Shown piece by piece: positions 1 to 64,000 of a DNA stretch of 64,000 nt. The first letter of the stretch is position 1, and every line of letters begins with the position of its first letter. Both the position numbers and the translations under genes were made by a program. The notes below the pieces were generated by a model. That model was not told where the DNA came from, did not search any database, and worked only from the letters and a program-made list of their open reading frames with translations. The stretch is taken from positions 16,087 through 80,086 of the forward strand of contig JAJEHG010000065.1 of assembly GCA_022823825.1 (NCBI GenBank), read 5' to 3'. The stretch comes from Nitrosopumilaceae archaeon (lineage in GTDB: Archaea > Thermoproteota > Nitrososphaeria > Nitrososphaerales > Nitrosopumilaceae).

Positions 1-1575
1 GCAAGCAGCTCAGGCGAGATCGCCATAGTGCACAACGGCATCATAACAAACTTCGAGGAGATAAAGTCCGAGCTTGTACAGGACGGGTACGAGTTCAGGA
101 GCGAGACGGACAGCGAGGTGATTTCAAACCTGCTGCAGAAAAACTACGAGCGAACCGGGAGCGTCAAGGAATCCATGATGGGCACGGTTTCAAGGCTGCA
201 GGGAGAGTATGCGTTCGTGGCAATGTTCAGCGGCGGCAGGCTGGCCGCGGCCAGGCTCCACAAGCCGCTCATAATCGGAGTCGGAAAAAACGACATGTTT
301 CTCTCAAGCGACGTGCTTGGGTTCATCGAGTACACGGACGAGGCCGTGTACGTGGAGAACGGCAACATGGTGACCGCAAACGGAGACATGTCCACGTTTG
401 AGGTCACGGACTTTGAAGGGAGGCCCGTCAAGTACAGCATAACAAAGGTCTCAAAGGAGTTCGGGGACGCGTACAAGGGCGACTATGCTCACTTTACCCT
501 AAAGGAGATCTTCGAGCAGCACGAGACCGCATCCAGGGCAGGCGGGACGGCCGTGCGGGAGATAGCAGAGGCCGCCAGGATCATACGAGGCGCGGACAGC
601 GTATGCCTGACGGGCAGCGGGAGCAGCTACAACGCGGCGCTGGTCGCAAAGCACTTCTTTGCAAGCCATGCCAAAAAGAGCACAGAGGCCGTCATGTCAA
701 GCGAGATGCAGTTCTCATCGGAAGGAATGGGCCCCGGCTCGGTGCTCGTGGCCATATCCCAGAGCGGGGAGAGCGCCGACGTGCTGAGCGCCGTCAGGAC
801 GGCGAGAAAGGCAGGATGCAGAATAATATCGGTGGTCAACATGATGACCTCCTCGCTTGCGCGCCAGTCGGACGTGACAATCGGGATGAACTGCGGCCCC
901 GAGATAGGGGTGGCCGCCACCAAGAGCTTTACGTCTCAGCTGGTGGTGCTATACAGGATAATATCGCAGGTGGCAGAAGACAGGCGGCTCGGTGGCAATG
1001 GCGGCGACAGGGGCGACAGCAGCAGCGGCAACGGCAGTAGCGACATCACAGGCGCAGTCCCGGGCCTCATACTCCGGACGCTGGAGGATCCCACCGGCGT
1101 GCAAAAGGTGGCAAAGGAGCTTAAAGACATATCGGACATATACGTGCTCGGCAGGGGCGTGCACTATCCCATTGCAACGGAGGCGGCCCTGAAGATAAAG
1201 GAGTTGACGTACATACATGCAGAGGGGATTGCAGGAGGCGAGCTAAAGCACGGGCCGCTCGCGCTGATGGACGACTCGACATACGTCATTGTGATAAACC
1301 CGGCCGACTCCACATACGAGGAGATGCTGACCAGCGCAAGGGAGATAAAAGCAAGGGGCGCAAGAATAATAGGAATATCCGACGCGCATTCTGACGTGTA
1401 CGACCACTGGATAAAGATCCCAGAAGCCGGGGATAAAGCGGGGAATTCAAATGGCCCGCTTTATGCCATATCGGAGATCATACCCATACAGCTGCTCGCG
1501 TACTATACGGCGCTGGAGAGGAATGCGGATCCGGATTATCCGAGGAACCTGGCAAAGTCCGTAACAGTCAAGTGA
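1..1575 (+). CDS. glmS: Glutamine--fructose-6-phosphate aminotransferase (5' truncated by window)
   Basis: Makes glucosamine-6-phosphate from fructose-6-phosphate and glutamine, the entry step to amino sugars. The reading frame is open from base 1, so the first residues (including the catalytic N-terminal Cys) lie outside the window; the track's ATG at 28 is internal. Visible parts are the end of the class II glutamine amidotransferase domain (HNGIITNFEE, SETDSEV) and two SIS sugar-isomerase domains (LTGSGSSYNAA, SQSGESADV; then GRGVHYPIATEAALKIKE and GGELKHGPLAL). A Gly/Asp/Ser-rich insert (GGNGGDRGDSSSGNGSS) sits between the SIS domains, where such tracts are not expected. The C-terminus ends in the typical NLAKSVTVK. 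It converges on the CobT-like gene. Confidence 0.96.
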   Translation, partial: ASSSGEIAIVHNGIITNFEEIKSELVQDGYEFRSETDSEVISNLLQKNYERTGSVKESMMGTVSRLQGEYAFVAMFSGGRLAAARLHKPLIIGVGKNDMFLSSDVLGFIEYTDEAVYVENGNMVTANGDMSTFEVTDFEGRPVKYSITKVSKEFGDAYKGDYAHFTLKEIFEQHETASRAGGTAVREIAEAARIIRGADSVCLTGSGSSYNAALVAKHFFASHAKKSTEAVMSSEMQFSSEGMGPGSVLVAISQSGESADVLSAVRTARKAGCRIISVVNMMTSSLARQSDVTIGMNCGPEIGVAATKSFTSQLVVLYRIISQVAEDRRLGGNGGDRGDSSSGNGSSDITGAVPGLILRTLEDPTGVQKVAKELKDISDIYVLGRGVHYPIATEAALKIKELTYIHAEGIAGGELKHGPLALMDDSTYVIVINPADSTYEEMLTSAREIKARGARIIGISDAHSDVYDHWIKIPEAGDKAGNSNGPLYAISEIIPIQLLAYYTALERNADPDYPRNLAKSVTVK

Positions 1576-1638
1576 CGGGGAACCGGTGCGAAAAAGATCG
1601 GGGGCGGCCCGTCCAGCATGCGGCCCGCAGACCAGCCC

Positions 1639-2964
1639 TCATGCGGCCCGCGATCCGAACATTTTGGCGTACTCGGCGTCTATTGCGCGCGCCATCTCCG
1701 CGCGCCCGGCGTTTGTCTTTAGCATGGCAGAGATGATGCAGCCGCCTGCGCCTACGCCCTCCTTGGCATATCCCTCCGCAAATGCCCTCAGTCCTGCATG
1801 CTTTGAGGCGTCAAGCCCCGGGTCTACTGCGATTGCAGGAACGCCGGACACGTCGGATATCAGTCCTGCAAAGTCCGCATTCTTGTCCCCTGCCACGTAC
1901 GAGGTTGTCCCGACTGCCACGTTGCTGCCGTCGTATCCTATCCTTGACGCAACGGCAAGGACGGCGGCCATCTGCGTCCCGCCTGCCAGCATAACCTTGG
2001 AGGATACTGACGCGGAGCTCAGCATGCCGGCCACGAACGGAATCATAGGATCCCCCACGGCGGCCGTTATCCGGTACATGTAATGCTGCCTCTCCGCCTC
2101 GCTTGAGCCCGGTCCGGGCGGCTTTGGCGCGACGTCATCAAGAGGGACCTGCGCGTCGGAGGCGCGTCCACCACCGTGACGTTCCGGGGGCGCAGCCGCG
2201 TGCGGGCGGCCTCGGCCTGGCAGACGCCGTCCGTTATCAGGCGCGGCACCAGCCGCATTGCCCGCGGAGCCACCGGGGGCGCCCTCCGTACGGCCGCCCT
2301 TCTCACCGGGCGCGCGTTGTGGTGTACGCCCCGCGCCCTTCCTGCCAAGCCTCAGAAACGCGTCGCGTATGACCCGTCTCTTGAGGGATATTGGGTTGGA
2401 GGGCATGCTGGAGCTTACCCTCGCGCGATGCCCCAGCCCGTACAGGACTGCCATTGCCGTGGTGGTCCCGGCCGGAATGCTCTCGCCTATCACCAAACAG
2501 TCGGCAAGCGGCGCCAGGCTCCTCCCCACTATGCGCCCATAGTCCACCGCATGCAGCACGTCCTGCACCGACATCGCGTCACGCGTGCGGATGTTGCCGC
2601 CGTACCCAAGCCCCGTGGCCACGTACGGCAGTCTCGGGGATACGCGGCTCCCGGCGTTTATCGTCACGTGCGGAATGCTTGCGTGCTCGAGGGCCGCCTT
2701 TGCAAGGACGGCGGGGGTCGGCTTGCCGTCAGGCGTGACGGGTATGCCCTTGATGGTCCTGCAGTATCCGTAATGCAGGTATTCGGCATCGGCAGGCGGC
2801 GTGAACTTGAACGAGCCCGTATCGGCGCCCGCGATTGTAAGCCCGGGAACCTCGCAGGTGGACGTATACGACATTACCATCGAGAACAGGAACCTGCCGG
2901 AGGCGACAGAGTCTACAAAGTCTGCGCCCCTGCGCTCGCTTCCGTGTATCCTCAGGCCGTCCAT
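1639..2964 (-). CDS. CobT-like nicotinate-nucleotide:dimethylbenzimidazole phosphoribosyltransferase family (archaeal UPF0284 type)
   Basis: A 441-residue protein resembling the archaeal family annotated as putative NaMN:DMB phosphoribosyltransferase, a step in lower-ligand assembly of cobamides; thaumarchaea are known cobamide producers. Family-like stretches are the Gly-rich TGLGYGGNIRTRDAM, the ESIPAGTTTAMAVLYGLG segment and the C-terminal GTTSYVAGDKNADF. Between roughly residues 210 and 290 lies a Gly/Pro/Arg/Ala-rich tract (for example GRTPQRAPGEKGGRTEGAPG) that looks inserted. It is the last gene of a minus-strand run with the MBL hydrolase, 75 bp downstream of it. Biochemical function in archaea is less certain than the family membership. 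Confidence 0.8.
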   Translation of the reverse strand: MDGLRIHGSERRGADFVDSVASGRFLFSMVMSYTSTCEVPGLTIAGADTGSFKFTPPADAEYLHYGYCRTIKGIPVTPDGKPTPAVLAKAALEHASIPHVTINAGSRVSPRLPYVATGLGYGGNIRTRDAMSVQDVLHAVDYGRIVGRSLAPLADCLVIGESIPAGTTTAMAVLYGLGHRARVSSSMPSNPISLKRRVIRDAFLRLGRKGAGRTPQRAPGEKGGRTEGAPGGSAGNAAGAAPDNGRRLPGRGRPHAAAPPERHGGGRASDAQVPLDDVAPKPPGPGSSEAERQHYMYRITAAVGDPMIPFVAGMLSSASVSSKVMLAGGTQMAAVLAVASRIGYDGSNVAVGTTSYVAGDKNADFAGLISDVSGVPAIAVDPGLDASKHAGLRAFAEGYAKEGVGAGGCIISAMLKTNAGRAEMARAIDAEYAKMFGSRAA

Positions 2965-3039
2965 ATCCGTTGCTCATCACCAGCCCGTGCGCGGCGCAGA
3001 CCGGCTCCCTCGCGTAAATGACAGTGCGGCCGTGCGCAG

Positions 3040-3660
3040 TCACCCCATGGTCATCCTTGCCACAAACTGCTCCTCGGATACCGGGCGCATCACAGGATTG
3101 CTCTGCTTTTGATCTCCGAGGGTGGACACCGGTACGGCCCCATAGTCGTGCCCCGGATACATCACAAGCGAGTCCTCAAGGTTTGAAAGCGTGTCGAATA
3201 TGCTGTGGTACAGTTCGCGCGCGCTGCCGCCGGGCAGATCGACGCGCCCGCACGTGCCCACAAACAGCGTGTCGCCGGTAAAGATCTTGCCGTCCCCGAC
3301 CAGGCAGATGCTGTCCTTTGAGTGGCCGGGGGTATGCAGCACCTCGAGCGCCGAGTCCCCAAACGCGACGGCGTCGCCGTGCCGCAGCGATATGTCATGG
3401 GGCAGTTCTGACGCCTCGTGCTGCGCGACAGGGGCGCCGGTGGACTGGGCCATCTGCTCGTTTCCCGTCGTGTGGTCAAAATGGTGGTGCGTGTTTACGA
3501 TATGCGTGACGCGAAGCGAGTCCCGCCTTATGACCTGCTCTATGTCCGCCAGGTCCCACGAGGGGTCCAGTATTACGGCATCCCCGGTCTTATAATCAGA
3601 TATGACGTACGTAAAGTTCTGCATGCGTCCCACCTGCATCTGCTCGACTTTGATGGTCAT
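3040..3660 (-). CDS. MBL-fold metallo-hydrolase (glyoxalase II / persulfide dioxygenase-like)
   Basis: A 206-residue metallo-beta-lactamase-fold hydrolase. It carries the metal-binding signature THHHFDH near residue 60, then HTPGHSKDS, FTGDTLF and a late PGHDYG, the usual order for glyoxalase II and ETHE1-type enzymes. Substrate cannot be fixed from sequence; a thioester or persulfide is likely. Its ATG overlaps the TGA of the upstream nnrE gene (ATGA), implying translational coupling. Length is short for glyoxalase II, which has an extra C-terminal substrate domain, so it may be closer to the single-domain ETHE1-like group. Confidence 0.88.
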   Translation of the reverse strand: MTIKVEQMQVGRMQNFTYVISDYKTGDAVILDPSWDLADIEQVIRRDSLRVTHIVNTHHHFDHTTGNEQMAQSTGAPVAQHEASELPHDISLRHGDAVAFGDSALEVLHTPGHSKDSICLVGDGKIFTGDTLFVGTCGRVDLPGGSARELYHSIFDTLSNLEDSLVMYPGHDYGAVPVSTLGDQKQSNPVMRPVSEEQFVARMTMG

Positions 3661-4337
3661 GAGACGATCCCTGCCTCCGCCTCCGGCGGGATGCCGATCT
3701 TTTCTGTATGCAGGGCGCCGGTCAGGTCGGGGCGCCTTGGAATTCCCTGCTTCATGCGGTGGAACGTGACGGTCACGTCACACGTCGTATGCATGTTGGC
3801 AGTCTCCCCGGTCTGCGGGTCGAGCCCGCTCGGCACGTCGACGGCCATCTTGAACGGCTCTTGCTGCCCGTTGATGTACGCGATGGCCGACGAGTACGGC
3901 TTCCGGATATCGCCCGTGATGCCGGTCCCGAATATCGCGTCTACGATGACGTCAGGCGCGCTACCCGGTGGCACAAACTCGGCGCCGCACGCCACCAAGG
4001 ACACCGAGCCGGGCATCTTCTCCAAGAGGGACCAGTTCCACCGGCTCTCCTCCGTCTTTATCATGTCGGGACTGCCCAGCAGGTGCACTGCGGGACGGGC
4101 CCCGTATCCGGCAAGGTGCCGGGCGGCTACCATCCCGTCGCCGCCGTTGTTTCCGAGGCCGGCGACCACCAGAACGCGCTTGCCTGCAATGTCGTGCCCC
4201 CTGGCGCGTACGGCCTCCACCAGGCGCCTGGCAGCGGCGGCGCCGGCATTCTCCATCATGAATTTTTTGAGAAAGCCCATGTCGTGCCCCCTGTTCTCGA
4301 TGTCGTACATCTGGGACACCGTAATTGGCGGATCCAT
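3657..4337 (-). CDS. nnrE: NAD(P)H-hydrate epimerase (YjeF N-terminal domain)
   Basis: Epimerises damaged NAD(P)H hydrates for repair. About 226 residues after trimming the track ORF to ATG 4337 (MDPPITVSQM), which has a TATA-like box 27 nt upstream; the first 110 track residues overlap the pgk gene antisense and have no family match. YjeF_N hallmarks are visible: ENAGAAAAR, VVAGLGNNGGDGMVAARHL, DAIFGTG and the AVDVPSGLDPQTG loop. No dehydratase (YjeF C-terminal) domain is fused, unlike many archaeal NnrDE proteins. First gene of the operon with the MBL hydrolase. Confidence 0.9.
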   Translation of the reverse strand: MDPPITVSQMYDIENRGHDMGFLKKFMMENAGAAAARRLVEAVRARGHDIAGKRVLVVAGLGNNGGDGMVAARHLAGYGARPAVHLLGSPDMIKTEESRWNWSLLEKMPGSVSLVACGAEFVPPGSAPDVIVDAIFGTGITGDIRKPYSSAIAYINGQQEPFKMAVDVPSGLDPQTGETANMHTTCDVTVTFHRMKQGIPRRPDLTGALHTEKIGIPPEAEAGIVS

Positions 4338-4359
4338 GGCGTGGTGGGCGTGGGCGGCC

Positions 4360-4367
4360 AAATTAAG
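4360..4367 (-). promoter_or_regulatory. TATA-like box for nnrE
   Basis: CTTAATTT on the minus strand, centred about 27 nt before ATG 4337. Supports the trimmed start. Confidence 0.55.
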
Positions 4368-4438
4368 CTTGCCAAGCGTCGGCGGCGGGCGCGGGCGGCC
4401 GCACCCGCGGATGCGGCAGCGGACAAAAGCTCTGAAGG

Positions 4439-4446
4439 AATTTAAC
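4439..4446 (+). promoter_or_regulatory. TATA-like box for pgk
   Basis: AATTTAAC centred about 26 nt before GTG 4468. Supports a leaderless GTG start over ATG 4411. Confidence 0.5.
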
Positions 4447-4467
4447 GGGGCCCTTGGCAGTACAATC

Positions 4468-5688
4468 GTGAAGAGTGTCCTCACACTTGATGACTTTGAC
4501 CTCAAGGGCAAGACCGTGTTTCTGAGGGTCGACATGAACTGTCCCATCGACCCCAACACGATGGAGATTCTGGGCACAAAGCGGATAGAGGAGGCGGCGG
4601 CCAGCCTGAAGTCGCTGCAGGACGCAAAGGTGGTGATCGCATCCCACCAGGGAAGGGTGGGCAACAACGACTATACCGGAATGTCAAGCCATGCGGAGGT
4701 GCTCCAGAAGGTGACCGGCCGCAGCATCAAGTACGTGGAGGACGTGATGGGGGTGGCGGCCCAGGACGAGATACGCAGCATGAAGGACGGCGACATCATA
4801 CTGCTTGACAACCTCAGGTTCTGCGCGGAGGAGAACTATGAATTTCCCCCCGAGTCCGCCTCCAAGACGATAATGGTCTCCAGGCTCTCAAAGCTGTTCG
4901 ACGCGTGCGTCATGGACTCGTTTCCGAGCGCGCACAGGCAGCATCCGTCGATCGTGGGATTCCCCCACGTGCTTCCGGCGTGCGCCGGCAGGATTGTAGA
5001 GCGCGAGGTTCAGAACCTCGACAACATAATGACGGTGGCAAAGGCCCCCCACGTGATCGTACTGGGAGGCTCAAAGGTGCCCGACAGGCTAGAGGCCATA
5101 AAGATGCTGATAGAGAACGGCAGGGCCGACCACATACTTCTGACCGGGCTCATTGGAAACGTGTTTCTGCGCGCCCAGGCAAGGATAAAGTCGTCGCTTG
5201 GGATAAAACGCGAAGAGGAGGCAGTGGCAAAGGCCCACGCGCTGATTGGCGAGTATCCCGACGTGTTTGCCACTCCCGTGGACGTGGCAATCGACAAGGA
5301 CGGCGAGAGGATAGAGATGGACGTCAGGGAGATGAGCAGGGGGGACAAGGTGTACGACATGGGCCCAAAGACGGTGGAATACTATTCAAAGCTGATATCG
5401 GGCGCCGGCACCGTGTTCATAAGCGGCCCTGCAGGGTTCTTTGAGAACGAAAACTTTAGCTATGGGACAAACTCCCTGCTGAGGGCAGTCGCAGACTCCA
5501 TGGCCACCACCATAGTCAGCGGCGGCCACCTTACCTCGGCGCTAAAAAAGCTGGGACTGACTGACAGGATAAACCACATCAGCACCGCCGGCGGAGCCCT
5601 CGTGCTGTATCTGACAGGCAAGCGCCTTCCCATGATAAGCGCGCTCGAGGATGCGTCCGCCAGGCACAGGAACCAGGGGCTCAGTTGA
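4468..5688 (+). CDS. pgk: Phosphoglycerate kinase
   Basis: Transfers phosphate between 1,3-bisphosphoglycerate and ADP; in an autotrophic thaumarchaeon it would serve gluconeogenesis. The 406-residue product begins with the family-typical LTLDDFDLKGKTVFLRVDMN and contains LLDNLRF, SFPSAHRQHPS, VLGGSKVPDR, the FISGPAGFFENE loop and a late SGGHLTSALK. I start it at GTG 4468, just ahead of the conserved N-terminus and 26 nt after a TATA-like box. The track ORF begins far upstream, inside genes on the other strand. ATG 4411 is an in-frame alternative adding 19 residues. Transcribed divergently from nnrE. Confidence 0.93.
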   Translation: MKSVLTLDDFDLKGKTVFLRVDMNCPIDPNTMEILGTKRIEEAAASLKSLQDAKVVIASHQGRVGNNDYTGMSSHAEVLQKVTGRSIKYVEDVMGVAAQDEIRSMKDGDIILLDNLRFCAEENYEFPPESASKTIMVSRLSKLFDACVMDSFPSAHRQHPSIVGFPHVLPACAGRIVEREVQNLDNIMTVAKAPHVIVLGGSKVPDRLEAIKMLIENGRADHILLTGLIGNVFLRAQARIKSSLGIKREEEAVAKAHALIGEYPDVFATPVDVAIDKDGERIEMDVREMSRGDKVYDMGPKTVEYYSKLISGAGTVFISGPAGFFENENFSYGTNSLLRAVADSMATTIVSGGHLTSALKKLGLTDRINHISTAGGALVLYLTGKRLPMISALEDASARHRNQGLS

Positions 5689-6042
5689 TGCGGGGCGTGC
5701 CCCGAGGATGCCGACGGCGGCAGGGGATACGAGTATCTGAGATCAGGCGCATAGAGGCATGGCCGAACTGCGGCGATGGCTATGGCGGCGGCGGCGGCGG
5801 CTGCAGGGACGGTGGCACACATGACAGCGGCGGCATCTGCCCCCCCCCCCTTCCCCTCCCCGGCATGGCGCCTTCAAGCACGGCATTCACAGCCTAGAAC
5901 CGCCACGTCGTGCGGACTCGGCGGATTCGGATTCGCATGGCATGTCACGACCGCGCGCGGAATAACCGTACAGATGGTTACGCGGGGGCGTCTATAATGT
6001 CAGAGTCGTTTTTGTGATCGACGCCGTTCAGCACTCAGGCTC
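5689..6042 (+). other. Convergent intergenic region without a supported gene
   Basis: 354 bp between the converging ends of pgk and the zinc-ribbon gene. It holds a perfect short inverted repeat (CGGGGC-GT-GCCCCG, 5691-5704) just after the pgk stop, with no T-run, and a long C-run near 5840. The two track ORFs here (70 and 73 aa) are composed of simple GC-rich sequence and have no recognisable domain; I do not support them. No tRNA-like T-arm seen. Confidence 0.6.
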
Positions 6043-6438
6043 CTACAATGGCGCCTTGCAGCCGGGATTCGGGCATGCGCGCTCCTCTGCCCTTCCCAGG
6101 TGGACTGTTTGGGAGCAGGCGCCGCATTTCATCTCGTCCACCACGTCAAAGAGGCGCAGCCACATCGTGTTAAAGTTCTGCGCTATGTTGCGTACAAGGC
6201 CCGACTCGCACAGCGACGTAAAGTCGGACTCGACATCGCACACGTCACACGTGTCGTCCACGGCGCCTTTTTTGCGCATGATGTCCAGGACTTCGTCGTT
6301 CGTAAACCGGAGCTCGAGGTCGTTAAAATTCTCAAATATTGTACGGCGCATCTCAAGACCCAGCGCGGCGGAGGCGTCAGCGTTATTGCCGGAGGCGGCG
6401 TCAGCAGCCCCTGTCGCCCCGTCGGAATCGCCAGCCAT
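6043..6438 (-). CDS. Zinc-ribbon protein of unknown function, last gene of suf operon
   Basis: 131 residues, not recognised by name. The N-terminal 30 residues are Ala/Gly/Asp-rich and probably disordered. The remainder has a CDVCDVE pair near the middle and a C-terminal ribbon CGACSQ...CPNPGC, four to six metal-ligand cysteines in all. Its start lies directly after the sufU stop, so it is cotranscribed with the Fe-S genes. Position suggests an accessory or regulatory role in Fe-S assembly, but that is inference. Confidence 0.75.
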   Translation of the reverse strand: MAGDSDGATGAADAASGNNADASAALGLEMRRTIFENFNDLELRFTNDEVLDIMRKKGAVDDTCDVCDVESDFTSLCESGLVRNIAQNFNTMWLRLFDVVDEMKCGACSQTVHLGRAEERACPNPGCKAPL

Positions 6439-6933
6439 CTAGTACAGTCCGGCAGCCTCTTCTTTTAGTCTGTCGATCTCCTCAGGAGACATGCCGGCAT
6501 CCGCGGCGTCCGGGCCAGTGGAGCTGCCCGAGTTCTGCATGTGCCTTCCAAGATACGTGTATAGCGCCGACTTGAACACCTTCAGCGACAGCAGCGCGCA
6601 CTTTATGCGGACCGCCTGCAGGTGTTCCAGCCCCAGCTCGCCCAGTATGTCGTCCTTGCCTACTGCCCTCACCTCTTCTAGGCTCTTTCCTTTTGTAATC
6701 TCAGTCAGGACCGACGAGCACGCCATGCAGATTGCGCAGCCCTTGCCATGGAACTTTATGTCAGAGACGGCGTTGTCAGATATGTTCATGTCTATGTCTA
6801 TGCTGTCGCCGCACAGCGGGTTTGCGTCATGAAACGTCACGTCGGGGTTCTCTATCTTGCCAAAGTTTGCCGGATTCCTCGAATAGTCCACGATCATCTC
6901 GTGGTAGATGTCCGCGTTGCCACCGCTGCTCAT
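6439..6933 (-). CDS. sufU: SufU/IscU-type Fe-S cluster scaffold or sulfur-transfer protein
   Basis: 164 residues of the IscU/SufU fold. The three cysteine motifs are intact: NPLCGDSID, GKGCAICMACSS and IKCALLSLK. The spacing between the second and third Cys is that of SufU-like proteins. The C-terminal 30 residues (SGSSTGPDAADAG...) are an extra tail. Start ATG overlaps the sufS stop by 4 bp, so it is translationally coupled and likely receives sulfur from SufS. Confidence 0.93.
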   Translation of the reverse strand: MSSGGNADIYHEMIVDYSRNPANFGKIENPDVTFHDANPLCGDSIDIDMNISDNAVSDIKFHGKGCAICMACSSVLTEITKGKSLEEVRAVGKDDILGELGLEHLQAVRIKCALLSLKVFKSALYTYLGRHMQNSGSSTGPDAADAGMSPEEIDRLKEEAAGLY

Positions 6934-8450
6934 CTTGCAGCATCGCCCTCCTCTTTCTTGCCGCGCACCGCAAACTTTTGCGCCACCACGTCAAGCGATC
7001 CTACCAGTGCGTCGATCTCGGAGGTTGTATTGTACAGGTAAAAGCTCGCCCTTGACGTGGCCGCCACGTCGAGCTTTTCCATCAGCACCTGCGCGCAGTG
7101 GTGTCCAGACCTGAGCGCCACGCCGGCCTCGTCTATGATATACGCGACATCGTGCGGGTGCACCGACTGGAAGTTAAACGAGATGACGCCGCCGCGCCTC
7201 GAGGCGTCCTTTGGCCCGTATATCTTAAGGTCCGGTACGGCTGACAGTTTTTCTAGCGCGTATCGCGTGAGGAGCATCTCGTGGCTTCTGACGTTCTTCA
7301 TCCCGATTCGTTCAAGGTAGTCTATGGCGGCGCCCAGCCCTATCACGTCGGCGATGTTGGGCGTGCCGGCCTCGAACTTGTACGGCAGATCGTTCCACGT
7401 GGACTCGTACTTGTGCACCTCGCGGATCATGTCACCGCCCCCGTGGAACGGCACCATCTCGCCCAGCATTTCCTTGCTTGCCCAGAGTACGCCTATGCCG
7501 GTGGGTCCCAGCATCTTGTGGCCGGAGAATGCGAAAAAGTCGCACCCGAGCGACGCGATGTCGACTGGCATGTGCGGTACGGCCTGGGCGCCGTCCACCA
7601 GCGTGGGGACGCCGGCAGCCTTGCACTTTGAGATGATTGCATCTGCGTCTGTGATGGTGCCAAGCACGTTTGACATCAGGCTGAACGCGACCAGTCTCAC
7701 CCTTCCAGTATCAAGCAGCTTGTCCAGATCGTCAAGGATCAGCTCGCCGTTATCGTCAATCCGGACATATTCTAGGACCGCCCCCCTTTCTTCGGCCACG
7801 AGCTGCCACGGCACAATGTTGCTGTGGTGCTCGTATTCCGTAGTGACTATGATGTCGCCGGGCCTTACGTGTCCTCTTCCCCATGCGTATGCCACCAAGT
7901 TGATTGCCTCAGTAGTGCCGCGGACGAATATTATCTCCTGCCGGTCCCTGATGTTTACAAATTTGGCCACCTTGTCCCGGACCGCCTCGTAGGCCTCGGT
8001 GGCCTCCTCGGCAAGCGCGTACACGGCCCTGTGGGTGTTCGCATTGTACGTCCTGTAATAGTCGCCTATCGCGTCTATCACCTGCGTGGGTTTTTGCGTG
8101 GTGGATGCATTATCCAGATATACCAGGGGCTTGCCGTCCCTGACGGTCCTAGCAAGTATCGGAAAGTCCCCTCGAAGATCCTCAAAATTTACCACGGGCT
8201 GCGCAGGGGGTTTTGTTTGCGTGGAGGGCTGCTGCTGCGGTGGTTTTTGCTGCGTGGGTTGCGGCTGCTGCTGCGGTGGTTTTTGCTGCGTGGGTTGCGG
8301 CTGCTGCTGCGGTGGTTTTTGCTGCGTGGGTTGCGGCTGCTTTTGCGCATGCTGGAATTGCCGACGGTGCCGATTCCGGCGGCGTGCCTTTTTGCCATGC
8401 TGCGGTTGCTGCTGCGGCTGGGGGGATTGTCCATTCTGAGTCGCGTCCAT
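6930..8450 (-). CDS. sufS: Cysteine desulfurase SufS with Gln/Pro repeat N-terminal extension
   Basis: PLP enzyme that takes sulfur from cysteine for Fe-S assembly. From about residue 88 the protein is a normal class V aminotransferase-fold desulfurase: YLDNASTTQKP, EYEHHSNIVPW, VDGAQAVPH, the PLP-lysine motif FSGHKMLGPTG and the active-site Cys in RSGHHCAQ. The first ~87 residues are unusual: a basic patch (KKARRRNRHRRQ) followed by three perfect 12-residue copies rich in Gln, Pro and Lys, encoded by a 3 x 36 bp DNA repeat. No such extension is normal for SufS. Lies between the Rieske gene and sufU. Confidence 0.95.
   Translation of the reverse strand: MDATQNGQSPQPQQQPQHGKKARRRNRHRRQFQHAQKQPQPTQQKPPQQQPQPTQQKPPQQQPQPTQQKPPQQQPSTQTKPPAQPVVNFEDLRGDFPILARTVRDGKPLVYLDNASTTQKPTQVIDAIGDYYRTYNANTHRAVYALAEEATEAYEAVRDKVAKFVNIRDRQEIIFVRGTTEAINLVAYAWGRGHVRPGDIIVTTEYEHHSNIVPWQLVAEERGAVLEYVRIDDNGELILDDLDKLLDTGRVRLVAFSLMSNVLGTITDADAIISKCKAAGVPTLVDGAQAVPHMPVDIASLGCDFFAFSGHKMLGPTGIGVLWASKEMLGEMVPFHGGGDMIREVHKYESTWNDLPYKFEAGTPNIADVIGLGAAIDYLERIGMKNVRSHEMLLTRYALEKLSAVPDLKIYGPKDASRRGGVISFNFQSVHPHDVAYIIDEAGVALRSGHHCAQVLMEKLDVAATSRASFYLYNTTSEIDALVGSLDVVAQKFAVRGKKEEGDAAR
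8231..8338 (-). repeat. Three perfect 36-bp direct repeats inside sufS
   Basis: The unit gctgctgcggtggttttt... occurs at 8231-8266, 8267-8302 and 8303-8338 without mismatch. In the minus-strand frame it encodes a Gln/Pro/Thr/Lys 12-mer three times. Confidence 0.95.
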
Positions 8451-8459
8451 GGCCGGTCA

Positions 8460-8807
8460 CTACGCCTCTACGTATATCTGTCCATCGTCCACTCTAATGT
8501 TGTAGACTTGTACGGGTTTTTCGGCGGGGGGATTCAGGGGGCAGCCGGACTCCAAGTCAAACACAGAAAGATGTAACGGGCAACGCACGCCGTCGGGCCC
8601 CAGGAAGCCTGTCGACAGGTCCGCGTCTTCGTGGGTACACATCAGGTCGGTCACGCGTATTGCCCCGCCCTGGTTTGCGACCAGCATCCTGCGGCCGCCC
8701 TCATGATCCTCGAATTTTTGCAGCGTCCCGTCTGCAACGTCGGAAAGCGGGCATACACGAAGCCACCTTTTTTTGCCGTCGCGGCTGTCGCCGGCGGCAG
8801 CGTCCAT
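8460..8807 (-). CDS. Rieske-type [2Fe-2S] ferredoxin
   Basis: Small single-domain Rieske protein, 115 residues from ATG 8807. Ligand motifs CTHEDADL and CPLHLSVFDL give the Cys-x-His and Cys-x2-His pairs. Such soluble Rieske ferredoxins occur within archaeal and bacterial suf operons and may donate electrons for cluster assembly. The track ORF starts in sufD (8933); ATG 8867 is possible but would overlap sufD by 35 bp, whereas 8807 lies 25 bp after the sufD stop. The low-complexity DDGDKNGAMDAAAGDSRDG marks the N-terminus as poorly constrained. Confidence 0.9.
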   Translation of the reverse strand: MDAAAGDSRDGKKRWLRVCPLSDVADGTLQKFEDHEGGRRMLVANQGGAIRVTDLMCTHEDADLSTGFLGPDGVRCPLHLSVFDLESGCPLNPPAEKPVQVYNIRVDDGQIYVEA

Positions 8808-8832
8808 GGCGCCGTTCTTGTCACCATCATCA

Positions 8833-10275
8833 TTAGCGGTACTTGTAGTGCTGTTCAATCTCCGCATCCTCGTTGTATCTGGTCTCCTCGACCTCGACGA
8901 ACTTTGCAAGCTCCTCGTCCGTATTGATGCCAAGCTCGCGGCCTTCCCATTTTGACTCGATCAGGTATGCAATCCATGCCCTTACCTGGTACGACATCTT
9001 CCTGGACAGTGGCTCCAGAAATCCCTCGACAATGGTGCGTTCGGCCTCCTCCTTGCTGAGGCACCTTGACTGCAGGTAGAATATCTGTTCCTCGTCGATC
9101 TGGGCGACTGACGCAGAATGTGTGGCCTTGACGTCGTTTGTCAGGATTTCCAGTCCCGGTATGGCGTCGGACTTGGCGTCGGGATCAAGCAGGATGGACC
9201 TGCCTGACAGAAATGAGTTTGACTTTGTCGCGTTCTCCTTTATGCGTATCATGCCCTTGAACAGTGACTTGGACTTGTCGCGCAGGATGGACTTTTCGAC
9301 GACCCTGCCCTCGGTTGCGGGACTCTCGTGGTTCACCTCGGTCTGGATGTCAAAGGACTGGTCCGCATTGCCGAACACCACCTCCGAGTCGTTTACAGAC
9401 GCCCCGCTGCCGCGCAAAAAGTAGTCTATGCGGTACCTGCTCAGCTGGGCCCCGAAGAGTCCCGAGTACCAGTTCACCAGGGCGTCCTGCGACATGTCAG
9501 TAAGCCGGGTCGAAAAGTTGACGGCCGACTGGTCGAGCATCTGGAGCGTCGTCACGTCAAGGCGCGAGTTGGCGCCCACCGTCGTGTTGAGCATCTCCAT
9601 ATATGACGGCTGCAGGGCCGCCGGAGATACAGAACCGCCGTCGCCGGGCCTTGGCGAGTACATCTCCTGGACTATGGTGGCCCTCGCCGAGTCCCCCACT
9701 GCAATGACGTTGCGGGATATTACAGACGAGCCGTCCTGGGGCAGGCAGACCAGCGCGTATATGGGCCTGTCAATCTGGACCCCGTTGGGCACGTGTACGA
9801 ACACCCCGGAGTTAAAGGCCGCGTTGTTCAGAGCGGTAAACTTGTCGCCCTCCGAGTCCGACGACTCTAGGGCGGTGCGCACGGCCGACTCGCTCCTGCC
9901 GTCATTTAGCGCGTCATATATGGAGCTGATCACAACGCCCTTGGCCGCCGCGTCATCCGGAATGTTTACGCGGACAATGCGGGTGCCCACCTGTATGATC
10001 GACATCTCGTCCTTCAGTTCCGCAATCCGGCGGCCCAGAAACTCGGGCTCGGCGTCGGATGCCGACAGGCCGGGCGGCAGCAGCACCTGCGCGGGATCAA
10101 GCCTCCTGGCGTCGGTATACTTGTTGTACAGCGGCGAGGTCTCAAGCGGCAGCCGGCCGTACGCCTCAAACGAGCTGCGCCTGTACTCTTGAAGCCACTG
10201 CGGATCGCGCCCCTGGGCGGATATCGCGTCTATATGGGACTCGTCGAGTTCGGACAGCTTTTGAAGTGTGGACAT
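8833..10275 (-). CDS. sufD: Fe-S cluster assembly protein SufD
   Basis: 480-residue SufB/SufD family scaffold subunit. Visible features are GVFVHVPNGVQIDRPIYALV, the beta-helix core, the region HESPATEGRVVEKSILRDKSKSLFKG and the C-terminal SRCLSKEEAERTIVEGFLEPL shared with SufB. It is the shorter, more divergent partner of SufB and starts 38 bp after it. The usual third partner, the ATPase SufC, is not in this window. Confidence 0.94.
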   Translation of the reverse strand: MSTLQKLSELDESHIDAISAQGRDPQWLQEYRRSSFEAYGRLPLETSPLYNKYTDARRLDPAQVLLPPGLSASDAEPEFLGRRIAELKDEMSIIQVGTRIVRVNIPDDAAAKGVVISSIYDALNDGRSESAVRTALESSDSEGDKFTALNNAAFNSGVFVHVPNGVQIDRPIYALVCLPQDGSSVISRNVIAVGDSARATIVQEMYSPRPGDGGSVSPAALQPSYMEMLNTTVGANSRLDVTTLQMLDQSAVNFSTRLTDMSQDALVNWYSGLFGAQLSRYRIDYFLRGSGASVNDSEVVFGNADQSFDIQTEVNHESPATEGRVVEKSILRDKSKSLFKGMIRIKENATKSNSFLSGRSILLDPDAKSDAIPGLEILTNDVKATHSASVAQIDEEQIFYLQSRCLSKEEAERTIVEGFLEPLSRKMSYQVRAWIAYLIESKWEGRELGINTDEELAKFVEVEETRYNEDAEIEQHYKYR

Positions 10276-10313
10276 TGCATTATCAACTCACAGGCAGCGG
10301 GCAGGCACGACGG

Positions 10314-11714
10314 TCACCCCACGGAGTCGTCCATCTCGAGTTTTATCAGCCGGTTCAGCTCCACCGCATACTCCATCGGAAGCTCCTTTGTGAACGGCTC
10401 CATGAACCCGTTTACTATCAGCGACAGGGCCTCCTCCTCTGTAAAGCCCCGGCTCATCAGGTAGAATATCTGGTCGTCGCCTATCTTGCCTACTGTGGCC
10501 TCGTGCGTGATGGTGGCGTCCTCCTGGTTTATCTCCATGTACGGGTACGTGTCTGTCTTCGACGTGTCATCAAGAAGCAGCGCGTCGCACCTTACGGTCG
10601 ACTTTACGTTGGTCGCGCCCTTTGCCACGTTGAGCAGTCCGCGGTATGTGGAACGTCCGTCATGCCTGCTCACCGACTTTGAGGTGATCTTCGACTTTGT
10701 GTTTGGCGCCAGGTGCACCATCTTGGCGCCCGTGTCCTGGTGCTGCCCCTTGCCTGCAAAGGCAATCGACAGCGTCTCGCCGTATGCGCGCTGTCCCATC
10801 AGGTACACGCCGGGGTACTTCATCGTGAGGCGGCTTCCAATGTTGCCGTCAATCCATTCCACCGTGGCCCCCTCGTACGCGTAGGCGCGCTTTGTCACCA
10901 GATTGTACACGTCGTTGCTCCAGTTCTGGATTGTGGTATACCGCAGGTGGGCGTCTTTGTGGGCCACCAGTTCCACCACCGCGGAGTGCAGCGACTCGGA
11001 CGAGTATACGGGAGCCGTGCATCCCTCTATGTAGTGGACGTCTGCGCCCTCGTCTACGATGATCAGGGTGCGCTCAAACTGCCCGATATTCTCCGCGTTT
11101 ATCCTAAAGTATGCCTGGAGTGGCATGTCGACCTTTACGCCCGGCGGCACGTAGATGAACGAGCCGCCGCTCCAGACTGCGCTGTTGAGTGCTGCAAACT
11201 TGTTGTCCTCAGGCGGTATGACCTTGCCAAAGTACTTGCGGAATATCTCAGGCTGCTCCTTTAGCGCCGAGTCAGTGTCAAGGAACATCACGCCCTGCTT
11301 TTGCAGGTCCTCCCTGAGGTTGTGGTATACGACCTCGGACTCGTACTGGGCCCCGACGCCGGCCAGGAACTTCTTCTCGGCCTCCGGGATTCCGAGCTTG
11401 TCAAAGGTGTTCTTTACGTCGGCCGGAACGTCGTCCCAGTTCTTCTCGGTCTTTTCTGACGCCTTTGCGTAATAGTAAATGTTCTGAAAGTCTATGGTAC
11501 TCAGGTCGCCGCCCCACGTGGGCATGGGTTTTTTCATAAACGTCTCAAACGATCTAAGCCTAAAGTCGAGCATCCACTGCGGCTCGTCCTTCATCTTGCT
11601 GATTCCAATTACCGTCTCCTTTGTGAGTCCCTTTTTGCTCAGGTGGACGTACATTTCAGTAGAATCCTTAAAGTCATACTTTGAATAATCCATCTCAAGG
11701 TTCTCAGTTGCCAT
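10314..11714 (-). CDS. sufB: Fe-S cluster assembly protein SufB
   Basis: 466 residues from ATG 11714. SufB hallmarks: [42 protein letters not shown] with its conserved Cys, [26 protein letters not shown], and the C-terminal [21 protein letters not shown]. It heads the suf operon. The track start at 11726 lies only about 14 nt from the TATA-like box; the second ATG is about 27 nt away, which fits a leaderless transcript beginning at MATENLEM. Confidence 0.95.
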
Positions 11715-11736
11715 CACACACGACATAACGTCGTTA

Positions 11737-11744
11737 TTATAAAT
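11737..11744 (-). promoter_or_regulatory. TATA-like box for the suf operon
   Basis: ATTTATAA on the minus strand, centred about 27 nt before ATG 11714. One of the clearest boxes in the window and the only promoter I see ahead of the six suf genes. Confidence 0.7.
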
Positions 11745-11798
11745 AGATGTGGGAAAATAGGCAGAGCTAAATAGGCGCAGCTAAAGGAAGCAGGAGGG

Positions 11799-12626
11799 TC
11801 AGAACAGGCCCGCAAACGAGAGCAGCGCGACGCATCCCATTATGATTGCAAACCACCAAAAGCTGACCCGGCCCGCAATGCCCACAAGCACGCGCATGGA
11901 CAGGTACCCGAACGCAAACGAGAGCGCGAGCCCCACCACCAGTTCGGCGGGTTCGGCATCCGGGAGGCCGTACACAAGCAGGAGTCCCGCCTGGGCCGTC
12001 AGTACGGCTGGAATGCCCATCAGGAAGGAGAGCCGCAGGGCCTCGGGCGCAGAATATCCGCGCAGAAGAAGCGCAGAGACCGTGACGCCGGACCGTGACA
12101 GCCCGGGCAGGGCAGAGAACGCCTGAACCACCCCAAGAAGTATGGTGTCACGGAAGGTGAGCGACGCGGCGGACTTTAGGCCGGCGGCATACGCGGCAGG
12201 GCCCTGCCGCCTCTTGGTGGCATACAGGATTATTCCCGTCGCTATCAGCGCGATCCCGACCAGTCCGAGCAGGAACTCGCCGGATGCGGCGCCAGCATCC
12301 GCTGCAAGCGCAAACACGGAGAATCCGAGCGCCCCGCTCAGGAGCGTGGATATGACCAAAAACGTAATCATGCCGTCGGCGGGGTTGCCGTATCCGGGGC
12401 GGTAACCACGCGCACTGCGGAGTATGCGTGCTATGTCCCGGCGCAGGTACAGGACGGCCGAGCCGGCCGTTCCAAGATGCAGGAAAAACGACAGGTCCGC
12501 CGCGTCCCGGGGCGCGTATCCAAACAGTCCGGTCATGATGATTACGAGCTCGCCGGTGCTGGATATCGGAAGCCATTCAAGGACGCCCTGCAGCATGCCA
12601 AATACCGCGGACTCTGCAAGCGTCAT
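11799..12626 (-). CDS. uppP: Undecaprenyl-diphosphatase family (BacA/UppP) membrane protein
   Basis: 275 residues, about eight hydrophobic segments. Carries the two family motifs: VLEWLPISSTGELVII (E(F/W)LPxSSxGH-like) near residue 16 and ALPGLSRSGVTVSALLLRG near residue 175. In bacteria it recycles undecaprenyl diphosphate; in archaea the substrate is presumably a dolichyl or related polyprenyl diphosphate from N-glycosylation. Start ATG 12626 follows a TATA-like box; the track ORF's 73 upstream residues overlap the CHAD gene. Confidence 0.9.
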   Translation of the reverse strand: MTLAESAVFGMLQGVLEWLPISSTGELVIIMTGLFGYAPRDAADLSFFLHLGTAGSAVLYLRRDIARILRSARGYRPGYGNPADGMITFLVISTLLSGALGFSVFALAADAGAASGEFLLGLVGIALIATGIILYATKRRQGPAAYAAGLKSAASLTFRDTILLGVVQAFSALPGLSRSGVTVSALLLRGYSAPEALRLSFLMGIPAVLTAQAGLLLVYGLPDAEPAELVVGLALSFAFGYLSMRVLVGIAGRVSFWWFAIIMGCVALLSFAGLF

Positions 12627-12647
12627 AGGCGGTTTGAGGCAGAGTTC

Positions 12648-12656
12648 TATTAATTC
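12648..12656 (-). promoter_or_regulatory. TATA-like box for uppP
   Basis: AATTAATAG on the minus strand, about 26 nt before ATG 12626. Confidence 0.5.
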
Positions 12657-12690
12657 TAGGCGAATAGGCGGAAGGGGAAGGGCAGAGTCG

Positions 12691-13620
12691 TCACGGGACG
12701 GCGTGCGGCTCAGGCCGTTCTCGGCTGCCCACCAGGTCAAGGTAGAGGGCGTGGCGCCTCTTTTGGATTTTATTAAACGTCTTGGACGGATTCTCAAATC
12801 GCGGATAATTATCCGATATGTAACGTATCGTAATGTCGCAGTCATGTATGGCGCCGGCAGCTTCTTGCACCTTTTTTACGCTCTCAAGGACGCGCGACAT
12901 TGACGCGTCGGGACTGGCGTTGCGGTTGTTTTTGGCATTGTTTCTGGCGGTACCGGCGCCGGCATCGCCATTGCCGTCACCGCTGCGTCCTGCAGACATC
13001 ACCTCGTCTTCTAGCAGGTAGCGCAGCTTCTTGACAGTCTTTCTCATCTCATGCAGTTCCTTTGTCTTCGACTCGTCAGATGCCATGACCTGCGACTCGC
13101 GCCTCACCACATCAAATAGGAACCATATCTTCCTTTTGCGCCGCGCGGCCACTGCGTGAGGGTCAACCGGCGGCATCGCAGGAAGTCGAGCAGCGGCAAG
13201 CTTTCTGGCATCTCCAAGTATGTCGAACAGCGCCGGACCCTTGCCCCGGGACAGGTTTGCCACAGGCTCAGAGTCGGGCGGCACGCCAAGCCGCATCAGC
13301 GTGTTCCGTATCACGTCAGAGTCGCGGAGGCGGCTGTTTCTCCTGAACAGGGACTTTGCGCGCATGACATATTTTTTGCTCCGCGCAGTCCTTGCCGACT
13401 TTGGCAGGGCCCCGTGGGTTGACTCGAGTCTCCGCACGGACGTTCGCAGGTTGTGTATCTGCTCCTCGCCCTGACTGTCAAGATATTCCTGCAGCCTCCT
13501 TGCAAACAGGTCGAGCCTCCGCTGCATGATGTCAGGAGGCAGCCCAGGTCTTGCGCTGCTGTCGTTGCTGCTGCCGCCGCCGCCACCTGCATGTTTCTGG
13601 TTTTTGCCCATTCGTGTCAT
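12691..13620 (-). CDS. CHAD domain protein (polyphosphate-binding)
   Basis: 309 residues from ATG 13620. The CHAD fold (conserved histidine alpha-helical domain) is shown by the two basic helical cores IHNLRTSVRRLEST and LHEMRKTVKKLRYLLE with paired H/R/K residues, and by the late QEAAGAIHDCDITIRYI segment. CHAD domains bind inorganic polyphosphate. Low-complexity tracts interrupt it: GGGGGSSNDSS near the start and SGDGNGDAGAGTARNNAKNNRN before the last helices. It sits downstream of ppx and the two kinase genes, which supports a polyphosphate role. The 75 residues upstream in the track ORF are not supported. Confidence 0.87.
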   Translation of the reverse strand: MTRMGKNQKHAGGGGGSSNDSSARPGLPPDIMQRRLDLFARRLQEYLDSQGEEQIHNLRTSVRRLESTHGALPKSARTARSKKYVMRAKSLFRRNSRLRDSDVIRNTLMRLGVPPDSEPVANLSRGKGPALFDILGDARKLAAARLPAMPPVDPHAVAARRKRKIWFLFDVVRRESQVMASDESKTKELHEMRKTVKKLRYLLEDEVMSAGRSGDGNGDAGAGTARNNAKNNRNASPDASMSRVLESVKKVQEAAGAIHDCDITIRYISDNYPRFENPSKTFNKIQKRRHALYLDLVGSRERPEPHAVP

Positions 13621-13879
13621 GTCGTACGCGCCACGGGCAATATCTGTTTGGAGGCGGACAGGGCATGCCAACTCTGCACTGCCCCCAGTCGCGTTCGTCG
13701 GAGGACCGATGTGACGCCGCTTGGCGGGAAAATGAACGGCGCGGCTGGCAAGACACGCTTCAGGATTTACGTTCGGCATGCGTGTATGTTCAGGAAGATT
13801 CGAGGCACGAATCTGCAGAATTCGTGGCTCCAAGGCCCATATCACAAAAAGGGCATTCGGCAGAGGCGTCTTGCAGGCG
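13621..13879 (-). other. Gap between CHAD and Tmk-like genes
   Basis: 259 bp with no supported gene. In frame with the Tmk-like gene and after its TGA there is a 29-codon open stretch with a CPFC motif, reported in the findings. No TATA-like box ahead of the CHAD start was convincing, so CHAD may be cotranscribed with the kinase genes. Confidence 0.5.
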
Positions 13880-14833
13880 TCACGCCTTTGAGAGATACCG
13901 CAGTATCGGCTTTCTGAGGCCGTCGTTGAGCGCCTCCACGGAGCGGTTGCCGTTTACCATGTTGAGCCCGTACTGCTGCTTTAGCACCTCGAACTCGCGC
14001 GCAAGCCTCTGCTGGTATCTGATGAAAGAGTCGTACATGTTCTTTGAGATGCCCATGTCGGCTCCCGACTCGTAATAGTCCAGGCTCTGCCTCTTTGCAA
14101 AGACGCGGTGTACAAGCACGTACGGGTCCACGTCCAAGTAAAACGTCATGTCCGGCACGAGTGCAAAGCTGTACAGGTTGCTCGACCAGCTGCGCTTTAT
14201 GCCGCGGACAGTATTCCTTGCCATCAAGGTGTAGATGTATCGATCGGCCAGCACGACATAGCCGGCCTGGAGCGCGGGTATGATCTTGTGCTCCAGCTGG
14301 TCGGCAAAGTCTGCCGCGTAAAACATTGCAAGGGTCCTAACGCCAAGCGATATGTTGCGCTTGGCCTCTAGTATGCCCTGACCGATTATCTCCGAGCGCG
14401 TGAGCCCCGTGTTTAGCACGGCGTACCCTTCTGCCTCCAGCTGCGTGGTGAGCAGCTCGATCTGGGTGCTTCTTCCGGACGCGTCGGGCCCCTCTATTAC
14501 AATCAGGCGCCCCGCTATCTCAATGTCGCGCAGGTAGTGCAACCCGCCGAACTTTTTCGTCCCGTACCATTTGGGCTTGCGGGACTTCATGCCGCCCACG
14601 TTGCCGCCGGCGCCGTCACCATCGCCGCGGTTGCCGCCGCCGGCCGTGCCGGCATCCTCCGCGCCCGCAAGCTGGCGGTATATATCAGAGTCATAGTATG
14701 CGTGGCTGTCAGAGTACTCCTCAGTAATGCCGCCGGCCCCGGAGTCGTCAGGCGCGTCATCACTCTCATAGTCCTCCTCGGCACCGTCAGGCACGGAGCG
14801 GCCGTATACGGCGCGCTCTGCTGCTGCTGCCAC
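13880..14833 (-). CDS. Thymidylate kinase-like P-loop protein with altered Walker A
   Basis: 317 residues if started at GTG 14833; ATG 14590 (MKSRKPKW) would give 236 residues. From there it parallels the upstream tmk paralog: P-loop region VIEGPDASGRSTQIELL, AMFYAADFADQLEHKI, VVLADRYIYTLMARN and SLDYYESGADMGISKNMYDSF. The P-loop has Gly-Arg-Ser-Thr where an active kinase has Gly-Lys-Ser/Thr, so it may not hydrolyse ATP normally and could be a regulatory partner. The optional N-terminal extension is acidic and Gly-rich. Starts 41 bp after tmk. Confidence 0.82.
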   Translation of the reverse strand: MAAAAERAVYGRSVPDGAEEDYESDDAPDDSGAGGITEEYSDSHAYYDSDIYRQLAGAEDAGTAGGGNRGDGDGAGGNVGGMKSRKPKWYGTKKFGGLHYLRDIEIAGRLIVIEGPDASGRSTQIELLTTQLEAEGYAVLNTGLTRSEIIGQGILEAKRNISLGVRTLAMFYAADFADQLEHKIIPALQAGYVVLADRYIYTLMARNTVRGIKRSWSSNLYSFALVPDMTFYLDVDPYVLVHRVFAKRQSLDYYESGADMGISKNMYDSFIRYQQRLAREFEVLKQQYGLNMVNGNRSVEALNDGLRKPILRYLSKA

Positions 14834-14873
14834 CGTCCCGGACGCGTCGCGTACGGATGCAGAGTCACTCGCG

Positions 14874-15662
14874 TCAGACGTGCTCTGGCACCTCCAGAAC
14901 GGTCTTCTTTTTGAGCTTCTTTGGAAGCAGCTTGCGCACCTTGGCCCGCATGATCATTTGTTGTTCGTGGATGGGCATCGTGGCATCCATGACCACAAAG
15001 CTCTCGCGCTTGTGCATCGCTTCATACTGCTCTACGATGCGATGCTGGAATATCCTAAAGCTCTCGTAGAGGTCCTTTGAGAGGTTCAGATCGGCGCCAG
15101 CTTCATAAAATTTCAGCTTTGGCCTGCCGGACAGTATGCGGTCCATCGCGGTATCAAGCGGCACCCTAAAGTAGAATGCAATGTCGGGCTTTATGGCAAA
15201 GTCGTAGACCTTGCGGACCCACGCCGGGTCGCAGCCCCGCGTCACGTCCCGGGCGTACGCGGTATAGACGTACCGATCGGCCAGCACGAAATAGCCGGCA
15301 TGGAGCAGCGGCAGTATGTGCCGCTCAAACCGATCGGCAAAATCCGTCGCGTGAAGAAGGCTAAACGTGGTGGGTGTCAGGGCCTCCTTTTTCTTGCCCT
15401 TGGATGTTATGGAGCGGACTATATCCGAAGAGTTCCACTCCGTGCGAAAGACCTCAAACATGTTGTACCGCAGCCATTTTTCAAGCAGTAGCAGCTGGGT
15501 GGACTTGCCAGAGCCGTCTATCCCCTCGACTACGATAAGCTTGCCCGGGACGTCCCTCCTCCGCGGGCGGCGCCTCCCGGCTTCGGCCTTTTTGGATTCC
15601 GCCTGGCCCGCGGCACCGTGTTCGCCGTCCGCGGCGCCAGAGCGCGAGGATGCAGCCATCAT
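14874..15662 (-). CDS. tmk: Thymidylate kinase family P-loop kinase
   Basis: 262 residues. Canonical P-loop VVEGIDGSGKSTQLLLL, then LLHATDFADRFERHILP, the VLADRYVYTAYARD lid-side motif and KFYEAGADLNLSKDLYESF. Thymidylate kinases phosphorylate dTMP; this version is longer than the usual ~210 residues, with a Lys/Arg-rich N-terminal leader and a basic tail (KVRKLLPKKLKKKT). A close paralog follows it. Location between ppx and the CHAD gene leaves open a non-dTMP substrate. TATA-like box 27 nt ahead of ATG 15662. Confidence 0.85.
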   Translation of the reverse strand: MMAASSRSGAADGEHGAAGQAESKKAEAGRRRPRRRDVPGKLIVVEGIDGSGKSTQLLLLEKWLRYNMFEVFRTEWNSSDIVRSITSKGKKKEALTPTTFSLLHATDFADRFERHILPLLHAGYFVLADRYVYTAYARDVTRGCDPAWVRKVYDFAIKPDIAFYFRVPLDTAMDRILSGRPKLKFYEAGADLNLSKDLYESFRIFQHRIVEQYEAMHKRESFVVMDATMPIHEQQMIMRAKVRKLLPKKLKKKTVLEVPEHV

Positions 15663-15685
15663 GCATGGCTTTTGCCCGCAAATAG

Positions 15686-15693
15686 ACTATAAG
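15686..15693 (-). promoter_or_regulatory. TATA-like box for tmk
   Basis: CTTATAGT on the minus strand, about 27 nt before ATG 15662, so the kinase pair can be transcribed separately from ppx. Confidence 0.55.
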
Positions 15694-15747
15694 TCTTGCA
15701 AATAGTCCACAGTGCCGCCTGTGGCTACGCGGGCAGACGCACGTGCG

Positions 15748-17469
15748 TCATCCAACGACCCGGATGTCCGGACGGAACGGGATTCCAAACGCGTCCTCCA
15801 GCTGGGAGCACGCTTCCCTGAACATGAGTTGCGGAAAGCGGCTTCCAGACGGCACGCGTACGGCAAGCGTGACGGAGCCGCCTTTGCCAAACTCCGGAAC
15901 CATGTCGGCCGAGGATTTTTCGAGTATCTGGTACGCAAGCACAATGGCCGACATCCGGCGTATCCGTTTTTTGTCGTACGAGTAGGCTATGGATTCAAAG
16001 TTGAGCAGGTTTATGTCCGCCTTGCGGCGCTTTCTCAGGTGCATCAGGGCCAGCGCGGCTGCAAGCTGTTCGCCATGGCTCAGGTGCGAGTCGTCGTCCA
16101 TTATGGTATACAGTATGTTTGAGATGTCCCTAAACGACCTCAGGCGGTCAATCTGCTCCAGCGCGTACCGTATTACGGGCCGGTCGACAGGGTGCAGGAG
16201 ATTTGCAGACAGGAGGAGTTCCACGAGCGCGTCGATTTTGGATGACACGAGGGCCGAAGACGGGGAGACCGCGCTGAGGACCGTCTCTCGGATGTGCTGC
16301 TCGTCTATGTGCTGTGACTTGAACGCGGCCGGGTGCTGTATTGACAGCGCAAGCGCGCCCTCCCGCAGCCCGTGCGCGCTGACAGTCAGCCTTTCACATT
16401 TTACGCTTTTGAGAAACGACATTATTACGAGTACGGAGGCGCGCAAGGTGTCGGCCCGCGAGGAGTTTATTGTGGGAATCTTTGCAATCTTGTCAGGGGG
16501 CATGTCACGTATCTTTCTCCATATATCCTCAAGGTCAGTCACGGAGAGCTGGTAGTTGTGGGTCTTTGAGAGCGGGTAGCCTTTGGCATCCTGCACGTAT
16601 TTGGTAAGCGAGCGGAGCACCCCGCCGACTCCCACCATGGTAACCGCCGGAAGCCCGGTCCCGGCGGCGGCGTCGCGGCCGCCTTTGTCACTGTGATCAT
16701 TGCCGTCGTCGCTGCCGTCGCTGCCGTCGCCGGCGCCATTGTCACTGCCCGCGCTGCCGTCGTCGCCCGCCGAGGGCAGCTCGCCGTCCTTTATCTCCAA
16801 GTCCCTCAGTGGCGGCAGCACCTTGCCGATGTACTTTTTCATGGCTTCAAAGTCCACATCCTCGTACTTGGAATCTTCGGCGAACTTTTGCGTCAGCCGC
16901 AGGGAGCCGAGCGGGAAAGAGTGCGCGCTTTTTACCTTGTAGTTCTTTGCAGTGACGACCTCTAGGCTTCCCCCGCCGATGTCAAAGAAGAGCACCGACG
17001 GGATGTGCAGCATGCGCACGGCCCCCGTGTACGAATAGAGGGCCTCGTCCCTGTCTGACAGTATCTTAAAGTCAAGGCCGGTCTCTCGGCGTATGCGATC
17101 AATTATGTCGCGGCGGTTCTTTGCGTCGCGTACCGCGCTGGTCGCCACCGCAACCACGTGCCGTATTCCCTCAAAGTCTATCGCCTCGCGGAACAGCCTG
17201 AGCGTCTCGACCGTGCGGTCCACGTACTCGGGCTGCATGACCCCGCCCTTGATCCCCTCAAAGAGGCGCAGGCGCACAGATCTCTGTTGATAGAGCTTGA
17301 AGTCGTTGTGCGCGTCCATGGTATAGTGCGAGAGTTTCACAGAGTTTGATCCCAGATCAAGCACGGACGCCGCGGGCCTGCTTGATTCCCCCCGGGCCAT
17401 CTCCGCGGGGATCCGTGACGTCTCAATGCGTCGCGCAGAGTCAATCGCGGCGTGCAGCTCCGGCATCAT
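15748..17469 (-). CDS. ppx: Ppx/GppA exopolyphosphatase family protein with HD-like C-terminal region
   Basis: 573 residues from ATG 17469. N-terminal actin-fold phosphatase: VLDLGSNSVKLSHY, VVAVATSAVRDAKN, FFDIGGGSLEVV and VGVGGVLRSL. Members hydrolyse polyphosphate or pppGpp. The C-terminal ~200 residues are helical and match the extra domain of long Ppx proteins. A Ser/Gly/Asp tract (SAGSDNGAGDGSDGSDDGND) is inserted before the GVGG motif. The track's TTG at 17502 and ATG 17490 fall within or beside the AT-rich box; 17469 gives the usual leaderless spacing. Confidence 0.9.
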   Translation of the reverse strand: MMPELHAAIDSARRIETSRIPAEMARGESSRPAASVLDLGSNSVKLSHYTMDAHNDFKLYQQRSVRLRLFEGIKGGVMQPEYVDRTVETLRLFREAIDFEGIRHVVAVATSAVRDAKNRRDIIDRIRRETGLDFKILSDRDEALYSYTGAVRMLHIPSVLFFDIGGGSLEVVTAKNYKVKSAHSFPLGSLRLTQKFAEDSKYEDVDFEAMKKYIGKVLPPLRDLEIKDGELPSAGDDGSAGSDNGAGDGSDGSDDGNDHSDKGGRDAAAGTGLPAVTMVGVGGVLRSLTKYVQDAKGYPLSKTHNYQLSVTDLEDIWRKIRDMPPDKIAKIPTINSSRADTLRASVLVIMSFLKSVKCERLTVSAHGLREGALALSIQHPAAFKSQHIDEQHIRETVLSAVSPSSALVSSKIDALVELLLSANLLHPVDRPVIRYALEQIDRLRSFRDISNILYTIMDDDSHLSHGEQLAAALALMHLRKRRKADINLLNFESIAYSYDKKRIRRMSAIVLAYQILEKSSADMVPEFGKGGSVTLAVRVPSGSRFPQLMFREACSQLEDAFGIPFRPDIRVVG

Positions 17470-17488
17470 CACGCTAACGCCAAACCGC

Positions 17489-17496
17489 ATTAATAA
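17489..17496 (-). promoter_or_regulatory. TATA-like box for ppx
   Basis: TTATTAAT on the minus strand, centred about 24 nt before ATG 17469. Confidence 0.5.
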
Positions 17497-17674
17497 TAAC
17501 AATTGTGTTCAATCGCGACTATGCAGGTGGCAGCGGCCCGGCCATGGCTCCGTGCTTTGCGTATTTTGCGATCGGATGTGTCACGATCGCGGCTCATTCC
17601 CACAACGCGTCAACGCGTAATATGCGGGAGTGCTATCCGCGGCCGATAACTTGCGTTGCGCCGTACGGGAGGCG

Positions 17675-18277
17675 TCAGCGAGCCGCGCGGCGACACAGTC
17701 TAAGCTGCTTTGGAGTCATCAGGCTTCGCAGAAACCCCCTCATCGTTTGCGCGTCCGCGTTTGCCCGTATGATTGCAAGCCCGCCCTTTTTGAGATTTAT
17801 GGCCGCGTCGGGCGCGTCCCCGTACGCGCGTCCATCGCGCGCCGCAGTACGCCCGGGTGCCGCCCGCGCATCGCGCCGTCCGGGGCGCCGGGTTATCATC
17901 GAGGATGCCAACGAGGATAGATGCGGCTCGTGTCCCACAAGCATCACGCCCGAGTCCGGGGCCATTGCGGCCAGCCGCCTGTGCGCGCCCGACACGTCCG
18001 ACTCGGGCTTTAGCTCCTGCCATATGCCGACCCGGTTGGGACCCCGGCCCGAATCCCGTTCAAGCAGCAGGCGTCCGCGTACGATCTCGGCAGTCTCGCG
18101 GGCCCTGACAAGCGGGCTTGATATTATACGGCCCGGGCGTATCCCAAGCGCCGTAATCCCAGATGCGATCTGCTCCATCTCGTCTCTGCCGGACTCAGTC
18201 AGCCTACGCTTTGCGTCGCTTGAGATGCCGGACGGGCGCTCCTCCGCCTTGCCATGCCTGAGAATGTAGATCTCCAC
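17675..18277 (-). CDS. sixA: SixA-type phosphohistidine phosphatase (histidine phosphatase superfamily)
   Basis: 200 residues from GTG 18277. Starts with the phosphoacceptor signature YILRHGKAEE, then SSPLVRARETAEI and LVGHEPHLSSLASSM, the SixA arrangement. SixA proteins remove phosphate from phosphohistidine. An Arg/Ala/Gly-rich tract (RRDARAAPGRTAARDG) interrupts the C-terminal third. The 40 track residues before GTG 18277 are not family-like, and a TATA-like box lies about 27 nt before the GTG. Followed by ppx on the same strand, a known type of association for SixA, CHAD and polyphosphate enzymes. Confidence 0.88.
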   Translation of the reverse strand: MEIYILRHGKAEERPSGISSDAKRRLTESGRDEMEQIASGITALGIRPGRIISSPLVRARETAEIVRGRLLLERDSGRGPNRVGIWQELKPESDVSGAHRRLAAMAPDSGVMLVGHEPHLSSLASSMITRRPGRRDARAAPGRTAARDGRAYGDAPDAAINLKKGGLAIIRANADAQTMRGFLRSLMTPKQLRLCRRAAR

Positions 18278-18299
18278 TTGTACAATATCCCGACACGCG

Positions 18300-18307
18300 T
18301 TTAAAAA
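18300..18307 (-). promoter_or_regulatory. TATA-like box for sixA
   Basis: TTTTTAAA on the minus strand, centred about 27 nt before GTG 18277; decides the GTG start. Confidence 0.6.
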
Positions 18308-18399
18308 GGCCGCAGGCATGATGTTTGGGCATGTAAGATACAGTCGACGGGGACGGCATACTGTGTCTGTCAGCGGTGCGGCGGTGGCCGGTAGCAACT

Positions 18400-18407
18400 G
18401 TTATTTG
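18400..18407 (+). promoter_or_regulatory. TATA-like box for the DsbA-like gene
   Basis: GTTATTTG centred about 27 nt before ATG 18430. Confidence 0.45.
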
Positions 18408-18429
18408 TGCATGGCAGATCAGCCATAAC

Positions 18430-19533
18430 ATGAGTCCCGACGCACCGTCAGATGACGCTGCCGCAAAGAAGGATGCCGCACAGAATAATGCAGATGATGG
18501 CAACGTCAGCGACAAGGCGGGTGACGGCAATGGCGTGGAAGAGGTGAGAGAAGATGCCGCAACGCGTGACGGTGATTCCAACGACGAAGGAGAAACAAGC
18601 GAGGGACCAAAGCCGGAGGAGGACGAGGATGAGGATGAGACAGCGCAGGGCCGGGGCGAGACGGAGAACGGCGGCGTGGATGACGATGGCGACAATGACG
18701 GCGGCGCGGCCGGCGCGGATTATGAGGGCAGGGACGACGGCGCGTCCCCCCCTGCAAAAAAGCCAACCAGCGGGCTTGTTATCGGACTGGTCATAGCGGT
18801 CGGCGTGGCCGCATTCTTTGCAGGCGCGTATTCAATTAGCATGTACCAGGATCAACCGGATCAGCTGACGCAGGAGGATCTTGATGACGCGCTTGCCAAG
18901 CTGGAGCTAAAGATGATGCAGCAGCAGATGGCCGCGCTGCAGGAGCAGCAACAGCAACAGCAACCGCCGCCCATACGAATATCTGCCGACGACGATCCCA
19001 CAATAGGAGACGCGGATGCGCCCATTACAATCATAGAGTTCTCCGACTTCCAGTGTCCGTTCTGCGCCAGGTTCCACGCCCAGACCCTGCCCTCCATACA
19101 GGAGGAGTACATCGACAAGGGGCTCGTAAAGCTGGTCTACAGGGACTTTCCGCTCCAGCACATACACCCCAACGCGGCCGTCACGGCGCTTGCGGCCGAG
19201 TGCGCAGACGACCAGGGCGGGTTCAAGGGCATTCACGACATTCTGTTTGAAAAGCAGGGCGAATGGAGCGACGCAGACCCCCAGGAGATCATCGAACTGC
19301 TGAGCGGGTACGCGTCGGATACGGGAATCGACGTGGCCGAGTTTGACGAGTGCGTAGCCATGGGCACGCACATCGAGGACATCAGGGGCGATCTGGAGGA
19401 CGGAAGGGCGTACGGCATAACAGGCACGCCGGGATTCTTCATCGGAAACGACGACGTGGGGTACGTATCAGTCGAAGGAGCCCAGCCGTACGAAGTCTTC
19501 AAGAGGGTCATAGACTCCCAGCTCGAGCGCTGA
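18430..19533 (+). CDS. Membrane-anchored DsbA-like thiol:disulfide oxidoreductase
   Basis: 367 residues from ATG 18430. Residues 1-113 are a highly acidic, Asp/Glu/Gly/Asn-rich low-complexity region; about 114-137 is one transmembrane helix (GLVIGLVIAVGVAAFFAGA); a short coiled coil with a Gln run follows; then a DsbA/thioredoxin-fold domain with active site CPFC near residues 209-212 and a cis-Pro loop GITGTPGFFIG. The catalytic domain is probably outside the cell and the acidic tail inside. Such DsbA-like proteins are expanded in ammonia-oxidising thaumarchaea. Divergent from sixA. Confidence 0.88.
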   Translation: MSPDAPSDDAAAKKDAAQNNADDGNVSDKAGDGNGVEEVREDAATRDGDSNDEGETSEGPKPEEDEDEDETAQGRGETENGGVDDDGDNDGGAAGADYEGRDDGASPPAKKPTSGLVIGLVIAVGVAAFFAGAYSISMYQDQPDQLTQEDLDDALAKLELKMMQQQMAALQEQQQQQQPPPIRISADDDPTIGDADAPITIIEFSDFQCPFCARFHAQTLPSIQEEYIDKGLVKLVYRDFPLQHIHPNAAVTALAAECADDQGGFKGIHDILFEKQGEWSDADPQEIIELLSGYASDTGIDVAEFDECVAMGTHIEDIRGDLEDGRAYGITGTPGFFIGNDDVGYVSVEGAQPYEVFKRVIDSQLER

Positions 19534-19669
19534 GACGTGGAGAAGCGAAAGTGGAGAAAAAGCGGCAAGCGTTTATTAGACGTTCCACGCCTGCGCGAAT
19601 CGGAATAATGACGGTAGGCGGTGAGCTTTCTCGTCATTGCCTGCAAGAAAAAAGAGAAGAAAAGAAAAA

Positions 19670-21040
19670 ATGACAAAATTTAGCGAACTGGGCCTCAGCG
19701 ATGACATAATCAAGGGAATATCCGACATGGGGTTCGAGGACGCGTTTCCGATACAGGAGGCCGTCATACCCGTGCTTCTGACCGGAAGGGACGTGGTGGG
19801 CCAGGCCCACACGGGCTCCGGCAAGACGGCGGCCTTTGCGCTCTCAATGCTGCAGGAGATACGGCCCAACCGCACCATACAGGGGCTGATCATGGCGCCC
19901 ACCAGGGAGCTCGCCATGCAGATCACCGACGAGATCAAAAAGTTTTCAAAGTATCTGGACACCAGGGTCGCCACCATATACGGCGGCCAGGGAATCGGGG
20001 TGCAGATAGACGCGCTCGAGCTCGGGGTGGAGATACTGGTCGCCACGCCGGGAAGGCTGATAGACCACCTAAAGCGCGGCACGGTCGACCTCAAGGACGT
20101 GACGCACATAGTTCTTGACGAGGCCGACACCATGCTCGACATGGGGTTCATAGACGACATACAGTTCATACTGGACCTGGCGCCGGAGGAGAGGGTCATG
20201 TCGCTGTACTCGGCCACCATGCCGACGGAGATACTGAGGCTGTCTGAGGACTACCTGAACAACCCAAAGCAGTTCCTGCTTGACGCCGACGACCTGAGCG
20301 GCGAGGGCATCGACCAGTCGTTTCTGGTAATCAGGGACAAGGAAAAGTTCAAGCACATCATGCAGTTCATCGGGGAGACGCGCGGGCAGTGCATCATATT
20401 CTGCTCCACCAAATACAGGACGAGGGACGTGGGAAGGTACCTGCACAGGGAAAGGCTGGACGCCGTAGTGATAGAGGGCGACATGTCACAGATAAGAAGG
20501 GAGCAGTCGATGGCAAAGTTCCGCAGCAACAAGGCAAAGATACTGGTGGCAACCGACGTGGCCTCAAGGGGCATAGACGTGCCCATGGTGGAGCTTGTGA
20601 TCAACTATGACGTCCCAAACCAGGACATGACGTACTTTCACAGGATTGGCAGGACTGCGAGGGCCGGCGCGCACGGAAGGGCGATCACGCTTGTCTCGTA
20701 TTCGTCGTATGACGAATGGAATCTGATAAAGCGCCAGATCAAGGTGCCGCTAAAGGACCTCAACGAGTCGATGGGGATCAAGATCTCTATACCGGACCCG
20801 CTCAAAAGAGAGGTGCCCGTAAGAAGGTACGGGGGCGGAGGCGGAGGCGGTGGCTACCGAGGCGGAGGCTACCGCCGAGAGAGAAGGGACACGTATGATC
20901 CCAGGGACGGCGGTCGGAGAGGCGGCCGAGGCGGAGGCCGAGGCGGCGGTTATGGCGGCCGAGGCGGAGACCAGAGAAGGGACGGCGGATACCGCAAGGG
21001 CGGGGGCGGCGGCGGCCGAAACCGGCGCGGCGGCCGATAG
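19670..21040 (+). CDS. DEAD-box RNA helicase with RGG tail
   Basis: 456 residues from ATG 19670 (MTKFSELGLSDD). Complete helicase core: Q motif, AHTGSGKTAA (I), PTRELAMQI (Ia), TPGRL (Ib), VLDEADTML (II), SATMP (III), IIFCSTKYRT (IV), ATDVASRGIDV (V) and HRIGRTARAG (VI). The last ~70 residues are a Gly/Arg-rich RGG-type tail for RNA binding, like bacterial DeaD/CshA and many archaeal homologs. The track adds 11 Lys/Arg-rich residues upstream; the purine-rich leader aagaaaagaaaa just before 19670 could instead be untranslated. Confidence 0.95.
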   Translation: MTKFSELGLSDDIIKGISDMGFEDAFPIQEAVIPVLLTGRDVVGQAHTGSGKTAAFALSMLQEIRPNRTIQGLIMAPTRELAMQITDEIKKFSKYLDTRVATIYGGQGIGVQIDALELGVEILVATPGRLIDHLKRGTVDLKDVTHIVLDEADTMLDMGFIDDIQFILDLAPEERVMSLYSATMPTEILRLSEDYLNNPKQFLLDADDLSGEGIDQSFLVIRDKEKFKHIMQFIGETRGQCIIFCSTKYRTRDVGRYLHRERLDAVVIEGDMSQIRREQSMAKFRSNKAKILVATDVASRGIDVPMVELVINYDVPNQDMTYFHRIGRTARAGAHGRAITLVSYSSYDEWNLIKRQIKVPLKDLNESMGIKISIPDPLKREVPVRRYGGGGGGGGYRGGGYRRERRDTYDPRDGGRRGGRGGGRGGGYGGRGGDQRRDGGYRKGGGGGGRNRRGGR

Positions 21041-21105
21041 ACGTGCAAGAGATCCATAACAAGACAGCGGCAGGGCCGTCGGTGAAAGCTGCAACAACAC
21101 CGAAG

Positions 21106-21113
21106 ATTTAAAG
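21106..21113 (+). promoter_or_regulatory. TATA-like box for the RAM-domain gene
   Basis: ATTTAAAG centred about 31 nt before ATG 21141. Confidence 0.55.
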
Positions 21114-21140
21114 ACTTTGTAGTGCAATGCATGTCACATT

Positions 21141-21368
21141 ATGCACAAGGGGTTTGTCTTGTTAAACTGCGATCTGGGCGCAGAAGAGCACGTGCTAAAA
21201 GAGCTGCAGCAGATGGACGACATTGCAGGCGCCCACCTTACGTTCGGGGCGTACGACCTGATAGTGGAGGTCCGCGCCCCAGACCGGGAGGCGTTTGAGC
21301 GCATTGTGGCGGAGATCAGGTCGCTCTCAAACGTGGTCAGCACGATGACGCTCAATGTCATGAGCTGA
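21141..21368 (+). CDS. Stand-alone Lrp/AsnC ligand-binding (RAM) domain protein
   Basis: 75 residues forming a single RAM domain (beta-alpha-beta-beta-alpha-beta): FVLLNCDLGAEEHVLKEL, GAHLTFGAYDLIVEVRAPD and NVVSTMTLNVM. No DNA-binding helix-turn-helix is present. Such proteins assemble as oligomers that bind amino acids or modulate full-length Lrp regulators. It has its own TATA-like box. Confidence 0.88.
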   Translation: MHKGFVLLNCDLGAEEHVLKELQQMDDIAGAHLTFGAYDLIVEVRAPDREAFERIVAEIRSLSNVVSTMTLNVMS

Positions 21369-21425
21369 CGGAGGCTCCAGGCGGCTGCAAAGCGCGGCGT
21401 CGTTGCAGGCCCGCACGTACGTATC

Positions 21426-21433
21426 AAATATAG
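21426..21433 (+). promoter_or_regulatory. TATA-like box for gene at 21460
   Basis: AAATATAG centred about 30 nt before TTG 21460; it lies inside the track ORF, so the track start (TTG 21403) is unlikely. Confidence 0.55.
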
Positions 21434-21459
21434 CATGGCAGGCAGGCAGGAGACGTCAG

Positions 21460-21750
21460 TTGGACGCCATAAAGTACGAGCCCCCCGTCTGGATACTCGA
21501 CTACAACAACCCAAAGCCCCTGCTTGACCATGCCGTGCACATGCTCGAGAGGCACGGCGTCAAAAGGGAGGACATGGAGATTACAGAGACCCCGACTGCG
21601 AAGATCGGCTCGATTGTGGTGGACATATGGCCCTACGAGCTCGTGGTAAACAGGGTGAGAAGCACCCGCAACGAATCTTTTATCAGCGGTACCGAGCGCA
21701 CAATCGAGCTCAGGCTGGACGAGAATGGAAACTATGTGGATTACCTATGA
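21460..21750 (+). CDS. Conserved-looking hypothetical protein
   Basis: 96 residues, family not recognised. Starts at TTG 21460 (DAIKYEPPVWILDYNNPKP) by the position of the TATA-like box. Mixed alpha/beta composition with no membrane segment; ends NGNYVDYL. Its TGA overlaps the ATG of the next gene (ATGA), so the two are translationally coupled. A role linked to the downstream membrane-anchored protein is possible but not shown. Confidence 0.75.
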   Translation: MDAIKYEPPVWILDYNNPKPLLDHAVHMLERHGVKREDMEITETPTAKIGSIVVDIWPYELVVNRVRSTRNESFISGTERTIELRLDENGNYVDYL

Positions 21751-22517
21751 GATCCAAGGCAGACAAGAAGAGGGCAAAGAGGGAGAAGAAGGCAGAGAGG
21801 AGCAGGACCATACGCAACATTGCCATCGCGCTGGTCGCGGCCGCCGTGGTGGGAGCCGTCATATCATACAACTACTCAGCAGAACAGACCAAGCAGAAGG
21901 GCCTCGAGTTTGGCATAAAACTGCAGGACATACAAGATGACGTAAAGGCGATACAGACAGAGTTCTACTCGGAAAAGACAAAGTGGGAGGAGGGCGATCT
22001 GAACCTCGAGGGGCTGCTAGAATTCTACGACGGCCACATAGAGAGGTTTGAGGGTACCATACTCAAGTACGACGAGCTGGAGCCGCCGGAGATATTTGAG
22101 GGATCGGTAAGGCTGTTAAAGCTTTCATCGCAGTCCCAGCTTGAGAGCGACTCGGAGTACGTCCAGTGGATAAGGGACGGAGACGACTCTGCAAGGGCCA
22201 GATCCGACGCGCTCTTGCAGGACGCGCTAGAGTACGAGCTGCTGGGATTGGTAGAGTTTTACTCGGCAAAGACGGGCACCGTAACCCACGATGATACGGG
22301 GGAAAAGTTCCAAGAGCCCCGCCGCGACGTGGCCCAAAAGGTGGACAGCGTCGCAGAGCACATGATTGCCGAATGCGACGAAAAGTTTGGAACCGGCGCT
22401 GCCGCGCAGGACGGGGATCCGAACGCCACAGACACCACAGTATCCAGGGCGCCCGGCCCAGAATGGATCGCCTGCGTGTCAGAGGCAGAAGAATGGCGCC
22501 AGTCGCACATGCCATAA
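21747..22517 (+). CDS. Membrane-anchored hypothetical protein with extracytoplasmic helical domain
   Basis: 256 residues from ATG 21747. A strongly basic N-terminus (RSKADKKRAKREKKAERSR) precedes one membrane helix (NIAIALVAAAVVGAVISYNY); the rest is charged and largely helical with coiled-coil character up to residue ~200. Not recognised by family. The basic side is expected to stay inside. Translationally coupled to the preceding gene. Confidence 0.75.
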   Translation: MRSKADKKRAKREKKAERSRTIRNIAIALVAAAVVGAVISYNYSAEQTKQKGLEFGIKLQDIQDDVKAIQTEFYSEKTKWEEGDLNLEGLLEFYDGHIERFEGTILKYDELEPPEIFEGSVRLLKLSSQSQLESDSEYVQWIRDGDDSARARSDALLQDALEYELLGLVEFYSAKTGTVTHDDTGEKFQEPRRDVAQKVDSVAEHMIAECDEKFGTGAAAQDGDPNATDTTVSRAPGPEWIACVSEAEEWRQSHMP

Positions 22518-22613
22518 CTCGGACCCTTTGCGGGGCGCGGCGTCCGGCCGATGCGGTAGGACAACGAGGGCAAGGCGCGCTGCATCCCGAATACGAGGGC
22601 AGTTGACCAGTGA

Positions 22614-22621
22614 CTTAATGT
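22614..22621 (+). promoter_or_regulatory. TATA-like box ahead of ATG 22642
   Basis: CTTAATGT centred about 25 nt before ATG 22642. That ATG is in a different frame from the following secreted-protein gene. Confidence 0.5.
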
Positions 22622-22641
22622 ACAAGCCAGCCAGACCAGAA

Positions 22642-23572
22642 ATGAGAGTGGAGGAGGGTCGCAACGGACAGCAATATCATCCAGACAAATACCACAAACG
22701 TCAGGGCCGCGGCAGCGGCCGTCTCTATTGCCGTCATTACAATAGCTCTCGCAGGCGGCGTCGGGGGGGACGTAACTATGGCCACCGCCACCGCCACCAA
22801 CCCACAGCAGGGCCTCTTGCAATACGCCGCGTTTGCCCAGACCATCGAGAACGACCGCCACTACATAGGGGATGACGGCTCGCTGCACATCGTCGGCGAG
22901 ATTGTAAACGACCTGGAGGTGCCCCTGCGCGGCGCAAGCGTGCAGGCCACCATACACGACGGGGACGGCAACGTCGTGCTGACAAGCGACGCGGACTCGC
23001 TTGTAAACGTCATAATGCCCGGCATGAGGGGTCCGTTTGACATAATGCTGGAAAACGGCGGCCAGATCCCAAAGGAGGTGTCGGTGCAGAGGGATGGCGC
23101 ATCCCACCTCCCGTACACGCTCAAGCTCGACTACGACTTTGCAGACCCAAAGAGGCAGGTCATAGACGTGACAGGATCCGAGATTACAAGGGACAGGCAT
23201 AAGAACCTGATCATAACAGGGACCGTTGCAAACGGGGGGGAGATCACTGCAAACATGATATCCATCGTGGCCACCATATACGACGACGCCGGCAGCGTCG
23301 CGGCCGTCACGAGGGTGCACACGGAGCCGGACTACCTGAGGGCCGGCGAGAGCGCGTTCTTTGTGGTGTCAGTGCCGGACAAAGAGCACACGGCGGACGC
23401 AACGAGATACCACCTGGTGGCAGAATCCGAGGAGTATGCGGCGGTGCCGGAGTTCCCGATAGGGACCGTCCTGCTGCTGGCAGGCACGTTCTCGGCGTAC
23501 GTGGCAGCCACGAGGCTTGCGTCGTCGCGCCTTCCTATGACAAGCCTGATTGCAGCAGCAAATCCAAGGTAG
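22642..23572 (+). CDS. Secreted/membrane surface protein with C-terminal PEF-type anchor; 5' end apparently frameshifted
   Basis: The frame ending at 23572 has an ATG at 22778 (264 residues) but remains open upstream to a TGA at 22643. It there encodes an evident signal peptide, VRAAAAAVSIAVITIALAGG, with no ATG, GTG or TTG in frame. A TATA-like box points to ATG 22642, one frame off, so a +1 shift between about 22645 and 22700 would join start and signal peptide. The body is beta-rich (YIGDDGSLHIVGEIVND; HKNLIITGTVANGGE) with two repeats like extracellular FxLYD/CARDB-type modules. It ends with VPEFPIG, a hydrophobic helix and Arg, like archaeal PEF-CTERM sorting signals. Related to the gene at 62418. 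Confidence 0.72.
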
Positions 23573-24044
23573 GCTTGATTCCCTCCGCCAGCGAGTCCGT
23601 CCCAAGTGGCAGCGGCTTGGGGAACCTTATCGGAAAGGTGACTGTAAGCATGTCCTGGTCGGTGTGCGATATACGGACCGCGTGCCTATCAAGGCATCCC
23701 ACTTTTGCAAGAAAGTCGCGCCACTTGCCCAGATGCTCGTCGACGCGCAGCACGTTCTGCTGCACCACGTCTATGTGGACCTCAAGGTCCGTGTCAAAGA
23801 GCCCGAACTTTACCATGGGCACCATGACGATGCCGCCGGGAACCACGTCGTGGTTCTTGAGCATCGACTCGATTATCTCGTCACGCCTTTCTGGGGGATG
23901 CAGCTCCCCGTAGTCGGGGTCAAAGTATCCCATGACCATCTTTTTAGAGTCATATATGCGAAAAAAGTCCTCGTCAAGCTCAAGCCTCCACTTGGCAGAG
24001 GGGGGCGGGGATGGCGGCGGAGTCCCAGACAAGGAAAAGGGCAC
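23535..24044 (-). CDS. Conserved-looking hypothetical protein
   Basis: 169 residues from GTG 24044, family not recognised. After a Pro/Ser-rich leader (GTPPPSPPPS) it is a compact alpha/beta domain (WRLELDEDFFRIYDSKKM, HIDVVQQNVLRVDEHLGKW, LTVTFPIRFPKPLP). Soluble, no membrane helix or metal motif. The GTG fits a TATA-like box 27 nt upstream; the track's TTG 24068 falls inside the box. Its 3' end overlaps the converging surface-protein gene by 38 bp. Confidence 0.72.
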   Translation of the reverse strand: MPFSLSGTPPPSPPPSAKWRLELDEDFFRIYDSKKMVMGYFDPDYGELHPPERRDEIIESMLKNHDVVPGGIVMVPMVKFGLFDTDLEVHIDVVQQNVLRVDEHLGKWRDFLAKVGCLDRHAVRISHTDQDMLTVTFPIRFPKPLPLGTDSLAEGIKPTLDLLLQSGLS

Positions 24045-24066
24045 ATGCCGCGTCTTGCGGCTGCGC

Positions 24067-24075
24067 AAAATAAAT
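24067..24075 (-). promoter_or_regulatory. TATA-like box for gene 23535-24044
   Basis: ATTTATTTT on the minus strand, about 27 nt before GTG 24044. Confidence 0.55.
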
Positions 24076-24159
24076 CATGACGCCAGCTTACGTGTCATGC
24101 GCGGGCCGCGTGCAGGGCCGGCGCCGGAAAGCCGCTGCTGCGACCCCCATGCAAACAGC

Positions 24160-24167
24160 TAAATATC
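24160..24167 (+). promoter_or_regulatory. TATA-like box for gene 24188
   Basis: TAAATATC, about 25 nt before GTG 24188. Confidence 0.55.
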
Positions 24168-24187
24168 AAGCGCAGGGGCCGTACTGC

Positions 24188-24625
24188 GTGGCGATATCAA
24201 GGGAGAACAAAATGTTCATCGAGAGTCTGATGGACTATTACACCAGCGAGGCCGGTTCTTACAGGCAGATTGCAGAGCAGTTCGAGCCAGAGATAGAATC
24301 GGTTCCGGACGCCGCGTTCGGGATCATTGCAGGCTGCATATATGCAGGCTTTCTGGAGGCGTGCAGAAACCAGCAGGTGCAGCCGGGCCTCGAGGACATG
24401 ACGGAGTTTAACCAGATCCTAAAGAGGAGGGCGGCTGCGATCAAAAAGGCAATCGTGGACCCGGCGGCGGCAGAGACAGAGGCGGCGGGCAAACCTGCAG
24501 ATGCAAGCGGCAAAGATGGCGACACCGCGCAGAGGCAGGCAGGCAGGACAGAGCCGGGCAGCGGCAGCGGCAAACCACCTCCTCCTGCCTCGGATGGCTC
24601 CGCCGCCGGGCCGCCCGCGCCATAA
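24188..24625 (+). CDS. Hypothetical protein with helical domain and low-complexity tail
   Basis: 145 residues from GTG 24188 (AISRENKMFIESLMDYY), chosen by the TATA-like box; ATG 24212 is an alternative. The first ~85 residues are a compact, mostly helical domain (EAGSYRQIAEQFEPEIESVP, AAFGIIAGCIYAGFLEACRNQQ). The last ~55 residues are Ala/Gly/Pro/Ser-rich and probably disordered. Not recognised. Divergent from the gene at 23535. Confidence 0.72.
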   Translation: MAISRENKMFIESLMDYYTSEAGSYRQIAEQFEPEIESVPDAAFGIIAGCIYAGFLEACRNQQVQPGLEDMTEFNQILKRRAAAIKKAIVDPAAAETEAAGKPADASGKDGDTAQRQAGRTEPGSGSGKPPPPASDGSAAGPPAP

Positions 24626-24790
24626 CGCCCGTATCGAGGCTCCGCGTGACGGGATCTCAGGACGCACAGCCGGGTTACAGCCAAGCACCGCGGGCGCCAG
24701 GCCGAATCCAGCCGCTTGCCGGCGCGGACGCCAGCATCACATGTGAAAGGCACACATACACGCCGCCGGCGCCGCCGCCCCCAGGCAACA

Positions 24791-24798
24791 GTTTAATT
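24791..24798 (+). promoter_or_regulatory. TATA-like box for small membrane protein 24821
   Basis: GTTTAATT centred about 27 nt before ATG 24821. Confidence 0.5.
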
Positions 24799-24820
24799 CC
24801 AAACATCCCCGAGCCTGCAC

Positions 24821-24916
24821 ATGAAACTGGAAGGCGGCCGAATAATATTTGTCATGGGGGTGGGAGGGGCGGTCGCCACGGCCGCCATTGCGCTCTACTT
24901 TTCGCTGATGCGCTAG
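24821..24916 (+). CDS. 31-residue single-span membrane protein
   Basis: Too short for the ORF track. Starts MKLEGGRIIFVMGVGGAV and continues as one hydrophobic helix ending in LYFSLMR. It has its own TATA-like box at leaderless distance and a positive residue on each side of the membrane span. No family recognised; it could be a subunit of a membrane complex. Confidence 0.6.
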   Translation: MKLEGGRIIFVMGVGGAVATAAIALYFSLMR

Positions 24917-24917
24917 A

Positions 24918-24925
24918 GATAAATC
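24918..24925 (+). promoter_or_regulatory. TATA-like box for gene 24947
   Basis: GATAAATC centred about 26 nt before ATG 24947, immediately after the small-protein stop. Confidence 0.55.
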
Positions 24926-24946
24926 ACAACGCGACAGACGCTGCAC

Positions 24947-25267
24947 ATGACAGCAGAGAACGCATACATGATAACCCAGATCGTGGACAACGGCAAGATA
25001 ATCCAGCTTACGCTGGTCGAGAACGTCTCGACGGAGCCCATAACCCAAAAGCAGATGATAATGGAGAACGTCTCAAAGACCCTGGATGACGACACCAAGG
25101 AGCACGTGATGCCGCTGTTGACCGCGATACTGCAGGCCCAGCCGACCGTAAAGATAAAGTCGTATCAGCAGACCCAGATCACCATCGCCATGCCCACATC
25201 CAGGTACGACTCGATGGGCCGCCCCAGGGTCGGCGACATAATGGAGCTAGACCTCAGAAGGGTCTAG
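24947..25267 (+). CDS. Conserved-looking hypothetical protein
   Basis: 106 residues, soluble, mixed alpha/beta ([55 protein letters not shown]). Family not recognised. Clear TATA-like box. The 3' end overlaps the converging YyaL-type gene by 21 bp. Confidence 0.75.
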
Positions 25268-27355
25268 GCGGAGGGCCTCCCGGAGCCGGTCTGCATCGCG
25301 TATGGGCAGCGAGCATACAGAATCCCGGCACACGTACGCGCTTGCCTGCCCCTCGTCAAACTCCTTGCCGGCAAAAAACGGGTACTTTAGGACGCCGTCA
25401 AGCTGCTCCCGGCTCCGGATTCCGACTATAATCGAGTCGGGCAGGTATGCGGAGAGCACCATCCTGCACATGCCCGGGTTGGCAGGCGTGTTCAGCAGCG
25501 TGACCTCGCTGGATCCTGCAAGCATCGTAGACATTACGTTGAGCATGTATCCGAACGCAAACGGGTTCTCGGCGCACGCGTGGGCCTGGGAGCGGACTGA
25601 CGCGCTACACGCGTCAAGGAACGGGCGCTCCCCCGTCATGTGGTACAGCCGCAGCAGGACGTGCGCTGCGACGGAGTTTCCGGACGGCACGGAGAGGTCG
25701 TACCGGCTCTGCGGCCTGATTATCAGGCTCTCGTGCATGCGTCCCGTCATGAAAAAGCCCGACGTCTCCTCGTCCCAGAACTCTGAGAGAATCACGCGGC
25801 CCATCCGTATGGCGGACTCCAGATACTCCGCGTCTGGTTCGACCTCAAAGACGTCCAAAAGCGCGCACGCGAGATACGCGTAATCCTCCAGGTATCCGTC
25901 TATCCGGGCCCTGCCGTCCTTGTACGTGCGCAGCAGCCTGCCGTCGCGGAACATCTCGGACCGCATAAAGGACAGGCACTTCTTTGCCGCGTCAAGGTAT
26001 GCCGAGTCGCCGGACGCGCGGTACCCCCTTGCAAGGGCGGAGACGAACAGCGCGTTCCACGACACCAGAATCTTCTGGTCAAGCCCCGGGGGTACGCGGC
26101 CCGCGCGACGCGCCTCCAAGAGTGTCGCGGCAGACCTCTCTAAAGACGCCTGCGCGTCGTACTCGGACATGCCCGTCTTGAACGCGGCAGTCGACAGCGC
26201 TATGTTGTTGCACAGGATGGTGCTGCCCTCCCAGTTGCCGCCGTCCGTCACGTCATAGTACAGGCAGAAGAGATCCGCGTCGCGCGTGCCGGCCCCGAGA
26301 ACCTCCAGAACCTCGCGCTTGGTCCACGTATAGTACCTGCCCTCCACGCCCTCAGAGTCCGCGTCGTACGCAGAGTAAAAGCCGCCCAGGGGCGAGGCCA
26401 TCTCCCGCAGCACAAAGTCAAGCGTCTTTTTCATGACGTCGAGGTAGAACTCCTTCTTGGTCAGCTGGTACGCCTCGGCGTAGTTGACAGGAATGAGCGC
26501 GTTGTCATACAGCATCTTTTCGAAATGGGGGACAAGCCAGCGGGCGTCGGTGGAGTACCGGTGGAATCCGCCCCCTATCTGGTCAAATATTCCCCCGCGC
26601 GCCATCCTGTCAAGCGTCTTTAGCGCAAACTTTGCAAAGGACTCGTGGCCGGTCGACGCGGCGTACCTGAACAGGAACGATACGCATGCGGCGTTTGGAA
26701 ACTTCGGCGCCGAGCCGAACCCCCCGTGCGTATAGTCGCCGTTGTTGTACAGGTTGACGGCGGCCTCGTCCATCGTGGAGCTGTCAAAGCCCAGTTTTCT
26801 GCTCGCGCCCGGCTCCGGCTCGCGCAGGACGGCCCCCGACAGGGAGGCGCCATCCGCCTTTGAGAGGGCGCGCACAAAGTCGTCGGCGCGCGAGCCGACG
26901 TCGTTCTGCCTCTCGGCCCAGGACTGCGCGAGCTGCCTGCAGACGCTCCCAAACCCGGGCCTTCCGTGCGAGTCAAGCGGCGGGTAGTACGTCCCGACGT
27001 GGAACGGCTTCTGGTCCGGAGTCAGAAAGACGCTCAGCGGCCAGCCGCCCTGCCCCGTCGCCATCTGGCACGCCTTTTGGTAAATGTCGTCTATGTCGGG
27101 GCGCTCCTCCCTGTCCACCTTTATGTTTACAAAGTTCGAGTTCATGAACGACGCAATATCCTCGTTCTCAAACGACTCGTGGGCCATCACGTGGCACCAG
27201 TGGCACGAGCTGTACCCGACGCTCAGAAATATCGGCCTGTTCTCGTTTTTGGCCCTGTCGAGGGCCTCGTCGCCCCACGGGTACCAGTCGACGGGGTTTT
27301 CGGCGTGTTGCAAGAGGTACGGGCTGGTCTCCCCTGCAAGCCGGTTCTTGGGCAT
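25247..27355 (-). CDS. YyaL/SSP411-type protein: thioredoxin-like domain plus (alpha/alpha)6-barrel
   Basis: 702 residues. N-terminal DUF255 thioredoxin-like domain is unmistakable: [40 protein letters not shown] (CHWC active-site pair) and [13 protein letters not shown]. The remainder is the glycosidase-like helical barrel ([51 protein letters not shown]). The family is widespread (human SPATA20); its substrate is not established. TATA-like box 26 nt before ATG 27355. Confidence 0.94.
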
Positions 27356-27376
27356 GTACGTGACGGGGTAGCGTTC

Positions 27377-27384
27377 CTATTTGT
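27377..27384 (-). promoter_or_regulatory. TATA-like box for the YyaL-type gene
   Basis: ACAAATAG on the minus strand, about 26 nt before ATG 27355. Confidence 0.45.
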
Positions 27385-27514
27385 ATGGATCCGCGCGTAG
27401 ACGGTGTCTGGGCCCAGCGCGCCGCCTTCTTTTGCAAGCGATGCCAGACGTATGCAGCCCGTACATGCAAGGCGCCGAGGCCGTCGCACCCCAGGCAAGG
27501 GCCGCACATGCGCG

Positions 27515-27522
27515 CTTTAAAT
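27515..27522 (+). promoter_or_regulatory. TATA-like box for gene 27545
   Basis: CTTTAAAT centred about 27 nt before ATG 27545. Confidence 0.6.
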
Positions 27523-27544
27523 CGGGCGCGAGCAGGCCCACCGC

Positions 27545-27889
27545 ATGCCGGCAAGGGGTCCTGTAAGCGTCACAAGGCAGTGCATATATGCGGCCATTCC
27601 CGTTTTGGACATATATTCGGCATACCACATCAAAAAGCTCAGGCGATACCTGCTTGTCATTCTGTGCACGGTCGTGATCCCCCAAGTTGCAGTCGAGTTT
27701 GCGCTGTTTGACAGCATGCTGGAAATCCAAGAGGCGTTCACCGCCTTTTTGTACCCGGGGTCAGAGAATTTTGTACAGAGTGTTTATGTCATGCTGTGGA
27801 CTGCAGGCGGCATAGCATGGTCAGTCGTGCTCATCAGGCGGTGGTCAATGCGGTGGAACGCCGGCAGGCCGTGGGATCACCACGCGTAA
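27545..27889 (+). CDS. Two-span membrane protein of unknown function
   Basis: 114 residues. Two hydrophobic segments (LLVILCTVVIPQVAVEFALF and VYVMLWTAGGIAWSVVLI) separated by an extracytoplasmic-type loop; the second is followed by RRWSMRW. Starts at ATG 27545 with a clear TATA-like box. Not recognised. Confidence 0.7.
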   Translation: MPARGPVSVTRQCIYAAIPVLDIYSAYHIKKLRRYLLVILCTVVIPQVAVEFALFDSMLEIQEAFTAFLYPGSENFVQSVYVMLWTAGGIAWSVVLIRRWSMRWNAGRPWDHHA

Positions 27890-27991
27890 GAGCTGAGCGG
27901 TCGCGTATGCTCCAAACAATGCGCGCCGCGGCCCCGCCCCCCACGCGCGGTACGGCGCATGCGGCAAGATCCGTCCGGTACGGGCCGCCGG

Positions 27992-28228
27992 CTACCTGTC
28001 CCATATGCCCTTGCCCTCTGTCAGCTCGTATATCCGGACGTTTATCTTTTTGAGCAGCGCGGCCTTGGACTTTGCGGACTTTTTGTCATTTGAATAGTCC
28101 TTGCGCTCTATCATGGCCTGCAGCCGGACAAGCTCGTCAAGCGAGAGCCGGCCAAAGCCGTCCCTTGACTGCGCTATTATGTTGAGCAGCCTGACGCGCT
28201 CCCGGTCCTCGTCTGCGATCCCCGGCAT
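27992..28228 (-). CDS. Small basic helical hypothetical protein
   Basis: 78 residues: MPGIADEDRERVRLLNIIAQ then a Lys-rich helical stretch (DYSNDKKSAKSKAALLKKIN). Soluble, probably a helical hairpin; could bind nucleic acid, but no family was recognised. Own TATA-like box; divergent from the alcohol dehydrogenase. Confidence 0.75.
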   Translation of the reverse strand: MPGIADEDRERVRLLNIIAQSRDGFGRLSLDELVRLQAMIERKDYSNDKKSAKSKAALLKKINVRIYELTEGKGIWDR

Positions 28229-28251
28229 GCCTGTACCTCGGGTGCTTGCGT

Positions 28252-28259
28252 CTTAAAGC
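28252..28259 (-). promoter_or_regulatory. TATA-like box for gene 27992-28228
   Basis: GCTTTAAG on the minus strand, about 27 nt before ATG 28228. Confidence 0.55.
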
Positions 28260-28281
28260 CTTCTGACGCGGGTTGGCGAAT

Positions 28282-28289
28282 CTTAAAAT
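28282..28289 (+). promoter_or_regulatory. TATA-like box for the alcohol dehydrogenase
   Basis: CTTAAAAT about 27 nt before ATG 28313; favours that ATG over the GTG at 28304. Confidence 0.55.
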
Positions 28290-28312
28290 TCCATATTTGA
28301 CACGTGCGTGTG

Positions 28313-29362
28313 ATGTCAGGCGGCGGCAGCGGTACAATGATGAGGGCGATGGTGCTAGACGAGTGCGGCCCCATCGAGAAGGATCCGCTCAGGCTCGCAA
28401 GCATTCCAAGACACAGGATAAGCAGGCCTGACGAGGTCCTCATAAAGATAGAGGCCTGCGGCGTATGCCACTCGCAGCTGCACGGCATAGAGGGGGACTG
28501 GAGGGACATCGGAATACCGCCGGTGCTGCCCACCGTTCCGGGCCACGAGGTAGTCGGCACCATAACAGAGATAGGAAGCGCCGTCACGAAATTCAAGGTA
28601 GGCCAGAGGGCAGGCATAACGCCGCTGCTGGAGGCCTGCAAAAAGTGCCAGTACTGCAGTGAGGGCAAGGAGTACCTGTGCGAATCATCCATTATCACCG
28701 GGGAGTCTACACGCGGCGGATATGCAGAGTACATCACTGCGCCGCAGGACTTTGTAACGCTCGTCCCGGATTCCATGACCCCCGAGTATGCGGCGCCCCT
28801 GTTCTGCGCCGGGATAACCGCATACAAGGCCGTAAAGGCGGCAGGGCCGCGTCCCGGCATGAGGGTCGGAATCTTTGGGATAGGCGGCGTGGGACACATG
28901 GCAGTGCAGTTTGCAAAGGTAGAGGGCTGCAAGGTGTTCGCGTTCTCCAGGACGCGCAGGCACCTAGAGGTGGCAGAGAGGCTTGGCGCCGTCCGCTCCG
29001 TGACGTTCTCAGAGGACAGCAACTTTGCAGACAATATCAAAAAGGAGATCGGGCTGCTTGACGCGGCAGTCGTGTTTGCCCCGTCCGACGCGGCGACCGA
29101 CGCGGCAGTCGATCTGGTCAAGAAGGGGGGCACCATAGTGATTGCAACCGTTGGAAAGAGCCCCAAGTTCCTGGCGTTTGAAGAAAAGACGATCAGGGGC
29201 ACCCTGATAGGATCCACAAAGGACATGGAGGAGGTAGTCAGGATATGCGGCGAGAGTAACCTGGAGGTCGTGTCCCAGGCATACCCGCTTGAGGAGGCAA
29301 ACAGGGTGCTGCGGCTGCTCAAAGAGTCAGAGATTGACGCCCGCGCCGTACTGGTGCCGTGA
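28313..29362 (+). CDS. Zinc-dependent medium-chain alcohol dehydrogenase
   Basis: 349 residues from ATG 28313. Catalytic zinc ligands in ACGVCHSQLHG and the GHEVVG loop; structural zinc cluster CKKCQYCSEGKEYLC; NAD(P)-binding Rossmann motif VGIFGIGGVGHMAVQFAK. Oxidises or reduces alcohols and aldehydes; substrate unknown. The TGA overlaps an ATG (TGATGA) that opens a short frame leading toward the Cys/His-rich mini-gene. Confidence 0.93.
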   Translation: MSGGGSGTMMRAMVLDECGPIEKDPLRLASIPRHRISRPDEVLIKIEACGVCHSQLHGIEGDWRDIGIPPVLPTVPGHEVVGTITEIGSAVTKFKVGQRAGITPLLEACKKCQYCSEGKEYLCESSIITGESTRGGYAEYITAPQDFVTLVPDSMTPEYAAPLFCAGITAYKAVKAAGPRPGMRVGIFGIGGVGHMAVQFAKVEGCKVFAFSRTRRHLEVAERLGAVRSVTFSEDSNFADNIKKEIGLLDAAVVFAPSDAATDAAVDLVKKGGTIVIATVGKSPKFLAFEEKTIRGTLIGSTKDMEEVVRICGESNLEVVSQAYPLEEANRVLRLLKESEIDARAVLVP

Positions 29363-29365
29363 TGA

Positions 29366-29557
29366 CGGAGATCATGCCCTTGGCAAAAAGGAGATGTCGG
29401 CGCTACGAACTGTAAGGGATGCCACCACACGCACGAGGCCCACAAGGACGACGACAGAAGCGACTCGCTTCTGAAGGCAGGCAGTTGCGTTGTCCCTGCA
29501 TGCAGGTGCAAGGAGTACGTCGATCCCATAGGGGAGATAGACGAGGAGCTGGTGTAA
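29366..29557 (+). pseudogene. Cys/His-rich mini-protein ORF without in-frame start (probably frameshifted)
   Basis: An open frame of 63 codons encodes NCKGCHHTHEAHKDDDRSDS, then SCVVPACRCKEYVD and PIGEIDEELV, a compact set of Cys and His ligands that looks like a genuine small metal-binding protein. No ATG, GTG or TTG occurs in frame after the TGA at 29363. ATG 29394 (MSA...) lies in another frame and would read into it if one base were added between about 29400 and 29404. A sequencing error, a decayed gene or unusual initiation would all explain it. Confidence 0.5.
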
Positions 29558-29617
29558 GTTCATATTAACGGCAGAGGTGTGCCGGCTCATGGAAAATGCG
29601 AGGGGCAGAATGAAGTG

Positions 29618-29881
29618 ATGCCGCACGGTAACCACAAGCCCTCAGAGGAGATGCTAAAGGAGATGGACAACACGCTCTCAAGGCTCAACGCCATGGAGAT
29701 AGTTGCCTCAGACGAATTTCAAAAGGATACGATAAAGATAATGAGAATGCTAGTGGAGGGGCAGATGCACTCTGTCAGGGAGTTTGACCACCTCAAAAAG
29801 GCCATGGACATAACGCTGGAGCAGATATTCAAGGTACAGAACCAGGTAAGCGGGCAGGCCTCTGGCACCGGCCAGAGCTGA
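29618..29881 (+). CDS. Small coiled-coil hypothetical protein
   Basis: 87 residues from ATG 29618 (MPHGNHKPSEEMLKEMDNTL); the track's GTG 29579 is less likely. Nearly all helix with heptad character (NTLSRLNAMEIVASDEFQKD, GQMHSVREFDHLKKAMDI). A TATA-like CATATTAA sits near 29562, about 52 nt upstream of this ATG, so a short leader would be needed. Family unknown. Confidence 0.68.
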   Translation: MPHGNHKPSEEMLKEMDNTLSRLNAMEIVASDEFQKDTIKIMRMLVEGQMHSVREFDHLKKAMDITLEQIFKVQNQVSGQASGTGQS

Positions 29882-29903
29882 CCATGTTCAACGCGGGCCG
29901 CTG

Positions 29904-30554
29904 TCAGTCCAAGCGCGTCTCGCTCATGTTGCAGCCGGCGCACCTGTACAGGGAGGAGCCCGGGCCAATCCTCTTTTCCAGATTCATGCCGGAGCCGCAG
30001 CACGGGCATAAGATCGCGTCCCGCGGGGGGCTTGGCTCGGATGGCGCGGGGTTGGCAGGCTTTGTTGGAGGCGGCGGTTCTGCGCCACCGGACGGGGCAG
30101 GCTCGGCCATTTCGGGGCCGGTATTGTCACCGGCGGCATTTTCACCGGCATCGTCACTGGCGATGTCACCGGCGGCATCAGCGGCATCGGTCCGGCGCAC
30201 GTTATAGCTAGGCCCTTGCTCAGGCAGGTCGGCGGCGGGGTTGCACGGCGGTTTATAGCTGCGTATGATGCGCTGCAGTACGGTCCGGCGCCTTTGCGCG
30301 CCAGAGTCCTTCATTGGAAATACGGCCAGGTACAATGCCGAATCAGAGCCCGCCTTCTCAACCCAGCACTTGAACTGCTCGTGCTGTATGAAGAAGGCCT
30401 TGTCGTCGGTATGTTCGCAGTCGCCCGCATGCAATATGTTAAAACGGTCACGGTCCCTCGACAGAACAGCATACAAGAGCTCGCCCATCGGAGGCCCCCA
30501 CTCGGAGAGCGGCACGGGCCCCAGGAATTCGTACTGCAGTATCTGTATGCCCAT
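29904..30554 (-). CDS. Hypothetical protein with C-terminal zinc ribbon
   Basis: 216 residues from ATG 30554 (MGIQILQYEFLGPVPLSEW); GTG 30602 is an alternative. An N-terminal alpha/beta domain of ~105 residues (GELLYAVLSRDRDRFNILHAGDC, QRRRTVLQRIIRSYKPPCN) is followed by an Ala/Asp/Pro-rich linker of ~70 residues and a C-terminal ribbon CPCCGSGM...CAGCNMS. Family not recognised; the ribbon suggests nucleic-acid or protein binding. Confidence 0.72.
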   Translation of the reverse strand: MGIQILQYEFLGPVPLSEWGPPMGELLYAVLSRDRDRFNILHAGDCEHTDDKAFFIQHEQFKCWVEKAGSDSALYLAVFPMKDSGAQRRRTVLQRIIRSYKPPCNPAADLPEQGPSYNVRRTDAADAAGDIASDDAGENAAGDNTGPEMAEPAPSGGAEPPPPTKPANPAPSEPSPPRDAILCPCCGSGMNLEKRIGPGSSLYRCAGCNMSETRLD

Positions 30555-30820
30555 GCCATCAAAAGGGGGCACATGTTTTTCACTGTTTCCTGCGTCGCAC
30601 ACATGCAGAGATTGCCAGAAGTGCCGGACGGGTGTTCGGGGCGTATCCCTGCAAACCGCGCCAATCTACTTTAAGACCCGTCGCCGCATTTGCAAGCTCG
30701 TCGCACACCGTTCAAATTTCACGAGAGCTGGCAGAACCGTCATGTCTCGTCAGTCCCGGCATCCGGGGGGGGAGACTTGAAACAAGATCAGACCGGGGCC
30801 GGCATTATTGGCCTTGAAAG

Positions 30821-30828
30821 GATTAAAT
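30821..30828 (+). promoter_or_regulatory. TATA-like box for gene 30853
   Basis: GATTAAAT about 28 nt before ATG 30853. Confidence 0.55.
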
Positions 30829-30852
30829 TCGAGGATCGGCGGCGCACAGCAG

Positions 30853-31101
30853 ATGAGCAATCCTCACAACCACGCCAAGGTTGGACATGCCATGATCGTA
30901 GTCTCTGCAAGCCTAGCTGCAATCGGCCTCTTGGCGCTCGCAATAGGCTCCGACGTGCTGTTTGCCGACAACATGCAGAGGGACAGCACCATACACTTTA
31001 ACGAATGCAAGGCCAACGACTTTAGGGCCGAGGGATGCGAAAAGTACCACGACAGGATCAACAACGCCATATCGGGCATCTATGTCGACTTGGACGAGTG
31101 A
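30853..31101 (+). CDS. Single-span membrane protein of unknown function
   Basis: 82 residues from ATG 30853. One N-proximal hydrophobic helix (AMIVVSASLAAIGLLALAIG) and a polar C-terminal part with two Cys (FNECKANDFRAEGCEKYHD), likely extracytoplasmic and possibly disulfide-bonded. Start set by the TATA-like box; the track adds 15 residues upstream. Not recognised. Confidence 0.7.
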   Translation: MSNPHNHAKVGHAMIVVSASLAAIGLLALAIGSDVLFADNMQRDSTIHFNECKANDFRAEGCEKYHDRINNAISGIYVDLDE

Positions 31102-31194
31102 GGGGCAGGGGCGCCTACCCGGGCGGCGCTTACGGCATGCATGATCCAGAAAAAAGTACCAACACCCGGGGACGCCAGTTGGACTCAGGGCATC

Positions 31195-31202
31195 CTTTTA
31201 TT
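31195..31202 (+). promoter_or_regulatory. TATA-like box for gene 31231
   Basis: CTTTTATT about 32 nt before ATG 31231. Confidence 0.4.
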
Positions 31203-31230
31203 CCCCCGCTCCCCCGTGCCAAGGACGGGC

Positions 31231-31476
31231 ATGGCGAATAGGGCGACAGGCATTGCCAGAAAGGGGATGACGTACGCGGGGATAGTAATGCTTGTGACGG
31301 GATTTGTATTTCTGCTGCAGGGCGAGGGAACTATCGGGCCGGAATCGTCGTTTATGTATAAGAATCCAGAATGGTATACGAACGGCAAGGCCATAATGCT
31401 GGCAGGCGGCGGGCTGTGCCTTGCCGCAATCTTCATGCGCGGGGCGCGACGGCCAGAAGAGGCAGGGCAGAAATAA
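31231..31476 (+). CDS. Two-span small membrane protein
   Basis: 81 residues from ATG 31231 (MANRATGIARKGM). Two hydrophobic helices (YAGIVMLVTGFVFLLQG and KAIMLAGGGLCLAAIFM) joined by a loop of about 25 residues with aromatic residues. The 30 upstream track residues precede the TATA-like box and are not supported. Not recognised. Confidence 0.7.
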   Translation: MANRATGIARKGMTYAGIVMLVTGFVFLLQGEGTIGPESSFMYKNPEWYTNGKAIMLAGGGLCLAAIFMRGARRPEEAGQK

Positions 31477-31539
31477 GAATGCACGTGCGCGCCGTCCGAT
31501 AGCGGCACAAGTAGCGACAATAGCAACAGCATCCAAAGC

Positions 31540-32982
31540 CTAGAATCCCGCGGATACGGGGTTTGGGGGCTTTATCAGCTCCCGGAGCAGCATTGTTGCA
31601 AAAGAGCCCCGGGCAAGCGAGAACTCCACGGTCTTGGCGTCATCATGCCACGCGTATCCAGAGCACTGTATTACGGCATCCCGGAACCCGCCTTCGCCGC
31701 TTGCCTCCTGCATCTCGTTTAGGAAAAAGGCGCGCGGCTTTACGCCCTCGTCCACGAGTATATCTGACACGTATGGCGCAAACCGCGTCTTTGAGTAGTA
31801 CGAATAGCCGACGATCGGTATCGCCACCGCGTCATTGCGCACGCGTACAAGGCCGCCATGCGCGTCGGCTTCCCGGCCGTTTTTGCCCCCGGATCCCGCC
31901 ACCGCATGCGAGGTTCCGTCATACTTGTGGAGGACACCGTTCCTGTCAAAACAGACGTCGCCGGGTTCGGGATCCAGGAGGCTCTCGCCCGCTGCAATGG
32001 CCGCGCTCAGGGTGCGGTTGAACACATACGACTGGTACGCGCTTACATACAACCTGCGCAGCAGGAGCGGAACGGCACGGAGCGCGCGCAAGGGGTCGCC
32101 GTGCCTGGCCAGTCCCTCCAGCACGGTCTTCTCCGTGTCCATGCCCGGTGGCAGCCGCCGCGCCGACTGCGCGTATAACGCAGGGTCTGCAAGGTTCTCC
32201 CGTATCTCCCTGCGCTCCCGCGTGTCGTACGGCGATGCATACTCCAGTATCAGGCGCACGGCCTCGTCATAGTCACCCCTTGTGACGGCCCCGCCGACCA
32301 TGTGCGTTACGGGGCGCCCCGAGCCGAACCTCTGATATCCGTAAAAGTTTGGGACCGAGTCCGCATACGCCGCAAAGCCGGCCGGATCGGGCGCTGTTGC
32401 CGCTGCCGTGGCATCCCCACCGCTGTTGCCGCTGCCGTGGCCGCTCCAGTCCCCAGATATCCGTATGCGGAACCTGTTTCCAAGCATCTGCTTTTTCGTG
32501 AGCGGCCTCTTTGTATATCCGGCAAATACCAGGCCAAACCTCGAGGCGCTGATGTCGCGGAGCCTCCTGCCCGCGGCCCCGGTCGAGCAGACGTACTGCG
32601 TGGTGGCGGCCGACGCGTCCTTGAGTCCCAGGGGCTTTAGTCTGGCGCCCGTCATCTTGCGTATGGCGCCGAGCGCGTGCGCAGTGTCGATGCCCCTCTT
32701 GCGGAGCGCGTACACCGCGTATCCTCTGCCTCTCGCAGACGCGGCCGCGTCCGCGTTGCTGCTGCCATTGCTGCTGCCATTGCTGCTGCTACTGCTGCCG
32801 TCACCGTCGCCGCCGGCGCCAGAGTCGCGTATCATTCTGAGGGCGGCCGGCGACAATATCTCCGACACTACAAAGTCATCCGGCGTCGCCCGTATGCCAT
32901 ACCCGCGGCCGAGCCCGGGAAACGGCGTGGCATACACGCCCATCCCAATCACTCGATCAATTTCGGGAACTGTGCCGCTCAC
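31540..32982 (-). CDS. truD: tRNA pseudouridine(13) synthase TruD
   Basis: 480 residues from GTG 32982. TruD signatures: YALRKRGIDTAHAL, the catalytic-Asp motif LKPLGLKDASAATTQ, NFYGYQRFGSGRPVTH and a C-terminal catalytic-core segment ending FATMLLRELIKPP. Two low-complexity insertions break conserved regions: GDGDGSSSSSNGSSNGSSN near residue 60 and SGHGSGNSGGDATAAATAPD near residue 185. The GTG start overlaps the stop of the secreted propeller gene (GTGA), implying coupled translation with a functionally unrelated partner. Confidence 0.92.
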   Translation of the reverse strand: MSGTVPEIDRVIGMGVYATPFPGLGRGYGIRATPDDFVVSEILSPAALRMIRDSGAGGDGDGSSSSSNGSSNGSSNADAAASARGRGYAVYALRKRGIDTAHALGAIRKMTGARLKPLGLKDASAATTQYVCSTGAAGRRLRDISASRFGLVFAGYTKRPLTKKQMLGNRFRIRISGDWSGHGSGNSGGDATAAATAPDPAGFAAYADSVPNFYGYQRFGSGRPVTHMVGGAVTRGDYDEAVRLILEYASPYDTRERREIRENLADPALYAQSARRLPPGMDTEKTVLEGLARHGDPLRALRAVPLLLRRLYVSAYQSYVFNRTLSAAIAAGESLLDPEPGDVCFDRNGVLHKYDGTSHAVAGSGGKNGREADAHGGLVRVRNDAVAIPIVGYSYYSKTRFAPYVSDILVDEGVKPRAFFLNEMQEASGEGGFRDAVIQCSGYAWHDDAKTVEFSLARGSFATMLLRELIKPPNPVSAGF

Positions 32983-34706
32983 TGTACAATCACTGTGACG
33001 AACCTACCCACCGACACATCGGGCGCCTGGGCGCCCAAAAGAACCTTGTATATCCCGCTTGGCGCGTCACCGGCGACAGCGATCAGGACCGGGATCCCCG
33101 ACAGGTTTGCATCGTATGCCCGGCCGTCGTAGCCGTCTCCGTCTTGCGCTCCCGCACCGGCCAGCATGGTGGCAAGAACATACGGGCTGCCGGATACCGC
33201 AAACGGCTCGATCTGCGCGGACCGGTCGCCGCTGTCCGCAGCGGGGCCCGTAACGTCAAACGTCACGCTTGCGGTTCCGCCGGGAGGGGCAGCGGTGAAC
33301 TGCGTCGACGGTTCCACGTCAAAGGGCGCCGGAACCGAGGTGTCCACCACCCCTATCTTGTTCTCGGCCCACTCTGTAAACCATATCTTGTCCCCGTGCA
33401 CGTCGAGATCAAAGACCTGCGCAACGCCGCACCTCTCAGATGCCATGCCCCCTGCCGCGTCCGGATCCGCCGCGGACTGTGAGGCGTCACCGCTGTCGGG
33501 GCCACCATAGGCGCCATCGCCGGGCACCGCCCCGCAGTCGGCCCAGTACGGGTTCTTTGACGGCACGTGGTACTCTACAATCCTCTGCAGTATGGGGTCC
33601 AGGACCGAGATGTTGTTTGACGTCTGCGAGTTGAACACCAGGCGCCCCGCATCGTCCGCGGTCATCCAGTACGGGCGCGACAGGGGGGACTTTATCACCC
33701 CGGTCTTGTTTCCGTACGTCGACTCTATTGGCGATGCGGTCACATACTGCGTGAAGAGTCCCATCGCAGGATCATACTCGAATACGGACGACGACGTGGT
33801 GTCCGCAAGCCAGATGCCTCCGTCGCCGGATATCGCAATTCCGTTGGGGGTCTGGACGGTCGGGGGGAGCTCGATCAGGTCCACAAAGTCGATTGGCGGC
33901 AGGTACGCCTGCCCCGTCGTTGCGGCGACGTCCACGTACCTGTCGTGGTCAAACCGGACAAGGTAGCCGTCGCCCCCCGGCATTCCATCCCACGAGGTAT
34001 ACCAGATGTACCCTTCCGCGTCCGGGACAAAGCCGGACGTAACCGTCCCGTCTATCGGCGACGGCGCCACCAGGAACCTGTCAGGCTGGCTGGGATCCAA
34101 GAACACGAGCATGTTTCCATAAAAGTCGTTCACCACGATCCTGGAGCCGTCCACGATCAGCCGCTGCGGCAGCGGATCCGGCACCGCGGCGGGCACGGGG
34201 AGCCGGCCGTACTGCCCGGTTATGGGATGGAACATCCACATAGAGTCCGACGCGTCGTCGGTAAACCAGACCATCCCGTCGGGCGCATGGTCCATCCCCC
34301 ACATCATGGAGACTGCGCCCTCAGGCCAGGAGGGGTTCGGGTACTCGGTAAACGTCTCGGTCTCCAGGTCAAACGTCGCCACCCTGCCCGTGTTGGACTC
34401 GGCAAACCACGGGTTCCCGTCATAGTCCACGGCAATGGCAAGCGGGTTGGTGCACTCGGTCGGGATTGCAAACTCCCGTATGTATGCAGTCGACAGCGGC
34501 GGCAGCCCCGTGCCACAGTACCTGACGCGGTCGGCCTCCTCGTAGTTTGCAGAATAGTCTAGGTCGAGACCCGCTACTGACGGCGCAGGGGATCCCATGC
34601 CACGCTCGTCCGGCTCCACTCCGGGTATGGCAATCACCACAAGTGACGTTATCAGGATCCCCCCAAAAAACACAGTCACGAATATGCCTTTGGCGCGCTG
34701 CTTCAT
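32979..34706 (-). CDS. Secreted virginiamycin B lyase-like beta-propeller protein
   Basis: 575 residues. An N-terminal hydrophobic helix (GIFVTVFFGGILITSLVVIAI) acts as signal or anchor. The body shows repeated propeller blades of the Vgb/SMP-30 type: PLAIAVDYDGNPWFAESNTGRV, DGMVWFTDDASDSMW, PNGIAISGDGGIWLADTTS and DLDVHGDKIWFTEWAENKIG. Streptogramin lyases linearise a cyclic antibiotic, but many homologs have other or unknown roles. A beta-rich C-terminal domain (~140 residues) follows. TATA-like box 24 nt before ATG 34706. Confidence 0.83.
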   Translation of the reverse strand: MKQRAKGIFVTVFFGGILITSLVVIAIPGVEPDERGMGSPAPSVAGLDLDYSANYEEADRVRYCGTGLPPLSTAYIREFAIPTECTNPLAIAVDYDGNPWFAESNTGRVATFDLETETFTEYPNPSWPEGAVSMMWGMDHAPDGMVWFTDDASDSMWMFHPITGQYGRLPVPAAVPDPLPQRLIVDGSRIVVNDFYGNMLVFLDPSQPDRFLVAPSPIDGTVTSGFVPDAEGYIWYTSWDGMPGGDGYLVRFDHDRYVDVAATTGQAYLPPIDFVDLIELPPTVQTPNGIAISGDGGIWLADTTSSSVFEYDPAMGLFTQYVTASPIESTYGNKTGVIKSPLSRPYWMTADDAGRLVFNSQTSNNISVLDPILQRIVEYHVPSKNPYWADCGAVPGDGAYGGPDSGDASQSAADPDAAGGMASERCGVAQVFDLDVHGDKIWFTEWAENKIGVVDTSVPAPFDVEPSTQFTAAPPGGTASVTFDVTGPAADSGDRSAQIEPFAVSGSPYVLATMLAGAGAQDGDGYDGRAYDANLSGIPVLIAVAGDAPSGIYKVLLGAQAPDVSVGRFVTVIVQ

Positions 34707-34726
34707 GCCAGCGGTATCGCGGCACC

Positions 34727-34734
34727 GTTAATAT
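34727..34734 (-). promoter_or_regulatory. TATA-like box for the propeller gene and truD
   Basis: ATATTAAC on the minus strand, about 25 nt before ATG 34706. Confidence 0.55.
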
Positions 34735-34859
34735 CTCTCTCTATGAACAGTTGGCAGGCGGCAGCGGGGCGGGTGGAGAGCCTAGAAGGCGCGGACGGGC
34801 GGGGGCCGCACGTCCGCGGCACGGCGGGCAACGGCATGCGCGGGCCAGGCCACGCACCT

Positions 34860-35219
34860 TCAGAGCAGCTTGAGGTCCCCGGTTATCTTGTCAATCGCGC
34901 TCCCCGGCGCGGGCCCTATGGACATGCAGGTGACGGTGCCGGGATCAAGCTGGGTGTGTCCCGCATCTGAGACCACCTGGTACGGAAGGCCGGCAGCGGC
35001 CGCCGCGGCCCTTATCCGGAGCAGCTCGTCCAGCCCCGGCACCTTCAGCGCGACCTTCTTCTGCCCGCCTGCCCACCACGCATCGTACCAGCCGGGATGC
35101 GTCCGCTTGACCCGGTCCGCCCCCATGACGCACGCATGGCCCGACTGCGCGGCCATCTTTCCCCGCCCCATGCCGAGATCGGTGCGCATCACGACCACCT
35201 GCTTTGCCTCGTCGCCCAT
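34860..35219 (-). CDS. pth2: Peptidyl-tRNA hydrolase, archaeal/eukaryotic type (Pth2)
   Basis: 119 residues, the full family length. Recycles tRNA from peptidyl-tRNA released during translation. Motifs: VVMRTDLGMGRGKMAAQSGHACV, a GQKKVALKV strand, DAGHTQLDPGTVTCMSIGPAP and the terminal ITGDLKLL. Single-gene unit between the propeller gene and the reductase. Confidence 0.96.
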   Translation of the reverse strand: MGDEAKQVVVMRTDLGMGRGKMAAQSGHACVMGADRVKRTHPGWYDAWWAGGQKKVALKVPGLDELLRIRAAAAAAGLPYQVVSDAGHTQLDPGTVTCMSIGPAPGSAIDKITGDLKLL

Positions 35220-35270
35220 GGCGTGACGCGCATGCAGAGTGTCAAAAACATTTGCAATCGGTTCTAGCAG

Positions 35271-35278
35271 TTAAATAA
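35271..35278 (+). promoter_or_regulatory. TATA-like box for geranylgeranyl reductase
   Basis: TTAAATAA about 25 nt before ATG 35299. Confidence 0.6.
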
Positions 35279-35298
35279 TTGGGTGCGGGCTCACGTCC

Positions 35299-36510
35299 AT
35301 GCGCGGCGCCTCATACGACGTGGTGGTTGCGGGGGGCAGCATATCCGGGCTGCTCTGCGCAAGGGAGATTGCGGCAGGGGGGCACTCAGTACTGGTGGTG
35401 GAGGAGGACTATGAGATAGGCACGCCGGAGCACTGCGGCGGGCTGGTAAGCAGCAGGGGCCTCGAGGAGCTGGGAATGATGCCGTTTGGGGGCACACTCG
35501 TGCACCGCGTCGAGATGGCCCGCATCACCTCGCCGGACGGCGCCCACGTCGCAGTCGACGCCAAGAGGCAGAACGTACTGTGCGTAAACAGGAGGGAGCT
35601 TGACAAGCAGGCGGCGCACCAGGCCCAGAGGGCGGGGGCCGACATAATGATCAGGACGAGCCTGCAGGAGAGGACCCGGGAGGGGGTCAGGATCAGCGGG
35701 GCCGGAGGCGGCGGTGCCGACGCCAACACCATAAACTGCAGGATAATGGTGGACGCGCGCGGTGCCGCGGCGCTTGCACAGAGGGACAGGGACGGAATCA
35801 TCCCGTCTGCGCAGTACGAGGTGTATGCCGACTGGATAGAGGACGGGATGGTGGAGGTGCTGCCGGACCGGCTAAAGTATCCCGGGTTCTTTGCGTGGGT
35901 CATACCGTCCGGGCGCGGAAGGGGGCGCGTCGGCGCGGCGGGAAGGGGGATCAGCGCGGCCGCGGCGCTCGAGTCGTTTCTTGCGGACAGGGGCGGCGGC
36001 GGCCGCGGATGCTACACGGTCAGAAAGATATTTGCCCCGATCTGGATAAAGGGCCCGATCAAGAGATTTCACGACGCCGGCAGCGGCACCATAACAGTCG
36101 GGGACGCGGCCGGACAGGCAAAGCCGACCACTGCGGGCGGCATATTCTCAAGCGGCATGGGCGGCGTCCTTGCAGGGCGCGCCATATCCGAGCATCTGGG
36201 TGAGGGGAGCGGCGGCGCGCACGACGTGGGCGTGATCGGCGACTCGTACCGCGCCGCATGGCACAAGCGGTTTGGCGCCGAGTTTGAAAAGCAGTCGATT
36301 GCAAGAAGGATACTTGAGAGGGCAGACAACGGGGCCATAAACGACGTGATAAGGCGGGTTTCGCCAGAGGCGCTCAGGGAGATATCGGCGGAGGACGACT
36401 TTGACTTTCACGTCTCAGGCATCATAAAGCTGCTTGGCGCCGCGGGAACGGCAAGGGCGGCAGGAAGCATGCTGGGCGCGGAGCTCAGAAGGCTGATCCC
36501 AGGCCGCTAG
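35299..36510 (+). CDS. Geranylgeranyl reductase family FAD-dependent oxidoreductase
   Basis: 403 residues. N-terminal dinucleotide-binding motif YDVVVAGGSISGLLCAREIA, then EEDYEIGTPEHCGGLVS, the family's substrate-loop YxWxFPxxx-like segment YPGFFAWVIPSGRGRGRVGA, and the second FAD motif TITVGDAAGQAKPTTAGGI. Members reduce the double bonds of geranylgeranyl chains in archaeal membrane lipids. A small Gly-rich insert (RGGGGRG) is present. Confidence 0.9.
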   Translation: MRGASYDVVVAGGSISGLLCAREIAAGGHSVLVVEEDYEIGTPEHCGGLVSSRGLEELGMMPFGGTLVHRVEMARITSPDGAHVAVDAKRQNVLCVNRRELDKQAAHQAQRAGADIMIRTSLQERTREGVRISGAGGGGADANTINCRIMVDARGAAALAQRDRDGIIPSAQYEVYADWIEDGMVEVLPDRLKYPGFFAWVIPSGRGRGRVGAAGRGISAAAALESFLADRGGGGRGCYTVRKIFAPIWIKGPIKRFHDAGSGTITVGDAAGQAKPTTAGGIFSSGMGGVLAGRAISEHLGEGSGGAHDVGVIGDSYRAAWHKRFGAEFEKQSIARRILERADNGAINDVIRRVSPEALREISAEDDFDFHVSGIIKLLGAAGTARAAGSMLGAELRRLIPGR

Positions 36511-36616
36511 CGCAGCGGCGGCGGCGGCGGCGGGGGCGGGGGGGGGTGGGGGCACACGGCAGTAACAAGTGACGCATGCGCCGAGCCGCCCAGCCTGATC
36601 AGATCCGATAATAAAG

Positions 36617-36624
36617 GTATAAAT
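36617..36624 (+). promoter_or_regulatory. TATA-like box for the zinc-ribbon/aEF1-beta/Cdc48 operon
   Basis: GTATAAAT; the next in-frame ATG is at 36660, about 40 nt downstream, allowing a short leader. Confidence 0.55.
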
Positions 36625-36659
36625 GATGTTTTTTGGGAATCGCGGCATTGTCATCGTCC

Positions 36660-36830
36660 ATGATATCGCTGCCAGAGTGCAGCTGCTGCCTCAGGCACAT
36701 AATGCCAAACGACAAGTGCGTAAAGTTCGACTGCCCCGAATGCGGCGCCAAGCTGATATGGAGGTGCCAGAGCTGCAGGGAGGCTGCAAGAAGCTACAAG
36801 TGTCCCGCGTGCGGCTTTGAGGGTCCATGA
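36660..36830 (+). CDS. HVO_2753-type zinc-ribbon mini-protein
   Basis: 56 residues with four CxxC knuckles: [25 protein letters not shown] and [10 protein letters not shown]. This is the pattern of the archaeal HVO_2753 family (DUF1610 type), small two-ribbon proteins that in several archaea lie beside the elongation factor 1-beta gene, exactly as here. Function is unknown; RNA or ribosome association is suspected from context. Confidence 0.88.
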
Positions 36831-36855
36831 CAGGAGAAGGGAGAGGCGGCGGCGC

Positions 36856-37137
36856 ATGGTACAGCTATTACTAATCACAAAGATACTCCCAGAGGGGATA
36901 GACGTGGATCTTGACGAGACGGCCCAGTCCATACAGTCCGCGCTAAAGGAGGGCATAACCATGAAGAGGTACGAAAAGGAGCCGCTTGCGTTCGGACTGC
37001 ACTTTCTAAAGGCCGAATTCGTCCTAGACGACAAGGAGGGCCAGATGGACTCGCTTGAGGCGTCAGTCAGGAGCGCAAAGGGCGTCAGCGAGTTTGAAGT
37101 CCTCAACATGAGCAGGATGTCAGTGGACGTCAAGTGA
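36856..37137 (+). CDS. ef1b: Elongation factor 1-beta (aEF1-beta)
   Basis: 93 residues from ATG 36856. The guanine-nucleotide exchange factor for aEF1A. Recognised by [41 protein letters not shown] and the [13 protein letters not shown] end. It begins 25 nt after the zinc-ribbon stop with a purine-rich leader, and ends 3 nt before cdc48. Confidence 0.95.
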
Positions 37138-37140
37138 CGG

Positions 37141-39429
37141 ATGGTGGTCCGCTTGGCGCGCCAGGACAAAGACGGCCAGCATTCGGTGCTGCGCGTCGGC
37201 GAGGCAAAGCGGCGCGACATAGGCAAGAGGCGCGCCAGGATGGATCCCGGAGCCATGAAGGGCATGGGGGTGGAGCCCGGCGACATCATAACCATAACGG
37301 GCTCAAGGACGAGCTGCGCGGCCGCGTGGCCCGCCGACGAGGATGAGAGGCATGCGGACACGGTGAGGATAGACGGCCAGACAAGGAAGAACGCAGGGGC
37401 CGCAGTAGGCGAGACCGTGCGCATAGCAAAGTCGGCGCCGCAGACAGCAAGATCCGTCTCGCTTGTGCCGCTCGGCGGCGGGGGCAGAAGCGGCGGCGGG
37501 GGCGAAGGCGGCATCACCAGCACGGACAGCGACTTTGTCGAGTTCGTAAGGGGCAAGATTGCGGGGCTTCCAGTCGTCGGCGGCGACGAGATATCAGTAA
37601 TGATACTCGGAAGCCCCAAGGAGTTCAGGGTGTCCGGCACCCAGCCGCGGGGGGCAGTCGTGGTATCGGAGGATACCAAGGTGTCCATATCAGCAGAGTC
37701 CGACGGCGGGAATGGGGCGCACATAACATACGACGGGGTCGGGGGGCTGGTAAAAGAGGTCAAGTCCATGAGGGAGATAGTCGAGCTTCCCCTCAGGCAC
37801 CCCGAGATATTCGCAATGCTGGGAGTGGAGCCGCACAGCGGCATACTCTTGTACGGGCCGCCCGGATGCGGCAAGACCCTGCTTGCAAAGGCGCTGGCAA
37901 GCGAGTCGGGGGCAAAGATGTTCACGATAAACGGCCCCGAGATCATTACCAAGTATTACGGGGACACGGAGGCGAGGCTCAGGGAGATATTCGAGGAGGC
38001 AAAGGGCGCGTCGCCGAGCATGATATTCATCGACGAGATCGACGCGATAGCGCCGAGGCGCGAAGAGTCGCGCGGGGACGTCGAGAAGCGCGTAGTGGCC
38101 CAGCTGCTCGCCCTGATGGACGGGCTCAACGACAGGGGAAACGTGATGGTGCTCGGCGCCACCAACAGGCCCGACGGCGTGGACCCCGCCCTGAGGCGCC
38201 CCGGCAGGTTTGACAGGGAGTTTGAGATATCCGTCCCAAACGAGGACGGGCGGCACGAGATACTGCTCATACACACGAGGGGCATGCCCATGGCGCCGGA
38301 CATGGACGTCAAGAAGCTGGCGCCCCAGCTGCACGGATACACGGGGGCCGACATAAAGTCGCTGTGCAGGGAGGCCGCAATGAAGGCCATCAGGAGATAC
38401 CTGCCCGGCATGGCGGACCCCGGGCCGGAGGAAGAAGGGAGAGTCCCAACCGACGTGCTGCGCTCCATGCAGGTCACGCTTGCAGACTTTTATGACGCGA
38501 TGCAGGAGGTCGTGCCCACCGCGATGAGGGAGTTTTATGTTGAAAGGCCCACAACCAAGTGGGGCGACATCGGCGGGCTTGACGGCGTCAAGGAGTCGCT
38601 TGCAGACAACCTGGTGACGGCCCTGATGGATCCGGACAGGTTTGCAAAGATGGGCGTCAGGGCCCCCAGGGGCGCCCTGGTGTACGGGCCGCCGGGATGC
38701 GGCAAGACGATGCTCGGCATGGCGCTCGCCGCCGAGACGGGGGCAAACATGATACTGGTGAGGGGCCCCGAGATACTCTCAAAGTGGGTCGGTGAGTCCG
38801 AAAAGGCCGTCCGCGAGATATTCCGCAAGGCAAAGTCGTCGGCCCCGTGCGTCATAGTGTTTGACGAGCTCGACTCGATTGCGCGGCACAGATCCCCGGC
38901 CGGGGGCGCGGGAATCGGGGACGGCCGCGGCGGCGGCGGCGACCAGCCCGCATCCGGCGCGGGCGAGACGGTACTGAGCCAGCTCCTCACGGAGATAGAG
39001 GGGGCCTCCCCGAGGGTCGTCGTAATGGGAATAACAAACAGGCCCGACATGCTTGACAGGTCGCTCCTGAGGACGGGCCGGCTCGACCTGTCCCTGTACG
39101 CGGCGCCTCCCGACGAGGCGGGGCGCCGCAAGATAATAGAGATACTGACGTCCAGAATGCCCCTCGCCGGCGACGTGCACACGGACGAGATTGCGGCCAC
39201 CACGCAGAACTACACGGGGGCCGACCTGGCGGCGCTCTGCAGGGAGGCGGCGGTGTCCGCCATAAAGTCGGGTTCGGATACCGTGTCGGGCAGCGACTTT
39301 GAGGCCGCCCTCAAGCAGACGGGCCCCTCCATCACGGAGGAGATGGAAAAGTGGTACGGCTCCGTCAGGGAAGGTATATCTAACGTCGTTACGCCACCGG
39401 CAGGTGACAACAACACGTTCTACGGATAG
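37141..39429 (+). CDS. cdc48: Cdc48/p97-type AAA+ ATPase
   Basis: 762 residues: N-terminal double-psi barrel domain (residues ~1-190), D1 and D2 AAA domains. Walker A GPPGCGKTLLAKALA and GPPGCGKTMLGMALA; Walker B MIFIDEIDAIAPRR and VIVFDELDSIARHR; arginine-finger regions DPALRRPGRFDREFE and LDRSLLRTGRLDLSLY. Unfolds substrates, likely for the proteasome. Low-complexity inserts: GGGGRSGGGGEGG in the N domain and GGAGIGDGRGGGGDQPASGAG after the D2 Walker B. Cotranscribed with aEF1-beta. Confidence 0.95.
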   Translation: MVVRLARQDKDGQHSVLRVGEAKRRDIGKRRARMDPGAMKGMGVEPGDIITITGSRTSCAAAWPADEDERHADTVRIDGQTRKNAGAAVGETVRIAKSAPQTARSVSLVPLGGGGRSGGGGEGGITSTDSDFVEFVRGKIAGLPVVGGDEISVMILGSPKEFRVSGTQPRGAVVVSEDTKVSISAESDGGNGAHITYDGVGGLVKEVKSMREIVELPLRHPEIFAMLGVEPHSGILLYGPPGCGKTLLAKALASESGAKMFTINGPEIITKYYGDTEARLREIFEEAKGASPSMIFIDEIDAIAPRREESRGDVEKRVVAQLLALMDGLNDRGNVMVLGATNRPDGVDPALRRPGRFDREFEISVPNEDGRHEILLIHTRGMPMAPDMDVKKLAPQLHGYTGADIKSLCREAAMKAIRRYLPGMADPGPEEEGRVPTDVLRSMQVTLADFYDAMQEVVPTAMREFYVERPTTKWGDIGGLDGVKESLADNLVTALMDPDRFAKMGVRAPRGALVYGPPGCGKTMLGMALAAETGANMILVRGPEILSKWVGESEKAVREIFRKAKSSAPCVIVFDELDSIARHRSPAGGAGIGDGRGGGGDQPASGAGETVLSQLLTEIEGASPRVVVMGITNRPDMLDRSLLRTGRLDLSLYAAPPDEAGRRKIIEILTSRMPLAGDVHTDEIAATTQNYTGADLAALCREAAVSAIKSGSDTVSGSDFEAALKQTGPSITEEMEKWYGSVREGISNVVTPPAGDNNTFYG

Positions 39430-39437
39430 CGATTGCA

Positions 39438-39854
39438 ATGGTCTCACTGATAAAGAATGAACTGCTCGAAAAGGTAAAGGGCGCGGGCGCGCTTACCGAC
39501 GTCGATCTCTACAAGAGCATGACAAAGGAGGGCAGGATCATACCAGAAGACAGGTTCAACAAGCTGCTGCTTGACCTGGAGATACTCGGGCTGGTAAAGA
39601 TCGCATGGGTTACAAAGGACGAGCGCCGCATAGAGGCGGCGGCCGAGGAGGAGGACGACTCTGCAGGGTACGGCGACGCGCAGGGCGGTGGCCGAGGAGA
39701 AGGAGGATCCGAGGACGGCGCCAAGGGTGGCGCAGGGGGCACCCGGTCCCAGTCGGGGTCGTCGAAGGGAGTCTCGTCCTCAGGCGGCAGCGGAGGCAAC
39801 GGCGGCGACGCGGACAAGTCGTACGAGGCCAGCTTTCCGGGACTCGAAAAGTGA
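39438..39854 (+). CDS. Winged-helix-like protein with Gly/Ser-rich tail
   Basis: 138 residues, 8 bp after cdc48. The first ~65 residues (LIKNELLEKVKGAGALTDVD, IPEDRFNKLLLDLEILGLVK, AWVTKDERRIE) have the helix-helix-helix-wing pattern of small archaeal winged-helix proteins. The rest is Gly/Ser/Asp/Glu-rich and ends SYEASFPGLEK. DNA binding or a Cdc48 adaptor role are both possible. Confidence 0.72.
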   Translation: MVSLIKNELLEKVKGAGALTDVDLYKSMTKEGRIIPEDRFNKLLLDLEILGLVKIAWVTKDERRIEAAAEEEDDSAGYGDAQGGGRGEGGSEDGAKGGAGGTRSQSGSSKGVSSSGGSGGNGGDADKSYEASFPGLEK

Positions 39855-39919
39855 CGCCGCACACGGGCACGGTACAGGTTACTGCAACGGCACACCGCAG
39901 GGCCCGCGGCCGCGCACTG

Positions 39920-40810
39920 TCAGAACAGCGGCACGTGAAACGCGGCATCCAGAACGACTGCCGCGAATATTATCGTCAGGTACGGCGCCGTCACCTTGTA
40001 CGCCTTCCACGCAAACTCTGACGTCGGGTTCTTTGTCAGCTTGTAGTGGTACGCGAGCATCAGCCCGCCCGAGACTGCCGCGATTGCAAGGTATACGGCC
40101 CCCATCCCGGCCGGCATAAAGGAGAGTGCAAGCGAGTACGGCACCAGTATGATGGTGTTGACAAGTATGTACCGGGAGGTCTTTTGCATGCCTATCACGA
40201 CGGGCAGCATCGGCACGTTTGCCTGCGCGTACTCGTCGCGGATCTTCATTGCAAGGCACCAGAAATGCGACGGCGTCCAGACAAACACCAGGAACCCCAC
40301 CAGGAATCCCAGCAGGTCCATGCTCCCGGTGGCCCCGGCCCAGCCGGCCCACGCTGCCGCGCTTCCGGCAATGCCGCCTATCACGATATTTGACGTGTTG
40401 AGCCGCTTTAGCCAGGCCGTGTACACTATGACATAGGAGAATATTCCCAGCGCGATGAACGCGGCGGACGCGGGGTTGAGCGCGACGTACCCATACACGA
40501 CTGAGGCGCAGCTCGTGGCCAGCCCATACGCAAGGACCGTTCGCGGCGAGAGGCGCCCCGCAGGAATGGGCCTCTTGCTTGTGCGCTCCATCATCGAGTC
40601 TATATCGCGGTCATAGTAGTGGTTCAGGGCGCTAGAGCCGGCCGAGGCCAGTGCTCCCGCTATGATGATATGCAGGTACTGCTCGTATCCGACGTCCGGA
40701 GCCCCCTCAACCAGCCTGCTTGCCCCGTACATGGACGCGACGGCGGTGATGACCAGCAGCACCACGATCCTGGGCTTTGACACCTCAACTATGTCTGCCA
40801 GCAGCGCCAT
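39920..40810 (-). CDS. ctaB: Protoheme IX farnesyltransferase (heme O synthase)
   Basis: 296 residues from ATG 40810, about nine membrane helices. UbiA-family motifs: first Asp-rich NHYYDRDIDSMMERTSKRPIPAG, second region KRLNTSNIVIGGIAGSAAAWAGW, and FVWTPSHFWCLAMKIRDEYAQANVPMLP typical of CyoE/CtaB. Makes heme O for a heme-copper terminal oxidase. Track residues before 40810 are cut; a TATA-like box lies about 27 nt upstream. Divergent from the membrane cupredoxin. Confidence 0.95.
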   Translation of the reverse strand: MALLADIVEVSKPRIVVLLVITAVASMYGASRLVEGAPDVGYEQYLHIIIAGALASAGSSALNHYYDRDIDSMMERTSKRPIPAGRLSPRTVLAYGLATSCASVVYGYVALNPASAAFIALGIFSYVIVYTAWLKRLNTSNIVIGGIAGSAAAWAGWAGATGSMDLLGFLVGFLVFVWTPSHFWCLAMKIRDEYAQANVPMLPVVIGMQKTSRYILVNTIILVPYSLALSFMPAGMGAVYLAIAAVSGGLMLAYHYKLTKNPTSEFAWKAYKVTAPYLTIIFAAVVLDAAFHVPLF

Positions 40811-40833
40811 TGGATGTGTCACCTTGCAATGCC

Positions 40834-40841
40834 ATTTAATC
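40834..40841 (-). promoter_or_regulatory. TATA-like box for ctaB
   Basis: GATTAAAT on the minus strand, about 27 nt before ATG 40810. Confidence 0.6.
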
Positions 40842-40948
40842 CCTTTTAAAATAATGGTGGCGGCGGCGGCAGTTGCATGGACGGGGGGGAGGGGATGAGC
40901 GGGGAGGAATGTCACGATACGTCCCGGATCACGGCAAGGTGTAAACGG

Positions 40949-40956
40949 TTATTTAA
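40949..40956 (+). promoter_or_regulatory. TATA-like box for the membrane cupredoxin
   Basis: TTATTTAA about 27 nt before ATG 40979. Confidence 0.6.
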
Positions 40957-40978
40957 CTAGATTCTGGAGCAACAGCAA

Positions 40979-41785
40979 ATGAGCAACTGGGATCTCATGA
41001 TGCCCGGCATGGGACTTACGTCCATAGGACTGGCGGGCCTCGTCATCTCGTACGCTGAGATCGCCCACACGTTCATAGACGGCATGCACGCCCTGACGGG
41101 ACTTACCATGTTCGTGGGACTGATCTTCCTAGCGACCGGGATACTTGACGGGGGCATATCCACAAGCAACAGGGCAAAGGCCACTGCTCTGGTCATACTC
41201 TCGATATCACTGGGCTTTGGAATGTACGCAATGACCATGAACACGTCAAACTATACCATCACCATAGCGGGCATACTCATGGCAATCGCGTTTCCGGCAA
41301 TCATAATATCATACCTGGCAATGAAGCATCCGGCGTACCTAAAGCCGGTCGGCTCCATAGTGGCGATAGCCGGCGCGACGGGCATCATAATGTGGATCTC
41401 GTTTGGGTTTGTAAGCCCCGACACGTACATCATACCGCAGGAGGTGGTGGAGGTTCCAGAGGAGGAGGTAGAGACAGGCCCGCAGGGCCCCGTGTACGAG
41501 ATTGCCATACTGTTAGGCTCGGACAACCCGGACAACCCCGACTATGATCCGGACGTTGCAAACGTGCCGCTCGGCAGCAGCATAGTGTGGACCAACCAGG
41601 ACGTGCTGCCGCATACAGTAACCAGCAGCGCGGACCAGGGCGAGAAGTTCGACTCGGGCCTGATGGCAGAGGGCGAGACGTTCATTGTAGAGACCTCGGA
41701 GATAGGCGTGGGCGAGTTTGAGTATCTGTGCATCGTGCATCCGTGGATGGTCTCCACAATCGTGGTCGAAGAGGCCGCGGAGTGA
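40979..41785 (+). CDS. Polytopic membrane protein fused to a plastocyanin-like cupredoxin domain
   Basis: 268 residues. Five hydrophobic segments fill residues ~10-155 (for example LTMFVGLIFLATGIL, TITIAGILMAIAFPAII, PVGSIVAIAGATGIIMW). After a short acidic linker (EVVEVPEEEVETG) comes a type 1 copper domain with first His in VWTNQDVLPHTVTS and CIVHPWM giving Cys, His and Met. Ammonia-oxidising thaumarchaea use blue copper proteins as electron carriers, and a similar fused protein lies near their terminal-oxidase genes. Position opposite heme O synthase supports a respiratory role. Confidence 0.88.
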   Translation: MSNWDLMMPGMGLTSIGLAGLVISYAEIAHTFIDGMHALTGLTMFVGLIFLATGILDGGISTSNRAKATALVILSISLGFGMYAMTMNTSNYTITIAGILMAIAFPAIIISYLAMKHPAYLKPVGSIVAIAGATGIIMWISFGFVSPDTYIIPQEVVEVPEEEVETGPQGPVYEIAILLGSDNPDNPDYDPDVANVPLGSSIVWTNQDVLPHTVTSSADQGEKFDSGLMAEGETFIVETSEIGVGEFEYLCIVHPWMVSTIVVEEAAE

Positions 41786-41869
41786 GTACTAAAGACGGAT
41801 GGGTGCGCGGGCGCGCACGGGCGCCGCGAACACGCATGCACGTACGCAGTCAGCCAGACGGGCATCATG

Positions 41870-41877
41870 ATATATTC
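41870..41877 (+). promoter_or_regulatory. TATA-like box for the JAMM protease
   Basis: ATATATTC about 27 nt before ATG 41900. Confidence 0.6.
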
Positions 41878-41899
41878 ATGACTGCCGCAGACACCACGC

Positions 41900-42337
41900 A
41901 TGCGTCCAAGAAGAGAGATCTCAATATCCAGGAAACACATGGCGGAGCTGGCAGGACACGCAGAAAGGGCAGGCGCGCTCGAGTCCTGCGCCCTGCTGCT
42001 GGGCGCAGAGGGCGCGGTAAGGGACATACTCTTTGCAGACAACGTGGATCCCAGGCCGGAGCAGTCCTTTAGCATAGCGCCGGACCGGCTGCTTGGCGCA
42101 TACAGGGCCGCGGAGGAGCGCGGCCTGGAGGTCGTCGGCATATTCCACTCGCACCCCACGTCAGGCGCGGCCCCCTCAGATACGGACATGCGGTTCATGC
42201 GTACAAATCCCGTGGTGTGGGTGATATACTCTGGGCAGACCAAGGAATTCCGGGCTCACGTGGCGCCGGAGGGGGGGCGGGGCGGAACCGAGACTGTTAC
42301 GGTAGTAGTGTCAGGGGCGGAGGGGGCCGGGGCGTAA
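41900..42337 (+). CDS. JAB1/MPN/Mov34 (JAMM) metalloprotease
   Basis: 145 residues with the complete JAMM zinc motif: Glu in GALESCALLLG, then VVGIFHSHPTSGAAPSDTDMRFM (H-x-H-x7-S-x2-D). Archaeal JAMM enzymes cleave ubiquitin-like modifiers (desampylases), related to eukaryotic Rpn11. The C-terminus is Gly/Glu-rich. Own promoter. Confidence 0.92.
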   Translation: MRPRREISISRKHMAELAGHAERAGALESCALLLGAEGAVRDILFADNVDPRPEQSFSIAPDRLLGAYRAAEERGLEVVGIFHSHPTSGAAPSDTDMRFMRTNPVVWVIYSGQTKEFRAHVAPEGGRGGTETVTVVVSGAEGAGA

Positions 42338-42386
42338 AAACAGAAGGGCGTACGATAGCATTCCACGGCCATGTACGAATATCGTG

Positions 42387-42394
42387 AATTAAAT
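42387..42394 (+). promoter_or_regulatory. TATA-like box for the DUF2024 gene
   Basis: AATTAAAT about 27 nt before ATG 42417. Confidence 0.6.
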
Positions 42395-42416
42395 AGGACT
42401 GGATCAGAGTCGCCTC

Positions 42417-42674
42417 ATGGAAATCCACGTATACGACACCTACGTCGCTGCTGCAGATGGGCATACCATGCACTTTGACGTGATTACGGGTGAGAAGGAC
42501 CACGACAAGGCCATCGAGTATGGCAAGGAGTGGCTAGAATCCATCGGGGAAGGCAGTGCCACAATGACCACCAACGAATGCAAATTCTGCCACTCCCAGC
42601 ATGCGCCAGAACCGGTCGAAAGGTCCATCAAGGAAAAGGGATACTATATCCAAAAGATGGAAGGCTGTCCCTAG
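42417..42674 (+). CDS. DUF2024-like small protein
   Basis: 85 residues beginning MEIHVYDTYVAAADGHTMHF, which matches the DUF2024 opening (xIHVxDTYVxxxDGxxMHFD). It also has ECKFCHSQHAPEPV near residue 55, a Cys/His pair suggestive of metal binding, and KEKGYYIQKMEGCP at the end. Function unknown in all members. Own promoter and a T-rich stretch after the stop. Confidence 0.82.
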   Translation: MEIHVYDTYVAAADGHTMHFDVITGEKDHDKAIEYGKEWLESIGEGSATMTTNECKFCHSQHAPEPVERSIKEKGYYIQKMEGCP

Positions 42675-42700
42675 GCGCTGGCCAAGCCCTTAACATCGAT

Positions 42701-42725
42701 CTTTTTTCTTATTATCCTTATTATA
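42701..42725 (+). terminator. T-rich terminator after the DUF2024 gene
   Basis: cttttttcttattatcc begins 27 bp after the stop, the pyrimidine-rich signal used by archaeal RNA polymerase. Confidence 0.6.
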
Positions 42726-42958
42726 TGGTCATTATGGCGCCCGCGGGGCGCGGGGCGGCAGGCCCCGAATTTGCCAGCTGCTGGCGTGAGGGGGGTGGGG
42801 AGAGGGGCGCCGGAGAGCCAACGGCCGGTGGCGCGCGCCTTCACGACAGGCAGGGGGACTGGCGGCACTCGATGCAGGACGCCGCCCACGTGACGTGCCC
42901 GGCTCTGCTGTACTCGACGCGCCGCCAGACATCGCGCATGCCTTCGTGCAGGCCGGAA

Positions 42959-44998
42959 TCACAGCACCAGCACGGCCACAAACGCGGACACGAACACGAT
43001 TGCAATCGTGTTCAGCAGCTTGATTACGGTGTTCAGCGCGGGCCCCGCCGTGTCCTTGTACGGATCCCCGATTATGTCGCCCACCACGGCCACCTTGTGC
43101 TCCTCGCTGCCCTTTTGGCCCCTCATCTCCACCAGCTTCTTTGCGTTGTCCCACGCGCCGCCGGTGTTTGCCAGGTGGTACGCCAGGAATATTCCCGTGA
43201 CCACGGAGCCCATGAGCAGCCCCGCCACGGCCGTGGGCCCCAGCAGCACCCCGAGTATGATTGGGGCGATAATTGCGATAATCGCGGACTTCCACAGCTC
43301 CTTTATCGACGCCACCGTCGCGATGTCGACGCACCTTGCATAGTCCGGCTTGGACTTGCCCGTGAGTATCTCGGGGTCGGCCTTGAACTGCCTGCGGACC
43401 TCGTCGACCATCTTGCCGGCCGCCCTGGAGACCCCGTTTATCAGCTGCCCGGTTATTATAAACGGCACCAGTCCGCCCACGAGCAGCCCCACGATAACGG
43501 CGGGGTTTGTGAGGCTGTAGTCCAGATCCAGCACGCCCTCAAACACGTGGGACGCCTCGAACTGGAATGCCTGTATCATGGCCAGCGCCGCGAGGGCCGC
43601 GCTTGCAATCGCGAACCCCTTTGTGACCGCCTTTGTGGTGTTCCCGACCGCGTCTATCTCGTCTGTCACCTTGCGGTTCTCCTCCCCCATGCCGGTCATC
43701 TCCACGATTCCGCCCGCGTTGTCCGCGATCGGCCCGAACGCGTCAATGCTCAGCACGATTCCGGCAAGGCTCAGCATCGCCATTGCGGTAAGCGACGTGC
43801 CGAATATCCCGTACAGGACGGGATCCGCGCCCTCGGGGGCGGCAGACGATGACACTGCATACGATATGATTATTGCGGCGACGAGGGCAATCATGAACGG
43901 CCCCGTCGACTGCAGCCCCTTTATGATCCCCATCAGGGTCAGCGACGCATAGCCCCAGCGCGCCGACTCGGCGATCTCCACGACGGGCCCGTACTTGTAG
44001 TTGGTGTACCGGTCCGTTATCTTCTGTATGACCGGGACCAGCAGCACCCCGATCACGGTGGCGCCAAACAGGGCGTACGACGCGGCGGTGTCGCCCACAA
44101 ACCACATCGTAAAGACAAAGTTCAGCGCAATGGCGATCCCGGCCGAGACGTAAAACGACCGGTCAAGGGGCTTCATCACGTCCGTGATGTTCTTTGAGCC
44201 GACTATGGCTATGCCGATTATGGAGGCAATCATGCCGGAGGTGCCAATCAGTATCGGGTACAGGAACAGCTCGGGTGCCCCGATGAGGGCGGCTATCAGG
44301 ATTGCCGCCAGTATGGTCACTATATAGGACTCGTACACGTCAGAGCCCATCCCAGCCGCGTCCCCCACGTTGTCGCCCACGTTGTCTGCAATCGTGGCCG
44401 GGTTGCGGGGATCGTCCTCGGGTATGTTGGCCTCCACCTTGCCGACCAGGTCGGCCCCCATGTCGGCGGCCTTTGTGAATATGCCGCCGCCTATCCTGAT
44501 GAACAGCGCAATAAGGCTGGCGCCTATCCCGACGCCGGCAATGGTGATCGGATCCTCGTATATGAGGTACAGGCCGGTTATCGCAAGCAGCGCCATTGCG
44601 GGTATCGCAAGCCCCACGGTCGCTCCCCCCCGGAACGCCATCGCAAAGGTCTTGCCAAGCCCGCTGCCGCTCAGGTTTGCCGCCCGCACGGCGGCCTTTA
44701 CTGTAATCTTCAGGGATATGAGCCCTGCAACTGCCGACAGCGTCGCCCCTACCGCAAACGCAATGCCGTTTGAGGGCTGCAGGAACGCGCCGATTATAAC
44801 GGACAGCGCTATTGCCACGGGCACTATAACCTTCATCTCCCTCTTGAGGAACGCGGCGGCTCCCACGCGCACAGCGTCGGATATCTCCATCATCTGCTTT
44901 GTCCCGGCAGGCTGCCTTGAGATCCAGCCGACTAGTACGCCTGCCACTATAAACGAGGCAGCCCCCGCCGCAAAGGGCAGGATCTCAGAGAGCTCCAT
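42959..44998 (-). CDS. hppA: Membrane-bound proton-translocating pyrophosphatase, K+-independent type
   Basis: 679 residues from ATG 44998, about 16 membrane helices. Couples pyrophosphate hydrolysis to proton pumping. Core motifs: GGGIFTKAADMGADLVGKVE, IPEDDPRNPATIADNVGDNVGD and a late DIIGDPYKDTAGPALN. The K+-dependence site reads GNTTKAVTKG; Lys in place of Ala at this position marks K+-independent H+ pumps. The track start (TTG 45034) overlaps the TATA-like box; ATG 44998 is at the right distance. Confidence 0.96.
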   Translation of the reverse strand: MELSEILPFAAGAASFIVAGVLVGWISRQPAGTKQMMEISDAVRVGAAAFLKREMKVIVPVAIALSVIIGAFLQPSNGIAFAVGATLSAVAGLISLKITVKAAVRAANLSGSGLGKTFAMAFRGGATVGLAIPAMALLAITGLYLIYEDPITIAGVGIGASLIALFIRIGGGIFTKAADMGADLVGKVEANIPEDDPRNPATIADNVGDNVGDAAGMGSDVYESYIVTILAAILIAALIGAPELFLYPILIGTSGMIASIIGIAIVGSKNITDVMKPLDRSFYVSAGIAIALNFVFTMWFVGDTAASYALFGATVIGVLLVPVIQKITDRYTNYKYGPVVEIAESARWGYASLTLMGIIKGLQSTGPFMIALVAAIIISYAVSSSAAPEGADPVLYGIFGTSLTAMAMLSLAGIVLSIDAFGPIADNAGGIVEMTGMGEENRKVTDEIDAVGNTTKAVTKGFAIASAALAALAMIQAFQFEASHVFEGVLDLDYSLTNPAVIVGLLVGGLVPFIITGQLINGVSRAAGKMVDEVRRQFKADPEILTGKSKPDYARCVDIATVASIKELWKSAIIAIIAPIILGVLLGPTAVAGLLMGSVVTGIFLAYHLANTGGAWDNAKKLVEMRGQKGSEEHKVAVVGDIIGDPYKDTAGPALNTVIKLLNTIAIVFVSAFVAVLVL

Positions 44999-45021
44999 GT
45001 ATGCGGACTGCCCGGGCATGT

Positions 45022-45031
45022 AAATATAAAT
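45022..45031 (-). promoter_or_regulatory. TATA-like box for hppA
   Basis: ATTTATATTT on the minus strand, about 28 nt before ATG 44998. Confidence 0.7.
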
Positions 45032-45165
45032 CAAAAAACGGACAAACGCAGTCCGTGCCTGCGCCAGGCTAGCGGGCCCGTCAATGCGGGATATGCCATA
45101 CGCTGTTGTCGTTGCTGCTGCTGCTGCTTTTACTGCCGCGTCTGCGGTTGCCGCGCCAGCCGCTG

Positions 45166-45546
45166 TTACTGCTTTCCGCGCCTTGGTGCGCGCCTCCGGT
45201 ACGGGGCAAACCTCGCGCCTGCCAAACCGCGCCTGACAAGCCTGTTGAACCGCCTGCCGTGGGACATGTATCGGAACCTCATATGTATGAGCTCGTGTAC
45301 GATGGTGTTCTCAAGTATCCTCTCATTTGGAATCTTCCGCACGTTGATGAATATGGTGTTGTGCTGAAGATACGAGACGCCATAATACTTGTACGCAGAC
45401 GTGCGCCTGCCCGCAGTCATGTCCCTCGGGGCTTCAAGCACCTCCCTCGTGGCCAAAAGCACGCGGGGCTCCGGTATCGAAAAGCGGGCAGAGTATATAC
45501 CGACCTTTTCAAGTATGGCGAGGCGCAGCTCCGGTCCCAGCTTCAT
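45166..45546 (-). CDS. SprT-like zinc metalloprotease
   Basis: 126 residues from ATG 45546. Zincin motif TIVHELIHMRFRYMSHG (HExxH with a downstream His) after an N-terminal helical part and NTIFINVRKIPN. Resembles the SprT/WSS1 core that in eukaryotes (Spartan) digests DNA-protein crosslinks; the archaeal role is unproven. Very basic C-terminus (PYRRRAPRRGKQ). A TATA-like box precedes ATG 45546. Confidence 0.85.
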   Translation of the reverse strand: MKLGPELRLAILEKVGIYSARFSIPEPRVLLATREVLEAPRDMTAGRRTSAYKYYGVSYLQHNTIFINVRKIPNERILENTIVHELIHMRFRYMSHGRRFNRLVRRGLAGARFAPYRRRAPRRGKQ

Positions 45547-45567
45547 GATGGGTGGTCGCGCGACCCG

Positions 45568-45575
45568 CATATATG
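45568..45575 (-). promoter_or_regulatory. TATA-like box for the SprT-like gene
   Basis: CATATATG (palindromic), about 26 nt before ATG 45546 on the minus strand. Confidence 0.5.
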
Positions 45576-45796
45576 GCTCAGTGTCAACCCCAGCGACTCT
45601 TTTGGTTTATTTTTTGGGATGGCGTGGCGCAGGGTGCCGCTACGGACCAAGGACTGGCGCGGCCCCCGGCCGTCAATGCGGCGGCCCGCGTTGGCGCGTA
45701 CCCGGGACTGCACGCCGTGGCCTGTATTGATGGATAAGAGGATCAGGAATTGGTGGATAATCACCGCTCATACAGCCACCGTCTCATCACGTCCCG

Positions 45797-46312
45797 TCAT
45801 CCCATGTGGGACATTATGCCACGGGTCTTATTTCTAATTTCGTCGGTGACCGGCGTGACGACCAGCCCCTCGCCCGGCTGCCCGTACAGCACCACCGTGT
45901 TATCGGGAGCGTAAACGCATACCGGAATGACGAGTAGATCCTCCTCGCCGTTTACGCGTATACGGACGGGCGGCCTCGTCTCAAAGGCCTTGCGTATGGC
46001 CGAGACGCTCTCCTGCGTGATCTGGGCGGGCGGGTTTGACACCTCTATCACCGTAGTCTCGCCATCGGCGCCGCCCGTTTCTGCGAGTTTCGGATGGGGG
46101 CGGGCCCGCCTCTTCTCGAGCCCGTCAGTAATCTGGAGGGACGGGACTATGCCAAACTGCATCATCCTCTCTGTGGTGCGATCGCCTACGGTCACCACGT
46201 ACGAGCCGGGACGTATCATACCTGCGACCTGCTCTTTTGTAATGCCGGCATCGGGCAGCAGGACGCCCAGCGGCGTCTTTAGATCTTCACGGCACGACTC
46301 TGGCAGCCTCAC
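45797..46312 (-). CDS. GTP-dependent dephospho-CoA kinase (DUF359 family)
   Basis: 171 residues. The archaeal enzyme for the last step of CoA synthesis, unrelated to bacterial CoaE. Family motifs: VVTVGDRTTERMMQFG, SLQITDGLEKR, VSNPPAQIT and NGEEDLLVIPVCVYAPDNTVVLYGQPG. ATG overlaps the stop of the Mrp gene (4 bp), so the two form a coupled pair. Works in the same pathway as the phosphopantetheine adenylyltransferase at 61860. Confidence 0.93.
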   Translation of the reverse strand: MRLPESCREDLKTPLGVLLPDAGITKEQVAGMIRPGSYVVTVGDRTTERMMQFGIVPSLQITDGLEKRRARPHPKLAETGGADGETTVIEVSNPPAQITQESVSAIRKAFETRPPVRIRVNGEEDLLVIPVCVYAPDNTVVLYGQPGEGLVVTPVTDEIRNKTRGIMSHMG

Positions 46313-47571
46313 GTGGAATCAGCCTTGCCGCCGTATGACGCAGTGGATAAGGATGGCGAGTCGGCTGCCGTCGTCTGTGCAGCCAATGGGGCGTCAGAGG
46401 GCGCGGCATCGGGGGCCTGGGCGGTGGTGGTGGCGGCGGGGGCCGTGCCGGGCGCCGCAGGTGCATCGGGGGCGACAGGATCAGGTTCCGCGACCTTTGC
46501 ACTCTCCGCCTCCTCCTGCTGCAGCTTTGCCGCAAGAATGCTGCACTGCGCCGCTATGTTGCGGGCCGCGCTCCTGAACGCGGCCCCACCGGGAGAGTCA
46601 GGGCCCGTAATCATTATGGGCCTGCCCAGGTCGGAGCCGGACATTATGCCCGAATTGAGCGGAATCTCCCCAAGGAACGGGATGTCGAACTTTTCGCTTA
46701 TCTTTTTGGCGCCGCCGTCGCCGAATATGCGGTGCTTTTCATTGCAGTTGGTGCATACAAAGTGGCTCATGTTCTCCACCACCCCGAGTATCGGGACGTT
46801 GAGTTTTTCAAACATGCCGATCGCCTTTACGGCCACGTTGCTTGCCACGTCCTGCGGGGTGGTTATCACCAGTATCCCGGTAATCGGTATGGTCTGCGCC
46901 AGCGTCAGCGGTATGTCGCCTGTTCCAGGCGGCAGGTCCACTATCAGATAGTCCAGATCCGTCCAGTCGGTGTCGACCAGAAACTGCTTTAGTATCCCAG
47001 ATATTATGGGGCCGCGGTATATGGCGGCCTGGTGCGCCTGGTCGGCAAAGAACCCGAACGAGACAACCTTCAGCCCGTTGGACTCGGCCGGCTGCAGCTT
47101 GTTGTTGTCCACCTCCATGCCGCCATCCTTTATCCCCAGCATCAGCGGAATGCTGGGTCCGTATATGTCGGCGTCAAGTAGCCCCACCCTGGCCCCGGCC
47201 TGCTGCAGTGCGAGGGCCAAGTTCAGTGACACGGTGGACTTGCCGACGCCGCCCTTGCCGCTTGCGACCCCGATGACGTTCTTGACGGTCGCCAGGCCGG
47301 TGTCGTCGTCAAGGGAGCGCCCCTCCATGACCTTTGCGGTCACGTTCATGTCAAAGCTCTTCAGGCCGTCAAGCTCGCCTATCACGCGCCGCACGTCCTC
47401 CTCTATCTCCACGTTGAACGGGCAGGCGGGGGTGGTAAGCTCAAGTGTAAACTTTAGGTTGCCGTCCATCAGCTCCATGTCCTTTATCATCCCCATCGAG
47501 ACGATGTCCTTTTTGAGGTCCGGGTCAATCACGGTTTCAAGCTTGCCGATTACCTCTCCAATCTCAACCAT
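46309..47571 (-). CDS. apbC: Mrp/NBP35-type P-loop ATPase (Fe-S carrier) with DUF59 domain and Pro/Ala tail
   Basis: 420 residues from ATG 47571. Residues ~1-85 are a DUF59/MIP18 domain; next is the deviant Walker A IGVASGKGGVGKSTVSLNLA, then DADIYGPSIPLML, VDLPPGTGDIPLTLAQ and a CxxC-like VCTNCNEKH near the end of the ATPase. Carries Fe-S clusters to apoproteins. The last ~65 residues are Ala/Pro/Thr/Ser-rich, not typical. Upstream of the dephospho-CoA kinase gene. Confidence 0.94.
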   Translation of the reverse strand: MVEIGEVIGKLETVIDPDLKKDIVSMGMIKDMELMDGNLKFTLELTTPACPFNVEIEEDVRRVIGELDGLKSFDMNVTAKVMEGRSLDDDTGLATVKNVIGVASGKGGVGKSTVSLNLALALQQAGARVGLLDADIYGPSIPLMLGIKDGGMEVDNNKLQPAESNGLKVVSFGFFADQAHQAAIYRGPIISGILKQFLVDTDWTDLDYLIVDLPPGTGDIPLTLAQTIPITGILVITTPQDVASNVAVKAIGMFEKLNVPILGVVENMSHFVCTNCNEKHRIFGDGGAKKISEKFDIPFLGEIPLNSGIMSGSDLGRPIMITGPDSPGGAAFRSAARNIAAQCSILAAKLQQEEAESAKVAEPDPVAPDAPAAPGTAPAATTTAQAPDAAPSDAPLAAQTTAADSPSLSTASYGGKADST

Positions 47572-47592
47572 ACCCGGGAAAATCCGCATTCT

Positions 47593-47601
47593 ATATTTAT
47601 A
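47593..47601 (-). promoter_or_regulatory. TATA-like box for the mrp operon
   Basis: TATAAATAT on the minus strand, about 26 nt before ATG 47571; supports that start over 47589. Confidence 0.7.
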
Positions 47602-47875
47602 GATAAACGGCGCGGGGGCGGGACGCCGCGGGACGCCCCTGCCGGGGCCGCGTATAGCAGGCAGAGCCGCCGACGGCCAGAAGGGAGCGCGATGCGGGCC
47701 CGGGCCGCCGACGGATCACGCGCGCACGGCCGGAGACGGATACGGCGCAGGCGCCAGGCGGCCTGGACGTGCAAAGTACGGACCCGGGTTCCCGGCCTGC
47801 GAGATCCGAAAACGGGGGACGGCAGGCACGAATTTTCAAGAAACTTGATTCCATACGGCATAAAGTCCAAAGATT
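47602..47875 (+). other. Divergent intergenic region without a supported gene
   Basis: The core of a 333-bp gap between mrp and rpo7 promoters. Very GC-rich; short track ORFs here are shadows without domains. No hairpin-plus-T-run or tRNA features seen. Confidence 0.5.
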
Positions 47876-47883
47876 CATAAATT
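47876..47883 (+). promoter_or_regulatory. TATA-like box for rpo7-spt4
   Basis: CATAAATT about 26 nt before TTG 47905; decides the TTG start. Confidence 0.65.
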
Positions 47884-47904
47884 AACCCCCAAGAGGAGCG
47901 ACAG

Positions 47905-48525
47905 TTGTTTTCAATATCGACGCTGGCCGATGTAGTCAGAATTCCCCCCGACCAGTTTGGAACTACGCTTCGAAGGGCCGCCATCACCATACTAAAGGAA
48001 AAGTACGAGAGCATGATAAACGCGGAGCTCGGATACATAATCATGATCCTGGACGCAAAGGTAGACGAGATGGGCAAGATGGTCGCCGGCGACGGGGGCA
48101 CGTTCCACAGGGTCAGGTTCAAGGCGCTCACGTTTTATCCGAAGATGCAGGAGATCGTACACGGCGAGATTGTGGACATCACTGACTTTGGCGCGTTCGT
48201 CAGGATAGGCCCCACCGACGCCCTGCTGCACCTATCGCAGGTCATGGACGACTATCTGAAGAGCGACGTAAAGTCCGGAATTATAATAGCAAACCAGAGC
48301 GGCAGGACGCTCAGGGTGGGATCGGCGCTGCGCTCCAGAATCACGGCCGTGTCGCTTGGAAAGGCGGCGGCGATGGGCAAGATAGGAATCACGTGCAGGC
48401 AGCCGTTTCTTGGCACCGATGAATGGATAGCAGAGGAGATCAAAAAGGCAGAGGGTGGCGAAGGCGACGGCGACGGCGACGCCTCCAAGCCGGCCGGCAA
48501 AAAGGCAGAGGGGGGTAAAAAGTAG
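47905..48525 (+). CDS. rpo7: DNA-directed RNA polymerase subunit Rpo7 (RpoE')
   Basis: 206 residues from TTG 47905. N-terminal RNP-like domain (SISTLADVVRIPPDQFG) and an S1/OB domain (GEIVDITDFGAFVRIGPTDALLHLSQVMDD) as in eukaryotic Rpb7. Forms the stalk with Rpo4. The ~25-residue Glu/Gly/Asp/Lys tail is an extension. Next gene, spt4, starts 2 bp after the stop, the standard archaeal arrangement. Confidence 0.95.
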   Translation: MFSISTLADVVRIPPDQFGTTLRRAAITILKEKYESMINAELGYIIMILDAKVDEMGKMVAGDGGTFHRVRFKALTFYPKMQEIVHGEIVDITDFGAFVRIGPTDALLHLSQVMDDYLKSDVKSGIIIANQSGRTLRVGSALRSRITAVSLGKAAAMGKIGITCRQPFLGTDEWIAEEIKKAEGGEGDGDGDASKPAGKKAEGGKK

Positions 48526-48527
48526 CG

Positions 48528-48716
48528 ATGGCAAGAGAGATGGCCTGCCGCAACTGCAAGTATGTCACCACCGCCAAGGTGTGCCCCGTATGCAAGTCGT
48601 CGGATCTGACCCCGGACTGGAACGGGATAGTTCTGGTGGTGGATCCCACCAACTCCAAGATATCAAAGACGCTCGGCATAACCCAGAGGGGCAAGTACGC
48701 AATCAAGGTTACATGA
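48528..48716 (+). CDS. spt4: Transcription elongation factor Spt4 (RpoE'')
   Basis: 62 residues with a four-Cys zinc site (ACRNCKYVTTAKVCPVCKSS), then DWNGIVLVVDPTNSKI and GKYAIKVT. Partners Spt5 on RNA polymerase. Coupled to rpo7. Confidence 0.95.
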   Translation: MAREMACRNCKYVTTAKVCPVCKSSDLTPDWNGIVLVVDPTNSKISKTLGITQRGKYAIKVT

Positions 48717-48881
48717 TCCGCCTACGGCCGGGCGCAATGCAACGGACGTGCGCACGCGCTGCAAAAGTATGCTTGTCATAACCACAACAGCAGCCAGCAT
48801 AATTGTCATCACGCCACGGCGGCAACATGCCATGGCGGCATCGCGGATCAGGCACGCCAGGATCTCCTGCCGACGGCAAAT

Positions 48882-48889
48882 GTTTAAGG
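48882..48889 (+). promoter_or_regulatory. TATA-like box for nadC
   Basis: GTTTAAGG about 27 nt before ATG 48913. Confidence 0.55.
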
Positions 48890-48912
48890 AAAACAGGCGA
48901 ATACGGCATGTG

Positions 48913-49761
48913 ATGAGGATCACGCTGGATTCAAGGCGCCATCTTCGCAGGTTCCTAGCAGAGGACGTGGGAAGGGGGGACGTTACGGGCGCGCTCCTGC
49001 CAGGGGGCGTGATTACGGCAAGCATAATCACAAGACAGAGCGCAACAGTGGCCGGAACCTCACATGCAAGGGAGATATTCAGGCTGAAGGGATGCAGGTG
49101 CAGGACGATCAAGCCCGACGGATCTAGGGCGTCCGCCGGAGACGTGATAATAAAGGTCAGGGGGGAGGCAAGGGCCGTGCTTGCGTGCGAGCGGACCGCG
49201 CTCAACCTGCTCTCAAGGATGAGCGGCATTGCAACCCGGACTGCCGAGCTTGCAGGCAGACTGCCGGCAGGCGTCAGGATATACGCGACCAGAAAGACCG
49301 CTCCCGGGCTGCGCACGTTTGACAAGGAGGCAGTCGAGATTGGCGGCGGCATGAGGCATAGAATGAAGCTTGACGAGTCCATAATGATAAAGGACAATCA
49401 CGTCGCGGCCGCCTCGCGGATGACGGGCCTCGCCCCGGAGGCGGCGCTCGAGCACCTGATAAGAAAGGCAGTGGGCAGGCGCGGCAGCATAGAGGCGGAG
49501 GTAGACAGCATAGGGGACGCCATTATAGCCGCGCGCGCGGGGGCGGGCACCATAATGCTGGACAACTTTACGCCCCGGCAGGTCAGGACGGCAATACGGC
49601 GCCTGGAGTCAGAGGGGCTCCGCGACAGGGTACGCATAGAGGCATCGGGCGGGATAACCGGCAGAAACATATCGGCGTACGCGGACAGCGGGGCCGACAT
49701 GATATCCGCGGGGTTCATAACGCATTCGGTGTCCGGAATAGACATGAGCCTAGAGGTCTAA
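48913..49761 (+). CDS. nadC: Nicotinate-nucleotide pyrophosphorylase (quinolinate phosphoribosyltransferase)
   Basis: 282 residues from ATG 48913. Converts quinolinate and PRPP to nicotinate mononucleotide. Motifs: LAEDVGRGDVTGALLP, ERTALNLLSRMSGIATRTAEL, ATRKTAPGLRTFDKEAVEIGGGMRHR, DNFTPRQVR and the ASGGITGRNISAYADSGADMIS phosphate-binding loop. The 55 residues upstream in the track ORF are not family-like. It overlaps the converging TPR gene by 4 bp. Confidence 0.95.
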   Translation: MRITLDSRRHLRRFLAEDVGRGDVTGALLPGGVITASIITRQSATVAGTSHAREIFRLKGCRCRTIKPDGSRASAGDVIIKVRGEARAVLACERTALNLLSRMSGIATRTAELAGRLPAGVRIYATRKTAPGLRTFDKEAVEIGGGMRHRMKLDESIMIKDNHVAAASRMTGLAPEAALEHLIRKAVGRRGSIEAEVDSIGDAIIAARAGAGTIMLDNFTPRQVRTAIRRLESEGLRDRVRIEASGGITGRNISAYADSGADMISAGFITHSVSGIDMSLEV

Positions 49762-50168
49762 TCACCCTTCGGCCGCTTCATCGAGTCAAGCATGCTCCGG
49801 GCCTCCTCGTGCCCGGGGTCGATCTCTTGTATCTTCTTGCACGACTGCTCCGCCTTGGCCTTTTGGCCGAGAATTACGTGGGCCCTGGCCTTTAGCAGGA
49901 GCGCCTCCGTGTCGTACGAGCCGATCTCGAGCGCCCTGTCCAGGTATTCGAGGGACCGCCCGTAGCGCTTCTGCGTATAGTATATGGCCCCCATCGTAAA
50001 GAAGAGATCGTGGTTGTGATCCCCTATCTCGCGTACGTATTTTTTGCCGCAGCGCAGGGCCTCGTCGTACTTTTTGTCCTTGACGAGCTTCTTGAACTCC
50101 TTGAGAAGCCTGCCGCCCATTCCCTTTTTGGGGCTGTCCGAGCCGCGCCGCCATAAGAGCCCCGTCAT
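49758..50168 (-). CDS. Tetratricopeptide-repeat protein
   Basis: 136 residues from ATG 50168, 5 bp after nadA. At least three TPR-like helix pairs (EFKKLVKDKKYDEALRCGKK, IYYTQKRYGRSLEYLDRALE, ARAHVILGQKAKAEQSCKKI). A protein-interaction module; its partner is unknown, though cotranscription with nadA suggests something in NAD synthesis or Fe-S delivery. The upstream part of the track ORF overlaps nadA and is dropped. Confidence 0.85.
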   Translation of the reverse strand: MTGLLWRRGSDSPKKGMGGRLLKEFKKLVKDKKYDEALRCGKKYVREIGDHNHDLFFTMGAIYYTQKRYGRSLEYLDRALEIGSYDTEALLLKARAHVILGQKAKAEQSCKKIQEIDPGHEEARSMLDSMKRPKGD

Positions 50169-50173
50169 GCCAA

Positions 50174-51169
50174 TCAGCCGATCTCGAGCATCCGCTCTAT
50201 TGCAAGGCGCGCCCTGTCGGCTATATGCGGGGGGACGCTCACGACGCTGCGCTCGTTTAGAAGCGAGTCGTACACCTTTTGGAGCGTTATCATCTTCATG
50301 TACTGGCACTCGGCGTTTTCAGACGCCGGCACAAAGTTCTTCGTGGGGTTCTGCTTTCTCATGCGGTACAGGATTCCGACCTCCGTCGCCACGACAAAGT
50401 TCCGCGAGGGTGACGCGGCCACGTGATTGAGCATGCCCTCGGTGGACAGCACGGACACCTTTGCGTCCCCGAACCCGCCGGATGCCGCATCGTACATCAT
50501 CGGGGTGGTGCAGCTGCACTCCGGGTGTATTACAAACTCCGAGTCCCTGAGGGAGGCCAGCTTCTCCTCTATGTCCTGCGGCGTGATTCCGGCATGCACG
50601 TGGCACTCGCCGGCCCATATGCGCATGTTCTTCCGTCCGGTCACCTTTGCCACGTACGACCCAAGAAACATGTCAGGCAGGAAGAGCACCTCCTTATCGG
50701 CGGGGATGGAGTCCACCACCTTTACCGCGTTCGAGGAGGTGCAGCAGTAGTCAAGCTCCGCCTTTATCTCCGCGGTCGTGTTGACGTACCCGACCGATAT
50801 GGAGCCGGGGTGCGCCGCCTTCCAGTCGCGGAGCTCCTCGACGGTTATAGAGTCCGACAGGGAGCATCCGGCGTCAGGATCCGGGATGAGCACCCTCTTG
50901 TGCGGACTGATGATGGCGGCAGTCTCGGCCATAAAGTGCACGCCGCAGAACAGTATGGTCTGCCGGTCCACCTGCGCGGCCTGCCGCGAGAGCCCGAGCG
51001 AGTCGCCCGTATAGTCGGCCACGTCCTGGACGTCGGGCACCTGGTAGTTGTGTGCCAATATGACCGCATCCTTTTCCTCCTTGAGGCGCAGGATCTCCTC
51101 CTTGAGGTCGGACACCTGTTGCTGTTGTTGCTGCTGCTGTTGACGGTGTTCAGAGACGAGCATGGTCAT
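50174..51169 (-). CDS. nadA: Quinolinate synthase
   Basis: 331 residues. Condenses iminoaspartate with dihydroxyacetone phosphate using a [4Fe-4S] cluster. Motifs: AVILAHNYQVPDVQDVADYTGDSL, FCGVHFMAETAAI, DPDAGCSLSDS, YVNTTAEIKAELDYCCTSSNAV, GECHVHAGI and HPECSCTTPM; the three cluster cysteines are present. A run of nine Gln (after EHR) near residue 10 is unusual. TATA-like box precedes ATG 51169. Confidence 0.96.
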   Translation of the reverse strand: MTMLVSEHRQQQQQQQQQVSDLKEEILRLKEEKDAVILAHNYQVPDVQDVADYTGDSLGLSRQAAQVDRQTILFCGVHFMAETAAIISPHKRVLIPDPDAGCSLSDSITVEELRDWKAAHPGSISVGYVNTTAEIKAELDYCCTSSNAVKVVDSIPADKEVLFLPDMFLGSYVAKVTGRKNMRIWAGECHVHAGITPQDIEEKLASLRDSEFVIHPECSCTTPMMYDAASGGFGDAKVSVLSTEGMLNHVAASPSRNFVVATEVGILYRMRKQNPTKNFVPASENAECQYMKMITLQKVYDSLLNERSVVSVPPHIADRARLAIERMLEIG

Positions 51170-51191
51170 TTGTCAAATGGGCCTAGAGGGG

Positions 51192-51199
51192 ATTTAAAG
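51192..51199 (-). promoter_or_regulatory. TATA-like box for nadA
   Basis: CTTTAAAT on the minus strand, about 26 nt before ATG 51169. Confidence 0.6.
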
Positions 51200-51240
51200 C
51201 GTTTTAAACAGACCATTACGTGACTAAAACCGCGGGCGTG

Positions 51241-51255
51241 CGGCAATAATTGCCG
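51241..51255. promoter_or_regulatory. Inverted repeat upstream of nadA
   Basis: CGGCAAT-A-ATTGCCG, 7-bp perfect arms, about 42 bp upstream of the nadA TATA-like box and 72 bp downstream of nadX. Operator candidate. Confidence 0.35.
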
Positions 51256-51326
51256 AATTATACGCTTGAGTGGTACCATTCAGTACTGATTGCGCGGCAG
51301 TGGCGGGCAGCCGGAGCAGGCACTCG

Positions 51327-52178
51327 TCACCTATTGTATGCGGCGCCGTTCCTGTTGCTGCTGCTGCGGACGTCATCCGAACAGTACCCCCCAAGCGCCT
51401 CGACTGCAGAGAGTACAGCAAGCCAGCTCGTCTTCGGGTTTGTCGGGGACGGCACGTTCTCAATCTCAAACGTCATCCCCCCAAAGGTTCCTGACGCCTC
51501 GACCCTGTGGGTGTTCTTGTCCGTGTTGGGATCGGCCACCATGCGCACGGTGGTCCTGCTCCCCCCTATCCCCGCAAGCGAGAGGGCGGCTGCGACGTTT
51601 ACGTTCGCAGGAAACAGAGAGACGGCGTCCACTGCAGGGCCCTCGTACAGCACGGTAGGCGAGGTGATTCCGTCTGGGGTGACGTCCGACTTGTCAAAGA
51701 ACGGGGCCCCCCGCAAAGAGTCAGGGTGTTTGGTGGTGGTCAGCGTGACGCGCTCCAGCTTGGCCCGAACCGCACGTATGCCGTCAAGCCCGGCTATGGC
51801 CCCGCTCGGGATGATGATGCGGGTGCCGAACTCTCTTGCGGCCTCGAATATCACGTCATGGATCGAGTCGTCAAGCAGGGCCCCGACGGACATTATCATG
51901 AGGTCCTTGCGGTTCTGTATCACTGCCAGGGCCGAGTCCCGGAGGGCCTGCTGGGCGGCGGCCTCTACTATGATATCGGTGCGGCTTGTGAACAGCAGGT
52001 TCGGGTTGGACGTTATTTCGGGCCTGGATTCCGGAAGGCGGGATGCAAGTGACTCTGCAGCTGCGCGTGAAGCGTCATAAATGTGAGTCAGCTCGGCATG
52101 TATGGAGCGGCTCTCTATCGCAAGCGCGATTGCAGAACCGATTGTGCCGCAGCCCAGCAGTCCGACCCTCTTCAACAC
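51327..52178 (-). CDS. nadX: L-aspartate dehydrogenase
   Basis: 283 residues from GTG 52178. Oxidises aspartate to iminoaspartate for NadA, replacing bacterial NadB. Rossmann motif VGLLGCGTIGSAIALAI, then DIIVEAAAQQALRDSA, IIIPSGAIAGLDGIRAV (AspDH substrate region) and the C-terminal GIGGSRTTVRMVADP. Same strand as nadA and 157 bp upstream of it. A TATA-like box lies about 24 nt before the GTG. Confidence 0.92.
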   Translation of the reverse strand: MLKRVGLLGCGTIGSAIALAIESRSIHAELTHIYDASRAAAESLASRLPESRPEITSNPNLLFTSRTDIIVEAAAQQALRDSALAVIQNRKDLMIMSVGALLDDSIHDVIFEAAREFGTRIIIPSGAIAGLDGIRAVRAKLERVTLTTTKHPDSLRGAPFFDKSDVTPDGITSPTVLYEGPAVDAVSLFPANVNVAAALSLAGIGGSRTTVRMVADPNTDKNTHRVEASGTFGGMTFEIENVPSPTNPKTSWLAVLSAVEALGGYCSDDVRSSSNRNGAAYNR

Positions 52179-52197
52179 GTGCGTTGCGGTAAGATGC

Positions 52198-52205
52198 TAA
52201 TTAAG
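52198..52205 (-). promoter_or_regulatory. TATA-like box for nadX
   Basis: CTTAATTA on the minus strand, about 24 nt before GTG 52178. Confidence 0.55.
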
Positions 52206-52220
52206 TTTAGATTACGCGAG

Positions 52221-52239
52221 AAGGGGGCTGTGCCCCCTT
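52221..52239. promoter_or_regulatory. Perfect inverted repeat in the nadX/surface-protein divergent promoter region
   Basis: AAGGGGGC-TGT-GCCCCCTT, 8-bp arms, placed between the two diverging TATA-like boxes. Candidate operator for one or both genes. Confidence 0.45.
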
Positions 52240-52257
52240 TGGCACCCGATGCTCAAT

Positions 52258-52266
52258 GTTTTTATG
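52258..52266 (+). promoter_or_regulatory. TATA-like box for the surface protein at 52288
   Basis: GTTTTTATG about 26 nt before ATG 52288; it falls inside the track ORF, which argues against start 52249. Confidence 0.5.
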
Positions 52267-52287
52267 ACAAACGGGACAAAACCACAC

Positions 52288-53715
52288 ATGGATAGCCGTT
52301 ACTGGATGGCGGCGGCGTGCTGTACCTTGCTATGCGCCGGGGCCATGGCGGCGTACGTAACCCACAACGACGGTCACGGCAGCAGCGTACTGCAAGGCCA
52401 TTATGACTACGCGCAGCGCGCGTTTGCAGACGTCGAGGGCGGGCAGCCGCTGCCGTCCGCTGAGGCGGATCTCGAGCCGCCAAAAAAGCAGACAGAGTCG
52501 GGCGTCATGCCGCAAGACGTCACGTGCCAGGCGCACCACGTACTCGCAATCAGGACGAGCCAAGAGCCGGTGTGCGTCACGCCACGAACAGCGGAGATAC
52601 TGGCAGAGAGGGGCATAATCGAGATGATAATAGGGCCCAGCACGGCTAATGCCGGGACCGCACCAGAAGAGACGGGGCAGGCGCAGGACGGGGCAGACGA
52701 GTCACGTGATACTCCGCCCGGATACAGTCACGGCACGTCTCTTGATACGGGCAACCCCACAAGCGGAGTTGCAGTAAGCGGCAGCAGTAGCGCCATAACC
52801 GGCAGCAACGCGACAACAGGCACGACGGATTCAGTCGAGGGCTTGGAGGAGGAAGATGCCCAGACGTCGCACGTACAGTTGAACAATACAGATAACGCCA
52901 CTGCAGGGCCGGAGACAGAGGCGGCAGCAGAACCGGCTACCAACTCGTCATCATCATCAGCGTCATCAACGGCGGCAGCGACGGACGAGCAGGAGCGGCG
53001 CAGTACGCACCAGGGCAGCGTCAGTACGATCCCTGCGTCAAGCGCGACGGTCGTGAACTTTTACGTCACAGATGACGATCTGAACGTCGCCTCGAACGCG
53101 GCAGAGACCATACCCACAGAGGGACTGCTCAAGTTTGCCATAAACGGCATCCCAATAGAGGGCCCCGACACCATGACTGAGACGGGCCCCGACACGGGGC
53201 AGTTCCATGTCAGACTGGAGCTTCCACCCACGATAGACGGACGGCCGATCACCCATAACGACGTGGTGGACGTCACGTACATTGACCAGGCGGGCAGATC
53301 GGGCGAGGGCCAGTCCGTCACAAAATCATTCACGCTCTCAAGCACGTATGCCCACATGCAGTCGGAGGGCGACGGCAAGAAGCGCATAGGACACGAGTTC
53401 ACGCTCAGGATATACGAGCCTGACGCGAACATGGACTCGAAGGAAGAGAACAGGATACCGCTGAACAGGTTCGAGTTCAGGAGCGAGGGCAGCATCAGGG
53501 TGACGCTTGACCACGACGCGTTTGATGCCAACCGGAGCCACATGGTGGAGACGGGCCCCAACACGGGGACTTTCGAGGTGACGATCAAGATACCGCGCCA
53601 GATCGACGGCAAGGTCATACACATCGGTGACTGGTACGAGATAACATACTACGACAATTCCACGCCGTCTGGAACCTCAGAGGAGATAGTCCTGAGGGGA
53701 AAGATAGGGGTGTAA
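52288..53715 (+). CDS. Secreted surface-layer-like protein
   Basis: 475 residues from ATG 52288. Signal peptide: DSRYWMAAACCTLLCAGAMAA. A long Ser/Thr/Gly/Asn/Ala-rich middle (residues ~115-245) looks like a glycosylated stalk. Two C-terminal beta modules each carry the ETG-x-x-TG-x-F signature (MTETGPDTGQFHVRLELP; MVETGPNTGTFEVTIKIP) preceded by a DDDLN/EPDAN motif, as in thaumarchaeal S-layer proteins. No C-terminal anchor. Likely cell-surface. Confidence 0.8.
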   Translation: MDSRYWMAAACCTLLCAGAMAAYVTHNDGHGSSVLQGHYDYAQRAFADVEGGQPLPSAEADLEPPKKQTESGVMPQDVTCQAHHVLAIRTSQEPVCVTPRTAEILAERGIIEMIIGPSTANAGTAPEETGQAQDGADESRDTPPGYSHGTSLDTGNPTSGVAVSGSSSAITGSNATTGTTDSVEGLEEEDAQTSHVQLNNTDNATAGPETEAAAEPATNSSSSSASSTAAATDEQERRSTHQGSVSTIPASSATVVNFYVTDDDLNVASNAAETIPTEGLLKFAINGIPIEGPDTMTETGPDTGQFHVRLELPPTIDGRPITHNDVVDVTYIDQAGRSGEGQSVTKSFTLSSTYAHMQSEGDGKKRIGHEFTLRIYEPDANMDSKEENRIPLNRFEFRSEGSIRVTLDHDAFDANRSHMVETGPNTGTFEVTIKIPRQIDGKVIHIGDWYEITYYDNSTPSGTSEEIVLRGKIGV

Positions 53716-53768
53716 CGGCGCAACCAGCGAAGGGCCGCGTACCATTATGATCACCACAACTGTCGTCA

Positions 53769-54230
53769 TCACGACACTGTGACTATTCCGGCCATCCACG
53801 GATGGACTATGCAGTAATAGTCGTAGGTGCCGGGCTCTTCAAACACGTACTCAAACGCGGCCTCCGGCATGACAAGTCCGGAGTCAAACAGCCCGGTCAG
53901 GCCATCCGTCGTTCCGCTCGATACGGTATGGGCCACAGTGTCGTCGTTGGTCCACGTGACGGCGGTGCCGGCCGCCACCTCCAGATTGTACGGCAGGTAG
54001 CAGGTATTGTCAGCCTTGCATTCCGGGGTTGACGTTCCAAGGGGCATCGAGACGACGGGCGGCGGCGATTCTACAACCATCACCTCGTCCACGGGCGGCT
54101 GGTTCGGCATCGCGGCCGGCTCGGGCGCCCTCTCGGCTACAATCTCGTCGGGATCCATCGCGACAAACCCGAGGGATATTGCAACCAGGACTCCCACTGC
54201 CGCAATCACGCCATAGGAAAAGTTTGCCAA
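53769..54230 (-). CDS. Membrane-anchored plastocyanin-like cupredoxin
   Basis: 153 residues from TTG 54230 (ANFSYGVIAAVGVLVAISLGF, the membrane anchor), 4 bp after the HEAT-gene stop; TTG 54257 is the track start. After a Pro/Glu linker the type 1 copper domain has WTNDDTVAHTVSS (first His) and YDYYCIVHPWM (Cys, His, Met). An extra Cys pair (ECKADNTCYLP) sits at the domain start and could form a disulfide. Probably a periplasmic-side electron carrier. Confidence 0.88.
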   Translation of the reverse strand: MANFSYGVIAAVGVLVAISLGFVAMDPDEIVAERAPEPAAMPNQPPVDEVMVVESPPPVVSMPLGTSTPECKADNTCYLPYNLEVAAGTAVTWTNDDTVAHTVSSGTTDGLTGLFDSGLVMPEAAFEYVFEEPGTYDYYCIVHPWMAGIVTVS

Positions 54231-54234
54231 CAGT

Positions 54235-54723
54235 TCATCCCCCCGTAAGCTTTGCAAACTGCTCGTTTCTGCAAAGCGTCTCCATGAATCGTATGTTTGA
54301 GAGCGCCACTACGGCAGAGTCCACCACCGGCTTGTCGGGATCCGACAGCGCTCCTTGCAGCGCCTCCTTTGCCTCGCTTGATCCCACCACGCCCAGGGCG
54401 ATTGCCGCCTCGTGCCGGACAAAGAGGCTCGGGTCGTTGAGGGTGGCGTCGGCAAGGTGCGATATCGCCGTCGAATGCCCCATCTGGCCCAGCGAAAAGG
54501 CCGCCTCGTGCCGGACCAGCTCGTTCTCGTCGTTCTTTAGAACACGTGCAATGTACTCGACCTTGTCCTCCCCGCCAAAGTCCACCAGTATGCAGGTGGC
54601 TCGGGTCCTTACCACGTAGTCCGGGTGGTCCAGAAGATTTACAAAATATTCAGTGTCTCGCGACTCGTACTTTGATTCCATCTCAGAGAAAAGAGTCATC
54701 CTATCCTCTGGTACTACTTGCAA
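54235..54723 (-). CDS. HEAT-repeat protein
   Basis: 162 residues from TTG 54723, with ATG 54699 as the alternative. About four HEAT repeats (YVVRTRATCILVDFGGEDKV, ELVRHEAAFSLGQMGHSTAI, LFVRHEAAIALGVVGSSEAK). Scaffold-type protein. A TATA-like box about 27 nt before the TTG supports the long form. Followed by the cupredoxin gene, so they share a promoter. Confidence 0.85.
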   Translation of the reverse strand: MQVVPEDRMTLFSEMESKYESRDTEYFVNLLDHPDYVVRTRATCILVDFGGEDKVEYIARVLKNDENELVRHEAAFSLGQMGHSTAISHLADATLNDPSLFVRHEAAIALGVVGSSEAKEALQGALSDPDKPVVDSAVVALSNIRFMETLCRNEQFAKLTGG

Positions 54724-54746
54724 TTTGGCTTGACGGACTATGCGGC

Positions 54747-54754
54747 CTATATTA
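54747..54754 (-). promoter_or_regulatory. TATA-like box for the HEAT-repeat/cupredoxin genes
   Basis: TAATATAG on the minus strand, about 27 nt before TTG 54723. Confidence 0.55.
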
Positions 54755-55013
54755 GTTACGCTTATCAGGAGCGAGGCCGCTCACGCGGCCCACGAAGAAA
54801 AGGCGGCCCCATCTGCGGCAGGGCCCGCAGCCACCTGCGCCCATTTCTGGGGGCCGGCCCTAGAGCCCGTCACATACCCACGACGCGGCATGCGGCCGGG
54901 CTGTGCTCAGGCCGACTGTGGACTCGTGACTGGAATGGCCGGATCCCGTGCCTCTTCTTTCACGCATGCGGCGCCAGTCGGCCAGAACGTATACGCGCAG
55001 CCAGTGATAAACC
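54755..55013 (+). other. GC-rich intergenic region without a supported gene
   Basis: Part of a 322-bp gap between the HEAT gene and the tRNA. Two overlapping track ORFs (106 and 92 aa) lack domains and look like chance frames in GC-rich DNA. No conserved RNA recognised. Confidence 0.5.
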
Positions 55014-55021
55014 GTTAAATT
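55014..55021 (+). promoter_or_regulatory. TATA-like box for tRNA-Leu
   Basis: GTTAAATT about 28 nt before the first tRNA base at 55046. Confidence 0.6.
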
Positions 55022-55045
55022 TCACGCGGCGTCATTGAGAAAGGA

Positions 55046-55166
55046 GGAGGAGTAATCAAGCCTGGCCAAAGCAAGCCGCAACGGCTTTTGGACATGCAGG
55101 ACTTAAGATCAAACATGGGCGATCCTGTCTCTCAGGAGTTCGTGGGTTCAAATCCCGCCTCCTCCA
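55046..55166 (+). tRNA. tRNA-Leu (anticodon UAA) with two introns
   Basis: Acceptor GGAGGAG (55046-55052) pairs with CTCCTCC (55159-55165), discriminator A55166; CCA is not fully encoded. T-arm GTGGG-TTCAAAT-CCCGC (55142-55158), long class II variable arm, anticodon TAA at 55104-55106 in the CAGGA/TCCTG stem. Two insertions must be removed to fold it. Intron 1, 55072-55093 (22 nt), lies in the D-arm and forms an ideal bulge-helix-bulge (CCAA/TTGG helix, 6-bp hairpin AAGCCG/CGGCTT). Intron 2, 55108-55121 (14 nt), is at canonical position 37/38 with helix CUUA/UGGG. The spliced tRNA is 85 nt with a perfect 3-bp D-stem. Confidence 0.9.
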
Positions 55167-55269
55167 CCTAGAAGGCTCACGGCCTGCATACAATGGCCAT
55201 GGATTCGATGTCTTGAAAGCGCCGCCATACAAGCCGCATGAACTGGCAGACGGCCGGCCGCACGTATAG

Positions 55270-55277
55270 GATTAAAC
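55270..55277 (+). promoter_or_regulatory. TATA-like box for gene 55301
   Basis: GATTAAAC about 27 nt before ATG 55301. Confidence 0.55.
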
Positions 55278-55300
55278 GATACGTGCAAGCCATACACGTG

Positions 55301-55603
55301 ATGAAAATGGGCAAACCGCCGGCTTGGCCCGCCGCATCATCGACTGCCGTATCGCTTGCAGGTATCGCATGCATGGTGCTAGGGGCCCTGATCATGACGT
55401 TTGACTATCCGCAGATCGAGTACCTGGGGGGGTTTGACGCGGACGCGGCGACGGTAGCCATGGGAGACCCGGAGCAGAGATCGCTGCATGGCCGGCTTGT
55501 AACAGAGTTTGCCGTCGGGGCCGCAATATTTGGCGCGGGCATCATAATGTGCGTGCCCAAGACAGCCTCAGTACTGCGCCGCGGTAGACGGCATGTCAGA
55601 TAA
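55301..55603 (+). CDS. Two-span membrane protein of unknown function
   Basis: 100 residues from ATG 55301. Two hydrophobic helices (STAVSLAGIACMVLGALIMTF and TEFAVGAAIFGAGIIMC) around an acidic loop, with a basic tail (LRRGRRHVR). The track's start at 55238 precedes the TATA-like box. Its 3' end overlaps the converging pheT gene by 36 bp. Confidence 0.7.
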   Translation: MKMGKPPAWPAASSTAVSLAGIACMVLGALIMTFDYPQIEYLGGFDADAATVAMGDPEQRSLHGRLVTEFAVGAAIFGAGIIMCVPKTASVLRRGRRHVR

Positions 55604-57382
55604 CTGCAGGTCAGACAGTGACACCTCAAATCCGGCTGCCGGAACCCTGATTCTATACGCAGACAGTATGGCGGGGTCTATCTCGCCCGCGTATCCTACG
55701 ACGCGGCGGCGGCGGCCACCGCGCGCGCGGCTCCCGCCCGCACTATTGGCGGTAGCGATGGAGACCTTTGCACACCTGCCGTCTGCAAACAGGTGATGCG
55801 ACGCAGGCACGGTGCGCATCTCAGCCGCATCCGAAGTGACCGCACCAAGGACGGTCTGCAGCACGGACTTTGCCTCCGAAAAGCCCGAATCAGCGTGCGC
55901 CGTGATGGCCGCCACGTGCATCATTTCAGACACGGGGGAGGCGTCAGCCGGCTGCCTGCCGGAACCCGCCGCCCTGCGCCCGCCTCTCAGGAATACGGTT
56001 CCGGTCTCGTACAGCTTCTGGGGGTACTCCTCGTGTATGTTCCGGGACAGGTTCTCTACGAGCCCGGGGAGTATCGAGTCGCGCAGCACAGAATGCTCGC
56101 GGCTCTTCGAGTCGACTGCCGCGATCATGCGGCTCCGGGGAGGCGTCCGGCGGCCTGCCATCTCATACAGTATGCGCGCGTTGCTCAGACCGGGGTTGAG
56201 TGCCTCGACATACCCCATCCCGAGCATCGCCATGTCGATCGCGTCATGCGGAGCCGACGCGGCGTCCTTGGCCCCGAACGTCGTGGACGGCGACAGTTCG
56301 GGCAGTATGCGCCACGTTCCGTATCCCAGGGCAATCTCCTCGACCAGGTCGACCTCCGACACAATGTCCGGCCTGTACGGCGGCACCAGGCACGGTATGA
56401 CGCCGTCCCCGCCGTCTTGGCCGCGGCCATCCTGCGGCACGGGCTGCAGCCTGCACCTCTCAAGGCACGACGCCGCATCAGACACGGACAGCCCCAGCCC
56501 GAGCATCTCGTTTGCCCGCCCCACCGATACCGGTATGGTGCGGTTCTCGAGCGGCGGGGTCCTGTTCCGGCCGCCCCCGATCCCGATCCGCTCCAGGGAG
56601 AATCCCGCGGCGCGCAGCGTTATAGCCACTATGGCAAGGGCGTCCTCCGCCGCATGCCGGGATACGCCTGTCACATCCACAAAGATGTCAGTCGTGCCAG
56701 CCGTAACCGCAGTCATTGCCGAGTTTATAATCGGGGGCATCGACACGGTGTTGCCGCCGCCGTCAAGGATGACGGGGAACCTTTCATGCCCCTCTACCAG
56801 GTGGCCGTACGCGCGGCCCGCCTTTGTCCCCTTTATGATCTGGGATATCGTCATCTCCTCCGTCTCGTTCAGCGGCACGAACCTGTGGCCCGCGGGCACG
56901 GCCGTATACGTGAGTGGAAACCCGCCGGATATCTTTGACGCGTCGTGCAGCCCTATGGCGACCTTCCTGCGGCCGCGGCCCAGCCCGACGTGCAGGTCCT
57001 CCTGCAGCGTGACCAGCTGCCGCAGCATGTGGTCGTCAAGCGCCCCGCCCCTTGCCAAGATTCCCGTGATGACCGGGCGCACGCCTGCCACAGTACGCTT
57101 TGCCACTATCCGGTACGGCCCCGACGGGGCGGGACCCGCATCAAGCGGCACCAGTCCCCCCCTGACGCCGAGCAGACCCTGCAGCGCAAGCGAGACCCCC
57201 ACGTCGGTGGCATAGTCCGGCCTGTTGGGGCTGTACTCTATGCGCACCGAGTCGCCGTCATCGGACTCTATGTCAAGCCCCAGGTACGGGAGTTTCTCGG
57301 ATATCTCGTCTCGCGACACGCACGTGCCGCCGCGGGACACCAGCCCCGCCAGCCTCTCGTACGACAGCTCCACTACCGGCAT
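55568..57382 (-). CDS. pheT: Phenylalanyl-tRNA synthetase beta subunit
   Basis: 604 residues, archaeal/eukaryotic size. Recognised by MPVVELSYERLAGLVSRGG, LDIESDDGDSVRIEYSPNRPDY, the B5 domain RTIPVSVGRANEMLG and EVDLVEEIALGYGTW. A Gly/Asp/Gln insert (QDGRGQDGGDG) breaks the B5 region and an Arg/Gly tract (GGSRARGGRRRR) sits near the C-terminus. ATG directly follows the pheS stop. Confidence 0.94.
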   Translation of the reverse strand: MPVVELSYERLAGLVSRGGTCVSRDEISEKLPYLGLDIESDDGDSVRIEYSPNRPDYATDVGVSLALQGLLGVRGGLVPLDAGPAPSGPYRIVAKRTVAGVRPVITGILARGGALDDHMLRQLVTLQEDLHVGLGRGRRKVAIGLHDASKISGGFPLTYTAVPAGHRFVPLNETEEMTISQIIKGTKAGRAYGHLVEGHERFPVILDGGGNTVSMPPIINSAMTAVTAGTTDIFVDVTGVSRHAAEDALAIVAITLRAAGFSLERIGIGGGRNRTPPLENRTIPVSVGRANEMLGLGLSVSDAASCLERCRLQPVPQDGRGQDGGDGVIPCLVPPYRPDIVSEVDLVEEIALGYGTWRILPELSPSTTFGAKDAASAPHDAIDMAMLGMGYVEALNPGLSNARILYEMAGRRTPPRSRMIAAVDSKSREHSVLRDSILPGLVENLSRNIHEEYPQKLYETGTVFLRGGRRAAGSGRQPADASPVSEMMHVAAITAHADSGFSEAKSVLQTVLGAVTSDAAEMRTVPASHHLFADGRCAKVSIATANSAGGSRARGGRRRRVVGYAGEIDPAILSAYRIRVPAAGFEVSLSDLQLSDMPSTAAQY

Positions 57383-58831
57383 CTACGCGTCGTCCCTCCG
57401 CCTCGCGCCGCGCAGCCACCCCAGATTGTTCGCGTAAAACTCCCGTACGTCGTCCACGCCGTACTTTAGCATTGCAATGCGCTCCACCCCGCCGCCCCAG
57501 GCCAGCACGGGGTGCTTCAGTCCCCGGGTCACGTGCGGGTGGAATATGCCCATGCCGAACAGCTCGACCCACTTGCCGAGCCTCTCGTTGTATACCATCG
57601 ACTGGAAGGAGGGCTCCGTATACGGGAAGAAGGTGGGCCAGAACTTTACCTTTGTGAGCCCGAGCCTGCGGTAAAACTCCTCCTGTATCCCCATCAGGCC
57701 CCGTATGGTGGAGCCGGCCTCGTGGACCACGCCCTCCACCTGGGTGAACTCGGCCAGGTGCTTGTAGCTGGTCTTTTCGTTCCTAAACACGCGCCCAAGT
57801 GAAAATACCCGCGCGTCGCCCAGGACGCCCGGCGACTGTAGGAGGCGCCGCAGCGTGACGCAGGTGGTGTGCGTGCGCAGCACCATTCTCTCTGCCTCCG
57901 CGGCGTCCCACTTCTGGTGCCACGTGTCGCGGTGCGCCTTTGAGATGCGCCTGACGTGCGCCGGCGTCGAGTCGAGTTCGCCCGGCTCAACGTCCAGGTA
58001 GAACGTGTCCTGCATCTCCCTTGAGGGGTGGTCCTGCGGGGTGAGCAGCGCGTCAAAGTTCCAAAAGCACGGCTGCACCACGCGGCCGGACGCCTCTGAG
58101 AACCCCATGGTGACAAACACCTCCCTTATTTCGGATATGACCTCTTTGAGAGGGTGCCTGCGCCCGCGCGGCGCGGCCGGCACGCCTGCCCCCACGTCTA
58201 TCGCGCCCGCATTGGCCTCCCGGCCCTCGTCGTACGACGCGTCGACGGTTCGGGCGGCCTCGGACAGAGAGACGTGCTTTGTCTTTGTGACGGTCTTTGT
58301 GACGAGCTCGGGCCGCCGGAGCAGCGATTTTAGATCCGAGGAGTCCACCGACTCTGCGCTTATGGGGCCGCCTCCGGCGCCCGCAAGCGCGCGCAGGGTG
58401 GCCTCGCCGGGCAGCACGCTTGGGATGTTCCCGGGCGGGGCGGCGGATATGACGGTGCGCCCCTTCGCGGACACCGCGGCGGCCCACCCGCTTTTCTTTA
58501 CAATCCCCATGGCCGCCCCAAACAGCGGGCCCATGCCGTCCCGAAGATCCGATATCTCCTGCGGGCCTCCCTTCAGCAGAATGTCCAAGAGCCGCCTTTC
58601 CGGAAGCGTTGTGTCAGGAAGGCGCATGCCGTTTCTGCCCAGTGATATCGTGGCCTCCTCGGACTCCGACACCTCGGCGAGCCCCTTGTGGCGCAGCCAC
58701 TCGACCCCGCGGCGAGCCTGGTCGAGCGAGAGCCCGGCAGAACCGGCCAGTCTGTCAATCGACTGGCGCGGCTCGGAGCGGAGGGACGAGATTATTTTTT
58801 TCTCTATTATGTGCAGTACCATCTCTGGCAT
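57383..58831 (-). CDS. pheS: Phenylalanyl-tRNA synthetase alpha subunit
   Basis: 482 residues from ATG 58831. Contains N-terminal winged-helix repeats (SLRSEPRQSIDRLAGSAGLS) as in archaeal PheS, then the class II core: HPLKEVISEIREVFVTMGF, QDHPSREMQDTFYLD, RVFRNEKTSYKHLAEFTQVEG and GGGVERIAMLKYGVDDVREFY (motif 3). An insert-like tract (EANAGAIDVGAGVPAAPRGR) precedes motif 1. TATA-like box about 27 nt upstream of ATG 58831. Confidence 0.95.
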   Translation of the reverse strand: MPEMVLHIIEKKIISSLRSEPRQSIDRLAGSAGLSLDQARRGVEWLRHKGLAEVSESEEATISLGRNGMRLPDTTLPERRLLDILLKGGPQEISDLRDGMGPLFGAAMGIVKKSGWAAAVSAKGRTVISAAPPGNIPSVLPGEATLRALAGAGGGPISAESVDSSDLKSLLRRPELVTKTVTKTKHVSLSEAARTVDASYDEGREANAGAIDVGAGVPAAPRGRRHPLKEVISEIREVFVTMGFSEASGRVVQPCFWNFDALLTPQDHPSREMQDTFYLDVEPGELDSTPAHVRRISKAHRDTWHQKWDAAEAERMVLRTHTTCVTLRRLLQSPGVLGDARVFSLGRVFRNEKTSYKHLAEFTQVEGVVHEAGSTIRGLMGIQEEFYRRLGLTKVKFWPTFFPYTEPSFQSMVYNERLGKWVELFGMGIFHPHVTRGLKHPVLAWGGGVERIAMLKYGVDDVREFYANNLGWLRGARRRDDA

Positions 58832-58853
58832 TGAACGCCGGGGGGGACGCAAG

Positions 58854-58861
58854 CATTATGA
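58854..58861 (-). promoter_or_regulatory. TATA-like box for pheST
   Basis: TCATAATG on the minus strand, about 27 nt before ATG 58831. Confidence 0.5.
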
Positions 58862-59078
58862 ATGTAATTGCATGGGCCGCGGCCAAAACCGTCGTCCGGC
58901 GCTGTCTGGCTCCGAATCGGGATCGTACGAGGACCGGCGAAAATATGCGACGGCCTCCGGGCAGGTCAGAGAGGGGGAGGAATCCCGCCGCAGAAAGTCC
59001 GGACCACAATCGGTGTCCAACGCGCCGCAGACATTGCAGGCATCACTTGCCCATGCTGTAAAACCTCTCAAAAAAGAC

Positions 59079-59086
59079 TTTTTTAA
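59079..59086 (+). promoter_or_regulatory. TATA-like box for trpS
   Basis: TTTTTTAA about 25 nt before ATG 59107. Confidence 0.6.
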
Positions 59087-59106
59087 TCCCGCGCTGCATT
59101 GCGCGC

Positions 59107-60270
59107 ATGCCAGAAGACGAGTTTGTCGTGACGCCTTGGAGAACTGAGGGCCAGATAGACTATGATAGACTCATCGAAAGGTTCGGGACGGAGCGCATCA
59201 CCGACGAGTTGAAGTCGAGACTCTTTAGGCTTGCGGGGGAGGATCACTACATGGTTCGCAGGAGCATATTCTTCTCCCACAGGGACCTCGGCAGCATACT
59301 TGACCGGTACGAGAGCGGCCAGAAATTCTTTCTATACACCGGAAGGGGGCCGTCCGGGCACACCCACATAGGGCACCTGCTCCCGTGGGTCTTTGCAAAG
59401 TGGCTGCAGGACAAGTTCGACGTCAAGATGTACTTTCAGCTTACGGACGACGAAAAGTTCTTCTCAAAAGGCGCGCTCGAGATGGGCGACGCCACGCAGT
59501 ACGCGCTCGAAAACGCGCTCGACTTTGTGGCGCTCGGGTTCAAGCCACGCAACACCAGAATCATAATAGACACGAGGAACATCAGGACGCTGTATCCTAT
59601 CGCGGCCCAGGTCGCAAAGAGACTGAACTTTTCAAACACAAAGGCGGTGTTCGGGTTTACAAACGAGACCAACCTGGGCATGATATTCTACACGTCGCTC
59701 CAGTCGGCCCCCTGCTTTTTGGAGGACGATCCCGTGCTGATCCCGCTGGGGGTGGACCAGGACCCGCACTTTAGGCTGACGCGCGACGTGGCGCCCAAGA
59801 TTGGCAGGCACAAGCCGGCCCTGATGCACAACGTGATGATGCCCGCGCTGGAGGGGCCCGGCGGCAAGATGTCGGCGTCGTCTGAGACTGGCACCATATA
59901 CACCATCGACACGCCCGCGCAGGTCAGAAAAAAAATAGGCAATGCCTTTTCAGGAGGGCAGCCGGACAAAGAGCAGCACCGCAGACTGGGAGGAGACCCG
60001 GACGTGGACGTGTCATACCAGTATCTAAGGATGTTCTTTGAGCCCGACGATGCAAAGCTAAGAAAGATCCACGACGACTACAGGTCGGGAAAGATGTTGA
60101 CCGGCGAGCTAAAGTCCATACTGATCGAGAAGATCAACGCGTTCTTGGAGGTACACCAGGCGCGACGGGAGGAGGCAAGGGATGCGCTCGGGGAATTCCT
60201 GCTGGAGGATGACGGTAACGACAGATTGGGTAACGGCGGCACAGACAGCAGTAGCGACGGCAACAGGTGA
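59107..60270 (+). CDS. trpS: Tryptophanyl-tRNA synthetase (archaeal/eukaryotic type)
   Basis: 387 residues. Class I signatures: YTGRGPSGHTHIGHLLPW (HIGH) and GGKMSASSETG (KMSAS). Other family pieces are MYFQLTDDEKFF, GVDQDPHFRLTRDVAPK and KPALMHNVMMPALEG. The Asp/Asn/Gly/Ser tail (DDGNDRLGNGGTDSSSDGN) is low-complexity. Its TGA overlaps the GTG of the next gene. Confidence 0.96.
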   Translation: MPEDEFVVTPWRTEGQIDYDRLIERFGTERITDELKSRLFRLAGEDHYMVRRSIFFSHRDLGSILDRYESGQKFFLYTGRGPSGHTHIGHLLPWVFAKWLQDKFDVKMYFQLTDDEKFFSKGALEMGDATQYALENALDFVALGFKPRNTRIIIDTRNIRTLYPIAAQVAKRLNFSNTKAVFGFTNETNLGMIFYTSLQSAPCFLEDDPVLIPLGVDQDPHFRLTRDVAPKIGRHKPALMHNVMMPALEGPGGKMSASSETGTIYTIDTPAQVRKKIGNAFSGGQPDKEQHRRLGGDPDVDVSYQYLRMFFEPDDAKLRKIHDDYRSGKMLTGELKSILIEKINAFLEVHQARREEARDALGEFLLEDDGNDRLGNGGTDSSSDGNR

Positions 60271-60695
60271 GGCGCGTGCCACGCGAGAACGACACCACAA
60301 TCGTAATACCCTGCGAGGACAGATACGAGGCGCAAAAGCTTGCAAGCCTGATACTGGTCAGGGATCCCGATACCGAAGAGGCTCAGACATTCATCAAGGC
60401 AGTCGTAAACTCCGTAGGAAACGAGGTGGTCATATCGCTTGCAGACGGCTCGTCACACAGCATACTGCTGAAGGACGAGCAGGCCGTAGAGGCGTTTGCG
60501 GACTTTGTGCAGTCGGTGGCAGAGCAGAAGCACAAGCTGGTCATGGCTCACACGTGCCGCGATCCACGCGGCGGTGACAGCGACGGTTATGACGGGGGTA
60601 GAGGCGGCGCCGAACTCGGCGACGCCGTCATGATTGCAAAACGCCTACGTGAAAAAGACGACGTAGATTCCAACGATTCCGACCATGGCAATTAG
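60267..60695 (+). CDS. Conserved-looking hypothetical protein
   Basis: 142 residues from GTG 60267 (GTGA overlap with trpS); GTG 60276 is an alternative. N-terminal ~95 residues form an alpha/beta domain (TTIVIPCEDRYEAQKLASLI, EVVISLADGSSHSILLKDEQ, AFADFVQSVAEQKHKLVMA); the C-terminal part is Gly/Asp/Arg-rich. Family not recognised. The 3' end overlaps the small membrane-protein gene on the other strand by 51 bp. Confidence 0.72.
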   Translation: MRRVPRENDTTIVIPCEDRYEAQKLASLILVRDPDTEEAQTFIKAVVNSVGNEVVISLADGSSHSILLKDEQAVEAFADFVQSVAEQKHKLVMAHTCRDPRGGDSDGYDGGRGGAELGDAVMIAKRLREKDDVDSNDSDHGN

Positions 60696-60728
60696 GGACA
60701 GTCCCAGCGCCTTTGTGTCCGAGTCCAT
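60645..60728 (-). CDS. 27-residue single-span membrane protein
   Basis: Starts at ATG 60728 with MDSDTKALGLSLIAMVGIVG and ends VVFFT. One membrane helix and almost nothing else. The longer track ORF upstream is composed of GC-rich shadow sequence. A strong TATA-like box sits 27 nt before the ATG. Overlaps the end of the converging gene. Confidence 0.58.
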   Translation of the reverse strand: MDSDTKALGLSLIAMVGIVGIYVVFFT

Positions 60729-60750
60729 GCGGTGAGTGCCCGAATCGGGA

Positions 60751-60758
60751 TAATTAAA
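60751..60758 (-). promoter_or_regulatory. TATA-like box for the 27-residue protein
   Basis: TTTAATTA on the minus strand, centred about 27 nt before ATG 60728. Confidence 0.6.
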
Positions 60759-60835
60759 CATTGAGCGCTGCCGCTTACGTCCCGCCGCCACCGCTAGGAC
60801 GGATGATGAGCCCGAGCCCGCGCCGGGCATTACAG

Positions 60836-61432
60836 CTAGCGCGGAAACCTCCGCTCCCTTGCCTTCTTGCCCGCGTGGTCGTCCCCCGGGCCCTCCTTCC
60901 TTGAGATGGGCTCCCTTATGCGGTTGCAGTTGAGGCACAACACCATCAGCTCTGATGACGCCAGCTCCGGATCCGATTCGTACCGGGACCACGACGACGA
61001 GATCGGTCCTCCCCTGCCGACTGAGTCAAACGGAGCCTCCCCGTATCGGGAGGCAATGCCCAAGGCCCTGGAGTCCCTGAACCCGCAGCCCGAGCATACC
61101 TTGCCCCCGAGCATCTCAAAGAGCTTTTCACGAACCGCATCATAGAACCTCGAGCCGTCCTGCGCGCCGGCGCCGTCGCGGGAACCGCCGTTGCGTGTGC
61201 CGTACCCGGTCCGGCGCGCCGGTTTGGCGCGGCCCTGCTGGCGCGCGCCGTTCCGGGATCCTCCGCGGTTGTAGCCGCGGTTGTAACCTCGATTGGAGCC
61301 GCCGTCGCGGGAACCGCCCCTGCCGTATCCCGAGTTGCGGTACGAGCGCGCCGGCCTCTTCTTTTCCCCAGAGTCCCGGCGCACATGTCTGCGGGGGCCT
61401 TCGGGCCTCTTTGGCGCGCAAAAGGGCAGCAT
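60836..61432 (-). CDS. RGG-rich protein with C-terminal HNH-like zinc domain
   Basis: 198 residues from ATG 61432. The first ~100 residues are Arg/Gly/Asn/Tyr-rich (SRDGGSNRGYNRGYNRGGS), an RNA-binding type tract. The C-terminal ~95 residues have paired cysteines in GKVCSGCGFRD and VLCLNCNRIREP with a helix between, the frame of an HNH/zinc-finger fold; no clear catalytic HH is visible. May act on RNA or DNA. ATG 61438 is an alternative; the TATA-like box favours 61432. Confidence 0.75.
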   Translation of the reverse strand: MLPFCAPKRPEGPRRHVRRDSGEKKRPARSYRNSGYGRGGSRDGGSNRGYNRGYNRGGSRNGARQQGRAKPARRTGYGTRNGGSRDGAGAQDGSRFYDAVREKLFEMLGGKVCSGCGFRDSRALGIASRYGEAPFDSVGRGGPISSSWSRYESDPELASSELMVLCLNCNRIREPISRKEGPGDDHAGKKARERRFPR

Positions 61433-61454
61433 CACCATACCGCCGCGCGCCGCA

Positions 61455-61463
61455 TATTTTAAG
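61455..61463 (-). promoter_or_regulatory. TATA-like box for gene 60836-61432
   Basis: CTTAAAATA on the minus strand, about 27 nt before ATG 61432. Confidence 0.6.
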
Positions 61464-61465
61464 CG

Positions 61466-61840
61466 TCACACAAGTGACTTGTCCATTTCTGATGATACCA
61501 TCTGCTGCACCTTGAGAAAGTACAGCCGGGTGGTGCGCGGCATGTCCTCCATGTTCTTCTCCACCGCGATTGCAAAGTAACGGACGGCCCGCTTTGATAT
61601 GTCCAGGTCAAACTTCATCGGAAGTATCGGATCCTGCCTCACCGCGATCTTGTCCTGGAGCCAGGGGGGAGCCATATCCACGGCGTCTGCCGTGACCTTT
61701 CCGTACCAGTACGCCAGATTCTCCGGCAGCAGGCCGTCCCGGAGGCGGCCCACGTCGTCGTCGAACTGCCGCATCATGCGGTCCATCAGGCCCATGGTGT
61801 ACGGCCTCGGCTTCGCTAGATATGGCGCGTGATCAACCAT
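61466..61840 (-). CDS. Conserved-looking hypothetical protein
   Basis: 124 residues from ATG 61840, 19 bp after the coaD-type gene. Helical and soluble (MVDHAPYLAKPRPYTMGLMD, KRAVRYFAIAVEKNMEDMP, RLYFLKVQQMVSSEMDKSLV). Family not recognised. Probably cotranscribed with the adenylyltransferase; the TTG at 61849 is an alternative start. Confidence 0.72.
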   Translation of the reverse strand: MVDHAPYLAKPRPYTMGLMDRMMRQFDDDVGRLRDGLLPENLAYWYGKVTADAVDMAPPWLQDKIAVRQDPILPMKFDLDISKRAVRYFAIAVEKNMEDMPRTTRLYFLKVQQMVSSEMDKSLV

Positions 61841-61859
61841 ATTAGACAAAAAGGCGCAG

Positions 61860-62372
61860 TCACGCGGCGTTGCCGTCCGCGTCGATCTCCCCGTTCCGTA
61901 TGCGGCTTGACGATATGCGGCCTCCGTCGTGTGCGGCCACCATCCCCACTACGACCGTCTCGACCGGCCCAAGCCCCCTTGAGAGCCTCATCCCGTTCAG
62001 CTTGTCCGCCTTGCAGGCAGTCTCCTCGCTTGCCACGAGCGCCTCCACCTCGCCGGTCAGGACGGCGGGCCCAAAGTCGTCGTCAAGCCCGCTTATCATA
62101 TAGGCCGAACCCGGATGCGACCGGCGTATGTACTCTTGGAGGCCGGCAAGCCGCTCGGCATAGCTGTGTACTGCATGCCCCTTCTTTTTGTTTGCGCCGC
62201 GGCCGACCTCCCCTTTCCCTGCAAGCATCGCGTCACTTGTCAGTCCGATTATCACCTTTTCTGACGCGTCGAACGCCGCGTCAAGCAGCGCGCGGTGCCC
62301 CCTGTGTATCGTGTCAAAGGTACCGCCGGTGGCCACCACCGCATACCTCTTCCTGCCTTTGCGCGCGGGCAT
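61860..62372 (-). CDS. coaD: Phosphopantetheine adenylyltransferase, archaeal type
   Basis: 170 residues from ATG 62372 (ATG 62381 possible). Nucleotidyltransferase motifs GGTFDTIHRGHRALL (HxGH) and GGRISSSRIRNGEI (ISSSxxR). This is the archaeal PPAT pattern; it converts 4'-phosphopantetheine to dephospho-CoA, the substrate of the kinase at 45797. A weak TATA-like TTTACC lies about 25 nt before 62372. Confidence 0.9.
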   Translation of the reverse strand: MPARKGRKRYAVVATGGTFDTIHRGHRALLDAAFDASEKVIIGLTSDAMLAGKGEVGRGANKKKGHAVHSYAERLAGLQEYIRRSHPGSAYMISGLDDDFGPAVLTGEVEALVASEETACKADKLNGMRLSRGLGPVETVVVGMVAAHDGGRISSSRIRNGEIDADGNAA

Positions 62373-62417
62373 GCCCCGCATGGCGCACCCGCGGTAAAGA
62401 AGCTTCTTGTATGCAGG

Positions 62418-63581
62418 TTATTCGACCAGTATGAGCATGTAGGGGCCGCGCTCGGCAAGCGGCACGTCGCTGCGGTCCCAGACAAACGTCTCTGCCACGT
62501 ACAGTCCCGGATTCTCCGGAATCCAGTCCACGCTCTGCACCTGGACGTTCTGGCCCACAACAAAGCGCCCGTCGGACTTTCCGATGAACTCGACTGGCGC
62601 GTCCGGCGACGCCTCCCTTACCTGGACGTAGAACGTGTACGGTATCTCGGCCCCCTGCTCGCCCTCGTGTGCGGCGGGCAGCACCGACGCGTCGGCCCTG
62701 ATGTAGACGGTCTGGCCCGCCTGCGCCGACGAGAGCACGGTGCCCACGCCGTCACGGAGCGACACGCCCGAGATGGTCACGATATTGGGGGGCAGAACCG
62801 GGTAGGGGGGCGGCAGGTCAACTGCCACATACCGTGAGCTCTGCTGCCCTGCAAGGTGGTAGATATCGGTTTCCGCATGTATAGTAATTCTTTCCGTGCC
62901 GAGCGGTACGGCAAAGTCGGCCTCAAACGGGACGGCCTCGCCGCCTCCCATCGGCCCCGTCGTAATGGTGTCGATGCCCAGCGTCCGGGGCGGATCAAAG
63001 GCGTCGTGGTATGCGATATGCACCACCGCATGCCCTGACGGCGCGGGCCCGTTGTATATGGTGCCCTTGACGGCCATACGCACGTCCTGCCCGCTTGCAT
63101 AGGGCTCAATGCTCTCCATCTCTACTGACAGAAGGGACTCCTTTGTGGGGGCAGAGTCGAAGCCCCCTATACGCGCCGATGCGTCGGTTATGCCCAGGTT
63201 AGGCTCAGATGACACAATCTCAAACGGCACCATGGAGTTCGGCGGGATCACCTCGATTGCGGGATAGCCGGCCACCACGTCGACTGGCGCGCTTGCCGCA
63301 TCGTCGTAAAAGATGGCCCATATCTGGACGTTTGAGACGTAGCTGGTCCCCCTGTTCTCGACCATTCCAGTCAGCACCGCATGCCCCTGCTCGTCCTGCA
63401 CGAGGTACCTGCTGTCCTGCACGAGCATTACCGCAAGCGCCTGCGGCGTGTCGTAATACTCCTGGGCCTGCGCCGTGCCGTCGTGCGGTACAATGGCGGC
63501 GGCGGATGCGGCAGAGAGTACAATGGCGGCGGCCAGCGCCATCATGACGCCGCATGCCTTGCGCGTCCGGTGCAATGTCAC
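62418..63581 (-). CDS. Secreted protein with tandem extracellular beta modules
   Basis: 387 residues from GTG 63581, giving an N-region TLHRTRKACG and a signal peptide ending ASAAAIVPHDGTAQAQ. The body has three or four beta-sandwich-like modules (RYLVQDEQGHAVLTGMVENRG, GQDVRMAVKGTIYNGPAPSG, VQSVDWIPENPGLYVAETFV). No C-terminal anchor. It resembles the surface protein ending at 23572, with a shared pattern D-x-R-Y-x3-D-x-x-G. Unknown function, probably cell-envelope. The track start (TTG 63617) lies in the promoter. Confidence 0.78.
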   Translation of the reverse strand: MTLHRTRKACGVMMALAAAIVLSAASAAAIVPHDGTAQAQEYYDTPQALAVMLVQDSRYLVQDEQGHAVLTGMVENRGTSYVSNVQIWAIFYDDAASAPVDVVAGYPAIEVIPPNSMVPFEIVSSEPNLGITDASARIGGFDSAPTKESLLSVEMESIEPYASGQDVRMAVKGTIYNGPAPSGHAVVHIAYHDAFDPPRTLGIDTITTGPMGGGEAVPFEADFAVPLGTERITIHAETDIYHLAGQQSSRYVAVDLPPPYPVLPPNIVTISGVSLRDGVGTVLSSAQAGQTVYIRADASVLPAAHEGEQGAEIPYTFYVQVREASPDAPVEFIGKSDGRFVVGQNVQVQSVDWIPENPGLYVAETFVWDRSDVPLAERGPYMLILVE

Positions 63582-63599
63582 ACCATAGCCCCGCAGAGG

Positions 63600-63607
63600 G
63601 ATAATAG
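63600..63607 (-). promoter_or_regulatory. TATA-like box for gene 62418-63581
   Basis: CTATTATC on the minus strand, about 23 nt before GTG 63581. A second AT-rich box (TATAATT) lies at 63617-63623. Confidence 0.5.
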
Positions 63608-63679
63608 CCTTGGGCAATTATAGTCGACTAGAAGGTCAAAGGTTTTAGGCAAACGCGCACCATTTAGTGGGAGCGATCG

Positions 63680-63706
63680 AAAAAGGGTCAGAGGGGCTTT
63701 TGCCCT
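63680..63706 (-). terminator. Hairpin plus T-run after the 33-residue protein
   Basis: On the minus strand AGGGC-AAAA-GCCCCT is followed by CTGACCC and TTTTT, directly after the stop at 63708. Confidence 0.55.
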
Positions 63707-63707
63707 G

Positions 63708-63809
63708 TTACTTTCTCTTTGCAGTAATTGCAAGCCAGTATACGAGCCCAGGCGCCAAACCTACGATCAGGGGAATCCACACAGGCCATCCATCTGCTAC
63801 ACTTGCCAT
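63708..63809 (-). CDS. 33-residue single-span membrane protein
   Basis: Too short for the track. Starts MASVADGWPVWIPLIVGLAP and ends with the basic AKRK after one membrane helix. It has a textbook TATA-like box about 27 nt upstream and a hairpin/T-run terminator, so it reads as an independent transcription unit. Family not recognised; might be a small subunit of a respiratory or transport complex. Confidence 0.68.
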   Translation of the reverse strand: MASVADGWPVWIPLIVGLAPGLVYWLAITAKRK

Positions 63810-63832
63810 GGTACGACTCACAACTACATGCT

Positions 63833-63840
63833 ATTTAAAT
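63833..63840. promoter_or_regulatory. Palindromic TATA-like box between the 33-residue gene and the last partial gene
   Basis: ATTTAAAT reads the same on both strands; about 27 nt before ATG 63809 on minus, and could also serve the plus-strand frame running off the window. Confidence 0.55.
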
Positions 63841-63853
63841 CCACCCGTGGGTT

Positions 63854-64000
63854 TTGTGCCTGTCTATTGTAGGGAAATTAGTTCGCCCTAACTTTAGGCG
63901 ATCAGTCAAAGACTATTTTGCACTACACCGATCACGTAAACCCGTGAGAAAACGCCTGGATCAGAAGCAGATTGACTATGTAATCCAGCAGTTCAAAAAG
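63854..64000 (+). CDS. Partial DNA-binding/transposase-like protein at window edge
   Basis: A frame open to the window end reads GKLVRPNFRRSVKDYFALHR, then KPVRKRLDQKQIDYVIQQFK. The second part resembles the N-terminal helix of the HTH in archaeal integrase-type transposases (RKRLDxKQIDYVIxxxxKG). Start is uncertain: TTG 63854 or GTG 63944. Only 19 to 49 residues are visible, so the assignment is tentative. Confidence 0.4.
   Translation, partial: MCLSIVGKLVRPNFRRSVKDYFALHRSRKPVRKRLDQKQIDYVIQQFKK

Follow-up and report, generated by a model that had tools for sequence, protein, structure and literature searches.

A tRNA-Leu(UAA) gene interrupted by two bulge-helix-bulge introns in a Nitrosopumilaceae archaeon

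The interrupted gene and its restored tRNA

On direct reading of the sequence, the window (the whole 64-kb stretch of DNA from an ammonia-oxidising archaeon that we analysed) encodes a tRNA-Leu(UAA) on the plus strand at 55046-55166, interrupted by two introns. Joining 55046-55071, 55094-55107 and 55122-55166 yields an 85-nt class II tRNA with the anticodon UAA, the acceptor stem GGAGGAG/CTCCTCC, the D-stem ATC/GAT, the anticodon stem CAGGA/TCCTG with the loop CTTAAGA, the T-stem GTGGG/CCCGC and a variable arm. Exon 1 (55046-55071), delimited like the other two exons from the sequence and with ARAGORN, carries the 5′ strand of the acceptor stem, the 5′ strand of the D-stem (ATC), the D-loop and position 23; it is nearly identical in relatives that lack the introns, where position 22 differs (A to C). 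Intron 1 (55072-55093; 22 nt, CAAGCCGCAACGGCTTTTGGAC) lies at a noncanonical site in the D arm, between positions 23 and 24, and is identified by the empty site in ten congeneric genomes and by a covarying hairpin. Exon 2 (55094-55107) contributes the 3′ strand of the D-stem (AT), position 26, the 5′ strand of the anticodon stem, the anticodon TAA (55104-55106) and G37. Intron 2 (55108-55121; 14 nt, ATCAAACATGGGCG) occupies the canonical position 37/38; it was recovered by ARAGORN after removal of intron 1 and is absent from the intronless relatives. Exon 3 (55122-55166) supplies the 3′ strand of the anticodon stem, the variable arm, the T arm, the 3′ strand of the acceptor stem and the discriminator A73. 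Upstream on the same strand, a TATA-like box at 55014-55021, where AAC(T/C)GTTAAAT is conserved in relatives, is a putative promoter. Genes for both putative subunits of phenylalanyl-tRNA synthetase, judged by sequence resemblance, adjoin the gene on the minus strand (window 55568-58852).

ARAGORN detected no tRNA in the raw 64-kb window, and the unspliced gene on its own likewise escaped it. When both introns were removed, a tRNA-Leu(taa) was reported; when intron 1 alone was removed and introns were allowed, ARAGORN reported a tRNA-Leu(taa) with a 14-nt intron between ttaag and atcct, which is exactly intron 2. Removal of intron 2 alone left no tRNA detectable by ARAGORN. Excision of both insertions thus restores a standard tRNA, as seen with ARAGORN on the spliced gene and in natural intronless homologues. 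A sequence-only reading of this DNA had described a twice-interrupted tRNA-Leu(UAA) with 22-nt and 14-nt insertions at these positions, and both ARAGORN and the empty sites place its boundaries right to the base; its 85-nt class II product with a perfect D-stem, anticodon stem and variable arm is likewise borne out by the ARAGORN call on the spliced gene. In Rfam, the only tRNA or tmRNA match was a sub-threshold one to tmRNA (23.9 bits versus a cut-off of 47), which we rejected, as it reflects the shared acceptor and T arm and is a by-product of the interrupted tRNA.

Searches of the window's genome, in an assembly that is 89.6% complete, found no second, intact Leu(UAA) gene, which the sequence-only reading would have regarded as counter-evidence. 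The other Leu genes found there read CAA, GAG, CAG and UAG, which leaves the gene at 55046-55166 as the sole UAA gene identified; none of these four showed the D-arm intron. The tRNA-Leu(CAA) gene (L210:59-156; G000:C61) has an 11-nt insertion, ATCCGTAAGTG, after G37 at 37/38, which is shorter than intron 2. Elsewhere in the genome, ARAGORN misses a tRNA with an apparent D-arm insertion, probably Arg(CCU), at L214 (G000:C20:7200-7400). At L215 (G000:C52:22630-22800), detection was limited to the 3′ portion of a tRNA, and CTCCAGA upstream suggests a tRNA-Trp(CCA) with a long canonical intron.

Bulge-helix-bulge motifs and the splicing endonuclease

Both introns show a 4-bp helix flanked by two 3-nt bulges, the bulge-helix-bulge (BHB) arrangement, with intron 2 the weaker of the two. 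In BHB 1 (55066-55094), which is supported by sequence, covariation, motif scan and folding, the central helix pairs CCAA (55066-69) with TTGG (55088-91) between the bulges AGC and ACA, and encloses a 6-bp inner hairpin, AAGCCG/CGGCTT, with the loop CAA. BHB 2 (55102-55122), identified from the sequence and its evaluated structure, is a relaxed motif with the helix CUUA/UGGG, the bulges AGA and CGA and a 7-nt terminal loop in place of an inner helix. Its pairs (C-G, U-G, U-G and A-U, that is, one G-C, one A-U and two G-U) are weak, and the pairing is supported by some relatives, for example L027 and L120, in which this position reads CUUA/UAAG-like.

BHB 1 had been called ideal. This description holds only for its core, because the outer helix, CCUG/CAGG, is interrupted by extra unpaired bases and is drawn from the same nucleotides as the anticodon stem, so that the two compete. 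A scan for the core shape (4-bp helix, 3-nt bulge, 6-bp hairpin and a loop of 3-7) gave one perfect 4+6-bp match in the window, BHB 1 itself, versus ∼0.6 expected per shuffled 64-kb strand; the shape alone is therefore insignificant in 64 kb. What makes BHB 1 significant is that it is conserved and lies within a tRNA, where it accounts precisely for the bases that have to be removed. Evaluated energies were −34.6 kcal/mol for both BHB cores together with the anticodon stem and −32.1 for BHB 1 with its outer helix. As these energies allow the two cores to form alongside the anticodon stem, the order of splicing is not forced, and we rejected an obligatory order. For this sequence the energy model prefers a 5-bp register, CCAAA/UUUGG, which we also discarded, since relatives with GGGCAC or GGATA hairpins permit CCAA/TTGG only. 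A better fold that keeps the inserted bases had been named as a possible objection; folds that keep them form the BHB 1 hairpin.

The window's genome, like most of its relatives, contains two tRNA_int_endo (PF01974) genes (G000:C12 and C17), paralogues of which one is catalytic and one structural. The α protein (192 aa) matches crenarchaeal endonucleases at up to 1.5e-42, aligns with the crenarchaeal catalytic subunits 3p1z, 3ajv and 2cv8 over most of its length and retains the stretches DFAVY, DHAPY and VRK, which contain the active-site Tyr, His and Lys. In the β protein (220 aa), the FRVY/fold region is retained and the His is absent. The host encodes both halves of a tRNA-splicing endonuclease of the (αβ)2 type, the assembly state being predicted. 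According to a review (PMC4090602), Thaumarchaeota have α2β2 endonucleases that are lenient in substrate. The view that such introns need a broad-specificity endonuclease is supported.

Conservation across the class and intronless relatives

In a DNA search of 61 related genomes, most members of the window's genus had the gene and both of its introns. In a scan of 400 genomes of the class, using two patterns that differ in spacing only, the D-arm-intron form was present in 228 genomes and the intronless form in 18, and none of the 400 carried both. A pattern scan of genome contigs gave at least 119 stretches; among the matches listed, all were titled thaumarchaea or Nitrososphaeria, and these included Nitrosopumilus, Nitrosarchaeum, Nitrosotalea, Nitrosotenuis, Nitrosopelagicus, Nitrosocosmicus, Nitrososphaera and Nitrosothermus. 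Gene finders untuned to archaeal introns thus miss the UUA-decoding tRNA in much of the class. Among relatives, the length of intron 1 ranges between 13 and 27 nt (most often 22 nt), and intron 2 is mostly 13-17 nt, reaching 35-40 nt in a few. One relative (L139) retains intron 1 only and another (L247) a 40-nt intron 2 only, showing that each intron can be lost or gained without the other.

These distributions bear on how unusual the gene is. The D-arm intron is widespread in the class and looks ancestral rather than unusual, and intron 2, described as very small, is near the usual length for this gene and longer than the insertion in tRNA-Leu(CAA). Of the two introns, intron 1 is noncanonical and intron 2 canonical in position. 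The special value of the gene as a test substrate is accordingly weaker than had been stated. Two genomes from another family within the class (G062:C11:59040-59086 and G066:C4:123621-123667) have a tRNA-Leu(UAA) with a D-arm insertion of a different sequence, CCAAC...CGGGGGC. It is lacking in their relatives G078 and G084, and may have been gained independently at almost the same site.

The hairpin of intron 1 varies while CCAA/TTGG and the 3-nt bulges are retained. Among 104 unique intron-1 regions, the 5′ bulge is invariably A-G/T-N. For the first four hairpin pairs of 99 unique introns, 342 of 396 cells held standard pairs, whereas 2000 shuffles that redealt the 3′ arms averaged 265 and never exceeded 287; shared ancestry inflates this score. 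The compensatory changes, such as AAGCC/GGCTT, GGGCA/TGCCC, AAACT/AGTTT and AAGCG/CGCTT, indicate a structure kept by selection across relatives. The invariance of TTGG is partly built in, because TTGG was in the search pattern for many loci; with the class-wide long-form pattern, which does not require it, TTGG was still present in nearly all matches listed.

Ten congeneric genomes, among the 18 with the intronless form, have a tRNA-Leu(UAA) gene with exactly the predicted exon joints, and ARAGORN reported all ten as ordinary tRNA-Leu(taa) of 86-89 nt. In nine of them tRNA-Thr(GGT) is visibly adjacent, as in intron-bearing relatives. In one (G023), the gene lies beside this same tRNA-Thr(GGT) and has neither intron (GGAGGAGTAATCAAGCCCGGCCAACGATGTAGGACTTAAGATCCTATC...); the locus is a natural empty site for both. 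These intronless genes independently prove both intron boundaries.

Predicted splicing, its alternatives and joint intron absence

We are almost certain that the locus is one functional gene for tRNA-Leu(UAA), and that its precursor, containing two BHB introns, is spliced by the (αβ)2 endonuclease. The gene would be transcribed as a precursor containing both introns, and the endonuclease would cleave every 3-nt bulge of both BHBs after its second nucleotide, at AG-C and AC-A for intron 1 and at AG-A and CG-A for intron 2 (hyphens mark the cuts). An RNA ligase, which in archaea is RtcB, would join the exons to the 85-nt class II tRNA, and the mature tRNA-Leu(UAA), once charged, would read UUA codons.

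If the locus were instead a pseudogene, broken by two small insertions and out of use, its escape from standard ARAGORN would be expected. However, the same two insertions occupy the same places in most of the genus and in related families, the exons are nearly invariant, the hairpins show covariation and the genome (assembly 89.6% complete) yielded no other UAA gene, which makes a disused gene extremely improbable. It is also very unlikely that intron 1 stays unspliced, the canonical intron alone being removed and the tRNA working with an enlarged D arm. Although a stable hairpin could be accommodated there as an extra arm, the insertion splits the D-stem ATC/GAT, intronless relatives show exactly the predicted joint, and the persistence of CCAA/TTGG and both bulges despite hairpin variation is what recognition by the endonuclease predicts. 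In cyanobacteria and plastids, tRNA-Leu(UAA) hosts a self-splicing group I intron (PMC4033280), but the chance of such an intron here is negligible: introns of 22 and 14 nt could not contain a catalytic core of ∼100 nt, and no Rfam intron family matched at the gene.

Splicing of two BHB introns would place the gene among known systems. The available part of the tRNAscan-SE 2.0 paper (PMC8450103) reports multiple noncanonical tRNA introns in Thaumarchaeota, 107 by its count, and a dedicated BHB covariance model trained on them; these introns come from the same phylum and have the same motif type as ours, and that part of the text does not name a thaumarchaeal tRNA-Leu(UAA). In Candidatus Caldiarchaeum subterraneum, tRNA-Leu(UAA) has more than one intron, and D-arm introns are among the tRNA introns of this organism (PMC3293823). 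This gene is multi-intron like the present one but belongs to Aigarchaeota, and its intron positions are absent from the text of that paper, so the likeness is one of multi-intron state, and homology to intron 1 would be conjecture. Thermoproteales (Pyrobaculum, PMC3218864) have up to three BHB introns per tRNA, canonical and noncanonical as here, linked to a heterotetrameric enzyme, but with far more introns per genome; their introns have apparently transposed between tRNAs (PMC4033280), whereas here the D-arm intron is unseen in the other four Leu genes. Given the published noncanonical thaumarchaeal introns and the multi-intron Caldiarchaeum tRNA-Leu(UAA), the present gene is a case of archaeal BHB tRNA splicing of an already published type, and it adds no new mechanism.

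Less ordinary is the joint absence of both introns in at least two Nitrosopumilus-type lineages. We compared the intronless alleles of the ten genomes (L237-L246) with intron-bearing alleles (L003, L004, L007 and L020) at orthologous loci in the genus. On a pheT tree of eight intronless and 19 intron-bearing genomes, a single-gene tree with some unstable rows, the intronless alleles are not monophyletic, and well-supported branches force at least three changes. By their flanking sequences they group with two distinct sets of intron-bearing relatives, yet their exons have A22C in common, as well as a C-G to U-A change in the anticodon stem. This pattern suggests gene conversion, acquisition of a copy lacking the introns, or convergence. 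Of these, convergence once the BHB constraint had been lifted is a reasonable competitor of the other two, because C22 is frequent both in intronless Leu(UAA) elsewhere and in some other Leu tRNAs. Only tentatively, and with considerable doubt, do we propose that both introns were lost together in at least two separate lineages; the exact joints, same exon substitutions and lineage-specific flanks would fit replacement of the gene, through very short gene conversion, by an intronless copy that was foreign or derived from a spliced, mature tRNA, rather than stepwise deletion. The other Leu isoacceptors were rejected as donors of the intronless allele, as none has its D-arm sequence. Intron-bearing and intronless alleles of one gene provide a clean comparative set for archaeal tRNA intron loss and endonuclease specificity.
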